Virus record (IMG/VR): IMGVR_UViG_3300042923_000887
Span: 1 to 47,321 of that record
Strand: one strand, 5' to 3'
DNA from: a virus
Length of the DNA: 47,321 bases
This document shows positions 1 through 47,321 of the stretch, in pieces (the first letter of the stretch is position 1; each line of letters opens with the position of its first letter). Both the position numbers and the translations under genes were made by a program. Below the pieces are notes generated by a model. The model had not been told where the DNA came from, searched no databases, and was given only the letters and a program-made list of their open reading frames with translations.

Positions 1-100
1 TCTGGAGCGATAAAAAGTATAATTGCTTGGTTAATATTCATAGTATGGATCAGGGTTTACTGTAAAATATATTTATAATAGTTAAGATGTGAATGAATTT

Positions 101-134
101 AATGCCGCTGGCCGTTTGGCTGGCGGCATTTTAT
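101..134 (+). terminator. Rho-independent terminator-like hairpin at the left edge
   Basis: An inverted repeat has arms at 101-113 and 118-130, pairing over 13 positions with two imperfect pairs, and is followed by TTTTAT on the plus strand. It would end a plus-strand transcript arriving from left of the window. It also lies immediately after the stop of the minus-strand gene at 131-589, but on that strand no U-run follows, so its role there is less clear. Confidence 0.55.
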
Positions 135-589
135 AACTCTTCCATCTCGAACCCAATAAACGGTAATTTGAGTTGCTGACTTAACTGCTGTTTCTGCTTC
201 TCTATTGCAGCAGGAGAAAGTTTTGTATCGGTATAGCTATCAATAACTTCTATAGTTTGCGGCTTAGCTACGTAGCCAAAGGCAAATGCGTATTTAAATT
301 TAGATCCGGTTTTATGAAAGACTTCATCGTAGTCAATATTGCTAGGCTCTTTTCGTTCGCGCACTTCGTCGAGGTCAATAACGTTATCTACTGAGTATTC
401 TTTCCGCAAACGGTTAAGTTCTGTTTCAACTTCGATATAGCCCCCGTCAGATACCTTTAGAGATTCAATATACACGCTGCACTCTTGATCATCTTCGGTG
501 CGGATGGTAATTAAGCCATAATTATTAAGCGGGGCCCGCGTGATTGTTGCTGGCATAATTTCGCCTAAAGCGTTTTTCCATTTAATCAT
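131..589 (-). CDS. Hypothetical protein, 152 aa
   Basis: I do not recognise this protein. It is soluble and charged, with no membrane segment or signal peptide. The C-terminal third is rich in Lys, Gln and Glu and ends in an acidic tail (GFEMEEL). I chose the ATG at 589 (MIKWKN) because GGAAGGAC lies just upstream; a TTG at 637 would add 16 residues. It reads in the same direction as the recombinase but is separated from it by about 190 bases of AT-rich DNA. Whether it belongs to the prophage or is a host gene beside the left attachment site cannot be decided here. Confidence 0.7.
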   Translation of the reverse strand: MIKWKNALGEIMPATITRAPLNNYGLITIRTEDDQECSVYIESLKVSDGGYIEVETELNRLRKEYSVDNVIDLDEVRERKEPSNIDYDEVFHKTGSKFKYAFAFGYVAKPQTIEVIDSYTDTKLSPAAIEKQKQQLSQQLKLPFIGFEMEEL

Positions 590-740
590 ATATTGTCCTT
601 CCTTTTCGCTATCTTGTGTATTTATTCTGCTTGGCAATATTTAGTCCTGCTCGATATGCTGCTTTCTTTGTTTTAAAGATTATGTTATTACATAGTGTAT
701 TATATATTGGAAGCTAAAAAATAACATTCGTTTATTAGTA

Positions 741-775
741 AGATATACATATATCATACTTGCAAATGTATATAT
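741..775. other. AT-rich imperfect inverted repeat just 3' of the recombinase; attachment-site candidate
   Basis: Arms at about 741-750 (AGATATACAT) and 766-775 (ATGTATATAT) pair at 9 of 10 positions across a 15-base spacer. It lies within the AT-rich stretch 640-780 and ends just before the recombinase stop codon at 780. Attachment sites of large serine recombinases often lie next to the gene and have imperfect dyad symmetry. A simple AT-rich terminator or promoter region is an equal alternative, because the right junction is not in the window for comparison. Confidence 0.25.
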
Positions 776-779
776 ATTT

Positions 780-2240
780 TCAATTAAATCCGAACCAAAT
801 AGAACCATCGGGATTGCGCTTTGAGATGATCTTTAATCCGGTAGACAGCACAGCTTGCCGGCGCTGCTCGAAGGTTGTCGCCGCAAGTATTTGGCCGACA
901 TCAATGTCGGGCTTTTTTGTTTGCGCTGCATTATGAAGAGAAGCAGTGGTAGCGTTGATATCGTTTATTTCTCTTGCCAGATCCTTTAACTTACTTTGGC
1001 TTGCGGCTTCATCCAGTAGTCCGTCTGTAAACCATTGCAGGATAGTTGCCCGCTGCTGTTCGGCCTTCTTGCGCTTTACGGAGAGATCAACGATCTCGGC
1101 GGCGTAATCTCTTATGTCCGTCTCTTGCATATAGTCAGCAATAGTAGCTTGCCCGCTGGCAATATTCTCAAATGCCGACCAGACAGCATAATCCAACGTG
1201 TCGGATGGAATGCGGGTACGGTTGGTGCACTCCTTTCCCATTGTGCGATAGTCGGAGTTAACGACAGCTATGCATTGATAATAATAATAATGCACTGTAG
1301 GCTTTTTTTTACGATAACCTGGCATATGCCGGGAGATCATTCGCCGGCCGCAATGGGCGCAATACACAATACCCTGCAGTAAATACTCGTGCTGAGTATT
1401 TCGCTTTGCCGTGACTCTGTTGGCGGCTAATTGGCGCTGAGCCTCGTCAAATTCTTCTCTAGTAAAAATCGCTGGGATCTTGATCAAGACTTGTTCCTCT
1501 TTTGGGTTGTCCATGACATCACGAGTCCGCTGTCCGGTCTTTTTGGTCTTTTGCTGGAATTGCCAATAATCTCCCGTGTACATTTCTTTGGTTAACCAAT
1601 TGTTTATTGTTTTTTGACACACAGAGACGCCGATGCTGTGCAACTCTTTTTGAATGCGATACGTGCCCATTTTGTCCTGAACCAATAATTTACGGGCATA
1701 TCGCATAATTGCCGCTTGTTTTTCATCAATAATAAACATACTATTGGCAGCATCCCATCCATATCCGAAGGGGCGGCTATTAAAAATTATCTTGCCAGCA
1801 TTAGCTTTTGAACGTTTCCCTCTAACAGTCCGTTCACGGATTTTATTTTTTTCGTACTCGGATATAGCGCCGCGCATAACAAAGAACAATCGCCCTTCGG
1901 GGCTGGCATCGAAGTCCCCGGTTACGAAATGAAGCGGTAGTTTGTGGGTTTTCTCAATTTCATCAGCTACCAGCAACTGTACGTTCAGTGAGCGGCTGAA
2001 TCGGTCAGGATCGTAAATCATTACGCCCTTGACGAGTTTGTTCTGCATATCGTCTCGAAGTTGATTAAGCGCTGGCCGGTCAAGAAACTCACCGCTGGCA
2101 CCTTCGTCTTCAACGTATTCACGGATATCATAGATACCCATAGCGTTTAATTTGTCCTGGCAGCTCCGCAATTGGTCAGGCAGTGAATAGCCTTTCTTTG
2201 CCTGGTCTTCTGTGCTGACACGACAGTAGATAGCATACAT
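780..2240 (-). CDS. int: Large serine recombinase (site-specific integrase)
   Basis: This 486-residue protein would catalyse phage integration between attP and attB through a Ser-linked DNA intermediate. The N-terminal resolvase domain (about residues 1-145) starts MYAIYCRVSTEDQ, with the catalytic Ser at residue 9. The central Recombinase domain follows, and a zinc beta-ribbon begins YCAHCGRRM and includes later Cys residues. The C-terminal part has the charged, probably coiled-coil segment typical of large serine integrases. The start at 2240 is preferred because TTAGGAGATAATGCC precedes it; an in-frame TTG at 2270 is the alternative. It is the outermost clear phage gene, marking the left end of the prophage. 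Family assignment is secure; the target site is unknown. Confidence 0.95.
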   Translation of the reverse strand: MYAIYCRVSTEDQAKKGYSLPDQLRSCQDKLNAMGIYDIREYVEDEGASGEFLDRPALNQLRDDMQNKLVKGVMIYDPDRFSRSLNVQLLVADEIEKTHKLPLHFVTGDFDASPEGRLFFVMRGAISEYEKNKIRERTVRGKRSKANAGKIIFNSRPFGYGWDAANSMFIIDEKQAAIMRYARKLLVQDKMGTYRIQKELHSIGVSVCQKTINNWLTKEMYTGDYWQFQQKTKKTGQRTRDVMDNPKEEQVLIKIPAIFTREEFDEAQRQLAANRVTAKRNTQHEYLLQGIVYCAHCGRRMISRHMPGYRKKKPTVHYYYYQCIAVVNSDYRTMGKECTNRTRIPSDTLDYAVWSAFENIASGQATIADYMQETDIRDYAAEIVDLSVKRKKAEQQRATILQWFTDGLLDEAASQSKLKDLAREINDINATTASLHNAAQTKKPDIDVGQILAATTFEQRRQAVLSTGLKIISKRNPDGSIWFGFN

Positions 2241-2260
2241 GGCATTATCTCCTAATTTTA

Positions 2261-2282
2261 CTGCCCTCAATTTTGAGGGCAG
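2261..2282. repeat. Perfect 10-bp-arm inverted repeat between the recombinase and ImmA genes
   Basis: CTGCCCTCAA at 2261-2270 is followed by TT and by its exact reverse complement at 2273-2282. It lies 20 bases upstream of the recombinase start and just after the stop of the ImmA gene at 2296. No U-run follows on the minus strand, so it may be an operator rather than a terminator. A close copy of 17 of 18 bases (4582-4599) occurs inside the rha gene. Confidence 0.6.
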
Positions 2283-2295
2283 TTTCTCAGTTTAT

Positions 2296-3444
2296 TCAAA
2301 AATTACCGGCTTTCCAGTCCTTCTGGGGAGGCGTTGGCGGGATTAATCCCGGGGGAGGCGGAGGTAATGTTGCAGCGACCTGGGCCTGAGCGGATTCTAT
2401 TTGCTTTTTCTCTTCTTCCCATGGCAACAGAAGGTTTTGATCGTAAAATGTAGTTCTTGCTCCGCATTTTATGCAATACCTGGCGTTACCATCAGATATT
2501 GTTTCGCAACATTCAACATGGGTGTTACCGTTCCAATCTTCGACTTCTTTACCAGCACATTTATTTACAATAGTTGTGCCACATATTTTACATATATCAT
2601 AATCATGATTTATTTCTTCATTTTGGCATCGAGGACAATATATTGCTTTGCCATACTGAGTTAATGCCCATCCTGGGTAAATCATTAATTTCACATCCTC
2701 TTCAAAGTCATATATCGAACTTTGTCCGTTTCCCCATTTAAAAGAGTCACTTCCGCATATAGGACAGTATTTGGCGTTTTTAGATACAAAATAATAATGA
2801 CATTTAGTGCAGTGTTTTTGATAAATGAAATTATGAAATAGAGCTAAAACTTTTTGCTCAAGCTTAGAGAAAAAATTACTGCCATTTCCATATCTTTCTA
2901 CTGCAGTAGCTTTATACTCTGCTGCTTTTAGAGATATGGCACATCGCTCACGGATACTATTCGGATCTTCACATCGGATACGCAAAAGTATGACTTCAGG
3001 AGCCAATACTTTAGATGCAAAATAGTTGGCTTCTTTATCAAGAATATCAAGATCATTATCATTAAGGCCGCCTCTGCAAAGTCTGGTTTGCTCAAAATCT
3101 TTGAAATGATTTAAATAGATATGTCCGATTTCATGCATTAGGGTAAAACGAATTCTTTCATAAGGGAAAACGGTATCATTGTATGCAATTTTATATTTCC
3201 CTGTATTTTCATCGTAAAGCGAGTAGCCGTCTATAGATCCGGACGCCTCACAAATATCTTGAACATCGCAGCTTAATTTATTTGCATGAAAGCTAAATGT
3301 TCGCACAGAACATTGTAAATCTTGAATTATTTGAAATATAGCTTCTGTTGTTATTGGTAGATCTGATAGTTTATATTCCAGAAGAAAAGATAATGCTTTG
3401 TTAGTTGTATTTGAATAACGTGGTTTTGACGGAAAAACTGGCAT
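2296..3444 (-). CDS. immA: ImmA/IrrE-type metallopeptidase with C-terminal zinc ribbons
   Basis: This 382-residue protein probably cleaves or inactivates the neighbouring CI-like repressor, allowing induction. The zinc peptidase motif HEIGH is at residues 104-108, within a region starting RIRFTLMHEIGH, as in ImmA/IrrE (DUF955) proteins. Beyond residue about 200 there are three Cys-rich zinc-ribbon-like segments (CTKCHYY...CPICG; CPRCQ...CKICG; CCETI...CIKCG), followed by a proline-rich tail. This is much longer than a plain ImmA of about 130-180 residues. It lies directly downstream of the repressor gene with a 6-base gap, which is the standard ImmR-ImmA arrangement. The peptidase class is seen in the motif; the repressor target is inferred from context. 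Confidence 0.85.
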   Translation of the reverse strand: MPVFPSKPRYSNTTNKALSFLLEYKLSDLPITTEAIFQIIQDLQCSVRTFSFHANKLSCDVQDICEASGSIDGYSLYDENTGKYKIAYNDTVFPYERIRFTLMHEIGHIYLNHFKDFEQTRLCRGGLNDNDLDILDKEANYFASKVLAPEVILLRIRCEDPNSIRERCAISLKAAEYKATAVERYGNGSNFFSKLEQKVLALFHNFIYQKHCTKCHYYFVSKNAKYCPICGSDSFKWGNGQSSIYDFEEDVKLMIYPGWALTQYGKAIYCPRCQNEEINHDYDICKICGTTIVNKCAGKEVEDWNGNTHVECCETISDGNARYCIKCGARTTFYDQNLLLPWEEEKKQIESAQAQVAATLPPPPPGLIPPTPPQKDWKAGNF

Positions 3445-3450
3445 CAGGAA

Positions 3451-3801
3451 TTAATCCTCTTCTAACATTGATTTAATGAGTTTTTTTAGCAAGGCTTGTT
3501 TTTCTGGGTTTTTATCAAGACTTCTTCTGGCTAATGCTCTAACCTGGGGATCGTCGAGGACGGGGATCGAATTGTCGTGCAGGTTTTCATTGGGAATGTA
3601 ATCCTTTGAGTCGGATATTAATGCCTCAGAAAATATGCCTAATGCTGAGGCCAGTATATTTAAATTTTCAAGGCTCGGATTCCGCCTTCCGTTTTCAATA
3701 TCAGAAATAAAAGAAATTGAAAGCTTTGTGATCTCTGATAATTGTTTTAACGTTAAGCCATTATCTGTTCTTAGCTGTTTTATTTTTACGCCGATTTTCA
3801 T
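3451..3801 (-). CDS. CI-like XRE-family phage repressor
   Basis: This is a 116-residue DNA-binding protein with an N-terminal Cro/C1-type helix-turn-helix at about residues 5-60 (KIKQLRTDNGLTLKQLSEIT, SISFISDIENGRRNPSLENL). The C-terminal half is short and charged, as in ImmR-type repressors cleaved by ImmA. It is transcribed divergently from the Cro-like gene at 4039, with operator-like dyads between them, and would hold the lysogenic state. The ATG at 3801 has a GGCGAGGCG sequence upstream; an ATG at 3822 would add 7 residues. The TTTACGC motif also occurs inside its own 5' end at 3785-3791. Confidence 0.88.
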   Translation of the reverse strand: MKIGVKIKQLRTDNGLTLKQLSEITKLSISFISDIENGRRNPSLENLNILASALGIFSEALISDSKDYIPNENLHDNSIPVLDDPQVRALARRSLDKNPEKQALLKKLIKSMLEED

Positions 3802-3833
3802 AATTATCGCCTCGCCTTGCATTGTTTAGATAT

Positions 3834-3862
3834 AGTATAAACATTTACGCCGTGAGTGTAAA
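3834..3862 (-). promoter_or_regulatory. Promoter for the CI-like repressor gene
   Basis: Read on the minus strand, TTTACA (3862-3857) and TATACT (3839-3834) are separated by exactly 17 bases, about 30 bases upstream of the repressor start. The -35 element lies inside the dyad at 3841-3865, so a repressor bound there would control its own synthesis. Confidence 0.7.
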
Positions 3863-3865
3863 TGT
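3841..3865. promoter_or_regulatory. Operator-like dyad O1
   Basis: ACATTTAC at 3841-3848 and its exact reverse complement GTAAATGT at 3858-3865 form a dyad with a 9-base centre. It overlaps the -35 element of the repressor promoter. Related half-sites occur at 3875-3881 (GCGTAAA) and 3942-3948 (TCGTAAA). Confidence 0.65.
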
Positions 3866-3972
3866 TCTCTTATAGCGTAAAACGAAGAAAACAAACGAAA
3901 TAATGAGGTTATAACTTTCATTCTCTTTATTTCGCTTATTATCGTAAAATATGGCAAAATTTACAGCTTTTC

Positions 3973-4014
3973 TTTACGCTTTACGAGTAATATAATTTAC
4001 TCATAAAGCGTAAA
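3973..4014. promoter_or_regulatory. Operator-like long dyad O2 enclosing a TATAAT box
   Basis: Two 18-base arms (3973-3990 and 3997-4014) match as inverted copies at 17 of 18 positions. Each carries the TTTACGC/GCGTAAA core plus a second TTTACG- or TTTACT-like core. The 6-base centre, 3991-3996, reads TATAAT and is a likely -10 box for the rightward Cro-like gene. No good -35 is visible 16-18 bases upstream. Binding here would block the lytic promoter directly. Confidence 0.65.
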
Positions 4015-4038
4015 TATAACGAGAAAGGTGGTGATAAA

Positions 4039-4251
4039 ATGCAAAAAAAACTTTCGGAAATAATCAGAGCAAAAAGAGAAGAAATAGGATTGTCGCAAAC
4101 AGAATTGGCTGTCCGTGTGCATCGAAGCCCTCAGCTTATCTGTGATATTGAAGCTGGCAGAAAGAACCCAAGCATCAATACATTGATACCTATCGCACAA
4201 GAACTCTCTCTTTCTCTTGATGATATTTTTTTAACCCAAAAATACGCATAA
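4039..4251 (+). CDS. Cro-like XRE-family regulator
   Basis: This 70-residue protein is almost entirely a Cro/C1-type helix-turn-helix domain (KLSEIIRAKREEIGLSQTEL, then RSPQLICDIEAGRKNPSINTL). The ATG at 4039 follows GAAAGGTGGTGAT. It is the first rightward gene of the switch, diverging from the repressor at 3451-3801, so it probably represses the leftward promoter and commits the phage to lytic growth. Which of the two small regulators is functionally CI or Cro is inferred from strand and from its neighbour ImmA. Confidence 0.85.
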   Translation: MQKKLSEIIRAKREEIGLSQTELAVRVHRSPQLICDIEAGRKNPSINTLIPIAQELSLSLDDIFLTQKYA

Positions 4252-4252
4252 A

Positions 4253-4280
4253 GAGTAAAAATACTCATTCGTTGCGTAAA
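4253..4280. promoter_or_regulatory. Operator-like dyad O3 after the Cro-like gene
   Basis: GAGTA at 4253-4257 and TACTC at 4262-4266 form a dyad, followed by GCGTAAA at 4274-4280. The same order of elements (GAGTAA, TACTCAT, GCGTAAA) is found in O2 with slightly different spacing. It begins two bases after the Cro-like stop codon, so the switch proteins may also control the downstream rha gene. Confidence 0.5.
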
Positions 4281-4368
4281 ATCAAGTGGAATACTGCCAA
4301 ACAAATACCAGTCGTTGGGCGTCCCTATAATGGTAGAAACAGCAAGAAAGAACTAGTGGATATTGGGC

Positions 4369-4389
4369 AGGTGTCCAACTTGGACACCT
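4369..4389. promoter_or_regulatory. Perfect 21-bp palindrome upstream of rha
   Basis: AGGTGTCCAA (4369-4378), a single central C (4379) and TTGGACACCT (4380-4389) form a perfect dyad with 10-base arms. It lies 32 bases before the preferred rha start at 4422, a typical place for an operator. It is unlike the TTTACGC operators, so it probably binds a different protein. As RNA the one-base loop makes a simple hairpin unlikely, which favours a protein-binding site. Confidence 0.6.
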
Positions 4390-4421
4390 CAACCGGCGCA
4401 GTAAGAAAGAGAGGTAAAAAG

Positions 4422-5126
4422 ATGAACAAAGGCCATGAACGATATCTCCAACAAATCCGTTCCAGCCTGTTAGGAGTGACATCCATAGACGGAATACCAA
4501 TGGTAAGTAGCCGTGATGTGGCAGACATATTCGAAAAGCGGCATGACAATGTATTGAGGGATATTCAGAATCTCATAAACACTGCCCTCAATTCTGAGGA
4601 GAGCTCAAAAACATTCATGCAGTCGAATTTTCGGCAGTCAAGCTACAAGGATTCGAGCGGGAAGAGAAATTCAGAGTTCCTTATGACAAAAGACGGCTTC
4701 GCTCTTATAACAATGGGATTCACCGGAATCAAAGCCATGAAGTTCAAAATTTCTTACATAAACAGGTTTAATGAGATGGAGCGTTTCATCTACTCCCGTA
4801 ACCTCGCCAGGCTTGAATACCCGGAACTTACGGATATGATTAAGCTCATGCACGACGAACCGAAATTCTACCACTTTAGCAACGAAGCCGACATGATTAA
4901 CAAAATTGTCCTTGGCATGACCGCAAAGCAATTCCGCGAGAAACATAATTTATCGAAGGATGATCCTATTCGTGACCACATGACACCGCGCCAGGCTGAC
5001 ATGATTCAGCGATTGCAAAAGGTTGATGTTGGTCTAGTCGTAGCGGTGCCGGACTTTCAGCAACGGAAGACAGCACTTCAAGCCTATTTTGAAAAATTAC
5101 AGTATACCGCGAAATTAACCGCCTAA
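4422..5126 (+). CDS. rha: Rha family phage regulatory protein
   Basis: This 234-residue protein has an N-terminal Rha domain, about residues 20-115: VSSRDVADIFEKRHDNVLRD near the start and FLMTKDGFALITMGFTG further on are hallmarks of the pRha family. Rha proteins are phage-encoded DNA-binding regulators; phi-80 Rha interferes with growth in hosts lacking IHF. The rest is helical and charged, with no recognised domain. The ATG at 4422 has GAGAGGTAAAAAG before it; an in-frame TTG at 4272 lies inside operator O3 and would force translation through two operator-like sites, so I rejected it. An internal stretch (4582-4599) nearly repeats the palindrome at 2261-2282. Confidence 0.85.
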   Translation: MNKGHERYLQQIRSSLLGVTSIDGIPMVSSRDVADIFEKRHDNVLRDIQNLINTALNSEESSKTFMQSNFRQSSYKDSSGKRNSEFLMTKDGFALITMGFTGIKAMKFKISYINRFNEMERFIYSRNLARLEYPELTDMIKLMHDEPKFYHFSNEADMINKIVLGMTAKQFREKHNLSKDDPIRDHMTPRQADMIQRLQKVDVGLVVAVPDFQQRKTALQAYFEKLQYTAKLTA

Positions 5127-5172
5127 GTCAGAACTACATCGTATCCGCATATATTGCACTGAGGTGGTTGAT

Positions 5173-5331
5173 ATGGAATTCGTAATCAATGGCGTCAAAT
5201 GTATTTTTGGTGGTATCAAGGACGGCGATACGTTCCGGCCGCTAAATGAAGCTGAAAAAGATAAGATTGCTAAAGCCGTAGCCCAGTCAGTTTTAGGCCG
5301 TCCACGGCCTGAGTTTTCCGAGTCTCGTTAA
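5173..5331 (+). CDS. Small hypothetical protein, 52 aa
   Basis: The start MEFVINGVKCIFGG is preceded by GAGGTGGTTG. The protein has a short beta-strand-like N-terminus followed by an amphipathic helix (LNEAEKDKIAKAVAQSVL) and a basic tail. I recognise no family. It begins the run of small early genes after rha. Confidence 0.65.
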   Translation: MEFVINGVKCIFGGIKDGDTFRPLNEAEKDKIAKAVAQSVLGRPRPEFSESR

Positions 5332-5335
5332 TTTT

Positions 5336-5357
5336 GGCTCCTGAATTTTAAGGAGCC
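5336..5357 (+). terminator. Hairpin after the 52-aa gene
   Basis: GGCTCCT (5336-5342) and AGGAGCC (5351-5357) pair perfectly across an 8-base loop, starting four bases after the stop codon. No U-run follows, so this is at best a weak terminator or an RNA processing and stability element. Confidence 0.3.
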
Positions 5358-5398
5358 GTCCTGATAATGGACAGGCCACAGGAAAGGAGGTGACACCC

Positions 5399-5551
5399 AT
5401 GACCAGCAAAAAACAGCGCCAGTCATCCCGGCGGCGCAACGTCAGCCCTAACTACCGCGCGATGATGCGCACCAATACCAAGGTAATGCCGCCTGCCGTA
5501 CTGCAGGACATGCTCGGCCTGAGCGGCCGCAGAAAAATGATGGCGAGGTGA
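5399..5551 (+). CDS. Small basic hypothetical protein, 50 aa
   Basis: A near-ideal ribosome binding site, GGAAAGGAGGTGACACCC, precedes the ATG. The protein is strongly basic (MTSKKQRQSSRRRNVSPNY and a final RRKMMAR) and could bind nucleic acid. No family is recognised. Its end is 6 bases before the GTG start of the next gene. Confidence 0.65.
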   Translation: MTSKKQRQSSRRRNVSPNYRAMMRTNTKVMPPAVLQDMLGLSGRRKMMAR

Positions 5552-5557
5552 AATGCA

Positions 5558-5767
5558 GTGCGAGAGTTAGCCGTTACACTCACTTTTTATGATGAGGAAA
5601 TTGATTTGCTGCAGGCTAGTGCTGACGAAATGACGGCCTGGAGCGCTGCGCAAGTTCGCCCCAATACTTGGACGATTAAAATGATTGTCCGCGCCTATGC
5701 GTTGGTGAAAGCCAGGGATGAGGCAAAGCAGCGGGCAGAAAAAAGCGAGGTGATCCCATGCGAATAA
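5558..5767 (+). CDS. Hypothetical protein, 69 aa
   Basis: A GTG start follows GCGAGGTGAAATGCA. An ATG five bases upstream is in another frame and hits a stop at once, so GTG is the likely start. The protein has an acidic N-terminus and a helical, charged C-terminus (VKARDEAKQRAEKSE). It overlaps the next gene by 10 bases, suggesting translational coupling. No family is recognised. Confidence 0.65.
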   Translation: MRELAVTLTFYDEEIDLLQASADEMTAWSAAQVRPNTWTIKMIVRAYALVKARDEAKQRAEKSEVIPCE

Positions 5768-5943
5768 CAGCAGTCCCCCGAATCACGCCGCTGCTGCGGA
5801 TGTGCTACAACTGCCAACACGGCTGCAAGTCCCTGTCTCATCCGTCCTGCGCAACATGCCGCAAATATGCAAACTGGCAGGAGGTGTTGCGCGATGCCGT
5901 CAGCCGCAGCGGAAACAGCCCGCAAAATGGCCGTCCTGTATGA
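5758..5943 (+). CDS. Small Cys-rich (zinc-finger-like) protein, 61 aa
   Basis: The sequence CYNCQHGCKSLSHPSCATC contains five Cys residues, including two CxxC pairs, which suggests a small zinc-binding fold. The ATG at 5758 lies inside the end of the preceding gene, with GCGAGGTGATCCC upstream. It overlaps the next candidate gene (5894) by 50 bases in a different frame. Role unknown. Confidence 0.6.
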   Translation: MRITAVPRITPLLRMCYNCQHGCKSLSHPSCATCRKYANWQEVLRDAVSRSGNSPQNGRPV

Positions 5944-6094
5944 CCTGTTTTGCCGGCAGGCCAGCGATCCACAGCAGAAAATCTATTACGGTCGCAGATA
6001 CCGGTACTGGTCAGCCCGGGCAATCGTGCTGGAAAGGAGAGAACATGGATATCGTCATCGTTGTATCGGTTCTGGTACTGGCGTATCTGGTTAA
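5894..6094 (+). CDS. Small basic hypothetical protein, 66 aa, overlapping both neighbours
   Basis: The ATG at 5894 has a good site, CAGGAGGTGTTGCGCG. The middle of the product (MAVLYDLFCRQASDPQQ followed by a Tyr/Arg-rich stretch) looks like a real helical protein. The last 16 residues are read through the start of the next gene in another frame and look less natural. Overlaps of 50 bases on both sides make it less certain than its neighbours. Confidence 0.5.
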   Translation: MPSAAAETARKMAVLYDLFCRQASDPQQKIYYGRRYRYWSARAIVLERREHGYRHRCIGSGTGVSG

Positions 6095-6173
6095 TTGGTG
6101 CGTTGGACATAGGTCGGTCGATCTGATCAGGCTAGGGCACCTAGTCAGGGCAAATAAAAAACGCCGTGTTTAG
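6045..6173 (+). CDS. Small single-pass membrane protein, 42 aa
   Basis: The ATG at 6045 follows GGAAAGGAGAGAAC. Residues 3-19 (IVIVVSVLVLAYLVNWC) form a hydrophobic membrane segment and the tail is basic (RANKKRRV), so the C-terminus is probably cytoplasmic. Function unknown. The reading frame was chosen by the ribosome binding site and by the membrane segment. Confidence 0.6.
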   Translation: MDIVIVVSVLVLAYLVNWCVGHRSVDLIRLGHLVRANKKRRV

Positions 6174-6194
6174 CGGCAGAAAGGTGCGTTAACT

Positions 6195-6419
6195 ATGGGT
6201 TTTGTACCTGGATTTACCTGGCGTGATGGTTATGAATTCGCAGCGGACACTGACTTGTCGCAACGCTCAGTCGAGAAATGGGTCAACCTTATCGACGGAG
6301 CCAAAGTCCTAGCACTGGGAACCGGTAATGGATTCTTTGCCGGTGTTGCGGACCATATCTGGATCATGCTGCAAAACGTAGTTATCTGTGAGTCAGAGCA
6401 AGAAAAAAGCCGCCCATAG
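6195..6419 (+). CDS. Hypothetical protein, 74 aa
   Basis: The ATG follows GAAAGGTGCGTTAACT. The product is mixed and globular (MGFVPGFTWRDGYEFAAD...) with a moderately hydrophobic C-terminal half. No family is recognised. It ends about 100 bases before the next gene, in a stretch where I see only short, weak dyads. Confidence 0.6.
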   Translation: MGFVPGFTWRDGYEFAADTDLSQRSVEKWVNLIDGAKVLALGTGNGFFAGVADHIWIMLQNVVICESEQEKSRP

Positions 6420-6523
6420 AGAGCGGTTAATTAAAAAATACTCAACCAAATCATAACACAGTTTGTCCCGTATGTCTATTATCACCCGTTTTTATGCGGG
6501 GTATACACGAGGAGGCGAATTAA

Positions 6524-7363
6524 TTGAGTCCAACAACACCGGTTTTGAGCGTAGAGCGCGAAACCGCATATAGACAGCAGGAAGCTCCTATCAATAAACC
6601 GCCGCGGACAGCCACTTTTGCCGAGGCCATTGATTTGGGAATGCGTCCGCATGAAGCACTGACGAAGTGCACGCCCGCCACGACCAAGCAGATCACCAAA
6701 GAGCGATTGCAGATTTGCGCTAACGCCGGCTTCGATGTAAACGACATTGCCAAGGCATTTTGCGCAACCGTAGCTGCCACTTATTATTACTTGTCAAAGC
6801 ATAGAATTAAGCTAGTTACTAAAACGCAAAAATCGAAACTGGAGCCGGTAAAGGCGCAGGTTGAAAAGGAGCCGCACCAGGTAGAATCCCCGCAACAGTC
6901 TGAACCAATAGTGCCGGCATCCAAGTCGAATCCGGATCCGGTACCCGAGCAGCTGGCCGTGCTGCCGGAACCTGTGCCTGTACCTAAGGTATGGGCGGTA
7001 CCAGAACCCGTAACAATACCGGCACCGCCTGCTGAGCCCGAATTTGTCTGGTTTGATCGTCGCGAGAATCTGGACACCGGCGTGTTGATCAGAGAAAGTG
7101 GCAGCATTGAGATTAGTGCGGCCGTCAGCGCCGGCTTGACCAGTGATTTTGTGAAAATCGGCGTCAGCCGTGACGGTGCCACATTAAAAATCGTATTGGT
7201 CGATGATGGCTTGACCTATACCGGCAACGGCAATCGCCGCCGCCTTAATTTGAAAGCCCTGGCTCACGAACTGCAATGGGCGCAGATCACGCTGCCGGCG
7301 CGGTACATAGGCGCTTGGCAGGGCTCAGAATGGACAGGCCATCTGCAGGATCCATCAATATGA
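6524..7363 (+). CDS. Early protein with Pro-rich linker and a C-terminal domain shared with the gene at 12966
   Basis: The 279-residue protein starts with TTG after CGAGGAGGCGAATTAA. Residues about 30-95 look helical and may form a DNA-binding domain (ITKERLQICANAGFDVNDIA). Residues about 110-170 are a Pro/Glu/Val-rich linker. The last 95 residues form a beta-rich domain that ends ITLPARYIGAW. The protein at 12966-13772 ends with a similar layout and VPLPVRYRAEW, so I infer that the two share a domain family, perhaps a SpoVT/AbrB-like regulator fold. It starts a chain of four overlapping genes. Confidence 0.7.
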   Translation: MSPTTPVLSVERETAYRQQEAPINKPPRTATFAEAIDLGMRPHEALTKCTPATTKQITKERLQICANAGFDVNDIAKAFCATVAATYYYLSKHRIKLVTKTQKSKLEPVKAQVEKEPHQVESPQQSEPIVPASKSNPDPVPEQLAVLPEPVPVPKVWAVPEPVTIPAPPAEPEFVWFDRRENLDTGVLIRESGSIEISAAVSAGLTSDFVKIGVSRDGATLKIVLVDDGLTYTGNGNRRRLNLKALAHELQWAQITLPARYIGAWQGSEWTGHLQDPSI

Positions 7364-7530
7364 ACGCTGCCGCCAAAGAAATGCTGTGCCAGTCGCTGAC
7401 CGAGCGGCTGGCACGTGAGAAGCAGTACCTGATGTATGAGACCGACCCCGTGAAACGCGACCGCCGCATGCGGTACATAGCCGCTTTGGAACGGCGAGTT
7501 AATCAGATTGGGAAGGTGATGCCACAGTGA
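7360..7530 (+). CDS. Small helical hypothetical protein, 56 aa
   Basis: The ATG at 7360 overlaps the stop of the preceding gene (ATGA), and its own stop overlaps the GTG of the next (GTGA), so it sits in a coupled operon. The product is basic and helical (MNAAAKEMLCQSLTERLARE...RRMRYIAALERRVNQIG). An ATG-free longer frame from 7276 has no support. No family is recognised. Confidence 0.7.
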   Translation: MNAAAKEMLCQSLTERLAREKQYLMYETDPVKRDRRMRYIAALERRVNQIGKVMPQ

Positions 7531-8660
7531 AGAAAACAACTGACACCGTGAACGATATGCCTAAAACCGTACCAGAAACAGATGAATCTGTGAACGAAGC
7601 TGCTGAAATCGTGAGCGAAACCGATCTGGCCGTGATCGAACTGGAGCCAAGGACAAACCAATTAGTCCAAAACTTTGAATGGAACTTCGCCGAACTGAAA
7701 ACGTCTTTAGATCAAAAAACACAGAAATATGTCGGCCTGGTCGTGACCGAAGAAAACCTAAAGTCAATGGAGGACACGCAGAAAGAGGTTGCTGGCCTCC
7801 GGACAAAAATTGATGCCTTCCGGAAAAAAGTCAAGAAGCAACTCAATGAGCCCTATGAAAAATTCGAAGGCCAGATCAAAGAACTGTTGACCATTGTTGA
7901 AGCCGTTGAAAAACCGCTGCAGCAGCAAATCCTCTCCTATGAGGATGAACGCCGCCGGCTAAAGGAAGCCGAGCTGCGGGAATTCGGCCTAAAAACGGCG
8001 CTTAACCTTGGACTGCGAACCGAGTATAACACCCTTGTCATTGACACGAAGTGGACAAACCGCACGGCCAAGGATAGCACCGTTCGCAAAGAGATTGTTA
8101 CCGATATCGAGACCATGCTATGGCAACAGCGCCAGGCCGATGAAGCGGCCAAGCTACGCCGGCAGCGGTATGCGCTGATCGAGCAGCTGTGCGAAGTAAA
8201 TTCAAAAACGCTGCAGTTGAGTACTCCAGTTACACCGCTTGATGTTGCTACATCTGTTGAACATGCCACGCTGGCCGAGATCCCGGATATCATCATTGCT
8301 GAGTGCCAGAAACGGGCTGATATGGAGCGTAAAGCAGCTGAGGCGGTACAGGCGCGCATCGCAGCTGAAACTGCTGCCATACAGGAACCACTGCCACCAG
8401 TGGAGCCGGATCCTGGCCCACCAATGCCTCCGGTACTGCCCCCGCGGTCAGCTGATCCACCTATGCCGCCGGGATTTAGGCCGACATTGCCACCGGCATT
8501 TATGCCTCCGCCGCCGATGCCTGCAGCGCCCGAATTGTGGGACGCAACACTGCGTGTGATCGGCGTCACCGTTGCCCAAGCGGAGGCACTGAAGGTATAC
8601 ATGAACGGTCGTGGCATCCAATTTGAATTCAGCGGATATGCAAGGAGGGAATCATTTTGA
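7527..8660 (+). CDS. DUF1351 family coiled-coil phage protein
   Basis: This 377-residue protein with a GTG start has the DUF1351 hallmark region at about residues 48-150 (FEWNFAELKTSLDQKTQKY, then LRTKIDAFRKKVKKQLNEPY and a long helical stretch). Such genes commonly lie beside phage recombination genes in Firmicutes. A very proline-rich segment follows (about 290-340, PPMPPVLPPRSADPPMPPG), and then a short C-terminal region. Function is unknown; its place beside Gam, the Sak4-like ATPase and SSB suggests a recombination accessory role. It overlaps the genes on both sides by four bases. Confidence 0.8.
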   Translation: MKKTTDTVNDMPKTVPETDESVNEAAEIVSETDLAVIELEPRTNQLVQNFEWNFAELKTSLDQKTQKYVGLVVTEENLKSMEDTQKEVAGLRTKIDAFRKKVKKQLNEPYEKFEGQIKELLTIVEAVEKPLQQQILSYEDERRRLKEAELREFGLKTALNLGLRTEYNTLVIDTKWTNRTAKDSTVRKEIVTDIETMLWQQRQADEAAKLRRQRYALIEQLCEVNSKTLQLSTPVTPLDVATSVEHATLAEIPDIIIAECQKRADMERKAAEAVQARIAAETAAIQEPLPPVEPDPGPPMPPVLPPRSADPPMPPGFRPTLPPAFMPPPPMPAAPELWDATLRVIGVTVAQAEALKVYMNGRGIQFEFSGYARRESF

Positions 8661-8767
8661 CTACTGTCAAGCAATATGACGATTCGTGCGGCAGTATTGT
8701 CCCTTGCACTGATTGTGAACACCGGCATGATTGCGACGATTACGAGGAGGATGGCAATGAAGGATAA
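8657..8767 (+). CDS. Very small Cys-rich acidic protein, 36 aa
   Basis: A TTG start overlaps the DUF1351 stop (TTGA), and AAGGAGGGAATCATT provides a good binding site. The product has four Cys residues (SCGSIVPCTDCEHRHDC) followed by an acidic tail, suggesting a small metal-binding module. It overlaps the Gam-like start by 11 bases. It is too short for firm assignment. Confidence 0.5.
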   Translation: MTTVKQYDDSCGSIVPCTDCEHRHDCDDYEEDGNEG

Positions 8768-9329
8768 TCTAGCAGAACAGTTGGATGAGTTTGTTGATAC
8801 GTTAACCGGCTATGTCGAACACCAGGGCTTCATCATCAACGATGACAGCAAGGCTGACTGGGCTGTCAGAAAAATAAATCGGTACCAGAACAATATAGCC
8901 GATGCCAAGAACCTAGCAGCAGAGCGTATTGCACAGGTTGAGGCATGGCTAAAGGATATTGAAGAAGATAATACCAGGCAAATTGAGTTCTTCATGTCCA
9001 AGCTGGCGCCATACGTTGGTCAACAACTTGCAGGCGGCAAATCCAAAACCTATAAATTGCCTAGTGGCAACGTATCGTTGAAGGCTAAACCGGTGGAGTA
9101 CTTCATTGCTGGAGAAAAAGCCGTGGCCAAAAATGAAGAGTTGACCGCTTACGTCAAACAGTCTGCCCCTGAATTCCTGAAGGTTGAAGAAACGACCAAC
9201 TGGGGCGAATTCAAAAAAACGCTGACAGTCACCAGTTCGGGTACTGTGATTAACTCTGATGGCGAAGTTCTCTCGTTTATAACCGGCGTCGAGTATCCCG
9301 ACACAGTAACAGTAAAGGAGCGCAAATAG
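8757..9329 (+). CDS. gam: Mu Gam-like host-nuclease inhibitor
   Basis: This 190-residue protein resembles the Mu Gam family, which binds double-strand DNA ends as a Ku-like dimer and shields them from exonucleases. The signature region is DDSKADWAVRKINRYQNNIA and the following long helix with ERIAQVEAWLKDI, with the beta-rich part (GNVSLKAKPVEYF) after it. The ATG at 8757 is six bases after GAGGAGG; the ATG at 8751 is too close and the upstream extension has no support. It is followed directly by a small conserved gene and the Sak4-like ATPase. Confidence 0.85.
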   Translation: MKDNLAEQLDEFVDTLTGYVEHQGFIINDDSKADWAVRKINRYQNNIADAKNLAAERIAQVEAWLKDIEEDNTRQIEFFMSKLAPYVGQQLAGGKSKTYKLPSGNVSLKAKPVEYFIAGEKAVAKNEELTAYVKQSAPEFLKVEETTNWGEFKKTLTVTSSGTVINSDGEVLSFITGVEYPDTVTVKERK

Positions 9330-9512
9330 ATGAAAAACGTTGATATGCAGGTCAAGGGCAGCATCCTGACCATCACTGTAGATCTGAATCAAGAATTCGG
9401 CAAATCCGGCAGCGGCAAATCCATCGTTATTGCCAGTACCGAGGGGAATCAGACTGTGCCGGGCACCACGGATGTAAAAATCGGCCTGAACGTATACCGG
9501 AAGGCCGAGTAA
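9330..9512 (+). CDS. Small conserved phage protein, 60 aa
   Basis: It starts at the base after the Gam stop codon, with AAAGGAGCGCAAATAG as binding site. The product is a compact beta-rich protein (VKGSILTITVDLNQEFG..., SIVIASTEGNQTVPG). I have the impression of a conserved phage protein that travels with recombination genes, but I cannot name a family or function. Confidence 0.7.
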   Translation: MKNVDMQVKGSILTITVDLNQEFGKSGSGKSIVIASTEGNQTVPGTTDVKIGLNVYRKAE

Positions 9513-9522
9513 GGAGGTAACT

Positions 9523-10524
9523 ATGAGCGTATTCCAAAAAGCGCAGCGCCGGAAAGCAAAACTGAAACTGGCCCTATGCGGCCCGTCCGGATCCGGCAAA
9601 ACCTATTCTGCCTTAAAAATCGCCAAAGGAATGGGCGGTAAAATTGCCTTCATTGACACTGAAAATGGCAGTGGCCAGTTGTATGCCCATATCGTTGATT
9701 ACGATGTAGCCGAGATCGGGCCACCGTTCGGTGTAGATAAGTACATTTCAGCCATCAAAGCAGCCGAGGAATCCGGCTATAACATCCTAATTATCGACAG
9801 CCTATCTCACGCCTGGGCAAAGCAGGGCGGCATCCTGGATGAAGTGGACAAGCGCGGCGGCAAGAACGCTTTTACCTCCGGATGGCGAGAAGCGACGCCG
9901 ATGCATGACCGGTTTGTGGACGCCATCCTGCAGTCACCGCTGCACATCATTGTAACCATGCGTGCCAAGACGGCTTATGACCTGGAAAAAGACGATAAAG
10001 GCCGGTCCGTGCCGGTCAAGAAGGGCATGGAGCCGGTACAGCGATCTGGTTTGGAGTATGAGTTTACGGTTGTGCTGGACATGGACAACGCCAGGCACAC
10101 GGCTACATCAGGCAAGGACCGTACCGGCCTGTTTGACGGCAAGTGCTTTACTCCGGATGAAACCACCGGGGCAGGATTAATGGCCTGGTTGGAGACCGGG
10201 ATTGAGGCACAGCCGCAATATTATCAACCACAGCAGGTACCGTACCAGCAGCCATATCAGGCAGCACCTGCGTTTGATCAGGCACAGTTGCCGCCGGTGT
10301 TTACTCCGGATCCGGCGCCGATGCCTGCAGCAATCGGATTCCCTGCCCATGAGGTTGAAATCATGAACAGTTGGTTTTATATGGGATGGGATGTACATGG
10401 GCCAATTCAGACGTACATTTTTAACCGATTCCAAAGACCGCTGGAACAGCTGACTGTCGAGGAATGCTTTGCACTTAAGAACGAATTCGCAGGATTCGTT
10501 CAACAAAAACAAGGGGGGCAATAA
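9523..10524 (+). CDS. Sak4-like RecA-core ATPase (AAA_24)
   Basis: This 333-residue protein has a Walker A motif GPSGSGKT at residues 20-27, an FIDTENGSG strand at 43-51, and Walker B ILIID at 88-92. This is the minimal RecA-core of Sak4-type single-strand annealing or recombination ATPases in phages. The C-terminal 110 residues carry a Pro/Gln-rich linker (about 226-275) and a short helical end. RBS AAGGAGGTAACT precedes the ATG. SSB follows immediately, the usual partner for Sak4-like annealing, so the pair probably promotes phage recombination. Confidence 0.85.
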   Translation: MSVFQKAQRRKAKLKLALCGPSGSGKTYSALKIAKGMGGKIAFIDTENGSGQLYAHIVDYDVAEIGPPFGVDKYISAIKAAEESGYNILIIDSLSHAWAKQGGILDEVDKRGGKNAFTSGWREATPMHDRFVDAILQSPLHIIVTMRAKTAYDLEKDDKGRSVPVKKGMEPVQRSGLEYEFTVVLDMDNARHTATSGKDRTGLFDGKCFTPDETTGAGLMAWLETGIEAQPQYYQPQQVPYQQPYQAAPAFDQAQLPPVFTPDPAPMPAAIGFPAHEVEIMNSWFYMGWDVHGPIQTYIFNRFQRPLEQLTVEECFALKNEFAGFVQQKQGGQ

Positions 10525-10528
10525 TCAT

Positions 10529-11185
10529 ATGATTACAGGTACACTTTCCGGGCGGCTGACCGCCGATCCCGCTGTAAGGCAAGGACAAAACGGCAACTTT
10601 ACGACATTCTCTGTCGCATCTAACTACGGCAAAGGAAAAGATCAGGTAGACTTTGTGGACTGCACCGCCAACGGCAAAACTGGCGAACTTGTTGCTGAGC
10701 ATTTTAGGAAAGGTAACGTTTTTGTCGGTCCGGCTGAATTCCGGACGCGGGAATATACCACTAACGATGGACAAAAACGGCAGGCACTGTCGGCTACCGT
10801 CAGCATGATTGACTGGACAGCATCACAGACTGATCCGAAGAATCAGGCTGCTGCAGCACCAGCACCGCAACCGGCGCAGTATAACCAGCCAGCTTATCCG
10901 GCAGCTGGCGCTGCCCCATCAGGATACGGAGCGCCGCCTGCACCTGGCGGGTATGGAGCACCACCTGCTTTGGCAGCAGCGCCTGTGCCGGTACAGCCGC
11001 CGCAATATCAAAATGACCCGTTCGGATACACGTACCAACTGATGACTAACGGCCAGTGGATGCCGGTCCGTCCATCCGCTCCGGCTGCATCGCCAGCTCC
11101 AACTGCGCCATACGGGGCACCGCCAGCACCGGGATACGGAGCGGGCGCTCCACCGGCAGGCCAGGGACCCGCAACACCGTTCTAA
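10529..11185 (+). CDS. ssb: Single-stranded DNA-binding protein
   Basis: This 218-residue protein has an N-terminal OB fold (about 1-105: MITGTLSGRLTADPAVRQG, FTTFSVASNYGKGKDQVDFVDC). A long Pro/Ala/Gly-rich tail contains GYGAPPAPG-type repeats. The tail ends GPATPF: the terminal Pro-Phe recalls the SSB interaction tip, but the usual acidic residues are missing, so docking of host SSB partners may be altered. ATG at 10529 has AAGGGGGGCAATAATCAT upstream. It ends an operon segment at a strong terminator. Confidence 0.88.
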   Translation: MITGTLSGRLTADPAVRQGQNGNFTTFSVASNYGKGKDQVDFVDCTANGKTGELVAEHFRKGNVFVGPAEFRTREYTTNDGQKRQALSATVSMIDWTASQTDPKNQAAAAPAPQPAQYNQPAYPAAGAAPSGYGAPPAPGGYGAPPALAAAPVPVQPPQYQNDPFGYTYQLMTNGQWMPVRPSAPAASPAPTAPYGAPPAPGYGAGAPPAGQGPATPF

Positions 11186-11188
11186 ACC

Positions 11189-11228
11189 AAATAGCCTGTT
11201 CTGGCACGCTGGAACAGGCTATTTATTC
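11189..11228 (+). terminator. Strong Rho-independent terminator after ssb
   Basis: Perfect 13-base arms at 11189-11201 and 11212-11224 enclose a 10-base loop, followed by ATTCCCC. It starts a few bases after the ssb stop. Because genes further on belong to the same lytic programme, it is either partial or bypassed. Confidence 0.75.
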
Positions 11229-11242
11229 CCCAGGGAGGGCTT

Positions 11243-12625
11243 ATGTTACAGCTTAGACCATATCAGGAATTACTCATAGACGGTGCCAGGGCGGAGTTCC
11301 AGCGCGGCATAAAAAACACCTGCATAGTTGCGCCTTGCGGAGCCGGGAAGACAATTATCATGGCAGATATGGCATCAAAGGCGCGGATCATCGGCAATCG
11401 GACATTATTTGTTGTGCATCGTCAGGAGCTAATCCGGCAGGCATCGACCACATTCTCCGCCCTGGGCATATCGCATGGTATTATTGCCGCTGATTATCCC
11501 ATGCAGCCAAACGAGTACATACAGATTGCCAGCATTCAGACAGTGGTCCGGCGACTGGATAAAATTTACCCGCCGCAGATTATCATATTCGACGAAGCGC
11601 ATCACAGCACTGCTGCCACTTGGCGGAAGTTGCTGGCGGCTTATCCAGATGCGTTTGTGATTGGGCTGACAGCCACACCGGCCCGCATGGGCGGCCAAGG
11701 GTTAGGAGACATATTTCAATCGTTGCTCATGGGGCCTTCGCCGAAGCAACTAATCCAGTGGGGAAACTTAGCGCCATACAAGTATTATGCGCCACCAGTT
11801 CGCGCCGATCTGGCCGACCTAAAAGTAGTCAAATACGGCGACTATGATCAAAAAGAAGTCTCTTTGCGGATGGATAAATCAGAGATCATTGGCGATCAAA
11901 TCGATCAGTACATGAAGCTGGCCCCGGGCGGTAAGGCAGTTTGTTATTGCGCTAGTATTGCACAGAGTCAGCACACAGCTGAAATGTTCCGGCAGGTTGG
12001 GATCAGCGCTCTGCACATCGATGGTGAAACTCACCGCATTGCCCGCGAGGCGGCGACGGAGGATTTTAAGGCCGGAAAGATCCGTGTGGTCTGTAACGTA
12101 GACCTTATTAGCGAGGGCTTTGATGTTGCTGATATGGACGCGGTGATCATGGCTAGGCCAACGCAGTCGCTCACGTTGTACATCCAACAGTCCATGCGCC
12201 CCATGCGGCCAGATAAAAATAATCCCGGCAAGGTCGCAGTTATCATCGATGCGGTCGGCAACTGCTACAGGCACGGCTTGCCAGATGATGACCGAGAGTG
12301 GAGCCTGGAGAGTAAAAAGAAAAAAGCAGGCCCCAAGCTGGAGATCCCGTTGAAAGTCTGTCCGAAATGCTACGGCGCTAATAGGCCAGGACCGGTCTGC
12401 GAGCATTGCGGCTACCGGTACCCGAAGGAAGAGCGAACCGAACCGGAGCAGCGTGCCGGCGATCTGGCTGAAGTGGTCGAACTGGAGAAAAAGCGGCTGC
12501 GCCAGGAAGTTGGCAAGGCCCGCGATGTGGTCACGCTGGAGCAGATCGCCTTCCAGCGCGGTTATAAACCGACATGGGTGGCCAAGCAGTGCGAGATTAA
12601 GAATATACCGTTTGGAGGTATGTAA
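11243..12625 (+). CDS. DEAD/DEAH-box superfamily II helicase
   Basis: This 460-residue protein has Walker A APCGAGKT at 30-37, DEAH at 117-120 and the LTATPARM motif at about 139-146. The second RecA-like domain has SEGFDVADMDAVI and QSMRPMRP. A C-terminal zinc ribbon (CPKCYGANRPGPVCEHCGY) and a charged helical tail complete it. The architecture fits phage replication or repair helicases of the UvsW/RadD kind. ATG follows CAGGGAGGGCTT. It lies downstream of ssb and upstream of the replication genes. Confidence 0.88.
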   Translation: MLQLRPYQELLIDGARAEFQRGIKNTCIVAPCGAGKTIIMADMASKARIIGNRTLFVVHRQELIRQASTTFSALGISHGIIAADYPMQPNEYIQIASIQTVVRRLDKIYPPQIIIFDEAHHSTAATWRKLLAAYPDAFVIGLTATPARMGGQGLGDIFQSLLMGPSPKQLIQWGNLAPYKYYAPPVRADLADLKVVKYGDYDQKEVSLRMDKSEIIGDQIDQYMKLAPGGKAVCYCASIAQSQHTAEMFRQVGISALHIDGETHRIAREAATEDFKAGKIRVVCNVDLISEGFDVADMDAVIMARPTQSLTLYIQQSMRPMRPDKNNPGKVAVIIDAVGNCYRHGLPDDDREWSLESKKKKAGPKLEIPLKVCPKCYGANRPGPVCEHCGYRYPKEERTEPEQRAGDLAEVVELEKKRLRQEVGKARDVVTLEQIAFQRGYKPTWVAKQCEIKNIPFGGM

Positions 12626-12626
12626 T

Positions 12627-12836
12627 ATGTCGCTAGCGATGATTGTGATATATAAAAACCCATCGGATTGTCCGGATAAATATGTCGCCAGGTTATGGGA
12701 GTTAGGCAATCCTACTATGTGTGTAGTCATAGGGGACACGCTGGAAGCCGTCAGGAAACCTATACCGGAGCAATACGTTAATATCGGCAGGAATCCGAAC
12801 GATGACCCTGTGATTGTTGAGGTGTGGATAGGATGA
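12627..12836 (+). CDS. Hypothetical protein, 69 aa
   Basis: It starts just after the helicase stop with TTTGGAGGTATGTAAT upstream and overlaps the next gene by ATGA. The product is a small alpha/beta protein (MSLAMIVIYKNPSDCPDKYV...TMCVVIGDTLEAVRK). No family is recognised. The coupling suggests co-translation with its neighbours. Confidence 0.7.
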   Translation: MSLAMIVIYKNPSDCPDKYVARLWELGNPTMCVVIGDTLEAVRKPIPEQYVNIGRNPNDDPVIVEVWIG

Positions 12837-12994
12837 TTGAATGGTATTGGCTGCCGATCGCGGCCATAATGGGCGGCAGTGTTGGCTGTTTTATGATGGC
12901 CATCATTGCCGGTGGTTCGCGGAATGATCATTATGTACGTCCGCTATGCCCACATGGAGATAGTTATGATGATTGTCCCGACTGCCGTCATTAA
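12833..12994 (+). CDS. Small membrane protein with Cys-rich tail, 53 aa
   Basis: The ATG overlaps the preceding stop and has GAGGTGTGGATAGG nearby. Residues 4-27 form a membrane segment (WYWLPIAAIMGGSVGCF...). The tail carries a potential metal-binding set (CPHGDSYDDCPDCRH). It overlaps the start of the sigma-like gene by 29 bases in another frame. Function unknown. Confidence 0.6.
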   Translation: MIEWYWLPIAAIMGGSVGCFMMAIIAGGSRNDHYVRPLCPHGDSYDDCPDCRH

Positions 12995-13772
12995 GCGTGA
13001 CCTCTGTGATGAAAACCAACTCATAGCAGAATATCGGAATCTCATTCACTACGCTATTGATCGCTGGTATCCATATAGACCGAACATTGAGTACGAAGAT
13101 TTATTTCAAATTGCCAGTATAGCGCTGTTCCGCGCATGGCAGAAGTATGACCCAACACGCGGAGCCAGCTTTGCCACATATGCACTACTACACATCAAAT
13201 CAGCCATGTATGGCGAAATGCGGCGGAATACAGCACAGAAACGGCGTGGAGTTGTCATTTCATTATTCAGGGAATTTGGCGATAGCCAAACGCGGTTAAT
13301 TGATCTGATTGCTGATCCTGCCACAACGGCAGAATACAATATCTATCAGAAAGAGGGGAGATATAACATGGCAAACGTACGAAACTCTAAAACGGCGGCA
13401 GATGCGCCGACCGTAACGAAAATAGATTTGTCTTTATTTGTCGTATTTAATGCGGCAAACACTCTGATAACCAGAAATACGGCCAATATTGCTGTCACAA
13501 AAACTGGAAAAGTCACTATGTCGGCTATGGTTGGCAAACAGTTTGAATTTGGTGAAAAAATAGAAGTTTTACTAAACCAGGTGGGGAACATCATTGTTGT
13601 TCGCAGGTCAGACATAGGAATTCCGTGCCGGAAAAACGGCAAGGATTCTGAGGGGAAGCTCGTTTCTTGCGCCAGTGCGAAATTGTTTCTGGAATCTAAG
13701 CAAGTGCCCTTGCCGGTTCGGTACCGCGCAGAATGGGATACAGATCTGAACGCCTGGGTGGGGAGGAAATGA
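12966..13772 (+). CDS. Sigma-70 region 2 protein fused to an AbrB-like or unknown C-terminal domain
   Basis: The 268-residue frame starts at an ATG eight bases after GGAGA. Residues about 15-90 match sigma-70 region 2: EYEDLFQIASIALFRAWQKY and DPTRGASFATYALLHIKSAM, the part that binds core polymerase and the -10 element. A linker like those of phage sigma factors follows (SQTRLIDLIADPATT), but region 4 is absent. Instead the frame runs without a stop into a beta-rich domain resembling the C-terminus of the protein at 6524-7363. The internal Met135 (13368) has its own strong binding site, so two products may be made. Loss of region 4, fusion, or pairing with another region 4 protein are all possible. 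Confidence 0.75.
   Translation: MMIVPTAVIKRDLCDENQLIAEYRNLIHYAIDRWYPYRPNIEYEDLFQIASIALFRAWQKYDPTRGASFATYALLHIKSAMYGEMRRNTAQKRRGVVISLFREFGDSQTRLIDLIADPATTAEYNIYQKEGRYNMANVRNSKTAADAPTVTKIDLSLFVVFNAANTLITRNTANIAVTKTGKVTMSAMVGKQFEFGEKIEVLLNQVGNIIVVRRSDIGIPCRKNGKDSEGKLVSCASAKLFLESKQVPLPVRYRAEWDTDLNAWVGRK
13368..13772 (+). CDS. Possible separate product from an internal start: C-terminal domain alone, 134 aa
   Basis: AGAGGGGAGATATAAC directly upstream of the in-frame ATG at 13368 is a very good ribosome binding site. The residues around it (YQKEGRYNMANV) look like translated intergenic DNA. The product would be the beta-rich domain ending LPVRYRAEWDTDLNAWVGRK. This suggests that two genes were joined by loss of a stop, or that the region is expressed both as a fusion and as a free domain. 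Confidence 0.55.
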   Translation: MANVRNSKTAADAPTVTKIDLSLFVVFNAANTLITRNTANIAVTKTGKVTMSAMVGKQFEFGEKIEVLLNQVGNIIVVRRSDIGIPCRKNGKDSEGKLVSCASAKLFLESKQVPLPVRYRAEWDTDLNAWVGRK

Positions 13773-14164
13773 ACGCGACTGACACGCATCAGGCCGTATC
13801 CTTATTCCTGAAGGCTGTTACTGATCTTGATCAATACTGGTCTGATATCTATAACGAAATAGGCAAAGCCGATTCTGAAACGCAGGATTTGTTGCATGAG
13901 GCTGAGCTATCCAAGATGAACGCCAGCGAGGGCTTTACTTTGGCCGCCAAGCTGCAGGAGGTTCGCCAACGCCGCCGACGCAATAAAAATGAGCAAGAAG
14001 CACTTAAACCGTTGAAAGAATGGTCAGATAAACATAAGCAGACCGCTATTGATCTGTACAAAGTTTTGACGGCCATGCAACGGGTGCTGGAAACGCAGCA
14101 GGCAAGACAGTATCATCCGCGAATCCGGACAGATCTAAAAATTTGCAAAGGGGTGAACCCATGA
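13769..14164 (+). CDS. Coiled-coil hypothetical protein, 131 aa
   Basis: ATG overlaps the preceding stop (ATGA), with GGGGAGGAA just upstream. The product is almost wholly helical and charged (EAELSKMNASEGFTLAAKLQ, QRRRRNKNEQEALKPLKEWSD). It overlaps the ParB-like gene by four bases. It resembles small helical proteins found beside phage ParB-like genes, but I cannot name a family. Confidence 0.7.
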   Translation: MNATDTHQAVSLFLKAVTDLDQYWSDIYNEIGKADSETQDLLHEAELSKMNASEGFTLAAKLQEVRQRRRRNKNEQEALKPLKEWSDKHKQTAIDLYKVLTAMQRVLETQQARQYHPRIRTDLKICKGVNP

Positions 14165-15606
14165 TTACCAATATAAAAATAGGTTTTATAATGCCACATC
14201 CGGATAACCCTCGCAAAGACCTTGGTGACTTAATAGAGCTTGCGGAAAGCATTAAGTCTAATGGGATACTGCAAAACCTTACGGTAGTGCCACAATTAGC
14301 TATGAAACCAGGATATTGTACATCATGCAATATTTATAATGGTGCCGTTGGTAAATGCAAAGATGGTCATGACAAAAACGAGCGTCCACCTTGTTCTAAG
14401 TGGGAGTGCAGAGAGGACTTTGTTTTCACCGCCGTCATCGGACACCGCCGCCTGGCAGCCGCAAAACTGGCCGGACTGACGGAAGTGCCCTGCGTAATCT
14501 CCGACATGAGTAAAAAGCAACAGCTTTCCACTATGCTGCTAGAGAACATGCAGCGCAGCGACCTGACCATATATGAGCAGGCACAAGGTTTTCAAATGCT
14601 GCTGAATTTTGGCGAAACGCTTGAAGATATTTCGGTGCAGACTGGTTTTTCTGAAAGCACCATTAGGCGCCGGGTTAAGCTGTTGGAGCTGAATAAGGAC
14701 AAATTCAAAAAGTCGGTAGAACGTGGCGCCACGCTGCAAGACTATGCTGAGTTAGACAAAATCAACGACATTAAAATGCGGAATAGCGTTCTTGATAAAA
14801 TTGGAACTTCTAATTTCAAGTATGAGCTGCAACGTGCTATTGATAAGGAAACAGGTAATCGCAACAAGGCTCTGATTATACAAGAATTAAAGAAATTTGC
14901 AACACAGGTTGAAAACAGCAATGGAATGCAGTTTGTTAATTCTTATTCTACAGCAGTGCAGCCGAAAATTACCGTGCCTGACGATGTTAATACAGTTGAA
15001 TATTTTTACTACATTAATAGCTCAGGCTATATCTACCTGTATAAAAAACGTGAAACAAATCAATCGGCTGCAAATAATTCAGCCACTGCCGCTGACCCGG
15101 CATGGCTGATTGCACAAAGAAAACGTGACGAACATCGTGCTATGTTGAATTCGATATCAGACCGGGCCTATCGGTTACGCTATGAATTTATTCAATCGAT
15201 GTCTAATGCTGTTGCTAAAAAGAACATCGGTACCGTCATTGAGTATGCTTTGCGAGGAATGCTTGATGAATATTATCTTGACAGTGATGACTTGAGGAAT
15301 TTTATCGACCTCAAAGTCAATGAAGAGGACGAAGGCGGCGAATGGGGTTTTGATCAGGTTAAGGATCTGGTTAAGGCCCAACCGGAGCGTTACTTATTGA
15401 TTTGTACCTATTTACTGTTGGATTCGGAGGGAGAGCATTATTATCGCTGGGATAATCAGTATGAAGATAATGAAGCCTTAAACACAGTCTATGATTTTAT
15501 TGAAAAGCTTGGCTATGAGCTATCTGACGAAGAACAGGCGCTGCGGGACGGGACACATGAATTATATGTACGCGATGATGGAGATGGCGCTAATGCAGGA
15601 ACATGA
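14161..15606 (+). CDS. ParB/Spo0J-like protein with a Cys-rich insertion
   Basis: This 481-residue protein begins with a ParB-like domain: HPDNPRKDLGDLIELAESIK, GHRRLAAAKLAG (94-105, the nucleotide-binding motif) and ENMQRSDLTIYEQAQGF (128-144). A helix-turn-helix follows (LEDISVQTGFSESTIRRRVK). Between the first two motifs lies an unusual insertion with five Cys residues (53, 56, 66, 78, 83), which may bind metal. No ParA gene is visible nearby, so a role in transcription or replication control is as likely as partition. ATG at 14161 has CAAAGGGGTGAACCC upstream. Confidence 0.85.
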   Translation: MITNIKIGFIMPHPDNPRKDLGDLIELAESIKSNGILQNLTVVPQLAMKPGYCTSCNIYNGAVGKCKDGHDKNERPPCSKWECREDFVFTAVIGHRRLAAAKLAGLTEVPCVISDMSKKQQLSTMLLENMQRSDLTIYEQAQGFQMLLNFGETLEDISVQTGFSESTIRRRVKLLELNKDKFKKSVERGATLQDYAELDKINDIKMRNSVLDKIGTSNFKYELQRAIDKETGNRNKALIIQELKKFATQVENSNGMQFVNSYSTAVQPKITVPDDVNTVEYFYYINSSGYIYLYKKRETNQSAANNSATAADPAWLIAQRKRDEHRAMLNSISDRAYRLRYEFIQSMSNAVAKKNIGTVIEYALRGMLDEYYLDSDDLRNFIDLKVNEEDEGGEWGFDQVKDLVKAQPERYLLICTYLLLDSEGEHYYRWDNQYEDNEALNTVYDFIEKLGYELSDEEQALRDGTHELYVRDDGDGANAGT

Positions 15607-15991
15607 CATACAAAATTTGATTCGCCTTGAAATATCGCGGCAGCGCCTGGGCGTGTCGTTTCGGACCAATGTCGGCCTGGCCTGGACTGGCAACGACATC
15701 CGCAAGCATGCTGACGGCAGCATGACCATCATGGATCCGCGGCCGTTTCAGACAGGACTGCCGGAAGGGTATTCCGATCTGACCGTTGTCGTGCCGGTAA
15801 TCGTGGCGCCGGAAATGGTCGGCAGCCTGATCGGCATCGCCGGGTTTATCGAGGTCAAAAACGCCAAGGGCAAAGCAACACCAGCACAGTTGCATTTTAT
15901 TGAACAGATGCAGTCCCTGGGAGCACGTGCCGGTGTGGCCCGGTCGCCGGAGGCTGCGGTCCGGATTTTGCGAGGCGATCCGCCATGCTAA
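15593..15991 (+). CDS. VRR-NUC domain nuclease
   Basis: This 132-residue single-domain protein has the VRR-NUC layout: an N-terminal helix (QNLIRLEISRQRLGV), then GYSDLTVVVPV, IAGFIEVKNAKGKATPAQLHF and a final ARSPEAAVRILRG. The D of SDL and the E-x-K of EVK are the catalytic PD-(D/E)xK-type residues. Such stand-alone phage enzymes cleave branched or structured DNA. The start at 15593 is the likely one, but an upstream in-frame ATG exists. It overlaps both neighbours. Confidence 0.85.
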   Translation: MQEHDIQNLIRLEISRQRLGVSFRTNVGLAWTGNDIRKHADGSMTIMDPRPFQTGLPEGYSDLTVVVPVIVAPEMVGSLIGIAGFIEVKNAKGKATPAQLHFIEQMQSLGARAGVARSPEAAVRILRGDPPC

Positions 15992-17190
15992 ACCGCATGC
16001 AGCAAGTCGGCTTCGACCGCGCAAAAAAATGGTGGCTGGACGGCAATGAGCAGATTTTCAAGGTTGCCGGATACGCCGGTACCGGAAAAACATATCTGTC
16101 GGCTGTCATTGCCGAGGAACTGGCCAGCAACCGGATTGCGTTTTGCGCTTTCACCGGCAAGGCAGCTCTGGTCATGCAGCAGCGGGGCATGCCGGCGACG
16201 ACAATTCATCAGTTAATTTACAATATCGAATCCAAAATGGAGCCGTACTATGATGATAACGACCGGCTGCGGTACAAACGCCGCCTGGTCACCGAACTGA
16301 AACAAAAACTCGATCCAAAACCGGCCATTATTCTGGTTGATGAGGCCAGCATGGTTTCAGAACGCATCCTGCGTGATCTGCTCAGTTTCGATATCCCCAT
16401 TATCGCCATTGGTGACCCATTCCAACTGCCGCCGGTGGGCGGCGAGGAATCCGACCTGCTCACGGATCCGGACGTAACGCTCGAGGAGATCATGCGCCAG
16501 GATGAAGGCAGCGCGATCGTTTATTTAGCTGAGAAGATCCGGAAGGGCCGCCCGCTTAAAGACGATGAGAGCGCTCCCGGCTGTATCTGGCAAATGTCCA
16601 AGGACGTAATCCGAGACGAATACCAAAAAGAGATGTTTGCCTGGGCAGGGCAGATCATTGCCGGCCGTAATGCCACGGTGGCCAAAGTCAATCAGCAGGC
16701 GCGGCACTGGCTGGGGTTTACTGGTCAGTTGCCGGTTGTCGGAGATAAATTAATCTGCAAACGCAATGCCTGGGATACCATTTTATATGACGGTAAATTA
16801 CCAACTGCCTTGGTCAATGGCTTGATTGGCTACTGCACACACGTTGAGCAGCGGGAGAAATATGAATCAGTACCATGGCGCAAGGAACCGGTAGCCACGA
16901 TAGAGCACCTGTTGAACCTGCGGCCGGTGTTTGAGGAGACAGCAGAATTCACGGACCTGAAGTTTAACCCAGATGCGCTATGGGAAACAAAGCTGGCCAG
17001 GGGCAATATGAAGGGTAATATATTTCAATTCGGTTATTGCATCACTTGCCATGCTGCCCAGGGCAGTGAGTGGGACAATCTGCTGTTATATGACGATAGT
17101 TGGCATGACCCCAACGATCCGCTGTTTCAGGCGCGCTGGCGGTACACAGGCGTAACGAGGGCGGCAAAAAGACTGGTTTGGCTGCGGTAA
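15985..17190 (+). CDS. RecD/Dda-like superfamily I helicase
   Basis: This 401-residue protein has Walker A GYAGTGKT at 29-36, VDEAS at 118-122 and GDPFQLPPV at 143-151. The C-terminal motif VI-like part reads QGSEWDNLLLYDD and RYTGVTRAAKRLVWLR. These are hallmarks of RecD/Dda-type 5'-3' helicases, which restart forks or remove proteins from DNA. ATG overlaps the end of the VRR-NUC gene, so the nuclease and helicase are probably co-translated. Confidence 0.9.
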   Translation: MLNRMQQVGFDRAKKWWLDGNEQIFKVAGYAGTGKTYLSAVIAEELASNRIAFCAFTGKAALVMQQRGMPATTIHQLIYNIESKMEPYYDDNDRLRYKRRLVTELKQKLDPKPAIILVDEASMVSERILRDLLSFDIPIIAIGDPFQLPPVGGEESDLLTDPDVTLEEIMRQDEGSAIVYLAEKIRKGRPLKDDESAPGCIWQMSKDVIRDEYQKEMFAWAGQIIAGRNATVAKVNQQARHWLGFTGQLPVVGDKLICKRNAWDTILYDGKLPTALVNGLIGYCTHVEQREKYESVPWRKEPVATIEHLLNLRPVFEETAEFTDLKFNPDALWETKLARGNMKGNIFQFGYCITCHAAQGSEWDNLLLYDDSWHDPNDPLFQARWRYTGVTRAAKRLVWLR

Positions 17191-17216
17191 TAATAACGGT
17201 ATGGGAGGTATTCCAA

Positions 17217-17465
17217 ATGCAACGTTACTTGCTAATCTCGCTCATTCTGCTCAACGTCTTCCTGATGGGCGCCGTCGTGTTCATTGCCCCTGTGGTCTTA
17301 AAAACGGCCAATGTCGCAATTGTATTGTCCGAACTGGTACAAGCCAATCAGGAGCGGCTCAACACGCTCGAAACTGACCTAAAGCATTATACAGATCCCG
17401 AGACCATTCAATCCAGAACCATTGATTATATCCTTCGCAGGGGAGATTTTACAAATCGGCCGTGA
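17217..17465 (+). CDS. Membrane-anchored coiled-coil protein, 82 aa
   Basis: The ATG at 17217 follows GGGAGGTATTCCAA. Residues 3-29 form a single membrane segment (YLLISLILLNVFLMGAVVFI...). After it comes a helical, coiled-coil-like region (LVQANQERLNTLETDLKHY). It could tether a replication component to the membrane because of its position before the primase-helicase, but that is only a suggestion. Confidence 0.65.
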   Translation: MQRYLLISLILLNVFLMGAVVFIAPVVLKTANVAIVLSELVQANQERLNTLETDLKHYTDPETIQSRTIDYILRRGDFTNRP

Positions 17466-17492
17466 TTTCTCGTTCGGAAAAGGGGAGCCGTA

Positions 17493-20420
17493 ATGGATAC
17501 AATACAATTCCTTACAAAAATATTTGAATACGCAGAAACAGGCTACACTCAAATTTTCGCGCTTCCGTCTACGCTAGCCAAAGCGGTACCGGTGACGGAT
17601 CTGTCGCCGGTACCCGCGGCCATCGCTGCAGCCGGAGCGCAGAATATATATTTCTCTCCCGGGATCTGCAGCCAGCCAAAAGACAGTAAACTGTCTGATC
17701 CGGATATCGTAGGCATTCCGGCGCTATGGGCGGACGTGGATATATTTCATCCCGCTCATGCGGCCAAGAACCTGCCGCGCACCGTCGACGAGGCCATGAC
17801 GCTGGTACCGGACTGCCTGCCGCCGTCGATAGTGGTTCATTCCGGCCACGGGCTGCAGTTCTGGTGGCTGCTTCGTGAGTGCTGGATGTTTGATACCCCG
17901 GAGGAAAAACAACGCGCCCAGGACATCCTGACGCGCTTACAGGGACTGATCAGGCAGCGTGCCCAGGCCAGTGGTTGGCATCTGGACAGTACGCAGGACA
18001 TATGCCGGGTAATGCGGCTGCCGGGTACGGTGAATGTGAAAATACCGTCAGAGCCTGTGCTGGCTATGGTCATGGAGCATTCTGAGATCCGCTATAATCC
18101 TGATGATATAGACGCAGTATTACCGGCCGTTGAACAGGCAGCAGCAGCCACGCAGCACCGTCAGGCGGTCTTTGAACGGCGCCCGACAGATGGTCCAGCC
18201 AAGTACATGCTGCAGAACTGCATGTTTATGCAATATTGCCAGCTGCAGGCAAAAACTATCAGTTACGGTGATTGGTTGGCGGCATTAACAAATTTAGTCC
18301 GGGCAACAGACGGTATAGAGGCATGCCATATGCTCTCTGCGCTAGATGCTGGCCGATACAATCAGCGCGACACAGATAAAAAAATCGACGAAGCCATGGG
18401 GGCAATGAATCCGCAGAATTGCGATTACATCAGGCAACAGCTAGGATTCCAAGGCTGTCCTCCTGGCGGATGCGGCATGCAAGCGCCTTGCGGGTGGTCA
18501 TTGGGTAAGTTGCCACAGGTAAGGGCCAGGGTAAAATCCCATGCGATACTGACACCGGAAGTTGTTTACACGCAGGAATTCCTTTCAGACGCGGCCATAT
18601 TAGAGAAGGAGCAGCCAGCAGAGTTCGATATGCTCTACCAGCGGTTACCGGTCAATAAAAACACATTCAAGAAGGAACTGGCCAAAATCAAGCGGGAACA
18701 GTCCGGCCTGACGGTCATCGATGGCGGTGGCCAGGATGCGCCAGCACCATCGGCAGATGGATCTATCTGGCTGCAGTCGATCATTCCAGATATACCGCTG
18801 AACTTACGTGTACCAGGTAGCCAATCCTCCGCTGCCTGGGTAGTCCGGCAGAATGGTATCAGCCTGAAGCGTGTAACCAACTTTGGTGAGTCATTTCAGC
18901 TGGCAAGCTATGTGCCGGTGATTATTGCAGAGCGGATTTTCAATATCGATACACAGCAGGAAAAAGCCGTCGTTGTGTTTCGTGGGCCTCGAGGCAATTG
19001 GCGATCCGCAACGCTGCCAAAATCTACGATATTTGATGCCAAGCGGATTATGTGTTTATCAGACGCTATGCTTACTATAAACGGAGAGATGGCTAAGAAC
19101 CTGACAAAATGGCTTACCGCACTGGAAGCGGCTAACATGGATGTAATTCCAATAGCGCAAGGAGTTGGTAAAATGGGATGGCGTAACCAGGAGCAGGTAT
19201 TCATTCTGCCGGGTATCACATCGGATTATAAAATTGATATTGGCGAGGCTGCTGCCGAATCAGCCGTTGCCGGTCTTGGTCAGGCCGGAGATATGGCTAT
19301 ATGGCTGGACGTTATGCGGAAACTACGGACCCGGCCTAAAGCCCGGTTTATTATGGCCGCGTCATTTGCGGCTCCACTCTTAAAAATTCTTGGCCAGCGG
19401 TCATTTCTGATTCACAACTGGGATACGACGCGGGGCGGCAAGTCCGCGACATTGATGGCAGCTCTCAGCGTGTGGGGGAATCCGGAGGAGCTGTCCAAGA
19501 GCTTCGAGGACAGCAAAACCAATACCGAGCGGACAGCAGCGCTGTTCACGGATCTGCCACTGGGCATTAATGAGTATGAGATATTAAACGATAAGCAAAA
19601 AGGCGATGTTGAGTCCAAAATCTATCAGATATCCGAGGGTAAGGGTAAAGGCCGCGCCACCCGTGACGGATTGCAGACCACTGTCCGCTGGCGTACCATC
19701 GCTCTCATGACCGGCGAAACGCAGATAACCCGCCACAATACCAGGGGTGGGGTATTTACCCGGCTGATCGAGATCAAGGGCGGGCCGCTTGCCGACGATG
19801 ATATATTTGCATCCAGTCTGTATCCGCTGACAGCCAGGCATTACGGCCAGGCCGGTAAGCGGTTTGTCGAGCAGTTGCTAGCAACGAATCATGACTGGAT
19901 GCGGGATGTGTATCATAAAACCCGCTTGGCACTGCGGGGCAAATATCCTGACAAGCTTGAATCCCATATGGATGCGATTGCATGTATTGTTGTGGCGGAG
20001 TATCTGGCCAGCTATTGGATATTCGGCATTCCAGATGATCAAGCCAAAACGGAAGCTATCACCATGGCCGAGGCGGTTATTCAGGAGATCATCACCAAGA
20101 CCGAGGCCAGCGAGGCAGAACGCGCCTGGGACTGGCTGCCGGATTGGCTGGCGGCGAATGAGGTTAGGTTCGGGACGACATACAGTAAAAATAGTCAGCC
20201 GATCTTAGGGTATTTGGAGGATGGCTATATTTATATTATCAAGACTGAGCTAGCCAAAGGCCTGAAATCAGAGGGATTTAATCCTGACAAGATATTTAAG
20301 CAGTGGGCAGATAGCGGCAAGATTCCGGTGACGGTACAAGGGAAAAGTAGAGCCCTTGCTGTTAAGGGCAAGCGAATTAATGGTGTGCAGCCATGGTTAA
20401 TAAGAATCAAAGAAGAGTAG
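17493..20420 (+). CDS. Primase-helicase: AEP-like primase plus DUF927 helicase
   Basis: This 975-residue protein is the probable replication initiator and primase-helicase. The N-terminal part has an archaeo-eukaryotic primase-like signature: ALWADVDIF (catalytic Asp pair near residues 81-83), IVVHSGHGLQFWW and DSTQDICRVMRLPGTVNVK. A middle region has a Cys cluster (GCPPGGCGMQAPCGW). From about residue 440 the DUF927 helicase begins, with the P-loop TTRGGKSA near 645-652 and LGINEYEILNDKQKG as the Walker B region. The C-terminal 150 residues look like a winged-helix region. The iteron array starts at the base after its stop codon. Confidence 0.88.
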   Translation: MDTIQFLTKIFEYAETGYTQIFALPSTLAKAVPVTDLSPVPAAIAAAGAQNIYFSPGICSQPKDSKLSDPDIVGIPALWADVDIFHPAHAAKNLPRTVDEAMTLVPDCLPPSIVVHSGHGLQFWWLLRECWMFDTPEEKQRAQDILTRLQGLIRQRAQASGWHLDSTQDICRVMRLPGTVNVKIPSEPVLAMVMEHSEIRYNPDDIDAVLPAVEQAAAATQHRQAVFERRPTDGPAKYMLQNCMFMQYCQLQAKTISYGDWLAALTNLVRATDGIEACHMLSALDAGRYNQRDTDKKIDEAMGAMNPQNCDYIRQQLGFQGCPPGGCGMQAPCGWSLGKLPQVRARVKSHAILTPEVVYTQEFLSDAAILEKEQPAEFDMLYQRLPVNKNTFKKELAKIKREQSGLTVIDGGGQDAPAPSADGSIWLQSIIPDIPLNLRVPGSQSSAAWVVRQNGISLKRVTNFGESFQLASYVPVIIAERIFNIDTQQEKAVVVFRGPRGNWRSATLPKSTIFDAKRIMCLSDAMLTINGEMAKNLTKWLTALEAANMDVIPIAQGVGKMGWRNQEQVFILPGITSDYKIDIGEAAAESAVAGLGQAGDMAIWLDVMRKLRTRPKARFIMAASFAAPLLKILGQRSFLIHNWDTTRGGKSATLMAALSVWGNPEELSKSFEDSKTNTERTAALFTDLPLGINEYEILNDKQKGDVESKIYQISEGKGKGRATRDGLQTTVRWRTIALMTGETQITRHNTRGGVFTRLIEIKGGPLADDDIFASSLYPLTARHYGQAGKRFVEQLLATNHDWMRDVYHKTRLALRGKYPDKLESHMDAIACIVVAEYLASYWIFGIPDDQAKTEAITMAEAVIQEIITKTEASEAERAWDWLPDWLAANEVRFGTTYSKNSQPILGYLEDGYIYIIKTELAKGLKSEGFNPDKIFKQWADSGKIPVTVQGKSRALAVKGKRINGVQPWLIRIKEE

Positions 20421-20713
20421 TTGGTTCAACTTGGTTCACAGATGGTTCACTGTTGGTTCACCCGCGAAGCCTTGATTTATCTATGTTTATATATGTTGAA
20501 CCAAGTGAACCAACATTTATATATATCCACATAAGAAAACATACCTTTGGTTATTTTTACCATGGGTAAATATTGAAAAGGTATATTTTCTATAAGCACA
20601 CTATTTTTTACTTGGTTCACTTGGTTCAACTAATAAAAATGCTTTCGGTATCAGTAAATACAATGGTTTAAGGTGAACCAAGTAATGAACCAACTTTAAA
20701 CCAAGTGAACCAA
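20421..20713. repeat. Iteron-like array, candidate replication origin
   Basis: This non-coding stretch holds eleven copies of TTGGTTCA or its complement TGAACCAA; one lacks the first T. Plus copies start at 20421, 20431, 20443, 20453, 20612 and 20621; minus copies at 20497, 20506, 20674, 20686 and 20706. Many are paired 9-10 bases apart. The 20-mer at 20495-20514 recurs inverted at 20611-20630 (19 of 20), and its last 15 bases recur directly at 20700-20714. Between the inverted blocks lies an AT-rich stretch (about 20515-20610) that could be the melting region. The position right after the primase-helicase supports an origin; operators are the alternative. Confidence 0.7.
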
Positions 20714-20736
20714 CTATCCGAGAGGAGGTAAACATA

Positions 20737-21156
20737 ATGGAACTATACGATTACGTAAACGTTGCCAAGCCGACAACGCCGCCAGGGCATCATACCAACG
20801 TTATCGCTGGACTGGGTACCGTATTCCGCGACATATATCCATATTCCCCGGAGGACAGTTTTCTCTGGATGGAGCTATTCCAAATTGCATGCAGCATGAA
20901 CTACGCAAATATGGCCAGTATGCTTGCATATCTCAGAAATGTGGGAGCCAGGCTGGTTCCTGATGATCAGTTCGGTTTTGTTGTCCAGCCTGTAATTGAC
21001 ATTACAGGTTTCCGAGGCTGGAAAAGCCAAGCCGATTATGACCGGGAGAAAAAATGTTTGACCGAGCCAGTGGATTATACACAAGTGCTGATCACGGCGC
21101 TGATCGAGCTCAGGAAGCGGTATCAGGCGGGAAAGATTACGGCGGTAGGAGGCTAG
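20737..21156 (+). CDS. Hypothetical phage protein, 139 aa
   Basis: The ATG has GAGAGGAGGTAAACATA upstream, immediately after the iteron array. The protein is globular, with aromatic residues in the middle (FRDIYPYSPEDSFLWMELF) and a helical end (VLITALIELRKRYQAGK). I recognise no family. The array may also act as its control region. Confidence 0.7.
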   Translation: MELYDYVNVAKPTTPPGHHTNVIAGLGTVFRDIYPYSPEDSFLWMELFQIACSMNYANMASMLAYLRNVGARLVPDDQFGFVVQPVIDITGFRGWKSQADYDREKKCLTEPVDYTQVLITALIELRKRYQAGKITAVGG

Positions 21157-21160
21157 CAGC

Positions 21161-21339
21161 ATGAAAATAATTAACAGGCCAGTTTATAAATGTGAATACT
21201 GCGGCAAAGAATTCTTATCCAGTAGGTGGGGGGGCAGCGGCATGAGCAACACTTTTGCAAGGCTAGGCCTATGAAGCCAGTTAAGCTTGAAAAATATCTT
21301 GGAATAGCGTTATTTGGCGATCTCAATACAGGAGGCTAA
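21161..21339 (+). pseudogene. Small zinc-finger gene frameshifted at a run of seven G
   Basis: The intact frame from ATG 21161 (after GGTAGGAGGCTAGCAGC) stops at 21274 after 37 residues (MKIINRPVYKCEYCGKEFLS...). After the G run at 21228-21234, the other frame reads RHEQHFCKARPMKPVKLEKY and ends with TAA at 21337-21339, two bases before the next gene. One extra G would join them into a CxxC...H...C zinc finger of about 59 residues. So the gene is either broken by a one-base loss, sequenced wrongly in the homopolymer, or expressed by slippage. Confidence 0.7.
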
Positions 21340-21340
21340 T

Positions 21341-21793
21341 ATGAACTACATACAGGAAGCTGAAAAACGGCTGAGGCACTATCGTGACCTTGAAAATAGC
21401 ATTGAACAAATGAACAGAGATATCGCAAGGATTGTGAGCCGATCAAGTCCCAGCGAATTAAACGCCTTGGCAATGGATGTTACCGGTATTCGCAGCAGCA
21501 AGGTTGATGAAGCCTATAATGTGCTGTTTGAGTTACAGACCTTAAGGGATTCTATCAATAGCACTACTGAGGAAATTGCTGATATAAAGGATATCCTTAA
21601 AGAAATCAGCCGGGAAAAAGATTGTCACCTTTATGGCAAGGTGCTGTATCTATGGTACGTGAAGCGAGCAGAGAAGGACGATATCGCCAGGGAGATCGGA
21701 TACACAGCGAGGCATGTCTATCGGATCAAGGATGAAGCTATCCGTAAGTTTGCAGTACGCATTTTAGGGATTAAGGCGCTGGACGCAATCTGA
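21341..21793 (+). CDS. ArpU/DUF1492-like late transcription regulator (sigma region 4-like)
   Basis: This 150-residue protein has a helical N-terminal two-thirds and a C-terminal helix-turn-helix at about 100-138: VLYLWYVKRAEKDDIAREIG then YTARHVYRIKDEAIRKF. This is the sigma region 4-like layout of ArpU/DUF1492 phage late regulators. AGGAGGCTAAT overlaps the stop of the zinc-finger remnant. It is the last gene before a non-coding region with a promoter-like element at 21846, the usual place for a late activator acting on the packaging and morphogenesis genes. Confidence 0.85.
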   Translation: MNYIQEAEKRLRHYRDLENSIEQMNRDIARIVSRSSPSELNALAMDVTGIRSSKVDEAYNVLFELQTLRDSINSTTEEIADIKDILKEISREKDCHLYGKVLYLWYVKRAEKDDIAREIGYTARHVYRIKDEAIRKFAVRILGIKALDAI

Positions 21794-21845
21794 AATGTAA
21801 AAATAAGGATGTCAAAATCATGTCATACACATATTGCTTTTGACG

Positions 21846-21903
21846 TGTTATAATCATATCGTGAAATGCTATCATGAATAGCCGCCAGATGATTGGCGGC
21901 TAT
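21846..21903 (+). promoter_or_regulatory. Late-promoter candidate with extended -10 and 5' hairpin
   Basis: TGT-TATAAT at 21846-21854 is an extended -10 box. No -35 of canonical type lies 17 bases upstream (TACACA at 21826-21831). A perfect 9-base-arm hairpin (21878-21886 with 21895-21903) would lie near the 5' end of the RNA; no U-run follows it. The weak -35 fits a promoter needing an activator such as the ArpU-like protein. A similar TATAAT plus hairpin unit recurs at 24988-25035. Confidence 0.5.
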
Positions 21904-22005
21904 TGTCGTTATATGTCGGAATTTGCGTACTGTATTTTAGCAGGGCAAGAGTCCCTTTTTGCCGAAGATTGTAGCCATGCGAGGTCCCTCCTTGCCGCAA
22001 ATAAT

Positions 22006-22032
22006 AACTTCGGGCCAAGTTGGCCCGAAGTT
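22006..22032. repeat. Perfect 27-bp palindrome before the nuclease-ATPase cassette
   Basis: Arms at 22006-22018 (AACTTCGGGCCAA) and 22020-22032 are exact inverted copies around a single G. The non-coding region 21794-22145 holds the promoter-like element at 21846, this palindrome and the promoter at 22058; I see no gene in it. The one-base centre fits a protein-binding site or a cruciform, or a terminator with part of the stem open, insulating the cassette. Confidence 0.6.
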
Positions 22033-22057
22033 ATATGGGGAATTTTTCGTATATTTG

Positions 22058-22086
22058 TTGTTTAATTAGATCTTATAATGTATAAT
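22058..22086 (+). promoter_or_regulatory. Sigma-A-type promoter of the nuclease-ATPase cassette
   Basis: TTGTTT at 22058-22063 and TATAAT at 22081-22086 are separated by 17 bases; a second TATAAT lies at 22074-22079. The consensus quality suggests expression in the lysogen by the host polymerase, unlike the surrounding late genes. Confidence 0.7.
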
Positions 22087-22145
22087 TGCACCAAAATCAA
22101 ACATCTATAACCCTCATTCATAGGCTGGAGAGGGGGATATATCAT

Positions 22146-23177
22146 ATGCCTTATAAGGTAAGTTCTTCCGAACAACTTAGGAAAAGAGCATCTGATACAG
22201 AAACAAAAGCATTACTATATTTAATGAATTTCCGTGACGACAGCGATGAAATTCATTATTTTATTGTTGACTTTTTTAATGATTTGACTGGGATGGATCG
22301 CTTCTCGTTTAAACTATGGGATTTGCAATCAAAAGGTACGGCTAATTCTTCTCCTAATGCAGTTGGAAAGGAGCTGGTGACACTTTTTAAGAATTACTGT
22401 AGTGATTTTGATTTTCACCAATATATATTATTTTTGGGTGGTGTGTCTAGCACCCTACGTATTGATCCCACAAAAGATATTTTTGACATTGGTAACGTAC
22501 GAAGCAAAGCCCTCACCCATTTGAAAACAGGACTAAAGGATGAGTGCAGGGCAAGAATATATATAGATGCGTCAACTGCCACTGACGATAATATTGATGA
22601 ATTTTTAAGCAAAGTATTGTTTGTGATAGATAACAAGAAGCCAAGCGAATATATAGAGTCTATTATAAAAATCCATCCTGGTATAATGCCGGATGAGCAC
22701 ATACTAAATGCGATTTTTAATGAAATAAGGGATAATCAGGCAAGCAAAAAAAATATAAATATGGTTGAAGGCATCACAATAGAAACGACCGACCAGGCAT
22801 TGAATTACTACAGACACTTAACAAATGGAGAAATAAAATTATTTGTCCTTGGTCGTATTATCAATCGCAATCCATTCGACGATGGTTGTCCATTACCATT
22901 TATTCCTATTTACAATCGGTTCCCTGATGAGAAAAAGACGGAAGCATTGGATGATTGTAAACTGGCATTATCGAGAGCATTATTTAACAAAAATTGTGCA
23001 GATAATTTTTGGCGGCTATTTAGTAATATCTATCATGCGATTACAGCTAACCCCGCTTATAGCGTAGAGGAAATCTATCAGGCTCTAGATGTTGCATTAA
23101 TGGCATCTTGCCCTGATTTTGATGTCCTTTCTTTGAAGTACTTTATTTCAGCAGTCAAGGAGGGGATAAAGGTATGA
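22146..23177 (+). CDS. Predicted Cap4/DUF4297-like nuclease, first gene of a candidate defence cassette
   Basis: I know no exact family for this 343-residue protein. The N-terminus reads like a PD-(D/E)xK nuclease of the Cap4/DUF4297 kind: a first acidic residue in ASDTETKALLYLM (Glu19), then VDFFNDLTGMD (Asp42 to Asp51) and KLWDLQSKG (Gln61, Lys63), matching D...QxK. The remaining 270 residues are helical and may be a sensor or partner-binding region. ATG at 22146 follows GAGAGGGGGATAT; the frame extends 20 residues upstream without a binding site. It overlaps the ATPase gene by ATGA. The DNA is AT-rich by eye compared with its surroundings, suggesting recent acquisition. Confidence 0.65.
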   Translation: MPYKVSSSEQLRKRASDTETKALLYLMNFRDDSDEIHYFIVDFFNDLTGMDRFSFKLWDLQSKGTANSSPNAVGKELVTLFKNYCSDFDFHQYILFLGGVSSTLRIDPTKDIFDIGNVRSKALTHLKTGLKDECRARIYIDASTATDDNIDEFLSKVLFVIDNKKPSEYIESIIKIHPGIMPDEHILNAIFNEIRDNQASKKNINMVEGITIETTDQALNYYRHLTNGEIKLFVLGRIINRNPFDDGCPLPFIPIYNRFPDEKKTEALDDCKLALSRALFNKNCADNFWRLFSNIYHAITANPAYSVEEIYQALDVALMASCPDFDVLSLKYFISAVKEGIKV

Positions 23178-24781
23178 TTATCAAACGTATAGCTGTAGGT
23201 AATAATAAAGAAGCTTATGTCGAGAATTCATTGAGAAATGGCATCAACATCATTTCTAGTGATGATAATAATAAGGGAAAGACTATCATTATCCAATCAA
23301 TGATGTACTGCTTGGGCAATGCGCCTGTGTTCCCTTCTTCTTTTGACTATAAAATGTATTTCTATTTTGTCGAATTCGCTCACAATGACTGTGATTATTC
23401 TATTTGCCGTAGAGGTGATACGTTTGTCATTCTTCATGAGCGCAACTTAATGTTCTTTGATAGTGTGTCCGAAATGAAACGCTATTGGACAAAAACCGTT
23501 TTCCCTTTACCTCAAATAATTAAGAATGATGTAAAACGTATCGTAGACCCCGAATTGTTTGTCCAGTTATATTTTGTTGGACAAGACAAAAAAGATACTT
23601 CCAATATCGCCAATAAAGGATTTTATTCAAAAGATGACTTTATTAATATGATATATACCTATGCGGGGTTTGGGGCAGCAGGGCTAACTCAAGAAGAAAT
23701 ATCACATGCAAAAGACCGTATAAGGGAGCTGAAGGAAGAAAAAAGAACACTACAAACCCAGCATAAAATATTGAAGTCCAACAATGTTTCATCAGCTTAT
23801 TTGAGCCAGTACAGCGATAGAGTGATATTGGAGAACAAGATAAAAAGTGTAGAAAAAGTAAAGGATCAGATTGCTGCTTTGCGGAATTCAAGAAATACCA
23901 CTATTAACCGAAAATTAAAGTACGAGGTCACTCTTAAAGAGTTGAATTCGTTGAATCGGACAATGAATAGTGGAGAATTAAGATGCTTGGATTGTGGCTC
24001 CGCTCATATTGGTTTTGCAACTGGAACTACTACATCGTATACTTTTGATGTATCTACCCCAGAAATACGCCGTCAAATTATCGACTCAATAAATGAGAAA
24101 ATTGCATCATATATCGAAGAAGTGGAACATATCACTTTCGATATAAATAAGGCCCAAGAACAATTACAACAAATGCTAACAGATGAAGATATATCACTGG
24201 AGTCAATAGTAATCCATAAACAATCCATTTTGGATGTATCTGGCGTAGAAATTCGTTTGTCCGAAATTGATGATGAAGTACAAAAATTATCTGATGCAAT
24301 GAAAACCAATGAAACAAACTCGTTAGAGCAAGTTGAAAATCAGAAAATGCTCTTATCTTCTATTCTTTATGAAATGAATTCCACTTATAGGCGAATTGAC
24401 CCAACGGGTACGCTTGTTTTTGATGGATTATTTACTAGACGTGATCAAGTTTTTTCAGGTAGCGAGGCAACCGAGTTTCATTTAGTCAAACTCTATGCGT
24501 TATCCGCAATTCTAAAACACTTATGTCCGATAATTGTGGATTCATTCAGAGCCGAAGATTTATCAACCGAGCGAGAGAACACAGTTATAGACTTGTTTTC
24601 TCATTTAGATAAACAGGTGATTTTTACTACTACGCTAAAAATCGAAGAAATAGGTAAATATCAACATATGAAAAACATCAATAATATTGACTACAGCAAA
24701 AAGGCTCCCAGCAAAATATTGAATACTGTGGCAGTTGTTGAATTTTCCGGATTACTAAAAAAGCTATCAATTAACATATAG
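23174..24781 (+). CDS. Rad50/SMC-like ABC ATPase with CxxC hook, second gene of the cassette
   Basis: This 535-residue protein has a P-loop-like DDNNKGKT at 30-37, where the first Gly of the usual motif is Asp. Two coiled-coil regions (about 170-260 and 295-400) flank CLDC at 271-274, a zinc-hook-like dimerisation point as in Rad50. The ABC signature SGSE is at 428-431, and the Walker B strand PIIVD at 452-456 is followed by SFRAED. This layout fits SMC-like ATPases of conflict systems such as Lamassu LmuB or ABC-3C. It is coupled to the nuclease gene, with CAAGGAGGGGATAAAGGT as binding site. The ATPase class is clear; a defence role is inferred. Confidence 0.75.
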   Translation: MIIKRIAVGNNKEAYVENSLRNGINIISSDDNNKGKTIIIQSMMYCLGNAPVFPSSFDYKMYFYFVEFAHNDCDYSICRRGDTFVILHERNLMFFDSVSEMKRYWTKTVFPLPQIIKNDVKRIVDPELFVQLYFVGQDKKDTSNIANKGFYSKDDFINMIYTYAGFGAAGLTQEEISHAKDRIRELKEEKRTLQTQHKILKSNNVSSAYLSQYSDRVILENKIKSVEKVKDQIAALRNSRNTTINRKLKYEVTLKELNSLNRTMNSGELRCLDCGSAHIGFATGTTTSYTFDVSTPEIRRQIIDSINEKIASYIEEVEHITFDINKAQEQLQQMLTDEDISLESIVIHKQSILDVSGVEIRLSEIDDEVQKLSDAMKTNETNSLEQVENQKMLLSSILYEMNSTYRRIDPTGTLVFDGLFTRRDQVFSGSEATEFHLVKLYALSAILKHLCPIIVDSFRAEDLSTERENTVIDLFSHLDKQVIFTTTLKIEEIGKYQHMKNINNIDYSKKAPSKILNTVAVVEFSGLLKKLSINI

Positions 24782-24796
24782 TTTTGGTTCGTTTTG

Positions 24797-24836
24797 ATGA
24801 GCAGGGTATGGCATAAATTTGCCGTATCCTGCTCAT
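24797..24836 (+). terminator. Long hairpin ending the nuclease-ATPase cassette
   Basis: Seventeen-base arms at 24797-24813 and 24820-24836 pair fully if two G-U pairs are allowed, with a 6-base loop, 16 bases after the ATPase stop. TGCTTTC follows. It probably closes the cassette transcript. From here to 25011 I see no convincing gene. Confidence 0.7.
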
Positions 24837-24987
24837 TGCTTTCAAAGCGCCGTAACCACTGCAAGCTCTTTGAGAACGTCCGATACCCGACCCCACAAGG
24901 TCATGGAACATTAATCAGTAATTTGGGTAAAGAGATTACACGGATTTTAGAAGATAAGGTATTCCTACCTACACCAAGGCAAGCGAC

Positions 24988-25039
24988 TATAATATAAAGG
25001 GCAGTCTTTCTAACGACGCCACTACAGGCGTCGTTTTCT
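24988..25039 (+). promoter_or_regulatory. TATAAT box followed by a terminator-type hairpin
   Basis: TATAAT lies at 24988-24993 without a canonical -35. Perfect 9-base arms (AACGACGCC at 25012-25020 and GGCGTCGTT at 25027-25035) follow, then TTCTTAT, which is good terminator form. The order matches the -10 plus hairpin unit at 21846-21903, so this may be a second late-type promoter with an attenuator, or simply a terminator before the packaging genes. Confidence 0.55.
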
Positions 25040-25065
25040 TATGCCCATCTTCAGGAGGTTTAGCC

Positions 25066-25239
25066 ATGCCGGCCAGATCATGCGACTACTTCAAACCAAT
25101 CAGTCTGAAATGCAAAATCATCTGCCCACAATGCCAGTATTGGCAGTTTAATAAGTGCAGCATCGAACGACTAGTCAAGGCTAACGGCAAGACCGATCTG
25201 GTGCATGAACCGGTGAGATCTAGCAGGGTGATGTGGTGA
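25066..25239 (+). CDS. Small Cys-rich protein, 57 aa
   Basis: ATG follows CAGGAGGTTTAGCC. The product has five Cys residues (SCDYFK, LKCKIICPQCQYWQF, NKCSIE), enough for one zinc site. Small Cys-rich proteins are common before phage terminase genes, sometimes as HNH relatives, but no His-Asn-His motif is present here. Confidence 0.6.
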   Translation: MPARSCDYFKPISLKCKIICPQCQYWQFNKCSIERLVKANGKTDLVHEPVRSSRVMW

Positions 25240-25294
25240 CGAAAGTTATGCAGCGAGTGCTTGGCAATTGGCGATAGCAAAGGGAGTGAGCGTG

Positions 25295-25480
25295 ATGAAT
25301 GAGCAATACGTTATATATAAAGGCAGTAATATTGGCAAGTCTGAACTGCTTGCTTGCATCAGATCGCGTAAGAAAGAAGCGGCTTTATTGCTCAGGAGAG
25401 TGATCAACACCCTGCCGGTCACGGGTCCTTCCGGCAACTTTAACGCCTTGCGGGTCTTGCGAGCCCCGATAGTTTCCTAG
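25295..25480 (+). CDS. Hypothetical protein, 61 aa
   Basis: ATG at 25295 follows AAAGGGAGTGAGCGTG. The N-terminal part (MNEQYVIYKGSNIGKSELL) and the helical region (RSRKKEAALLLRRVINTL) look protein-like; the C-terminal 15 residues look less so. It lies just before the small terminase gene. No family recognised. Confidence 0.45.
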   Translation: MNEQYVIYKGSNIGKSELLACIRSRKKEAALLLRRVINTLPVTGPSGNFNALRVLRAPIVS

Positions 25481-25522
25481 CGGCAATATCTTTTTTATAT
25501 TTACTTACAAGGAGGCGGACAA

Positions 25523-26029
25523 ATGACAGAGCAAATTGTGAAGTTAACCAAGAACACCAAAACTACTGCGGACGGGCTTGCCGCCTGCTTCGGACTCAGC
25601 CGACCCCGTATCGTGCAGTTGGCCAATGAGGGCGTGCTAGTTCGTGATGAAAACAGTAAATATAACCTCACTGATAATATCCTGCGATATATTAATTCTA
25701 AATCAGGTGGCAACGGCGAATTATCCTTTGACGCCGAGCGTACCAAACATGAAAAGTTTAAAAGCCGGCTGACAGAGTTGCGGCTTGCAAAGCTGGAAGC
25801 CCGTATGCATGACGCCAAGGACATTGAATTTGTCATGACAGAAATGCTGACAAACTTGCGAACCCAGCTGCTAGGGCTACCGTCCCAACTCTCAGGCCAA
25901 ATGGCGAATCAATCTCAGGATATCGTATATCAGGTTATGACTAAGGCGATTGAGTCAAAACTGTCAGAGCTAGCTGATTATACCCCGGAACTATTTTGCG
26001 GTGATGACGATGAAGAAGAAGATAGTTGA
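25523..26029 (+). CDS. Terminase small subunit (Nu1-like)
   Basis: This 168-residue protein has an N-terminal winged-helix region (TADGLAACFGLSRPRIVQLA) that would recognise the packaging site, as in lambda Nu1. The rest is helical, with a charged ELRLAKLEARMHDAKD segment used by Nu1-type proteins for oligomerisation. The end is very acidic (DDDEEEDS). ATG has ACAAGGAGGCGGACAA upstream. It overlaps the large subunit gene and starts the packaging/head module. Confidence 0.85.
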   Translation: MTEQIVKLTKNTKTTADGLAACFGLSRPRIVQLANEGVLVRDENSKYNLTDNILRYINSKSGGNGELSFDAERTKHEKFKSRLTELRLAKLEARMHDAKDIEFVMTEMLTNLRTQLLGLPSQLSGQMANQSQDIVYQVMTKAIESKLSELADYTPELFCGDDDEEEDS

Positions 26030-27956
26030 GCTCTTTCAGCGGATCTGTAAAAAATCATTCACGCCGATTCCTAAAACCCCGGTCAGTGAATGGGCAGACA
26101 ACTACCGGGTACTATCCTCCGAATCGTCGGCAGAGCCTGGGCGCTGGCGAACCGACCGGGCGCCGTATCAGAGAGAGATCATGGATGCCTTTACTCAGCC
26201 AGGCATTCATAAGGTAGTCGCTAAAACCGCCAGTCAAATTGGCAAATCCGATATCATGAACAATGTACTGGGGCGGTTCGCGCACCTGGATCCCGGCCCG
26301 ATGATGATGATTCAGCCGACGATTGAGTTGTCGGAGGATTATTCCAAAAGCCGCATTTCGCCGATGATCCGGGATACCAAAGTGTTAACAGAATTATTTT
26401 CCGATATAAAAACCAGAGATACCAGCAACACCATACTGAGCAAACTATTCCCAGGCGGCCGCTTAATCATGTGCGGGGCGAACAGCCCGGCCGGGTTAGC
26501 CAGCCGGCCGATTCGCATCCTGCTGGCCGATGAGGTCAATCGCTTTCCTGACAGCGCCGGCACTGAAGGCGATCCGCTGGATATTGCGTTTAAGCGCCTG
26601 ACGACGTTCTGGAACTGGGTTGTCGGGCTGTTCTCCTCTCCCACCATTAAAGGCGCGTCCCGCATTGATACCGAATACATGGCCGGCACGCAGGAAGAAT
26701 GGCAACACAAATGCCCGAACTGCAAAGAAAACAATCTGATTACCCACCGGGATATGTGCTATGATTTCAGCGAAACCAAAAACGATGATGGCACTAAGTT
26801 TATTATCGTTCACTGGGTAAAATGGCGCTGCCCGGATTGCGGCTATGAATTTGATGAGCAAATCATGAAAGCGGCGCCTCAACAATATATCGCGCACAAT
26901 CCGGATGCGTTGAAAAACGGCATTCGGAGTTTCTTTGTCAATTGCTTTGCATCGCCCTGGCTGAAATGGGCGGACATGATCCGGGAGTATCTGGAGGCAA
27001 AAGGCGATCCTGAGCGGGAAAAAGTCGTATTTAATACCCGCTTCGGCGAAGCCTACGAACAGAAAGGATCCTTTGAAGACGAAACCATATTCTTAAAACG
27101 CCGCGAAAACTACCCCGCAGCTTTGCCTGACGGGGTTTTGTTATTGACAGCTGCCGTGGATACCCAGGATAACCGGCTGGAATATGAGATTTGCGGCTGG
27201 GGTGACGGTGAGGAAAACTGGGGCATTAAAAAAGGGATTGTCCTGGGCGTTCCTGACCGGCAGGAAACCTGGGATGAGCTTGATCAGCAATTAGACCGGG
27301 TTTATCGGTTTGCAAACGGGACGGGTCTGCTGGTTGCCAGAACCTTTATTGATTCCGGCGGCCATTACACCAAGGAGGTATATAAATACTGCTATCGGAA
27401 CATGCATAAAAACCGCTTTACCATCAAGGGTATGCCAGGTGCCGGCGTTCCCTTGATTTATAAAATCTCATCGGCAAAAGAATACGGAATTCCATTGGTG
27501 CTGATCGGTGTTGACAGCGGCAAGCAATATGTATTTGACCGCCTGGCCATTGAAGAGCCGGGGCCGAAATACTTCCATTTCCCGCTAGACCAGGAGAAAG
27601 AAAACCTTGTTGCTGCCACCCTTGAAAAAGCGGGATTGCATCTGCCGGAACTGCTGCTGATGCGCGGTTATGACCAAATTTATTTTAAGGGACTGATTGC
27701 CGAGGAATTGGTGCCAAAGAAAGAGCGCGGGCGGGTGGTGTTCGTCTGGAAAAACATTGCTAAGGACAAGCGCAATGAACCGCTTGACCTCCGAGTGTAC
27801 AACTTAGCTTGCCTGCATAGTATAAATCCGGATTGGAGCGCCTATCAGCAATTGATCAACAGCGCAAAAAAAGAGGAACCCCGTGCTGCAAGTAAGCAAA
27901 AGCCGGCAGATTCCGCTTCGGCTAAGTATGGATGTATCAAGAAAGGGGTGATGTAA
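26001..27956 (+). CDS. Terminase large subunit (lambda GpA-like)
   Basis: The 651-residue length is close to lambda gpA (641). It has the packaging ATPase motif KTASQIGKSD near 75-84 and ILLADEVNRF near 173-182. Two CxxC pairs (CPNCKE, CPDCGYEF) lie near 238-280, as in GpA proteins. The C-terminal nuclease region cuts the concatemer; the FIDSGGHYT segment fits it. The frame can start at GTG 26001, ATG 26004 or ATG 26010; none has a clear binding site, so translation is probably coupled to the overlapping small-subunit gene. GpA-type enzymes usually cut at cos sites. Confidence 0.92.
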   Translation: MMTMKKKIVELFQRICKKSFTPIPKTPVSEWADNYRVLSSESSAEPGRWRTDRAPYQREIMDAFTQPGIHKVVAKTASQIGKSDIMNNVLGRFAHLDPGPMMMIQPTIELSEDYSKSRISPMIRDTKVLTELFSDIKTRDTSNTILSKLFPGGRLIMCGANSPAGLASRPIRILLADEVNRFPDSAGTEGDPLDIAFKRLTTFWNWVVGLFSSPTIKGASRIDTEYMAGTQEEWQHKCPNCKENNLITHRDMCYDFSETKNDDGTKFIIVHWVKWRCPDCGYEFDEQIMKAAPQQYIAHNPDALKNGIRSFFVNCFASPWLKWADMIREYLEAKGDPEREKVVFNTRFGEAYEQKGSFEDETIFLKRRENYPAALPDGVLLLTAAVDTQDNRLEYEICGWGDGEENWGIKKGIVLGVPDRQETWDELDQQLDRVYRFANGTGLLVARTFIDSGGHYTKEVYKYCYRNMHKNRFTIKGMPGAGVPLIYKISSAKEYGIPLVLIGVDSGKQYVFDRLAIEEPGPKYFHFPLDQEKENLVAATLEKAGLHLPELLLMRGYDQIYFKGLIAEELVPKKERGRVVFVWKNIAKDKRNEPLDLRVYNLACLHSINPDWSAYQQLINSAKKEEPRAASKQKPADSASAKYGCIKKGVM

Positions 27957-28168
27957 TGGCCAATGATATTCAAAACGAGCGGCTGCAAACCTATCTGGAA
28001 GCAGAACGCAAAACGTTGCTTTCCCAGGAATATCAGGTAGGAAGCAAACGCAATCGCCGCGCCGATCTGAGCCGGATCAGCGAAGGCATCAATGAACTGA
28101 TGGCCGGCGGGGCCGGTGTCTCTCCGCAGCCTGGCGGGCGTTCCCGTCGGGTACTATTCAGGGATTGA
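27956..28168 (+). CDS. Head-tail joining protein (gpW/DUF6148-like)
   Basis: This 70-residue protein matches the small gpW-like or DUF6148 layout: YLEAERKTLLSQEYQVGSKR then RRADLSRISEGINEL and a basic end (GRSRRVLFRD). It would sit under the portal to complete the head. ATG overlaps the terminase stop, with GAAAGGGGTGATGTA upstream. It has the same position as W in lambda, between A and B. Confidence 0.8.
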   Translation: MANDIQNERLQTYLEAERKTLLSQEYQVGSKRNRRADLSRISEGINELMAGGAGVSPQPGGRSRRVLFRD

Positions 28169-28174
28169 GGGTTG

Positions 28175-29815
28175 ATGATGAGAACTAAGCGTAACCGACA
28201 AAAAGCCCGGCAGCCTACAGCGCCTATTTCACAAGCCGGCGCGCAGATTTTAAGAAAGATCGTTAATACCGGTTATTCGGAATCCGGAGCCAGTTACAAG
28301 AAGGGAACCATGGCCGGCTGGCGGCCGGAGCGGAGCAGCCCGCAATCCGATATCGATGTGAACCTGCCGACCCTGCGGGCCCGGTCTGCGGACGCCGTTA
28401 TGAGCATACCGCTGGCCTCCAGCGCGATCAACACCTCCCGGACGCATGTTGTCGGGGCAGGGTTGAAGCTTAGCCCAAAACCAAAATACAAGCTGCTAGG
28501 CATAACGTCCGAGCAGGCCAAGGAATGGGCGCGAACAACTAAGGAGGAATTCGATCTTTGGGCAAACAGCAAATTCTGCGATCTGCTGAAGAAAAACAAC
28601 TGGTATGATCAGCAGGATATTGTCTATCAGTGCTATATGATTGACGGCGATAGCTTCGCAGCCTTTAAGTACCGCGAACCGCTGCCAGGCATGCCATACA
28701 GGCTGCGGCTGCAGATATTTGAGGCTGGCCGGGTCTGCAATCCCGGCCAGCAGTCTATCATAGGCTCTCCCTGGTCGGTAACGGTAAAAAATCCAGACAA
28801 CGGCAACCGGATCATTAACGGTGTTGAGGTTGACGATGACGGCGCCGTAGCCGCCTATTGGATCTGCAACCGCTATCCCTATGATCCGACCAATATGCAG
28901 ATTCCTAAATGGGTACGAGTGGAGGCATTCGGTCAAACGACCGGACAACCGAATATCCTGCAGATATGTCATGATGAACGCCCTGAAGAGTACCGGGGCG
29001 TTCCATATTTAGCACCGGTGCTGGAAGTCTTAAAGCAAGTCGGCCGTTATACGGAGGCTGAACTGACGGCGGCGATTATTAAATCCTTTTTCAGTCTGTT
29101 TTTTGAAGAAAGCTTTGCCGGTAATGGAACCTTCCCGCTTCAGGAAGCGTTTAACCGGCATGAACGGGTATCGCTGGATCCCAATGACTTTGAATTGGGA
29201 TCAGGCACGATGAATGTGCTGCCGCCAGGGTATAAGGTGGCGACGGTTGATGCCAGCCGGAATTTATCTACATACGAGGCATTTACCAATCAGTTAATCA
29301 AACAAATTGGAGCGACCCTGGAACAGCCGTATGAGGTGCTAATCAAGTCGTTTAATTCCAGTTACTCAGCCTCGAGGGCGGCGCTGCTGCAGGCATGGGC
29401 AGCCTTTAAGATTCGCCGTGTCTGGTTTGTCCGCGACTATTGCCAACCATCCTATGAAACCTGGCTGACAGAGGCGGTTGCCATCGGCCGGGTTAAGGCG
29501 CCGGGTTACTTTACAGATCCTCTGAAACAGAAGGCCTGGGCAAATGCGGAATGGTACGGTCCGGTGATGGGCAGTGTAGACCCGGTCAAAGAAGTGGATG
29601 CGGCAGTTCTTCGCGTCAAACACGGCTTCAGTACCCGGGAAAAAGAAACGGCGGAAATGACCGGTACGAACTTTGATGAAAATGTGGAGAGCCTGGCGAT
29701 CGAGGAACAGACCCTGAAAGATGCCGGCTTGTCAGTGGGACCGGAAGTGGACTCCGGCAAGGAAGGCCTGCTGGAAGAAGAACAAAAGCAGCAGAAAGGA
29801 GGTGTTTGGGTATAA
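28175..29815 (+). CDS. Portal protein (lambda GpB-like)
   Basis: This 546-residue protein is close in length to lambda gpB (533). Recognisable portal features are the N-terminal RTHVVGAGLKLSPKP, EYRGVPYLAPVLEVLKQVGR and EQPYEVLIKSFNSSYSASRA, the last a hallmark of Phage_portal_2. It forms the dodecameric ring at the head vertex and the DNA channel. The frame can start at TTG 28172, ATG 28175 or ATG 28178; ATG 28175 follows GATTGAGGGTTG. It overlaps the protease start by one base. Confidence 0.92.
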   Translation: MMRTKRNRQKARQPTAPISQAGAQILRKIVNTGYSESGASYKKGTMAGWRPERSSPQSDIDVNLPTLRARSADAVMSIPLASSAINTSRTHVVGAGLKLSPKPKYKLLGITSEQAKEWARTTKEEFDLWANSKFCDLLKKNNWYDQQDIVYQCYMIDGDSFAAFKYREPLPGMPYRLRLQIFEAGRVCNPGQQSIIGSPWSVTVKNPDNGNRIINGVEVDDDGAVAAYWICNRYPYDPTNMQIPKWVRVEAFGQTTGQPNILQICHDERPEEYRGVPYLAPVLEVLKQVGRYTEAELTAAIIKSFFSLFFEESFAGNGTFPLQEAFNRHERVSLDPNDFELGSGTMNVLPPGYKVATVDASRNLSTYEAFTNQLIKQIGATLEQPYEVLIKSFNSSYSASRAALLQAWAAFKIRRVWFVRDYCQPSYETWLTEAVAIGRVKAPGYFTDPLKQKAWANAEWYGPVMGSVDPVKEVDAAVLRVKHGFSTREKETAEMTGTNFDENVESLAIEEQTLKDAGLSVGPEVDSGKEGLLEEEQKQQKGGVWV

Positions 29816-30933
29816 TGCGATTCTGGAACTTTAAGAACATTGCTGACAGCGAAGACATTGAGCTTCGAATCTCCGGAGAGATTGTTGACGATGACAGCGC
29901 CTGGATCTATGAATGGTTTGGCATTGCGGCTGCATCGCCGAATGCATTCCGTGATGAGCTGAATTCCTACACAGGGAAGAACCTTACCGTGTGGATTGAC
30001 AGCTGGGGCGGCGATACGACAGCAGCTGCCGGCATTTATAACGCGCTCAAAGAGCACAAAGGGAAAGTAACCGTAAAAATTGATGGCAAGGCTGTTTCTG
30101 CCGCATCGGTTATCGCCATGGCCGGCGATGAGATCAAAATATCGCCTGTCGGCGTTCTGATGATTCATAATCCCTGGACTGGTGTGAGTGGCGAGGCTAA
30201 GGATCTGCGTCATGTGGCGGATGTGCTGGATGTCATTAAAGACACCATCATCAATGCTTATCAGATGAAGACCGGAAAATCACGGTCGAAAATCTCCCAG
30301 ATGATGGACAACGAAACTTGGATGAGCGCCAAAACAGCTAAATCGGAAGGATTTGTCGATGATATTTTGTACAGTGGTAACGAATCCGAGCAGCCAATCG
30401 AAAATTCCTTCATGCTCAGTCACCTGGCGATTCAAAATAGTGCATCGGCGTCGATGCGAAACTTTATTGAGCAGTACCGAGAAACCATGAAAGATGAGGA
30501 GGAAACAGAAGTGGCGATAAATTCAGTGGAAGATTTACAAAAAGAAAAGCCCGACCTAGTGAATCAAGTTGTGCAGGATGCAGTTAAGGTGGAACGCGAG
30601 CGGATTACCTCGCTCGATGCGCTGGACGATCCACAAAATCCGGCGGTGCATGATCTGATTGCTGACGCAAAGAAAACCGGCAAGTCGGCGGCTGACATTC
30701 AGACGGTGGTCGATATCGTGAAAAAGCATTCGCCTGATAACGCTGCAGCGGCTGAAAATAAGGCGGGGCAGCAGTTTCTGGCAGGCATGATCAGTGATAA
30801 CAAAAACTCCGGCGTTGACGGAGCCAAGGCGACCGGCAGCGGCAAGCAGGCTGACGATAAGCAGAAAGATGCGGCAGAGCTTAGTTTTATGGCTGGTGTC
30901 ATTAATAAAAAGAATGGGAGGGCGAACAAATAA
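29815..30933 (+). CDS. Head maturation protease with scaffold-like C-terminus (ClpP/S49-type, GpC-like)
   Basis: This 372-residue protein begins with a ClpP-like fold: DSWGGDTTAAAGIYNAL, then GKAVSAASVIAMAGDEI with the catalytic Ser near 98, and MIHNPW with His near 118. From about residue 220 it is helical and charged (MKDEEETEVAINSVEDLQKE), probably a scaffold that organises the capsid and is then removed. An internal ATG at 30490 could give the scaffold alone, as NU3 arises from C in lambda. The ATG overlaps the portal stop. Confidence 0.88.
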   Translation: MRFWNFKNIADSEDIELRISGEIVDDDSAWIYEWFGIAAASPNAFRDELNSYTGKNLTVWIDSWGGDTTAAAGIYNALKEHKGKVTVKIDGKAVSAASVIAMAGDEIKISPVGVLMIHNPWTGVSGEAKDLRHVADVLDVIKDTIINAYQMKTGKSRSKISQMMDNETWMSAKTAKSEGFVDDILYSGNESEQPIENSFMLSHLAIQNSASASMRNFIEQYRETMKDEEETEVAINSVEDLQKEKPDLVNQVVQDAVKVERERITSLDALDDPQNPAVHDLIADAKKTGKSAADIQTVVDIVKKHSPDNAAAAENKAGQQFLAGMISDNKNSGVDGAKATGSGKQADDKQKDAAELSFMAGVINKKNGRANK

Positions 30934-31304
30934 TGGCTGAATTAGTCAACACCATCAATGAGTTTGAGCATGACGGGCTGATTGGCGGCGCTAATCCGGC
31001 GCTTTTTACCAAGAACGTTGTCGTTGCCAGCGGCGCCGGCAAACTAGCTCGCGGGACAGTGCTTGGTCAGATTACGACAGGCGGTAAATACAAAAAAGTG
31101 GATAGCGCCAATACCGATGGCAGTCAAACTGCAAAGGCTGTATTGGCGTATCCGGTTGATGCCACCAGCGCCGATGTTGTGGCAACAGTCTACTGGTCAG
31201 GTCCGTTTAATCGCTCAAAGCTGTTTTTTGGCGGTACGGATACTGCCGGTACCCATGAAAATGCATTGCGCGACGTGAATATTATCCTCACGTCCGAACA
31301 ATAA
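30933..31304 (+). CDS. Head decoration protein (lambda GpD-like)
   Basis: This 123-residue protein reads like the HDPD family: SGAGKLARGTVLGQIT and then KAVLAYPVDATSADVVATVYWSG. It would bind as trimers on the expanded capsid to stabilise it. ATG overlaps the protease stop codon. Place and size match D in lambda. Confidence 0.88.
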   Translation: MAELVNTINEFEHDGLIGGANPALFTKNVVVASGAGKLARGTVLGQITTGGKYKKVDSANTDGSQTAKAVLAYPVDATSADVVATVYWSGPFNRSKLFFGGTDTAGTHENALRDVNIILTSEQ

Positions 31305-31315
31305 GGAGGGTGACC

Positions 31316-32365
31316 ATGGATATTAACAACACTTATTCGCTCCTGCAGGCAATCGCGCAAGCTTATCCCCCGCAGACGCTTTTCAGAGACACCTTTTTCC
31401 CTGACATTAAGCCATTTGTAACAAAAACCGTTTTGATGGATTACAAGAAAGGCAACCGCAAGATGGCCCCCTTCGTCTCGAAAGGCGGCGGTGGGGTCAA
31501 TGTTGGCCGTACCGGTTTCAGCACCAAGGAATATGAACCGCCTATGATGGCTCCGCAGCGACCGACGACTAACGATGATGTCGAAAACCGCACCTTTGGT
31601 GAAAATGTTTTTTCTACGATTACGCCTGAACAGCGTGCGCAGGAACTCCGTGCCCAGGATATTGCGGATCTGATCGACATGAACACGCGGCGCATCGAAT
31701 GGATGTGCGCTCAATTAATGCTGTATGGCGAATTTGAAGTTAGCGGTTATGCCGATGATGGCGAGACGGTAATCATTGATACTGTCACCTACCCGGACTG
31801 GACGCAGAAACTGACGCTAACCGGAACCGATATGTGGACCAATACCGGCGCCGATATTTATGGCATTTTGGAAGATATGTCACAAAAAGTATCCCGCAAC
31901 AGCGGCCGGGTGCCGGATGTGTCGATCGGCAGCTATAAGACCTGCCAGAAGATAATGCAGAACGAAAGCATCTTGCAGTATCTGATGATCCCCAATGCGC
32001 AGAACATGTCGCTGATGAGCTTTCAGCCGCGGATTGTCAGTCCCGGCGTCAGGCGGATCGGCTTTATACAGAGCCTGAACCTGGAACTGTTCGCCTATGA
32101 TGGTATCTATGACGACGCTGCCGATCAAATTCAGCAATACATTCCGGATGGTTATTTCGTTATGGGTAATTCCGGTCGCGGCAGCCAACTGTTCGGCGCT
32201 GTCACCCAACTGGAGCAGGACGGCGTTCGTCGCACCTATCAAGGCGCCAATGTGCCTAAAGTCTGGAATGAAACCGGCAAAGACGTGCAGATGATCCGCG
32301 TGGCTAGCAAATGCGTGCCGAAACCGGAATTCATTGATGACTGGTATACCCTGAAAGCGTATTAA
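31316..32365 (+). CDS. Major capsid protein (lambda GpE-like)
   Basis: This 349-residue protein is close to lambda gpE (341). It has the N-terminal LFRDTFFPDIKPFVTKTVLMD and RKMAPFVSKGGGG segments and later QRAQELRAQDIADLIDMNTRR, typical of Phage_cap_E. It forms the icosahedral shell. ATG at 31316 lies seven bases after AAGGAGGG; a GTG six bases earlier is less likely. Confidence 0.92.
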   Translation: MDINNTYSLLQAIAQAYPPQTLFRDTFFPDIKPFVTKTVLMDYKKGNRKMAPFVSKGGGGVNVGRTGFSTKEYEPPMMAPQRPTTNDDVENRTFGENVFSTITPEQRAQELRAQDIADLIDMNTRRIEWMCAQLMLYGEFEVSGYADDGETVIIDTVTYPDWTQKLTLTGTDMWTNTGADIYGILEDMSQKVSRNSGRVPDVSIGSYKTCQKIMQNESILQYLMIPNAQNMSLMSFQPRIVSPGVRRIGFIQSLNLELFAYDGIYDDAADQIQQYIPDGYFVMGNSGRGSQLFGAVTQLEQDGVRRTYQGANVPKVWNETGKDVQMIRVASKCVPKPEFIDDWYTLKAY

Positions 32366-32381
32366 GAGAGGAGAGGAATTC

Positions 32382-32639
32382 ATGGATTTGCATGTAAAGC
32401 GGTTTACTGTTCGCTATCAGGGCAAGGATTATGGCCCTGATAGCGTTATTTATGACGTAAAAATCGATTTGGGCAAAAAACTCATTGCCGATAGCAACGG
32501 AACTATCGCCGCGCTGCCTAAACGCGAGGCGGCTAAGCAAGAGCCGAACGCCGGGAAAGGCAAGGGAGATCAGGATGCTATTCCTGCCAATACGGGCGAA
32601 GGCCTGCCCTCGCTGGATCCGTCGCAAACGGTGAAATAA
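32382..32639 (+). CDS. Small head-associated protein, 85 aa
   Basis: ATG follows AGAGAGGAGAGGAATTC. The N-terminal 50 residues are beta-rich (VKRFTVRYQGKDYGPDSVIY) and the rest is low in order, with Lys/Gly/Pro. It is placed like lambda FI, between the capsid and the FII-like gene. It may help DNA packaging, but this is inferred from order only. Confidence 0.65.
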   Translation: MDLHVKRFTVRYQGKDYGPDSVIYDVKIDLGKKLIADSNGTIAALPKREAAKQEPNAGKGKGDQDAIPANTGEGLPSLDPSQTVK

Positions 32640-32640
32640 A

Positions 32641-32964
32641 ATGCCATTCAAACAATTGCTCGCTGATGACATTGGCGATGTCTTTCTGGATTTGGATGAA
32701 TTCGCCACAAAACATACGATCAATGGACAATCTGTAGATTGCGTAACCGATGAGGACGTGTCTTTGAAGCGCGGATCCCGTCAGAGTGAAGACTTTGACG
32801 GGATTTATGCCCGTCGACTCACGGTTTTTGTCCGTGAATCTGATATAGGCTATCGACCGGAACGCGACCAGAAAATGGCGGTGGACGGCGAATGGTATAT
32901 GGTCGTTGATTGTGCCGCGGACGCTGGCATGTTAGAGATTCATTTGGGGGCGAACCGGCCATGA
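32641..32964 (+). CDS. Head-tail joining protein (FII-like)
   Basis: This 107-residue protein is beta-rich (INGQSVDCVTDEDVSLKRGS, ARRLTVFVRESDIGYRPE, GEWYMVVDCAADAGMLEI), which fits head-tail connector proteins of the lambda gpFII kind. It overlaps the following gene by four bases. No strong binding site lies before its ATG, which comes two bases after the preceding stop, so translation is likely coupled. Confidence 0.7.
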   Translation: MPFKQLLADDIGDVFLDLDEFATKHTINGQSVDCVTDEDVSLKRGSRQSEDFDGIYARRLTVFVRESDIGYRPERDQKMAVDGEWYMVVDCAADAGMLEIHLGANRP

Positions 32965-33524
32965 TTGGGATCACTGCAGAACGCATGGACTTCGCGCAGA
33001 AAGTGTTAGGCCATATCCCCGGTGGGCTGCCAAAAGCTTTAGCAAATACAATTAATCGCGCAACAGAGGGCGCGCGGACAGATGCCGTCCGACAGGTCCG
33101 CGAAGAGTATATTATTACCTCCGGAAGAGTGCGCGAAACACTTAGTATTCGAAAAGCCAATCCATCGAATTTAACTGCGTCTGTTACCTCGCGCGGTCGT
33201 CCGCGTGCGCTGTCGTATTTCAAACTACGTCCTGGGAAAGTGACAAAAACGCGTCCTCGTGTAGGCATGCATGCGCAGGTAAAACGTGGCGGCGGTGAAG
33301 TTATTCCCGAAACATTTATTGCTAAACTCGCAAGTGGTCATACTGGTGTATTCTGGCGTGAGGGCAAAAAACGGTTTCCTATCGAACAACTTTACGGACC
33401 ATCTGTAGCACAGATGGTGGGCAGTCCAAACGTATCGCGATATGTTGAGCAAAACGCGCAGCGCCGGGTAAATGGCCGTCTCGATCATGAGATTTACCGA
33501 TTATTGCGAGGTGCTGGCCGATGA
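32961..33524 (+). CDS. Minor tail protein Z-like (tail completion)
   Basis: This 187-residue basic protein fits the lambda gpZ family: ANTINRATEGARTDAVRQVR, then SIRKANPSNLTASVTSRGRP and the later TFIAKLASGHTGVFWREG. gpZ-like proteins complete the tail so that it can join the head. ATG at 32961 overlaps the preceding stop. Codon use looks a little different from its neighbours by eye (more AT at third positions). Confidence 0.8.
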   Translation: MIGITAERMDFAQKVLGHIPGGLPKALANTINRATEGARTDAVRQVREEYIITSGRVRETLSIRKANPSNLTASVTSRGRPRALSYFKLRPGKVTKTRPRVGMHAQVKRGGGEVIPETFIAKLASGHTGVFWREGKKRFPIEQLYGPSVAQMVGSPNVSRYVEQNAQRRVNGRLDHEIYRLLRGAGR

Positions 33525-34018
33525 CACCGCTGTTGCTTATTGATGAACTAGGAAAATTAATTACTGAGGCTACAGCAGAACTAATGCTTGAAGCAAAGGG
33601 CAGAGAACGGCGTTCGCCGGTCGTTATTCCGGGTTTCCTGGATGACGACGAACCAAGAGCCGGAAAACCGCCGGACGATCCTGCGGAAAAAGCTGTGCCC
33701 TTTGTCATTGTCCGCTTTGTTGCTGGCGAGGATAGCCAACAGGCGGGTACGGCCACCGTCCGGATCATTGCAACAACCTATTCAAAACACGGTCAGGGCT
33801 GGCGTGATCCCCTAACCGTCTTGGAGCGCATTCGGCAGGAGATCCTCACTCACCGGCCATTGGCTAACCAGTTTGATCTGCAGTTGCCGATCCGCTGGGA
33901 AATGCCTGAAGAGCAGCCCTGGCCGTATTGGATAGCCTGGATGACGACAACATGGGCCATCGGCCGGCCGATTTTAACGGAAATGGAGGAAACAATGTAT
34001 GGCGAAACCTATCCCTGA
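33521..34018 (+). CDS. Probable tail terminator or completion protein, 165 aa
   Basis: It overlaps the Z-like gene by four bases (ATGA). The middle (KAVPFVIVRFVAGEDSQQ, TVRIIATTYSKHGQGWRD, VLERIRQEIL) has the alternating strand/helix form of tail terminators. Placement between the Z-like gene and the sheath gene supports this. The exact family is uncertain. Confidence 0.65.
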   Translation: MTPLLLIDELGKLITEATAELMLEAKGRERRSPVVIPGFLDDDEPRAGKPPDDPAEKAVPFVIVRFVAGEDSQQAGTATVRIIATTYSKHGQGWRDPLTVLERIRQEILTHRPLANQFDLQLPIRWEMPEEQPWPYWIAWMTTTWAIGRPILTEMEETMYGETYP

Positions 34019-34289
34019 GCAAGCGCCCGCAAAAACGGAGCGCGTTATTTATTGCGGCCCTAACCTGCCGGGCGGACTGCTGCAAAAACACACCATTTAC
34101 AAAGGCGGCATACCGGAGCATCTAAATAATGCAATCAGTAAATGCCCGGCTATCAAGTCGTTGTTTGTGTCGCCGGCTAAACTTCAGGCCGTTACCGCAG
34201 CAGTTCAAACAACCGGTTCACTGGAAAACCTGCGGTATCAGGCAATCGTAAAATTCATTCAGGAAGGAGGTCTAAAGCATGGCATATAA
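33999..34289 (+). CDS. Conserved tail-module hypothetical protein, 96 aa
   Basis: ATG at 33999 follows AATGGAGGAAACAATGT and overlaps the preceding gene by 20 bases. The product begins with a Pro-rich segment, has GPNLPGGLLQKHTIYKGGIP and a helical end with a basic/acidic mix. It resembles small proteins that precede sheath genes in contractile-tailed phages. The role is unknown. It overlaps the sheath gene by 11 bases. Confidence 0.7.
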   Translation: MAKPIPEQAPAKTERVIYCGPNLPGGLLQKHTIYKGGIPEHLNNAISKCPAIKSLFVSPAKLQAVTAAVQTTGSLENLRYQAIVKFIQEGGLKHGI

Positions 34290-35739
34290 ACATGGGGTAT
34301 TCCCGTCAGAAGTACCGACATCAATTATTCCGCCAGTTAAAACATCAGCCGGCTTACCGGTTGTGTTCGGCACAGCGCCGCTGCACCTGGCGAGCGCCCC
34401 GGCAGGTGCGAATAAACCGGTACTGGCTTACACCTACGCCGAAGCGGTGGCTGCCTTCGGCTATTCGACCGACTGGGAAAAATACACGCTTTGCGAATTC
34501 ATCTACAGCCATTTTTCGCTGTTTAACGTGGCGCCGGTGGTCTTGGTCAATGTGCTCGACCCGGCAGTCCACAAAACGGAAGTTACCAATCAGACAATCA
34601 ACAAAGCGGATGGGAATTTCATTATTATCAATGCGCCGGTAATGCTCAACACTTTGGTGGTCAAGTTGGTCGAAGCCGGTCAGCCTCTGGTAAAAGATAC
34701 GGATTATGTTGCCGGCTATAACGACGACCTGCAGGTCGTTATCACGCCAATCGATGGTGGTGCCATTTCGCCCGAACAGGCAAGCCTGGTCGTCAGCTTT
34801 ACCAAGCTGGATCCGGTAGCTGTCGACAGCGACGACATTGTCGGCGGCATCGACGTTACTACCGGCGAACCGGAAGGGCTGGAACTGGTTGCCCGGGTGT
34901 ATCCGCTGTTTCAAATTGTGCCCGGCCAGATTCTGGCGCCGGGTTGGTCAACAGATCCACTGGTGGCCGCCGTTATGCACGCCAAAGTCGGCAGTATTAA
35001 CAGCGTATTCCAGGCAATAGCCATTGCCGACATTCCCACCAGCGGGGAAGGGGCGGCCACGCAATACACGCAGGCTCCGGCCTGGAAAACCAATAACAAC
35101 TATGTGGATCCGCAGCTTATCGTCGGCTGGCCTAAAGTTTCCCTGGGCGGCCGGCAGTTTCATCTCAGTACGCAAATTGCCGGCATTAACTGCCAGACTG
35201 ATGCGGCAAATGATGATATTCCGTACATCAGCCCGTCCAATAAAACCCTGCAGGCCAATGCCGCAGTGCTGGCCAGCGGCGCGGCTGTTTCTCTGGGGCT
35301 GGATCAGGCAAACTATCTGAACGGCCAGGGCATTGTCACGGCGTTGAACTTTATCGGGGGCTGGAAGCTCTGGGGTAACCGTACCGGCGCGTATCCGGGC
35401 AATACGGACATAAAAGATACTTTTATCCCGGTGCGGCGCATGTTCAACTGGATCGCCAATACTTTGGTTTTTACTCATTGGCAGAAGGTGGATGCTCCGA
35501 TCAATCGGCGGCTGGTGGAAACGCTGGTAGATAGCGCAAATATCTGGCTGAACGGGTTGGCTGCGCGTGAAATGATTCTCGGCGGTCGAGTTATGTTCTT
35601 ACAGGAAGAAAACCCGGACACCGACTTAGCCAACGGTGTTTTTCGACTGCATTATTATGTGGCGCCACCGCCTCCGGCTGAGACTATCGACGAGGTTATT
35701 GAGTATGATGTTTCGTATTTCAATACCTTGTTCGGTTAA
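34279..35739 (+). CDS. Tail sheath protein (gpFI-like)
   Basis: The 486-residue protein has the sheath N-terminus HGVFPSEVPTSIIPPVKTSA and VVFGTAPLHLA, and the C-terminal half with RRMFNWIANTLVF, NRRLVETLVDSANIWLNGLA and RVMFLQEENPDTDLANGVF. It forms the contractile sheath, which shows that this phage is a myovirus. ATG has AGGAAGGAGGTCTAAAGC upstream. Confidence 0.92.
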   Translation: MAYKHGVFPSEVPTSIIPPVKTSAGLPVVFGTAPLHLASAPAGANKPVLAYTYAEAVAAFGYSTDWEKYTLCEFIYSHFSLFNVAPVVLVNVLDPAVHKTEVTNQTINKADGNFIIINAPVMLNTLVVKLVEAGQPLVKDTDYVAGYNDDLQVVITPIDGGAISPEQASLVVSFTKLDPVAVDSDDIVGGIDVTTGEPEGLELVARVYPLFQIVPGQILAPGWSTDPLVAAVMHAKVGSINSVFQAIAIADIPTSGEGAATQYTQAPAWKTNNNYVDPQLIVGWPKVSLGGRQFHLSTQIAGINCQTDAANDDIPYISPSNKTLQANAAVLASGAAVSLGLDQANYLNGQGIVTALNFIGGWKLWGNRTGAYPGNTDIKDTFIPVRRMFNWIANTLVFTHWQKVDAPINRRLVETLVDSANIWLNGLAAREMILGGRVMFLQEENPDTDLANGVFRLHYYVAPPPPAETIDEVIEYDVSYFNTLFG

Positions 35740-35753
35740 GGAGGACATGCAAC

Positions 35754-36275
35754 ATGAACAAAATTCCTGAAAAACTCATCAACTTCCGGGTATATGAGAC
35801 TGGCAATAACTTTGTCGGTCTTGTTGACGCTGAGCTGCCTAGTCTGGAAGCCATGACGGAGACCGTCAAGGGCGCCGGCATTGCCGGCGAATATGACAGC
35901 CCGGTCATTGGACACTACCAGAGCATGACGCTGTCCCTCTCGTGGCGTACACCGACCCCGCGATTGTTATCCCTGGCTGCGCCGAAAGTGCATCAATTAG
36001 ATCTGCGGGGCGCGATACAGGTCAATGATGCGGCAAACGGTACCTACCGGGCGGTGCCGCTGCGGGTGACTGTCAACGGTATCCCGAAGAATACTGAGCC
36101 AGGGAAACTGGAAGTCGGCGCGCCGATGGACAGTTCCAACGAATTGGAAGTCACCTATCTGAAAATCTGGTATGACAGCAAAGAGTACATTGAGATCGAT
36201 AAGCTGAACTTTATCTGCAAGATTGACGGCGTGGATTATCTGGCCGAGGTGCGCCAGGCGCTAGGCGGCAACTAA
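35754..36275 (+). CDS. Tail tube protein (P2 FII-like)
   Basis: This 173-residue protein matches P2 FII in length and features: MNKIPEKLINFRVYETGN, LPSLEAMTETVKGAGIAGEY and KEYIEIDKLNFICKIDGVDY. It polymerises as hexamer rings forming the inner tube. AAGGAGGACATGCAAC lies upstream. A hairpin follows the gene. Confidence 0.92.
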   Translation: MNKIPEKLINFRVYETGNNFVGLVDAELPSLEAMTETVKGAGIAGEYDSPVIGHYQSMTLSLSWRTPTPRLLSLAAPKVHQLDLRGAIQVNDAANGTYRAVPLRVTVNGIPKNTEPGKLEVGAPMDSSNELEVTYLKIWYDSKEYIEIDKLNFICKIDGVDYLAEVRQALGGN

Positions 36276-36281
36276 TACAAA

Positions 36282-36308
36282 AGGCCGTACCCTTACTGGG
36301 TACGGCCT
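36282..36308 (-). terminator. Terminator between tail tube and the reverse-strand gene
   Basis: Perfect 11-base arms at 36282-36292 and 36298-36308 have a 5-base loop. On the minus strand TTTTGTATT follows, so it is a good terminator for the gene at 36321-36524. On the plus strand AAATC follows, so tail-operon transcripts may mostly pass. Confidence 0.75.
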
Positions 36309-36320
36309 AAATCATGCGGT

Positions 36321-36524
36321 TTATGCGCTTTTCGGCGGCGTGATGCGATCCTGGAAGTAGCCACAGAACAAAACCAAGATAATCCCGCCAACAAGGTATT
36401 CGCCAATGGCGGAGGGCAGACCAATCATCGCGACGATTTGGCCGGCGGTGTAGCCTGGGATGACGGCGGCCAGCCAGCCGAACGGCAAGGATAGTAACAA
36501 AACAATTATGCGCAGGATCAACAT
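36321..36524 (-). CDS. Small reverse-strand membrane protein, 67 aa (moron candidate)
   Basis: It is the only minus-strand gene within the tail operon. The start MLILRIIVLLLSLPFGWLAA has GAGGTGATCGT upstream. Two membrane segments are predicted (about 2-25 and 43-58) joined by a short polar loop, with a basic/Pro end (DRITPPKSA). It has its own promoter and terminator, so it is probably expressed in the lysogen. A superinfection-exclusion or membrane-modifying role would fit the context, but nothing in the sequence proves it. Confidence 0.75.
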   Translation of the reverse strand: MLILRIIVLLLSLPFGWLAAVIPGYTAGQIVAMIGLPSAIGEYLVGGIILVLFCGYFQDRITPPKSA

Positions 36525-36541
36525 ACGATCACCTCAGCTTT

Positions 36542-36570
36542 ATTGTATGCAAATTTTATCCAAAATACAA
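36542..36570 (-). promoter_or_regulatory. Promoter of the reverse-strand membrane protein gene
   Basis: On the minus strand TTGTAT (36570-36565) and TACAAT (36547-36542) are separated by exactly 17 bases, about 20 bases before the ATG at 36524. This is a good housekeeping-type promoter. It overlaps the leader of the plus-strand chaperone gene. Confidence 0.7.
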
Positions 36571-36581
36571 GGAGGATTTTC

Positions 36582-36896
36582 ATGGAAAACCTTGATGAAA
36601 AATCAACACAGGAAACGGTTATTACCGTACCGCTTCGCAAGCCATTTTTATTTGAGAGCAAGCAATATACAGAGATCCGGCTTGATATGGATGCCTTAAC
36701 CGGCAAAGATATGATCGAAGCGGAAACAGAGGCGCGGGCTATGGGTGTACGTGCCATCATGTTGGAATCATCGAAAGCGTATCAGGCGATTCTGGCAGCG
36801 CGGGCTGCCGGTCTTACCGCTGACCTGGTGAATGCGCTGCCGGCCAAAGAATTCAGCCGGGTGACAGGAGAAGTGCAGAGTTTTTTGCTCGAATAG
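36582..36896 (+). CDS. Tail assembly chaperone (gpE-like), in-frame product
   Basis: This 104-residue protein reads like the P2 gpE/Mu gp41 group: TVPLRKPFLFESKQYTEIRL, MDALTGKDMIEAETEARAMG and the helical end SRVTGEVQSFLLE. It helps the tape measure assemble with the tube. ATG follows AAGGAGGATTTTC. Its end carries the TTTTTTG slippery sequence, seven bases before the stop. Confidence 0.88.
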   Translation: MENLDEKSTQETVITVPLRKPFLFESKQYTEIRLDMDALTGKDMIEAETEARAMGVRAIMLESSKAYQAILAARAAGLTADLVNALPAKEFSRVTGEVQSFLLE

Positions 36897-37051
36897 GCCT
36901 GGGGTCAAACCCGTCTAAACTGATTCGAAGGTTGGCTTTGCGGCTTTCTCAGGAAACTCATTCACCGGTCACGTATTGGCTGAGCATATCATTCCAGGAA
37001 GTGACGGAATGGATTGCTGTCATTTCAGAGCAGCGAAAGGGGCGAAAGTAA
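36582..37051 (+). CDS. Frameshifted tail assembly chaperone (gpE+E'-like), 156 aa
   Basis: A -1 shift at 36881-36887 (T TTT TTG) would pass the stop at 36894 and continue for 54 codons to TAA at 37049-37051. The added segment (ARIGLGSNPSKLIRRLALRL, then SISFQEVTEWIAVISEQRKG) resembles the E'/T extensions of P2- and lambda-type chaperones. The stop is directly before the tape-measure start. Paired products of this kind are conserved across long-tailed phages; their ratio controls tail assembly. Confidence 0.85.
36881..36887 (+). promoter_or_regulatory. Programmed -1 frameshift site TTTTTTG
   Basis: In the zero frame the codons are TTT-TTG, preceded by T, giving the X XXY YYZ heptamer T TTT TTG used by P2 gene E. 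The zero-frame stop is seven bases downstream. The new frame is open to the start of the tape measure. Confidence 0.85.
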
Positions 37052-39343
37052 GTGGGGCGGATGTATGAAGTCGCATTCAACATCATGGCTAAAATGGGGC
37101 CGAATTTTAATCAGGCGTTTTCCTCCGCCTCTGACCGGCTGACGCAGTTAAACACACGGGTATCCGGCCTAAAAGGACAAATGAAGGAGTTGGATACCCA
37201 GCATCGAAAAGGCGCTATTTCGGTCTTGGAATACTCTGCATCGTATGAGCGATTAACGGCCCAACTTTACAAGGCCGAGCAGCGGCAGAAAAGCTATTCA
37301 AAAGCCTATGCCATGCAAAATAAAGTCAATCAATCCCGCAATAACGCGAGAGCGAATATGATGGGGGCGGTGGAAACTGCGGCCATGGTCGGCGGGCCGG
37401 TGTACACGGCCGTGAATTTTGAATCGGCTATGTCCGGGGTTGCTAAGCAGGTTGACGGCGCAAGGAACGATGCCGGCCAGCTGACTGAAGTCTACTATCA
37501 AGCGCAAAGCCAGGTCATGCAGGCCAGTAAAGACATGATGATCTTGCCGGATAGTATGGCTAAAGCGTTTGCTATGGCTGCCAAGTCCGGGGTTCAGGGC
37601 ATGCAGAACATTGACAAGTTTGCCCGTATGGGAATCATGATGGGTACCGCCTTTGAAGCGCCGGCCGAGCAGGTTACCGAGGATTTTGCCAAAATCGGCA
37701 GCGCTATGGGAATTAGTTTGAAAACACAGGAAGGCATAGCCCAACTGGAAGCGTTGGCCGATACTGTGAATTATTTGGATGACCGGTCAAATGCTGCAGG
37801 AGCTGATATCATTCAGGTATTGAAGCGGACCAGCGGCACGGCAACATCATTACTGCCCACCCTATCCAGGACAACGCTGGCCGGGATGTCTACGGCTATG
37901 CTGCAGATGGGTGAAACCGGCGAGACGGCGGGTACGGCATTGAACGCGCTGTTCACCCGTGTTGCGGCAGCTCCAACGCAGTCAAAAAAATTCAAAGGTG
38001 CATTAGCGGAATTGGGGTTGTCTGCAGAAGAACTGCAGTCCGGAGCACTAAAGGATGCAGAAGGCACCATCATGAACCTGTTTGAGCGGATCGGCGGCCT
38101 GGACGCGGCGACGCGCAACAATGTGTTAGCAGAATTGTTTGGTGCAGAACACGTCGATAACCTTTCAAAGATATCCGGGAATTATGAAGAGTTCTTGAAC
38201 GTCATAAAAATGGGCAACTCTGAGGCTGCCAAAGGCAGTATGCTCAGAGAATTTGCCATCCAATCGCAAAACACTGAGCGGCAATTGGAAAGGTCAAGAG
38301 CTGCAGCTACCCGTACAGCCATTAGTTTCGGTTCGGTACTGCTGCCGGAAGTCAATGCACTGGCCGGTGCTGTGAGTAATGGCGCCGATTGGCTTACGAA
38401 GATGGGTCAGGAATATCCTACCCTTAGTAGTGGCGCTATAAAATTGACTGCGGCCGTTCTTGGTGGAACTGTCGCCTTAACGGCCTTGGCCTGGGCTGGA
38501 TGGGCTGTAATATCTCCGTTTACAAATTTATATTTATGGTCGAAAAAGGTTGAGTTAGCTACTAAATTAAGTACCGGCGCGCAATGGGCTTGGAATGCGT
38601 CTATGTCTGCCAGCAAAGCAGTGATGGGTGTCGGACAACTCGTTTTGCGGGCGACATGGACAGGGATCGTTACTGCGGCTACCTGGTTATGGACTGGCGC
38701 ACAATGGGCCTGGAATGCTGCAATGACAGCAAATCCGATCGGCTTACTAATCGTTGGTATTGGCGGGCTAGTGGCAGCGGGATATTATTTGATTAAAAAC
38801 TGGGATACAGTCAGCGACTGGTGGACGCAGCTATGGGATAATCCAACGGCTGCGCTACAGGCGTTTGTTGACGGTATTTATAACCGTTTTGGTAAGGCGA
38901 TGGACTGGCTGGGAGAGAAGGCCGCCTGGGTTAAGAATATTTTTACCGGGGGCGCCAGTGTCGCAACTGGCGCGGATGTCTCCATGAATATCCCGGCCTA
39001 TGCGAATGGGACCATTGCCACTACGCCGCATGTCGGCCTATTTGCCGAGAAAGGGCCGGAGGCGGTTATTCCGCTGGATGGCAGCTCACGGGCTATGTCG
39101 CTGTGGGCTACAGCCGGGCAAATGATGGGCTTTGGCAACGATTCATCTTCGCTATCTGATTTCGCGAATAGTTCATCCAGTAGCAGTGGCGACACATTCA
39201 TATTCTCGCCTAATGTCTATTTGGATGGCGGAGATCCGGAGGTCGAGAGTAAAGTCCGGCGGGTAGTCCAGGAGGAAGCGGACGATTTTGAAGGCAGGAT
39301 GAACGCCTGGAGAACGCGACAAAGGAGGCTTGCCTTTGACTAA
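37052..39343 (+). CDS. Tail tape measure protein
   Basis: This 763-residue protein sets tail length. It has an N-terminal helical region (NQAFSSASDRLTQLNTRVSG), the tape-measure core domain (LPDSMAKAFAMAAKSGVQGM, AAGTALNALFTR-like segment) and hydrophobic stretches (about 460-480 and 555-580) that may insert in the membrane during ejection. The end has HVGLFAEKGPEAVIPLDGSS. The GTG start at 37052 is nine bases after AAAGGGG and touches the E' stop; an ATG at 37061 is the alternative. Confidence 0.92.
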   Translation: MGRMYEVAFNIMAKMGPNFNQAFSSASDRLTQLNTRVSGLKGQMKELDTQHRKGAISVLEYSASYERLTAQLYKAEQRQKSYSKAYAMQNKVNQSRNNARANMMGAVETAAMVGGPVYTAVNFESAMSGVAKQVDGARNDAGQLTEVYYQAQSQVMQASKDMMILPDSMAKAFAMAAKSGVQGMQNIDKFARMGIMMGTAFEAPAEQVTEDFAKIGSAMGISLKTQEGIAQLEALADTVNYLDDRSNAAGADIIQVLKRTSGTATSLLPTLSRTTLAGMSTAMLQMGETGETAGTALNALFTRVAAAPTQSKKFKGALAELGLSAEELQSGALKDAEGTIMNLFERIGGLDAATRNNVLAELFGAEHVDNLSKISGNYEEFLNVIKMGNSEAAKGSMLREFAIQSQNTERQLERSRAAATRTAISFGSVLLPEVNALAGAVSNGADWLTKMGQEYPTLSSGAIKLTAAVLGGTVALTALAWAGWAVISPFTNLYLWSKKVELATKLSTGAQWAWNASMSASKAVMGVGQLVLRATWTGIVTAATWLWTGAQWAWNAAMTANPIGLLIVGIGGLVAAGYYLIKNWDTVSDWWTQLWDNPTAALQAFVDGIYNRFGKAMDWLGEKAAWVKNIFTGGASVATGADVSMNIPAYANGTIATTPHVGLFAEKGPEAVIPLDGSSRAMSLWATAGQMMGFGNDSSSLSDFANSSSSSSGDTFIFSPNVYLDGGDPEVESKVRRVVQEEADDFEGRMNAWRTRQRRLAFD

Positions 39344-39536
39344 ATATACGACTGCCCAGGGGGATACCTGGGATATAATCGCTTATAAAATGTACGGCAA
39401 TGAACGGCAGATGTCGGTGCTCATTGAGGCCAATCCGCAATACCGGGAAACCATATTCTTCTCTGCTGACATTGTGATTAAGGTTCCCGACATTTCAGCG
39501 GCAGTGTCGACCGTTTTGCCGCCATGGAAGAGGTGA
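39336..39536 (+). CDS. Tail protein X (LysM-like), 66 aa
   Basis: TTG at 39336 lies seven bases after AAAGGAGG and overlaps the tape-measure end. The product matches gpX: TKYTTAQGDTWDIIAYKMYG, then QMSVLIEANPQYRETIFFSA and a Pro-containing end. The LysM-like fold may hold baseplate parts or bind the cell wall. Confidence 0.85.
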   Translation: MTKYTTAQGDTWDIIAYKMYGNERQMSVLIEANPQYRETIFFSADIVIKVPDISAAVSTVLPPWKR

Positions 39537-39540
39537 TGAT

Positions 39541-40554
39541 ATGCAGACTCGCAGAGCAAGGCTAAAACTCCTCTACGACAACAAAGACATATCTGCCGAC
39601 CTGGCGCCGTACCTGCTCGGCTTTTCCTATACTGATCATGCTAGCGGCAAGGCTGATGATTTGCAGATCAGCCTGGAGGACAGGCAGGGGCTCTGGACAG
39701 GCGACTGGTGGCCGGATAAAGGTGCAACACTAAAGGCAACTTTAATTACTGAGCACTGGACAGAGCAGGATAAAACCGAAGAATTGCCGCTAGGCACGTT
39801 TGAAATTGATGAGATTGAGGGAAACAGCAGTCCATCCACTATCACCATTAAAGCGCTGTCGGTGCCGGAATCTTCCTCGCTGCGCGGCGAAGAGAAAACG
39901 AAATCATGGGAAGCCATCAAATTGTCAAGAATTGCAAGAGAGATAGCCGCAAATGCGGGGCTGTCTCTCTTTTATGATACCGACGACGATCCGGAACATG
40001 ACCGGATCGAGCAGACCGAGCAGTCTGATCTGGCTTTTCTCCAGAAAACCTGTGAGGATGCCGGCCTGTCGTTGAAAGTTTCTGACCAGCAAATCGTGAT
40101 CTTTGATGATGAGAAATATGAGGCTATGGAACCGGTTATGACGATCAAACGAGGACAGTCCTGGATACTGTCTCATAGTTTCTCTACCTCAACCAGGGAT
40201 GTGTTTTCTGCTTGCAAGGTGTCGTACTATAACGCAAAGACGAAAAAGACATATTCATTTACCTACACCGCGCCGAATAAGCCAGCCACCGGCAAAGTAC
40301 TGGTGATTAATGAACGGGCCAGAAGCATCGGCAATGCCGAAAAGCTGGCCAAGAAGAAACTCCGGAAACAAAATCGCGGCGAAACCAAGATGGCTTTCAC
40401 GCTGATGGGAGATATTCGCCTGTTGGCTGCCTGTACAGTCAAGGTAGAAGGTTATGGCAAGCTTGACGGAAAGTATTTTATTGAAGAAGCGACTCATTCC
40501 GGCAGTGGATATAAAGTAAAGATCGATCTGCGCCGAGTGCTGGAGGGGTATTGA
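39541..40554 (+). CDS. Late control D / baseplate hub protein (gpD-like)
   Basis: This 337-residue protein has gpD features: LKLLYDNKDISADLAPYLLG, SYTDHASGKADDLQISLEDR and QSDLAFLQKTCEDAGLSLKV. It forms the hub between tube and spike, equivalent to T4 gp27. ATG follows AGAGGTGATGAT. Its stop overlaps the next start. Confidence 0.9.
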   Translation: MQTRRARLKLLYDNKDISADLAPYLLGFSYTDHASGKADDLQISLEDRQGLWTGDWWPDKGATLKATLITEHWTEQDKTEELPLGTFEIDEIEGNSSPSTITIKALSVPESSSLRGEEKTKSWEAIKLSRIAREIAANAGLSLFYDTDDDPEHDRIEQTEQSDLAFLQKTCEDAGLSLKVSDQQIVIFDDEKYEAMEPVMTIKRGQSWILSHSFSTSTRDVFSACKVSYYNAKTKKTYSFTYTAPNKPATGKVLVINERARSIGNAEKLAKKKLRKQNRGETKMAFTLMGDIRLLAACTVKVEGYGKLDGKYFIEEATHSGSGYKVKIDLRRVLEGY

Positions 40555-41039
40555 TGGATGCTGTTTTGAAAAACTTGGCCAGGGTCGGCCGGGTATCGTC
40601 GATTAATCCGGCCGACGCAACTGTCCGTGTGGTATTTGAAGATCGTGAGAACATGGTTTCGTACGATTTACCAGTGATTGTGCGGCAATCTATGAGAAAC
40701 AAAGACTATTGGCTGCCGGATGTCGGAGAGCAGGTACTATGTATGTTTCTACCCAGCGGCAACGCTCAGGGCTTCTGTTTGGGGTCTTTCTACTCAGAAG
40801 TGGATACGTTACCTGTTAGCAGCCAAAATAAACGACATATCCGGTTTGAGGACGGTACCAGCATTGAATACGATCGGGGAACGCACACGCTTACTATCCA
40901 AGCTCAGGGGCCAGTTAATATTGTTGCGGCCGGTAATGTCAATATCACCGGCGATGTGATTGCCAATGGTGTGAGCCTTTCCACACATGTCCACGGCGGC
41001 GTGCAATCCGGCGGCAGCAACACCGGACAGCCGGCATAG
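40554..41039 (+). CDS. Baseplate spike protein (gpV-like)
   Basis: This 161-residue protein has an OB-fold N-terminus (LARVGRVSSINPADATVRVV, WLPDVGEQVLCMFLPSGNAQ) and a beta-helical end (GPVNIVAAGNVNITGDVIAN, STHVHGGVQSGG), as in short gpV spikes. It is the membrane-piercing tip. ATG overlaps the gpD stop codon. Confidence 0.9.
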   Translation: MDAVLKNLARVGRVSSINPADATVRVVFEDRENMVSYDLPVIVRQSMRNKDYWLPDVGEQVLCMFLPSGNAQGFCLGSFYSEVDTLPVSSQNKRHIRFEDGTSIEYDRGTHTLTIQAQGPVNIVAAGNVNITGDVIANGVSLSTHVHGGVQSGGSNTGQPA

Positions 41040-41050
41040 GAGGGATTTAC

Positions 41051-41365
41051 TTGGAATTCGAAATTACGGCGTCAGTCAGTACAACTGTTAACTTTGCGCC
41101 GGCTACGACCACTGAGGAAATAGTTCAGAACGTCCGAACCATTCTGGCGACGCCGGTTTACTCCGTGCCGCTGGATCGGGCGTTTGGGGTCAATGCCGAG
41201 GTTTTGGACTTGCCGCTGCCGGTGACCCGGTCCCGGATTGCTGCCGAGATTGTGCAGGCGGTGCAGAAATTTGAACCGCGGGTAGAGGTCACACGGGTAA
41301 GTTTTACCGGTGATGCCATAGCCGGTAAGCTGCAGCCAACGGTCCGCCTGCGCCTGAAGGAGTGA
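41051..41365 (+). CDS. Baseplate wedge protein (gpW/gp25-like), 104 aa
   Basis: TTG start after AGGAGGGATTTAC. It contains EIVQNVRTILATPVYSVPLD, LPVTRSRIAAEIVQAVQKFE and the final RLRLKE, typical of GPW/gp25 proteins with lysozyme-related fold. It joins the wedge with J. Confidence 0.88.
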   Translation: MEFEITASVSTTVNFAPATTTEEIVQNVRTILATPVYSVPLDRAFGVNAEVLDLPLPVTRSRIAAEIVQAVQKFEPRVEVTRVSFTGDAIAGKLQPTVRLRLKE

Positions 41366-41370
41366 TTTGA

Positions 41371-42174
41371 TTGGCTATTGGAACCTTTGGCCCGGTCACG
41401 TTTGAAGTATCCGCTGAGAAAACCCGGACCTTTGATGAATTTAACCGTAAAACTGCGGCTAAGTTCGAGGAACATGCAATTATTGGACAAAAAGCAAAAC
41501 TGGAATTTATCGCTCCCGGCCTGGATGAAATATCATTTCAGGTCATTTTTTCGGCATTCCACGGGCTGAATCCGCTTACCGAAGCCAATCAACTACGGGG
41601 AATCATACAAAAAGGCGAATACTACCCCTTGCTTATTAGCGGCAAGTCGCTAGGGATTTTCATCATTGAGTCTCTATCTGAAGCTTGGAAGCATGTGGAC
41701 AACCACGGGCTGGTACTGTACATCGCCGTTGATCTCAGTTTGAAAGAATACACTCTGGATGCGGCTGAAACGCAACGCATCAGTACAGATGCTGAAGCGC
41801 AGGCGGCAAAGGCGGAGAAAGTCACGGCCGCAGTACAGGAACAAGCCAAGGATACGGGATTATCCATGGCTGAAATCGGAAACCTGGCGGCCATAGCCGT
41901 GAACGGTGTCCGTGATCCGGTTCTGGCAGTGCCGGCTATTCAGTCTATTTTGACAGCGACGCAGAAGCAGCAAGGCGGGGAGACCTATTCGTCTCTGGGG
42001 CTGGATCTGGCAGCTTTGGCCGTCCAATCCCGCACCAATCCGTCCGGTGCAATCATGGGGACCCTGGACCGGCTAGACAATACAACTACCGACAAGCCGG
42101 CTGCAGCGAAGACAATATATGGCGCAAAAACCGCGGGATCCGTCTTGCAGATTGCGCGTCAGTTAAAGAGGTGA
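41371..42174 (+). CDS. Tail protein U-like with extended C-terminus
   Basis: TTG start after GAAGGAGTGATT. The first 130 residues match the P2 gpU family (GPVTFEVSAEKTRTFDEFNR, EISFQVIFSAFHGLNPLTEA, LYIAVDLSLKEYT). About 135 further residues are helical and Ala-rich (EAQAAKAEKVTAAVQEQAK...), not present in P2 gpU. The gene lies between W and J instead of after the tape measure, so it is displaced relative to P2 order. Confidence 0.85.
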   Translation: MAIGTFGPVTFEVSAEKTRTFDEFNRKTAAKFEEHAIIGQKAKLEFIAPGLDEISFQVIFSAFHGLNPLTEANQLRGIIQKGEYYPLLISGKSLGIFIIESLSEAWKHVDNHGLVLYIAVDLSLKEYTLDAAETQRISTDAEAQAAKAEKVTAAVQEQAKDTGLSMAEIGNLAAIAVNGVRDPVLAVPAIQSILTATQKQQGGETYSSLGLDLAALAVQSRTNPSGAIMGTLDRLDNTTTDKPAAAKTIYGAKTAGSVLQIARQLKR

Positions 42175-42178
42175 TCGG

Positions 42179-43294
42179 ATGCTTGCGGATTTACCGTCCA
42201 TCAGTTTTGTCGACACAGATGCCGCTAATATTGAAGCGTCTGTGATAACCATGTATGAAGCCATCACCAGCCGGACGCTCGCCCAGGGCGATCCGATCCG
42301 GCTATTTTTACAGGCAGTGGCCGCTATCATCATTCAGCAGCGAGTGTTGATCGATTACAGCGCCAAACAGAACCTACTGGCCTATGCCGCAGATGATAAC
42401 CTGGATCACTTGGGAGTGTTGGTAGACGTGCCTCGCCTGGAGGCGTCGTCGGCGAAAACCACAATCCGATTTAACCTGTCGGCGGCTCAGCCCCAGGCCA
42501 TAACCATTCCAGTCGGCATTCGCGGCACAACGGCAAACGGTGTGGTGTTTCAGGTGTCAAATCCGGTGACGATTCCTATCGGGGCGTTATACGGAGATGC
42601 ACCAGCGGAATGTTTGACGACAGGCAAAGCCGGCAACGGCTATATGCCTGGTCAGGTAAATCAGTTTGTCGACCCCCTGCCATGGGTTCAGTCTATTACA
42701 AACATTACCGAGAGTGAAGGTGGTACCGATAAAGAAACTGACGATGCATACCGCGAGCGGATCCGACTGGCGCCGGAATCATTTTCAGTCGCTGGCCCGG
42801 ATGGCGCGTACCGTTTTTGGGCTATGTCGGCATCGCAAATCATTGTTGATATATCGGTTAGCAGCCCGGAACCCGGCAAGGTGGACTTGCGGCCGCTACT
42901 AAAGGGCGGCGAAATTCCGGGAACTGAAATCCTGAATAAAGTGGCAGTCGCCGTAAACGACAAAAGAATCCGACCGCTTACTGACCAGGTGTCAGTCTTG
43001 GAGCCGGAGACGGTGAGTTACGACATGGAAGTGGTGTATTACATTTATAAAGATAATGCAACACAGAGCCAGGCTATACAGACAGTAGTCAGCCGGGCGG
43101 TCACTGATTATGAGCTCTGGCAAAAATCGAAACTTGGCCGGGATATCAATCCGTCGGAACTTATCTGGCGCGTACGTGCGGCCGGTGCTGATCGGGTGGA
43201 AGTTACGTTGCCGGTTTTTACGCCCCTGGAAAAATATCAGGTTGCTATTGCTGATAATATCACCGTAACTTATGGAGGACTGACCGATGGTTGA
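42179..43294 (+). CDS. Baseplate protein J (gpJ-like)
   Basis: This 371-residue protein has the gpJ pattern: LAYAADDNLDHLGVLVDVPR, ESEGGTDKETDDAYRERIRL, SPEPGKVDLRPLLKGGEIPG. It forms the baseplate wedge with I. ATG follows AAGAGGTGATCGG closely. It overlaps the I gene by eight bases. Confidence 0.92.
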   Translation: MLADLPSISFVDTDAANIEASVITMYEAITSRTLAQGDPIRLFLQAVAAIIIQQRVLIDYSAKQNLLAYAADDNLDHLGVLVDVPRLEASSAKTTIRFNLSAAQPQAITIPVGIRGTTANGVVFQVSNPVTIPIGALYGDAPAECLTTGKAGNGYMPGQVNQFVDPLPWVQSITNITESEGGTDKETDDAYRERIRLAPESFSVAGPDGAYRFWAMSASQIIVDISVSSPEPGKVDLRPLLKGGEIPGTEILNKVAVAVNDKRIRPLTDQVSVLEPETVSYDMEVVYYIYKDNATQSQAIQTVVSRAVTDYELWQKSKLGRDINPSELIWRVRAAGADRVEVTLPVFTPLEKYQVAIADNITVTYGGLTDG

Positions 43295-43931
43295 TATTTC
43301 TGCGATTCGGTTGATTGACCTGGTCCCTCCCAGCATCCGGGATGACCCCGAAGTTCAGGCTGCCTCCGCGGCCTTGGAGGGGGAATTGCAAGCGGTTACA
43401 GCGGCCATCCCGACTGTACTATTGATTCCGCGCATTGACGAACTGCCAGAGGACGTAATCGATGCGCTTGCCTGGCAATGGCATGTAGATTTTTACGAAC
43501 CAGGAATCAGTCTAGAACAGAAACGTACCCTGGTTAAAACATCGATCGCTCAGCACCGACGCAAGGGTACGCCCTGGGCGGTTGAACAGGTTGTAAAAGC
43601 CATCCTTGATGATGCCGTTGTACAGGAATGGTGGGAGTACGGCGGTGATCCCTATTATTTTCGGGTAATTAAAATAAACGGCCAGATCACTGCTGAGATG
43701 TATCCTCAGTTAAAGCGGGCCGTCGATACGGTAAAAAACACCCGTTCCTGGCTGGAAGGTGTCAGCCTCTTCCGGGAAACTTTCGGCACTATTTATTCAG
43801 GAGGCGTTTGCGGCAGCGTCCGAACCGTGCACATCGTACCTGCTGCATTCCGGGCGGTGAGCGTGGCAGGAACGGTTAGAACCGGCAGCGCAATTTATCT
43901 CAGGAAAGGAGTGAATATCCAGCATGCCTAA
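43287..43931 (+). CDS. Tail protein I (gpI-like)
   Basis: This 214-residue protein is of the P2 gpI type: LIDLVPPSIRDDPEVQAASA, PEDVIDALAWQWHVDFYEPG and HRRKGTPWAVEQVVKAILDD. It links the wedge to the fibres. ATG lies inside the J gene end after ATGGAGGACTGACCG. Confidence 0.92.
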   Translation: MVDISAIRLIDLVPPSIRDDPEVQAASAALEGELQAVTAAIPTVLLIPRIDELPEDVIDALAWQWHVDFYEPGISLEQKRTLVKTSIAQHRRKGTPWAVEQVVKAILDDAVVQEWWEYGGDPYYFRVIKINGQITAEMYPQLKRAVDTVKNTRSWLEGVSLFRETFGTIYSGGVCGSVRTVHIVPAAFRAVSVAGTVRTGSAIYLRKGVNIQHA

Positions 43932-45468
43932 CTGGAACGGAACTACATTAACGATCAAAGGCCGAAATCTACAGGCAAAAATCGAAGCTGGGGAGACCAT
44001 GGCGTTTACGAAACTGAAGATCGGCGACGGGGCATTGGGTACCGGTCAGAGCGTGGACAATCTGAATGACTTGGTTGCTCCAAAGCAAAACATCGGCATA
44101 TCCGGAGTGACGCCGCTGGAGGACGGTATCTGCCAAATCCACAGCGTCATAACCAATGACGGACTGGCCAGTGGATTTTATGTCAGAGAACTCGGGGTAT
44201 TTGCTCAGGACCCTGATTTGGGAGAAATTCTGTATGCTTATACGGCAGACGGATCGCCGGACTATCTGCCGGCGGCGGGCGGCTCCGTGGCTGTGGCTGA
44301 GGAACTGGTCATCCACATGGCTTTTGCCAATACGCCGGACATCACGGCGGTGATCAGCCTGAACGGGCTGGTGACCGCAGGACAATTACTGGCGCACCGG
44401 GAAGCCACACCGCTGGATCATCCAGATGGATCGGTCACTACGATAAAAATTACCGATAACGCCGTCACCGACGCCAAGATCGGCACCAGAACCATAACCG
44501 ACACCACGGCAGCGGCGACCGCTGCTGGCACCCTAACCGCGAAACTATCTCAGCTTGGCTATATGATCAAGCAAATTACGGGTAAGGCAAATTGGTATAC
44601 GCTCCCGGCGTTAACCCTAGAGGCGATTAATACCCTAATAGTATCGGCAGCGGCGGCAGGGAAACTGCTTAAACTGGATGCAAATGCTAAGTTGCCCGCA
44701 AGCATAACGGGCAGCGCTGATGGCAACGCGGCAACGGCGACAGCCCTGCAAACAGCGCGGACCATCGCCCTGTCAGGCAAGGTAACCGGCACAGCGACGT
44801 CGTTTAATGGCGGCGCGAATGTTTCGATCCCGGTCACTGCCGTTACTGCGGACAGTTGTACCGGTAATGCAGCCACAGCCACAAATGCGACTAACCACAT
44901 AGCTGCAGCAAGTGACGCCCATGCGGCAACAGCAATATCCAGTACGGCGACTGGCGATGTGTCTGCGACCAATGTCCAGGCGGCGATCGCGGAATTGGCC
45001 TCCGAAAAAGCCCCTAAGGCATCTCCCGCCCTGACCGGCACGCCTACCGCTCCCACCGCGGCGGTGGGGACAAACACAACACAGATTGCGACTACGGCAT
45101 GGGTATGGAATAATATTCAGTCCCTTGTATCTGGATGCATTGCTGCAGTCGCAACAGCGGCGGGGTTTACTTATACCCTATCTGCTAACGGATACATCAA
45201 ATTTCCGTCATGGTTATCGGGATTAATCATTCAATGGGGAGCCATAAACACCAACGCAGGTGACGCGGCAACACCCGTAATTTTTCCTATTGCATTTCCT
45301 AATGCGTGTCTGCAAGTGTTAGCATCTGCTGTTAATTACCAAAGTGGTCAAAGCAATATAGACAGGGTATCAGGAGCTGCAGCATTTGAGTGGACAAAAA
45401 CGGGATTTTGGTGTGCAACGCAATTAACAGTAATAAGAGCACTGGCGTGGTTTGCAGTGGGTTACTAA
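43924..45468 (+). CDS. Tail fibre protein (gpH-like) with gp53-like tip
   Basis: The 514-residue protein has a Phage_tail_fibre N-terminus (about 1-160: NWNGTTLTIKGRNLQAKIEA, ETMAFTKLKIGDGALGTG). The shaft is rich in Ala/Thr (KVTGTATSFNGGANVSIPVT and SPALTGTPTAPTAAVGTNTT). The tip (about 425-514) begins with NGYIKFPSWLSGLIIQWG and ends ALAWFAVGY, as gp53-like receptor-binding ends do. The DNA becomes AT-richer by eye across the tip, consistent with exchange of receptor-binding domains. It overlaps the I gene by eight bases. Confidence 0.88.
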   Translation: MPNWNGTTLTIKGRNLQAKIEAGETMAFTKLKIGDGALGTGQSVDNLNDLVAPKQNIGISGVTPLEDGICQIHSVITNDGLASGFYVRELGVFAQDPDLGEILYAYTADGSPDYLPAAGGSVAVAEELVIHMAFANTPDITAVISLNGLVTAGQLLAHREATPLDHPDGSVTTIKITDNAVTDAKIGTRTITDTTAAATAAGTLTAKLSQLGYMIKQITGKANWYTLPALTLEAINTLIVSAAAAGKLLKLDANAKLPASITGSADGNAATATALQTARTIALSGKVTGTATSFNGGANVSIPVTAVTADSCTGNAATATNATNHIAAASDAHAATAISSTATGDVSATNVQAAIAELASEKAPKASPALTGTPTAPTAAVGTNTTQIATTAWVWNNIQSLVSGCIAAVATAAGFTYTLSANGYIKFPSWLSGLIIQWGAINTNAGDAATPVIFPIAFPNACLQVLASAVNYQSGQSNIDRVSGAAAFEWTKTGFWCATQLTVIRALAWFAVGY

Positions 45469-45489
45469 TTTAAAAAGGAGCAAAATAAA

Positions 45490-45867
45490 ATGTATTTAGT
45501 GCAATATAACGCTGAAACGGGGACTGTTTTAGGGATTTATGACCAGACACTAAACTACCCGAGTGGCATACCAACACCTAACATTCAAATAACAGTTAAA
45601 CAACATGCCGATTTTTTTGTCAGGGGGCAAAACCATAGGGTTATAGATGGCGTATGGACATATGTAGAACCGCCAGGCCCGACAACTGAGGAAAAATTGA
45701 CTGCCCTGGATGCTGAGTACCAGCCACAATTTGTGTCATTGGCTCAAGCTTTGGGGCTTGCAACTTTGGATAACAATCATACAGTCATGGACGGCATCAA
45801 GTTCGACTATGTAGAACTAAAAGCCGAATATCAAACTAAGAGGGAGGGTATTACGAGTGACAACTAA
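45490..45867 (+). CDS. Probable tail-fibre-associated protein, 125 aa
   Basis: ATG follows AAAAAGGAGCAAAATAAA. The N-terminal part is beta-rich (MYLVQYNAETGTVLGIYDQT) and the C-terminal half has LTALDAEYQPQFVSLAQALG and a helix. It lies where fibre chaperones (tfa) or XkdW-like genes are found, but I cannot assign the family firmly. It overlaps the next gene by 11 bases. Confidence 0.65.
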   Translation: MYLVQYNAETGTVLGIYDQTLNYPSGIPTPNIQITVKQHADFFVRGQNHRVIDGVWTYVEPPGPTTEEKLTALDAEYQPQFVSLAQALGLATLDNNHTVMDGIKFDYVELKAEYQTKREGITSDN

Positions 45868-45940
45868 GCGTTGTTTTATCTGCGGAGGTAAAGAACAAGA
45901 CGGAAAATGCACAAATAAAGAGTGTCCGCGCAGTAAGTAA
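45857..45940 (+). CDS. Tiny zinc-ribbon-like protein, 27 aa
   Basis: GTG start overlapping the preceding gene, with AGGGAGGGTATTACGA upstream. The product is KRCFICGGKEQDGKCTNKEC followed by PRSK: CxxC and CxxxxC suit one zinc ion. Similar tiny genes (XkdX class position) follow fibre genes in Firmicutes phages. A terminator follows. Confidence 0.55.
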   Translation: MTTKRCFICGGKEQDGKCTNKECPRSK

Positions 45941-45962
45941 GACCCGAAAGATACTTTAAATA

Positions 45963-45996
45963 ATAAAGGCAGACTTTAAACAATCTGCCTTTACCC
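45963..45996. terminator. Bidirectional terminator between tail genes and acyltransferase
   Basis: AAAGGCAGA (45965-45973) and TCTGCCTTT (45984-45992) pair perfectly over a 10-base loop. On the minus strand TTTATTATTT follows; on the plus strand TTTACCC. It lies between the two convergent transcripts. A second small hairpin (46001-46020) is next to it. Confidence 0.75.
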
Positions 45997-46022
45997 TTAT
46001 CTTACTTCAGCGAAAGTAAGTA

Positions 46023-47018
46023 TTAATTAAAATAATCATGCGCCTTATTCCAGCATAGTTGGCGGAAAAATTCTATAAGCATGGAAAAACTAGCAACTAA
46101 CAAAACATATTGAATATCTATTAATGGGAACAATTTATTACTAAAATTTTCGTAGGGTATTAAATATGTCGGCAATATTTTTTGTGCTAAAACAATAGAA
46201 ACAGTGTGACTAAGATATGCTCCATAAGTAGAATTCGATACTCGGTTAATAATATTAGAAGAATAATTCCATTTTTCAAAAGCCAAAAAAAGAAAAATTG
46301 CACTGGCAATAGTCAATATGCTTGTGTAATCAGAAAAATAAGGAAGATATGCTGCTGTATTCAAATTATATAGATAGTTTAAGTAACTGATTATTGCGGA
46401 TAGTAATAAGTAGCACGAAATTGCAAATTCAATTGAAATATTAATACCATATTTTCTAATATATGCGCCTTGGATATATAAAGTTATAAATAGTAATAAT
46501 CTTGATTGAAGTAAACCTGAAAATATTATATATGGAAATATAGATTGCGAGATATATAGAATAGTAAGTAATGTGATATGTTGACGTTTATTAATATTAC
46601 CAAGGAGTATGTTTAAAAAAGGGCTTAAAAGAACAACAAATAGAAACGGCCATATATACCACAAATGATAATATATCCCTTGGCATGTGAAAGCATCTAT
46701 AAGTTGTTGCAGTATGGAGCTTTTCATATATGTAACACAAAATATTAATATCCCAATAAAATATGTAATGAGAGTGATGGTTAACTTTATGACGTCTCTT
46801 TTGGATGATTTTGCAGTTGATGATCTAAAGTAACCGGTAATGAGTAAAAAAATTATTACTGCTACGCCTGCAAAACTTCGCATTGAATTAGCATAAAACC
46901 AATTTAATGAGCCTTGTATAAGTCCATTATTAACTACCAATCCTACACTTGTTGAGTGGATAACAACAACCATAATAAAGGACAAAATTCTTAGTAGTTG
47001 GATATTAGATTTTATCAT
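46023..47018 (-). CDS. Membrane acyltransferase (acyltransferase 3 / OafA-like)
   Basis: This 331-residue protein has about ten membrane segments. It begins IQLLRILSFIMVVVIHSTSV, with the membrane-embedded His of acyltransferase-3 proteins (R/H pattern), and contains YYHLWYIWPFLFVVLLSPFL and AYLSHTVSIVLAQKI. Such enzymes transfer acetyl groups to surface sugars. ATG at 47018 follows AAAGAAAGGAACTGTTGAT; an ATG at 47072 would add 18 polar residues. The DNA is strongly AT-rich by eye and lies opposite to the tail genes, as expected for a lysogenic-conversion gene. Confidence 0.88.
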   Translation of the reverse strand: MIKSNIQLLRILSFIMVVVIHSTSVGLVVNNGLIQGSLNWFYANSMRSFAGVAVIIFLLITGYFRSSTAKSSKRDVIKLTITLITYFIGILIFCVTYMKSSILQQLIDAFTCQGIYYHLWYIWPFLFVVLLSPFLNILLGNINKRQHITLLTILYISQSIFPYIIFSGLLQSRLLLFITLYIQGAYIRKYGINISIEFAISCYLLLSAIISYLNYLYNLNTAAYLPYFSDYTSILTIASAIFLFLAFEKWNYSSNIINRVSNSTYGAYLSHTVSIVLAQKILPTYLIPYENFSNKLFPLIDIQYVLLVASFSMLIEFFRQLCWNKAHDYFN

Positions 47019-47150
47019 ATCAACAGTTCCTTTCTTTTGTATGCGATAGCTAGAATTATTATAGTTCGACATGAATGCTACGAATCTTCTTTTATTTTGA
47101 GCCGAAGTTATAACTGTCCATTGCTTTAGACCCGGAAAGAGGTGATACTT

Positions 47151-47204
47151 ATGCCGCGAGAACCCTGCCGCTGGAATAGCGGTTATTTTTATTTAGGGCA
47201 TTGA
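47151..47204 (+). CDS. Possible leader peptide, 17 aa, overlapping a terminator
   Basis: GGAAAGAGGTGATACTT is a strong binding site before ATG 47151; the frame MPREPCRWNSGYFYLGH ends at 47204. The terminator-like hairpin at 47168-47190 lies within the frame, so translation could affect termination. It is very short and may be only a remnant. Confidence 0.3.
   Translation: MPREPCRWNSGYFYLGH
47168..47190 (+). terminator. Short terminator-like hairpin
   Basis: CCGCT (47168-47172) and AGCGG (47178-47182) enclose GGAAT and are followed by TTATTTTT. The stem is short but the U-rich tail is good. It precedes the gene at 47253. Confidence 0.5.
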
Positions 47205-47252
47205 CTTTATCTGCTTACGGGAATGTATACGGATAGAAGGGAGAGGTGAGGC

Positions 47253-47321
47253 GTGGGAGAAAAGGATTTTCAAACTACAGTACTTGAGCAACTGCAGGCA
47301 ATGCAAGGTAGGATGGCCGTT
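47253..47321 (+). CDS. Partial gene at the right edge (XhlA/holin-region-like start)
   Basis: GTG start after GAAGGGAGAGGTGAGGC. Only 23 residues are visible (MGEKDFQTTVLEQLQAMQGR and then MAV) and the frame is open at the window end. The helical start resembles coiled-coil proteins placed before holin and endolysin genes in Firmicutes phages (haemolysin XhlA type), which fits the position, but this is weak. Confidence 0.5.
   Translation, partial: MGEKDFQTTVLEQLQAMQGRMAV

Follow-up and report, generated by a model that had tools for sequence, protein, structure and literature searches.

A prophage-borne cassette of the catalogued candidate family PDC-M22 is probably a divergent two-gene Lamassu-like defence system

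Two overlapping genes lodged between a late-regulator-like gene and the packaging genes of a phage raise the question of whether they serve the phage itself or are carried as a defence of the lysogen, and, in the latter case, whether they represent a known kind of system. The window, i.e. the whole stretch of DNA that was analysed, is the 47,321-nt (47.3-kb) virus record IMGVR_UViG_3300042923_000887, with the cassette region at 22058-24836. The record is a temperate phage, carrying a large serine recombinase, an IrrE-like protease whose gene adjoins a helix-turn-helix repressor-like gene, a Rha regulator, a portal and a tape measure. The recombinase, the IrrE-like peptidase (with zinc ribbons) and the repressor-like gene form a lysogeny module on the minus strand at 783-3822. 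Relatives of the phage are found in Sporomusaceae genomes, with terminase copies of 87%, 81% and 76% identity. The cassette, comprising gene A and gene B, is probably a divergent two-gene defence cassette of the Lamassu type (PDC-M22), in which protein B would sense unusual DNA and unleash the nuclease A, so protecting the lysogen.

The preliminary description of this DNA had placed an AT-rich cassette between a late regulator and the packaging genes, and this arrangement was confirmed, with GC of 0.358 in gene A and 0.348 in gene B, versus 0.50-0.52 in the phage backbone, and with a late-regulator-like gene (21314-21793) on one side and terS (25523) and the packaging genes on the other. The comparison of the slot upstream of terS covered the related Sporomusaceae prophages L059/L124 and L125, in which this DNA is occupied by other genes altogether, frequently AT-rich ones (GC 0.29-0.42), and the A-B pair is absent. 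Given a GC content of 0.35 within a backbone of 0.50-0.52, and a slot that is variable in related prophages, the cassette is cargo of a Sporomusaceae prophage. The stretch upstream of terS in L125 (reverse complement, 5428-8518) holds a HicB/HicA-like pair together with AT-rich unknown genes (216-416 aa, GC 0.29-0.35), and looks like a cargo hot spot.

The features of the cassette are collected in the table below. The two frames overlap by ATGA, as had been described. Of the promoter proposed earlier, the boxes themselves are present (TTGTTT at 22059-22064 and TATAAT at 22082-22087, separated by 17 bp), but the -35 box matches only 3/6 positions and the element does not by itself rise above chance; it is absent from the output of a consensus promoter scan, whose promoter-like matches were at approximately chance level. 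The strong upstream hairpin, with TTTTT approximately 9 bases past its stem and none directly after it, probably ends upstream transcription. The terminal hairpin of the preliminary description is real and likewise strong, though with no T-run directly behind it, and is the probable end of the cassette transcript.

Table. Coordinates of the cassette features within the window.
Feature	Position	Strand	Basis
Upstream hairpin	22004..22034	.	14-bp stem, z -5.85
Possible promoter TTGTTT-17-TATAAT	22059..22087	+	Sequence; weak -35
Gene A, 343 aa, predicted LmuA/Cap4-like nuclease, PADLOC PDC-M22A	22146..23177	+	ATG 22146, stop 23177
Gene B, 535 aa, LmuB/Rad50-like ATPase with CxxC hook, PADLOC PDC-M22B	23174..24781	+	ATG 23174, stop 24781
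Downstream hairpin	24799..24836	.	16-bp core stem, longer in predicted structure, z -8.55

A scan of GTDB species genomes with the alignment of B recovered 54 loci, spread over Bacillota, Pseudomonadota, Bacteroidota and other groups, with many in metagenome-assembled genomes. A gene-neighbourhood search for homologous pairs found A immediately upstream of B at all 53 testable loci, the remaining locus (L048) being left out of the count as it starts too near a contig edge, and most pairs overlap by 1-11 bases. The pairwise identities of A and B are correlated (r 0.88, versus a permutation maximum of 0.24); the two proteins co-diverge and are an obligate pair. Stand-alone copies of the pair were also found on a plasmid of Paenibacillus larvae (79-83% identity) and on one of Cytobacillus firmus (47-50% identity), and horizontal transfer is suggested by the presence of an approximately 80% identical copy in a different class of Bacillota. 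Gene A was present in just 2/398 genomes drawn from one phylum, including the genome used as centre, and the system is therefore rare. No conserved third gene was found in the flanks of the A-B loci or of the two plasmid copies, where the genes that recur encode transposases, resolvases and integrases, XRE regulators, and DNA methyltransferases and helicases; other defence candidates, such as PDC-S02 (2/133 neighbours), occur there as well, as do SEFIR/TIR genes. This distribution bears on the reading that the same machine serves as a module against mobile elements, its main natural target being rival plasmids or integrative elements within the host. Relatives of the pair do occur on plasmids and beside integrases and resolvases, and Lamassu/DdmABC targets plasmids as well as phages (PMC10586767); however, the sequence does not separate the targets, and the presence of the pair on a phage is at least equally compatible with superinfection exclusion; we regard a primarily anti-plasmid or anti-mobile-element role as improbable.

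All four motifs noted earlier in protein B are present (DDNNKGKT at residues 30-37, CLDC at 271-274, SGSE at 428-431 and PIIVDSFRAED at 452-462), and the Walker A residues S29-N33 and G35-T37, Q137-D138, C271/C274, S428-G429, D456, R459, S464 and E468 are invariant across 52/52 relatives. The proposal that B is a Rad50/SMC-like ATPase was supported and could be made more specific, as B is a homologue of LmuB: PADLOC LmuB models match 50/52 of its relatives, its profile hits LmuB in the solved LmuAB-DNA complex, 9ux7 (E 1.1e-12), and hhalign against two-gene LmuB gives 98.3%. An AlphaFold model of B (pLDDT 82) likewise retrieved 9ux7_A first in Foldseek (E 3.3e-20), followed by LmuACB and Rad50/SMC heads. 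Residue 457, after the Walker B D456, is S/Y/C/F/A/H and never Glu in 52/52 relatives; the LmuB of 9ux7 has a 'DSF' Walker B aligned to that of B, and LmuB generally carries a Glu-to-Gln change in Walker B and may hydrolyse ATP poorly (PMC10586767). Because the Walker B glutamate is missing from all relatives, ATP hydrolysis by B is probably slow or absent, with ATP acting mainly as a clamp. The usual Asp-Glu is replaced over residues 456-468 by a conserved D456-x-[FY]-R459-x-[GE]-[DE]-x-S464-x-x-x-E468, in which position 462, being acidic, might assume some of the catalytic function. The nature of B also bears on whether the pair is a selfish addiction module or plain toxin control, in which a toxin A restrained by B would stabilise the element rather than defend its host. 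Two overlapping genes with a predicted nuclease, found on plasmids and other mobile elements, would suit such a module, but B, a large ATPase and a homologue of the LmuB sensor, is not an antitoxin, and the conservation of its Walker A, hook and signature implies that it senses actively, leaving this reading with a very small chance of being correct.

Protein A carries E19, D46 and QSK at 61-63, as had been described. A loose E-D-QxK pattern arises in 13% of shuffles of this protein and, taken alone, is weak evidence of a nuclease; the motif is made credible by its conservation together with the fold. E19, Q61 and K63 are conserved in 50/50 relatives, and D42 and D46 in 49/49 of the residues present; conservation of these positions, like that of the motifs of B, greatly exceeds chance. 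The predicted structure (pLDDT 90, pTM 0.84) places E19 in a helix, strands at or next to D42 and D46, and Q61-S-K63 at the end of a strand, with a helical C-terminal half. Foldseek of this model against the PDB ranked LmuA first (9hr5, E 4.3e-6, probability 1.0; then 9nxx and 9ux7_C), followed by Cap4, HerA-DUF4297 and Hachiman. The superposition on LmuA is globally poor (TM approximately 0.3-0.44, rmsd 12-18 A), and the fold is therefore certain only in part. At the sequence level, PADLOC LmuA models matched 0/50 members, hhalign against an LmuA alignment of three sequences only gave a probability of 5%, and no PDB sequence relative was found; nor did viral structures match the model, or Pfam, NCBIfam and PHROGs return anything meaningful for A or B. 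On the predicted model, A is thus LmuA-like by fold only, without a detectable sequence link to LmuA, and the earlier assignment of a PD-(D/E)xK nuclease of the Cap4 type is supported by the fold match and the invariant motif. Gene A is broken at two loci in which gene B is open, as fragments approximately 1.4 kb apart in L024 (7343-9867) and as a split frame in L050 (8983-10004).

Another reading is that A and B are a phage recombination or repair pair of the SbcCD or T4 gp46/47 kind, with B as Rad50/SbcC and A as a nuclease processing phage DNA ends. B is structurally like Rad50/SMC heads, but A is LmuA/Cap4-like and, with no Pfam match, is not the calcineurin-like phosphoesterase that partners the ATPase in Mre11-Rad50/SbcCD. 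As a stand-alone unit, the pair is also scattered over plasmids and the chromosomes of bacteria; it is absent from the slot in the related prophages compared, and had no relatives in 50,697 phage records or in viral contigs, the latter scanned with short peptide seeds that distant phage copies could escape. A repair role is accordingly considered highly improbable.

Comparison with Lamassu, suggested in the preliminary description, held up through the homology of B to LmuB and the fold match of A to LmuA. A close likeness is to two-gene Lamassu LmuAB (PADLOC LmuA PDLC00239 with LmuB PDLC00254; 9ux7, a two-gene LmuAB-DNA complex), which shares a nuclease gene placed first, overlapping genes, an A protein of approximately 350 aa, a B protein of similar size (535 aa versus 562-565 aa), an E-D-QxK motif of similar spacing, the CxxC hook, a Q-D-K segment, matching folds for both proteins by Foldseek, and, in both 9ux7 and PADLOC LmuB, a Walker B Asp-Ser instead of Asp-Glu. 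A draw of 199 genomes contained three PADLOC two-gene Lamassu loci, with LmuA of 349-357 aa, LmuB of 565 aa, overlapping genes, and no third gene directly between or before them. The suggestion that a short first protein and a missing third gene define a distinct type was rejected on these loci, since ordinary two-gene Lamassu looks alike in both traits. What sets PDC-M22 apart is sequence divergence, above all of A, which is not identifiable as LmuA by sequence. B in turn has SDDNNKGKT as Walker A, SGSE and DSFR, where PADLOC LmuB has G-x-D-x-GKS, GGSN/RGSN and DSPNN. The cassette has an LmuB homologue with a replaced Walker B Glu (generally Gln in LmuB, PMC10586767, and Ser in two-gene LmuB), downstream of a protein with the fold of the LmuA effector, i.e. 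a Cap4/DUF4297-type nuclease with a helical C-terminal part, though superposing poorly. It was labelled Lamassu-like rather than filed flatly under Lamassu because A is not recognised by LmuA sequence models.

Other systems share single components with the cassette. LmuACB, DdmABC and ABC-3C likewise combine an SMC/Rad50-like LmuB with a Cap4-type nuclease LmuA, but they include LmuC or a middle component, whereas no third gene is present in the window or conserved near any relative, and three-gene LmuB is longer (approximately 630-650 aa versus 535 aa). Cap4 of CBASS and DUF4297-HerA share the nuclease fold of A, but over only approximately 180-250 columns (approximately 220-250 for Cap4), and their partners are a cyclase or HerA, whereas that of A is an LmuB-like ATPase; neither a CD-NTase gene nor a SAVED domain accompanies the pair.

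PADLOC annotated both proteins over their full length, A as PDC-M22A (E 1.8e-158) and B as PDC-M22B (E 1.8e-211). With both models matched in full and the genes adjacent and overlapping, the cassette is a phage-borne representative of this already catalogued candidate family, from which it differs only in being carried by a prophage. The description of PDC entries in PMC11811056 is that of candidates not yet published, and the literature searched contained no paper naming PDC-M22 and no antiphage test of it. A test of PDC-M63AB, which is likewise a PADLOC candidate from a prophage, revealed no activity (PMC12409345). The present cassette is real, well formed and probably functional for defence.

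The present computation shows how A folds, that B is an LmuB homologue, that the pairing is obligate and the active-site residues are conserved, that no third gene is conserved alongside, and that the cassette sits in a cargo position. The mechanism leans on reviews of Lamassu, in which it was studied for LmuACB/DdmABC (PMC10586767, PMC12904381), and on PDB titles, such as that of 9hr5, an LmuA nuclease tetramer on DNA. B would dimerise through its ATP-binding heads and CxxC hook, and would bind ATP and abnormal DNA, such as the ends, hairpins or replication intermediates that an invader presents. In A, an N-terminal PD-(D/E)xK nuclease domain would be followed by a helical C-terminal region through which A docks on B and stays inactive until B engages its DNA target. 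A would then be released or oligomerise, and its cleavage of DNA would abort a second phage's infection of the lysogen, or a plasmid's entry. From this analogy we infer that the pair acts against phages, that DNA is the trigger, that A is released or oligomerises, and that the outcome is abortive. A more far-reaching version, which we consider rather doubtful, is that PDC-M22 is a separate Lamassu-like type, used by the phage for superinfection exclusion, whose nuclease has diverged so far that its sequence no longer resembles any LmuA, whose ATPase works as a non-hydrolysing DNA clamp by means of an Asp-Ser-Phe-Arg Walker B and atypical SDDNNKGKT P-loop, and whose trigger is unlike that of known Lamassu.

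The result opens no new kind of system, and instead gives the PDC-M22 candidate a testable assignment as a divergent two-gene Lamassu present across several phyla, and identifies residues of the catalytic site, the hook and the ATP site as targets for mutation. Carriage of PDC-M22 by a phage, documented here for a cargo slot, is consistent with prophages equipping their hosts against competitors. At the right end of the window, an Acyltransferase_3 gene (46023-47072, minus strand) lies in the opposite orientation to the structural genes in a region of GC 0.29 (46001-47000); it is likely a second cargo gene, perhaps with a role in surface-sugar acylation and lysogenic conversion.
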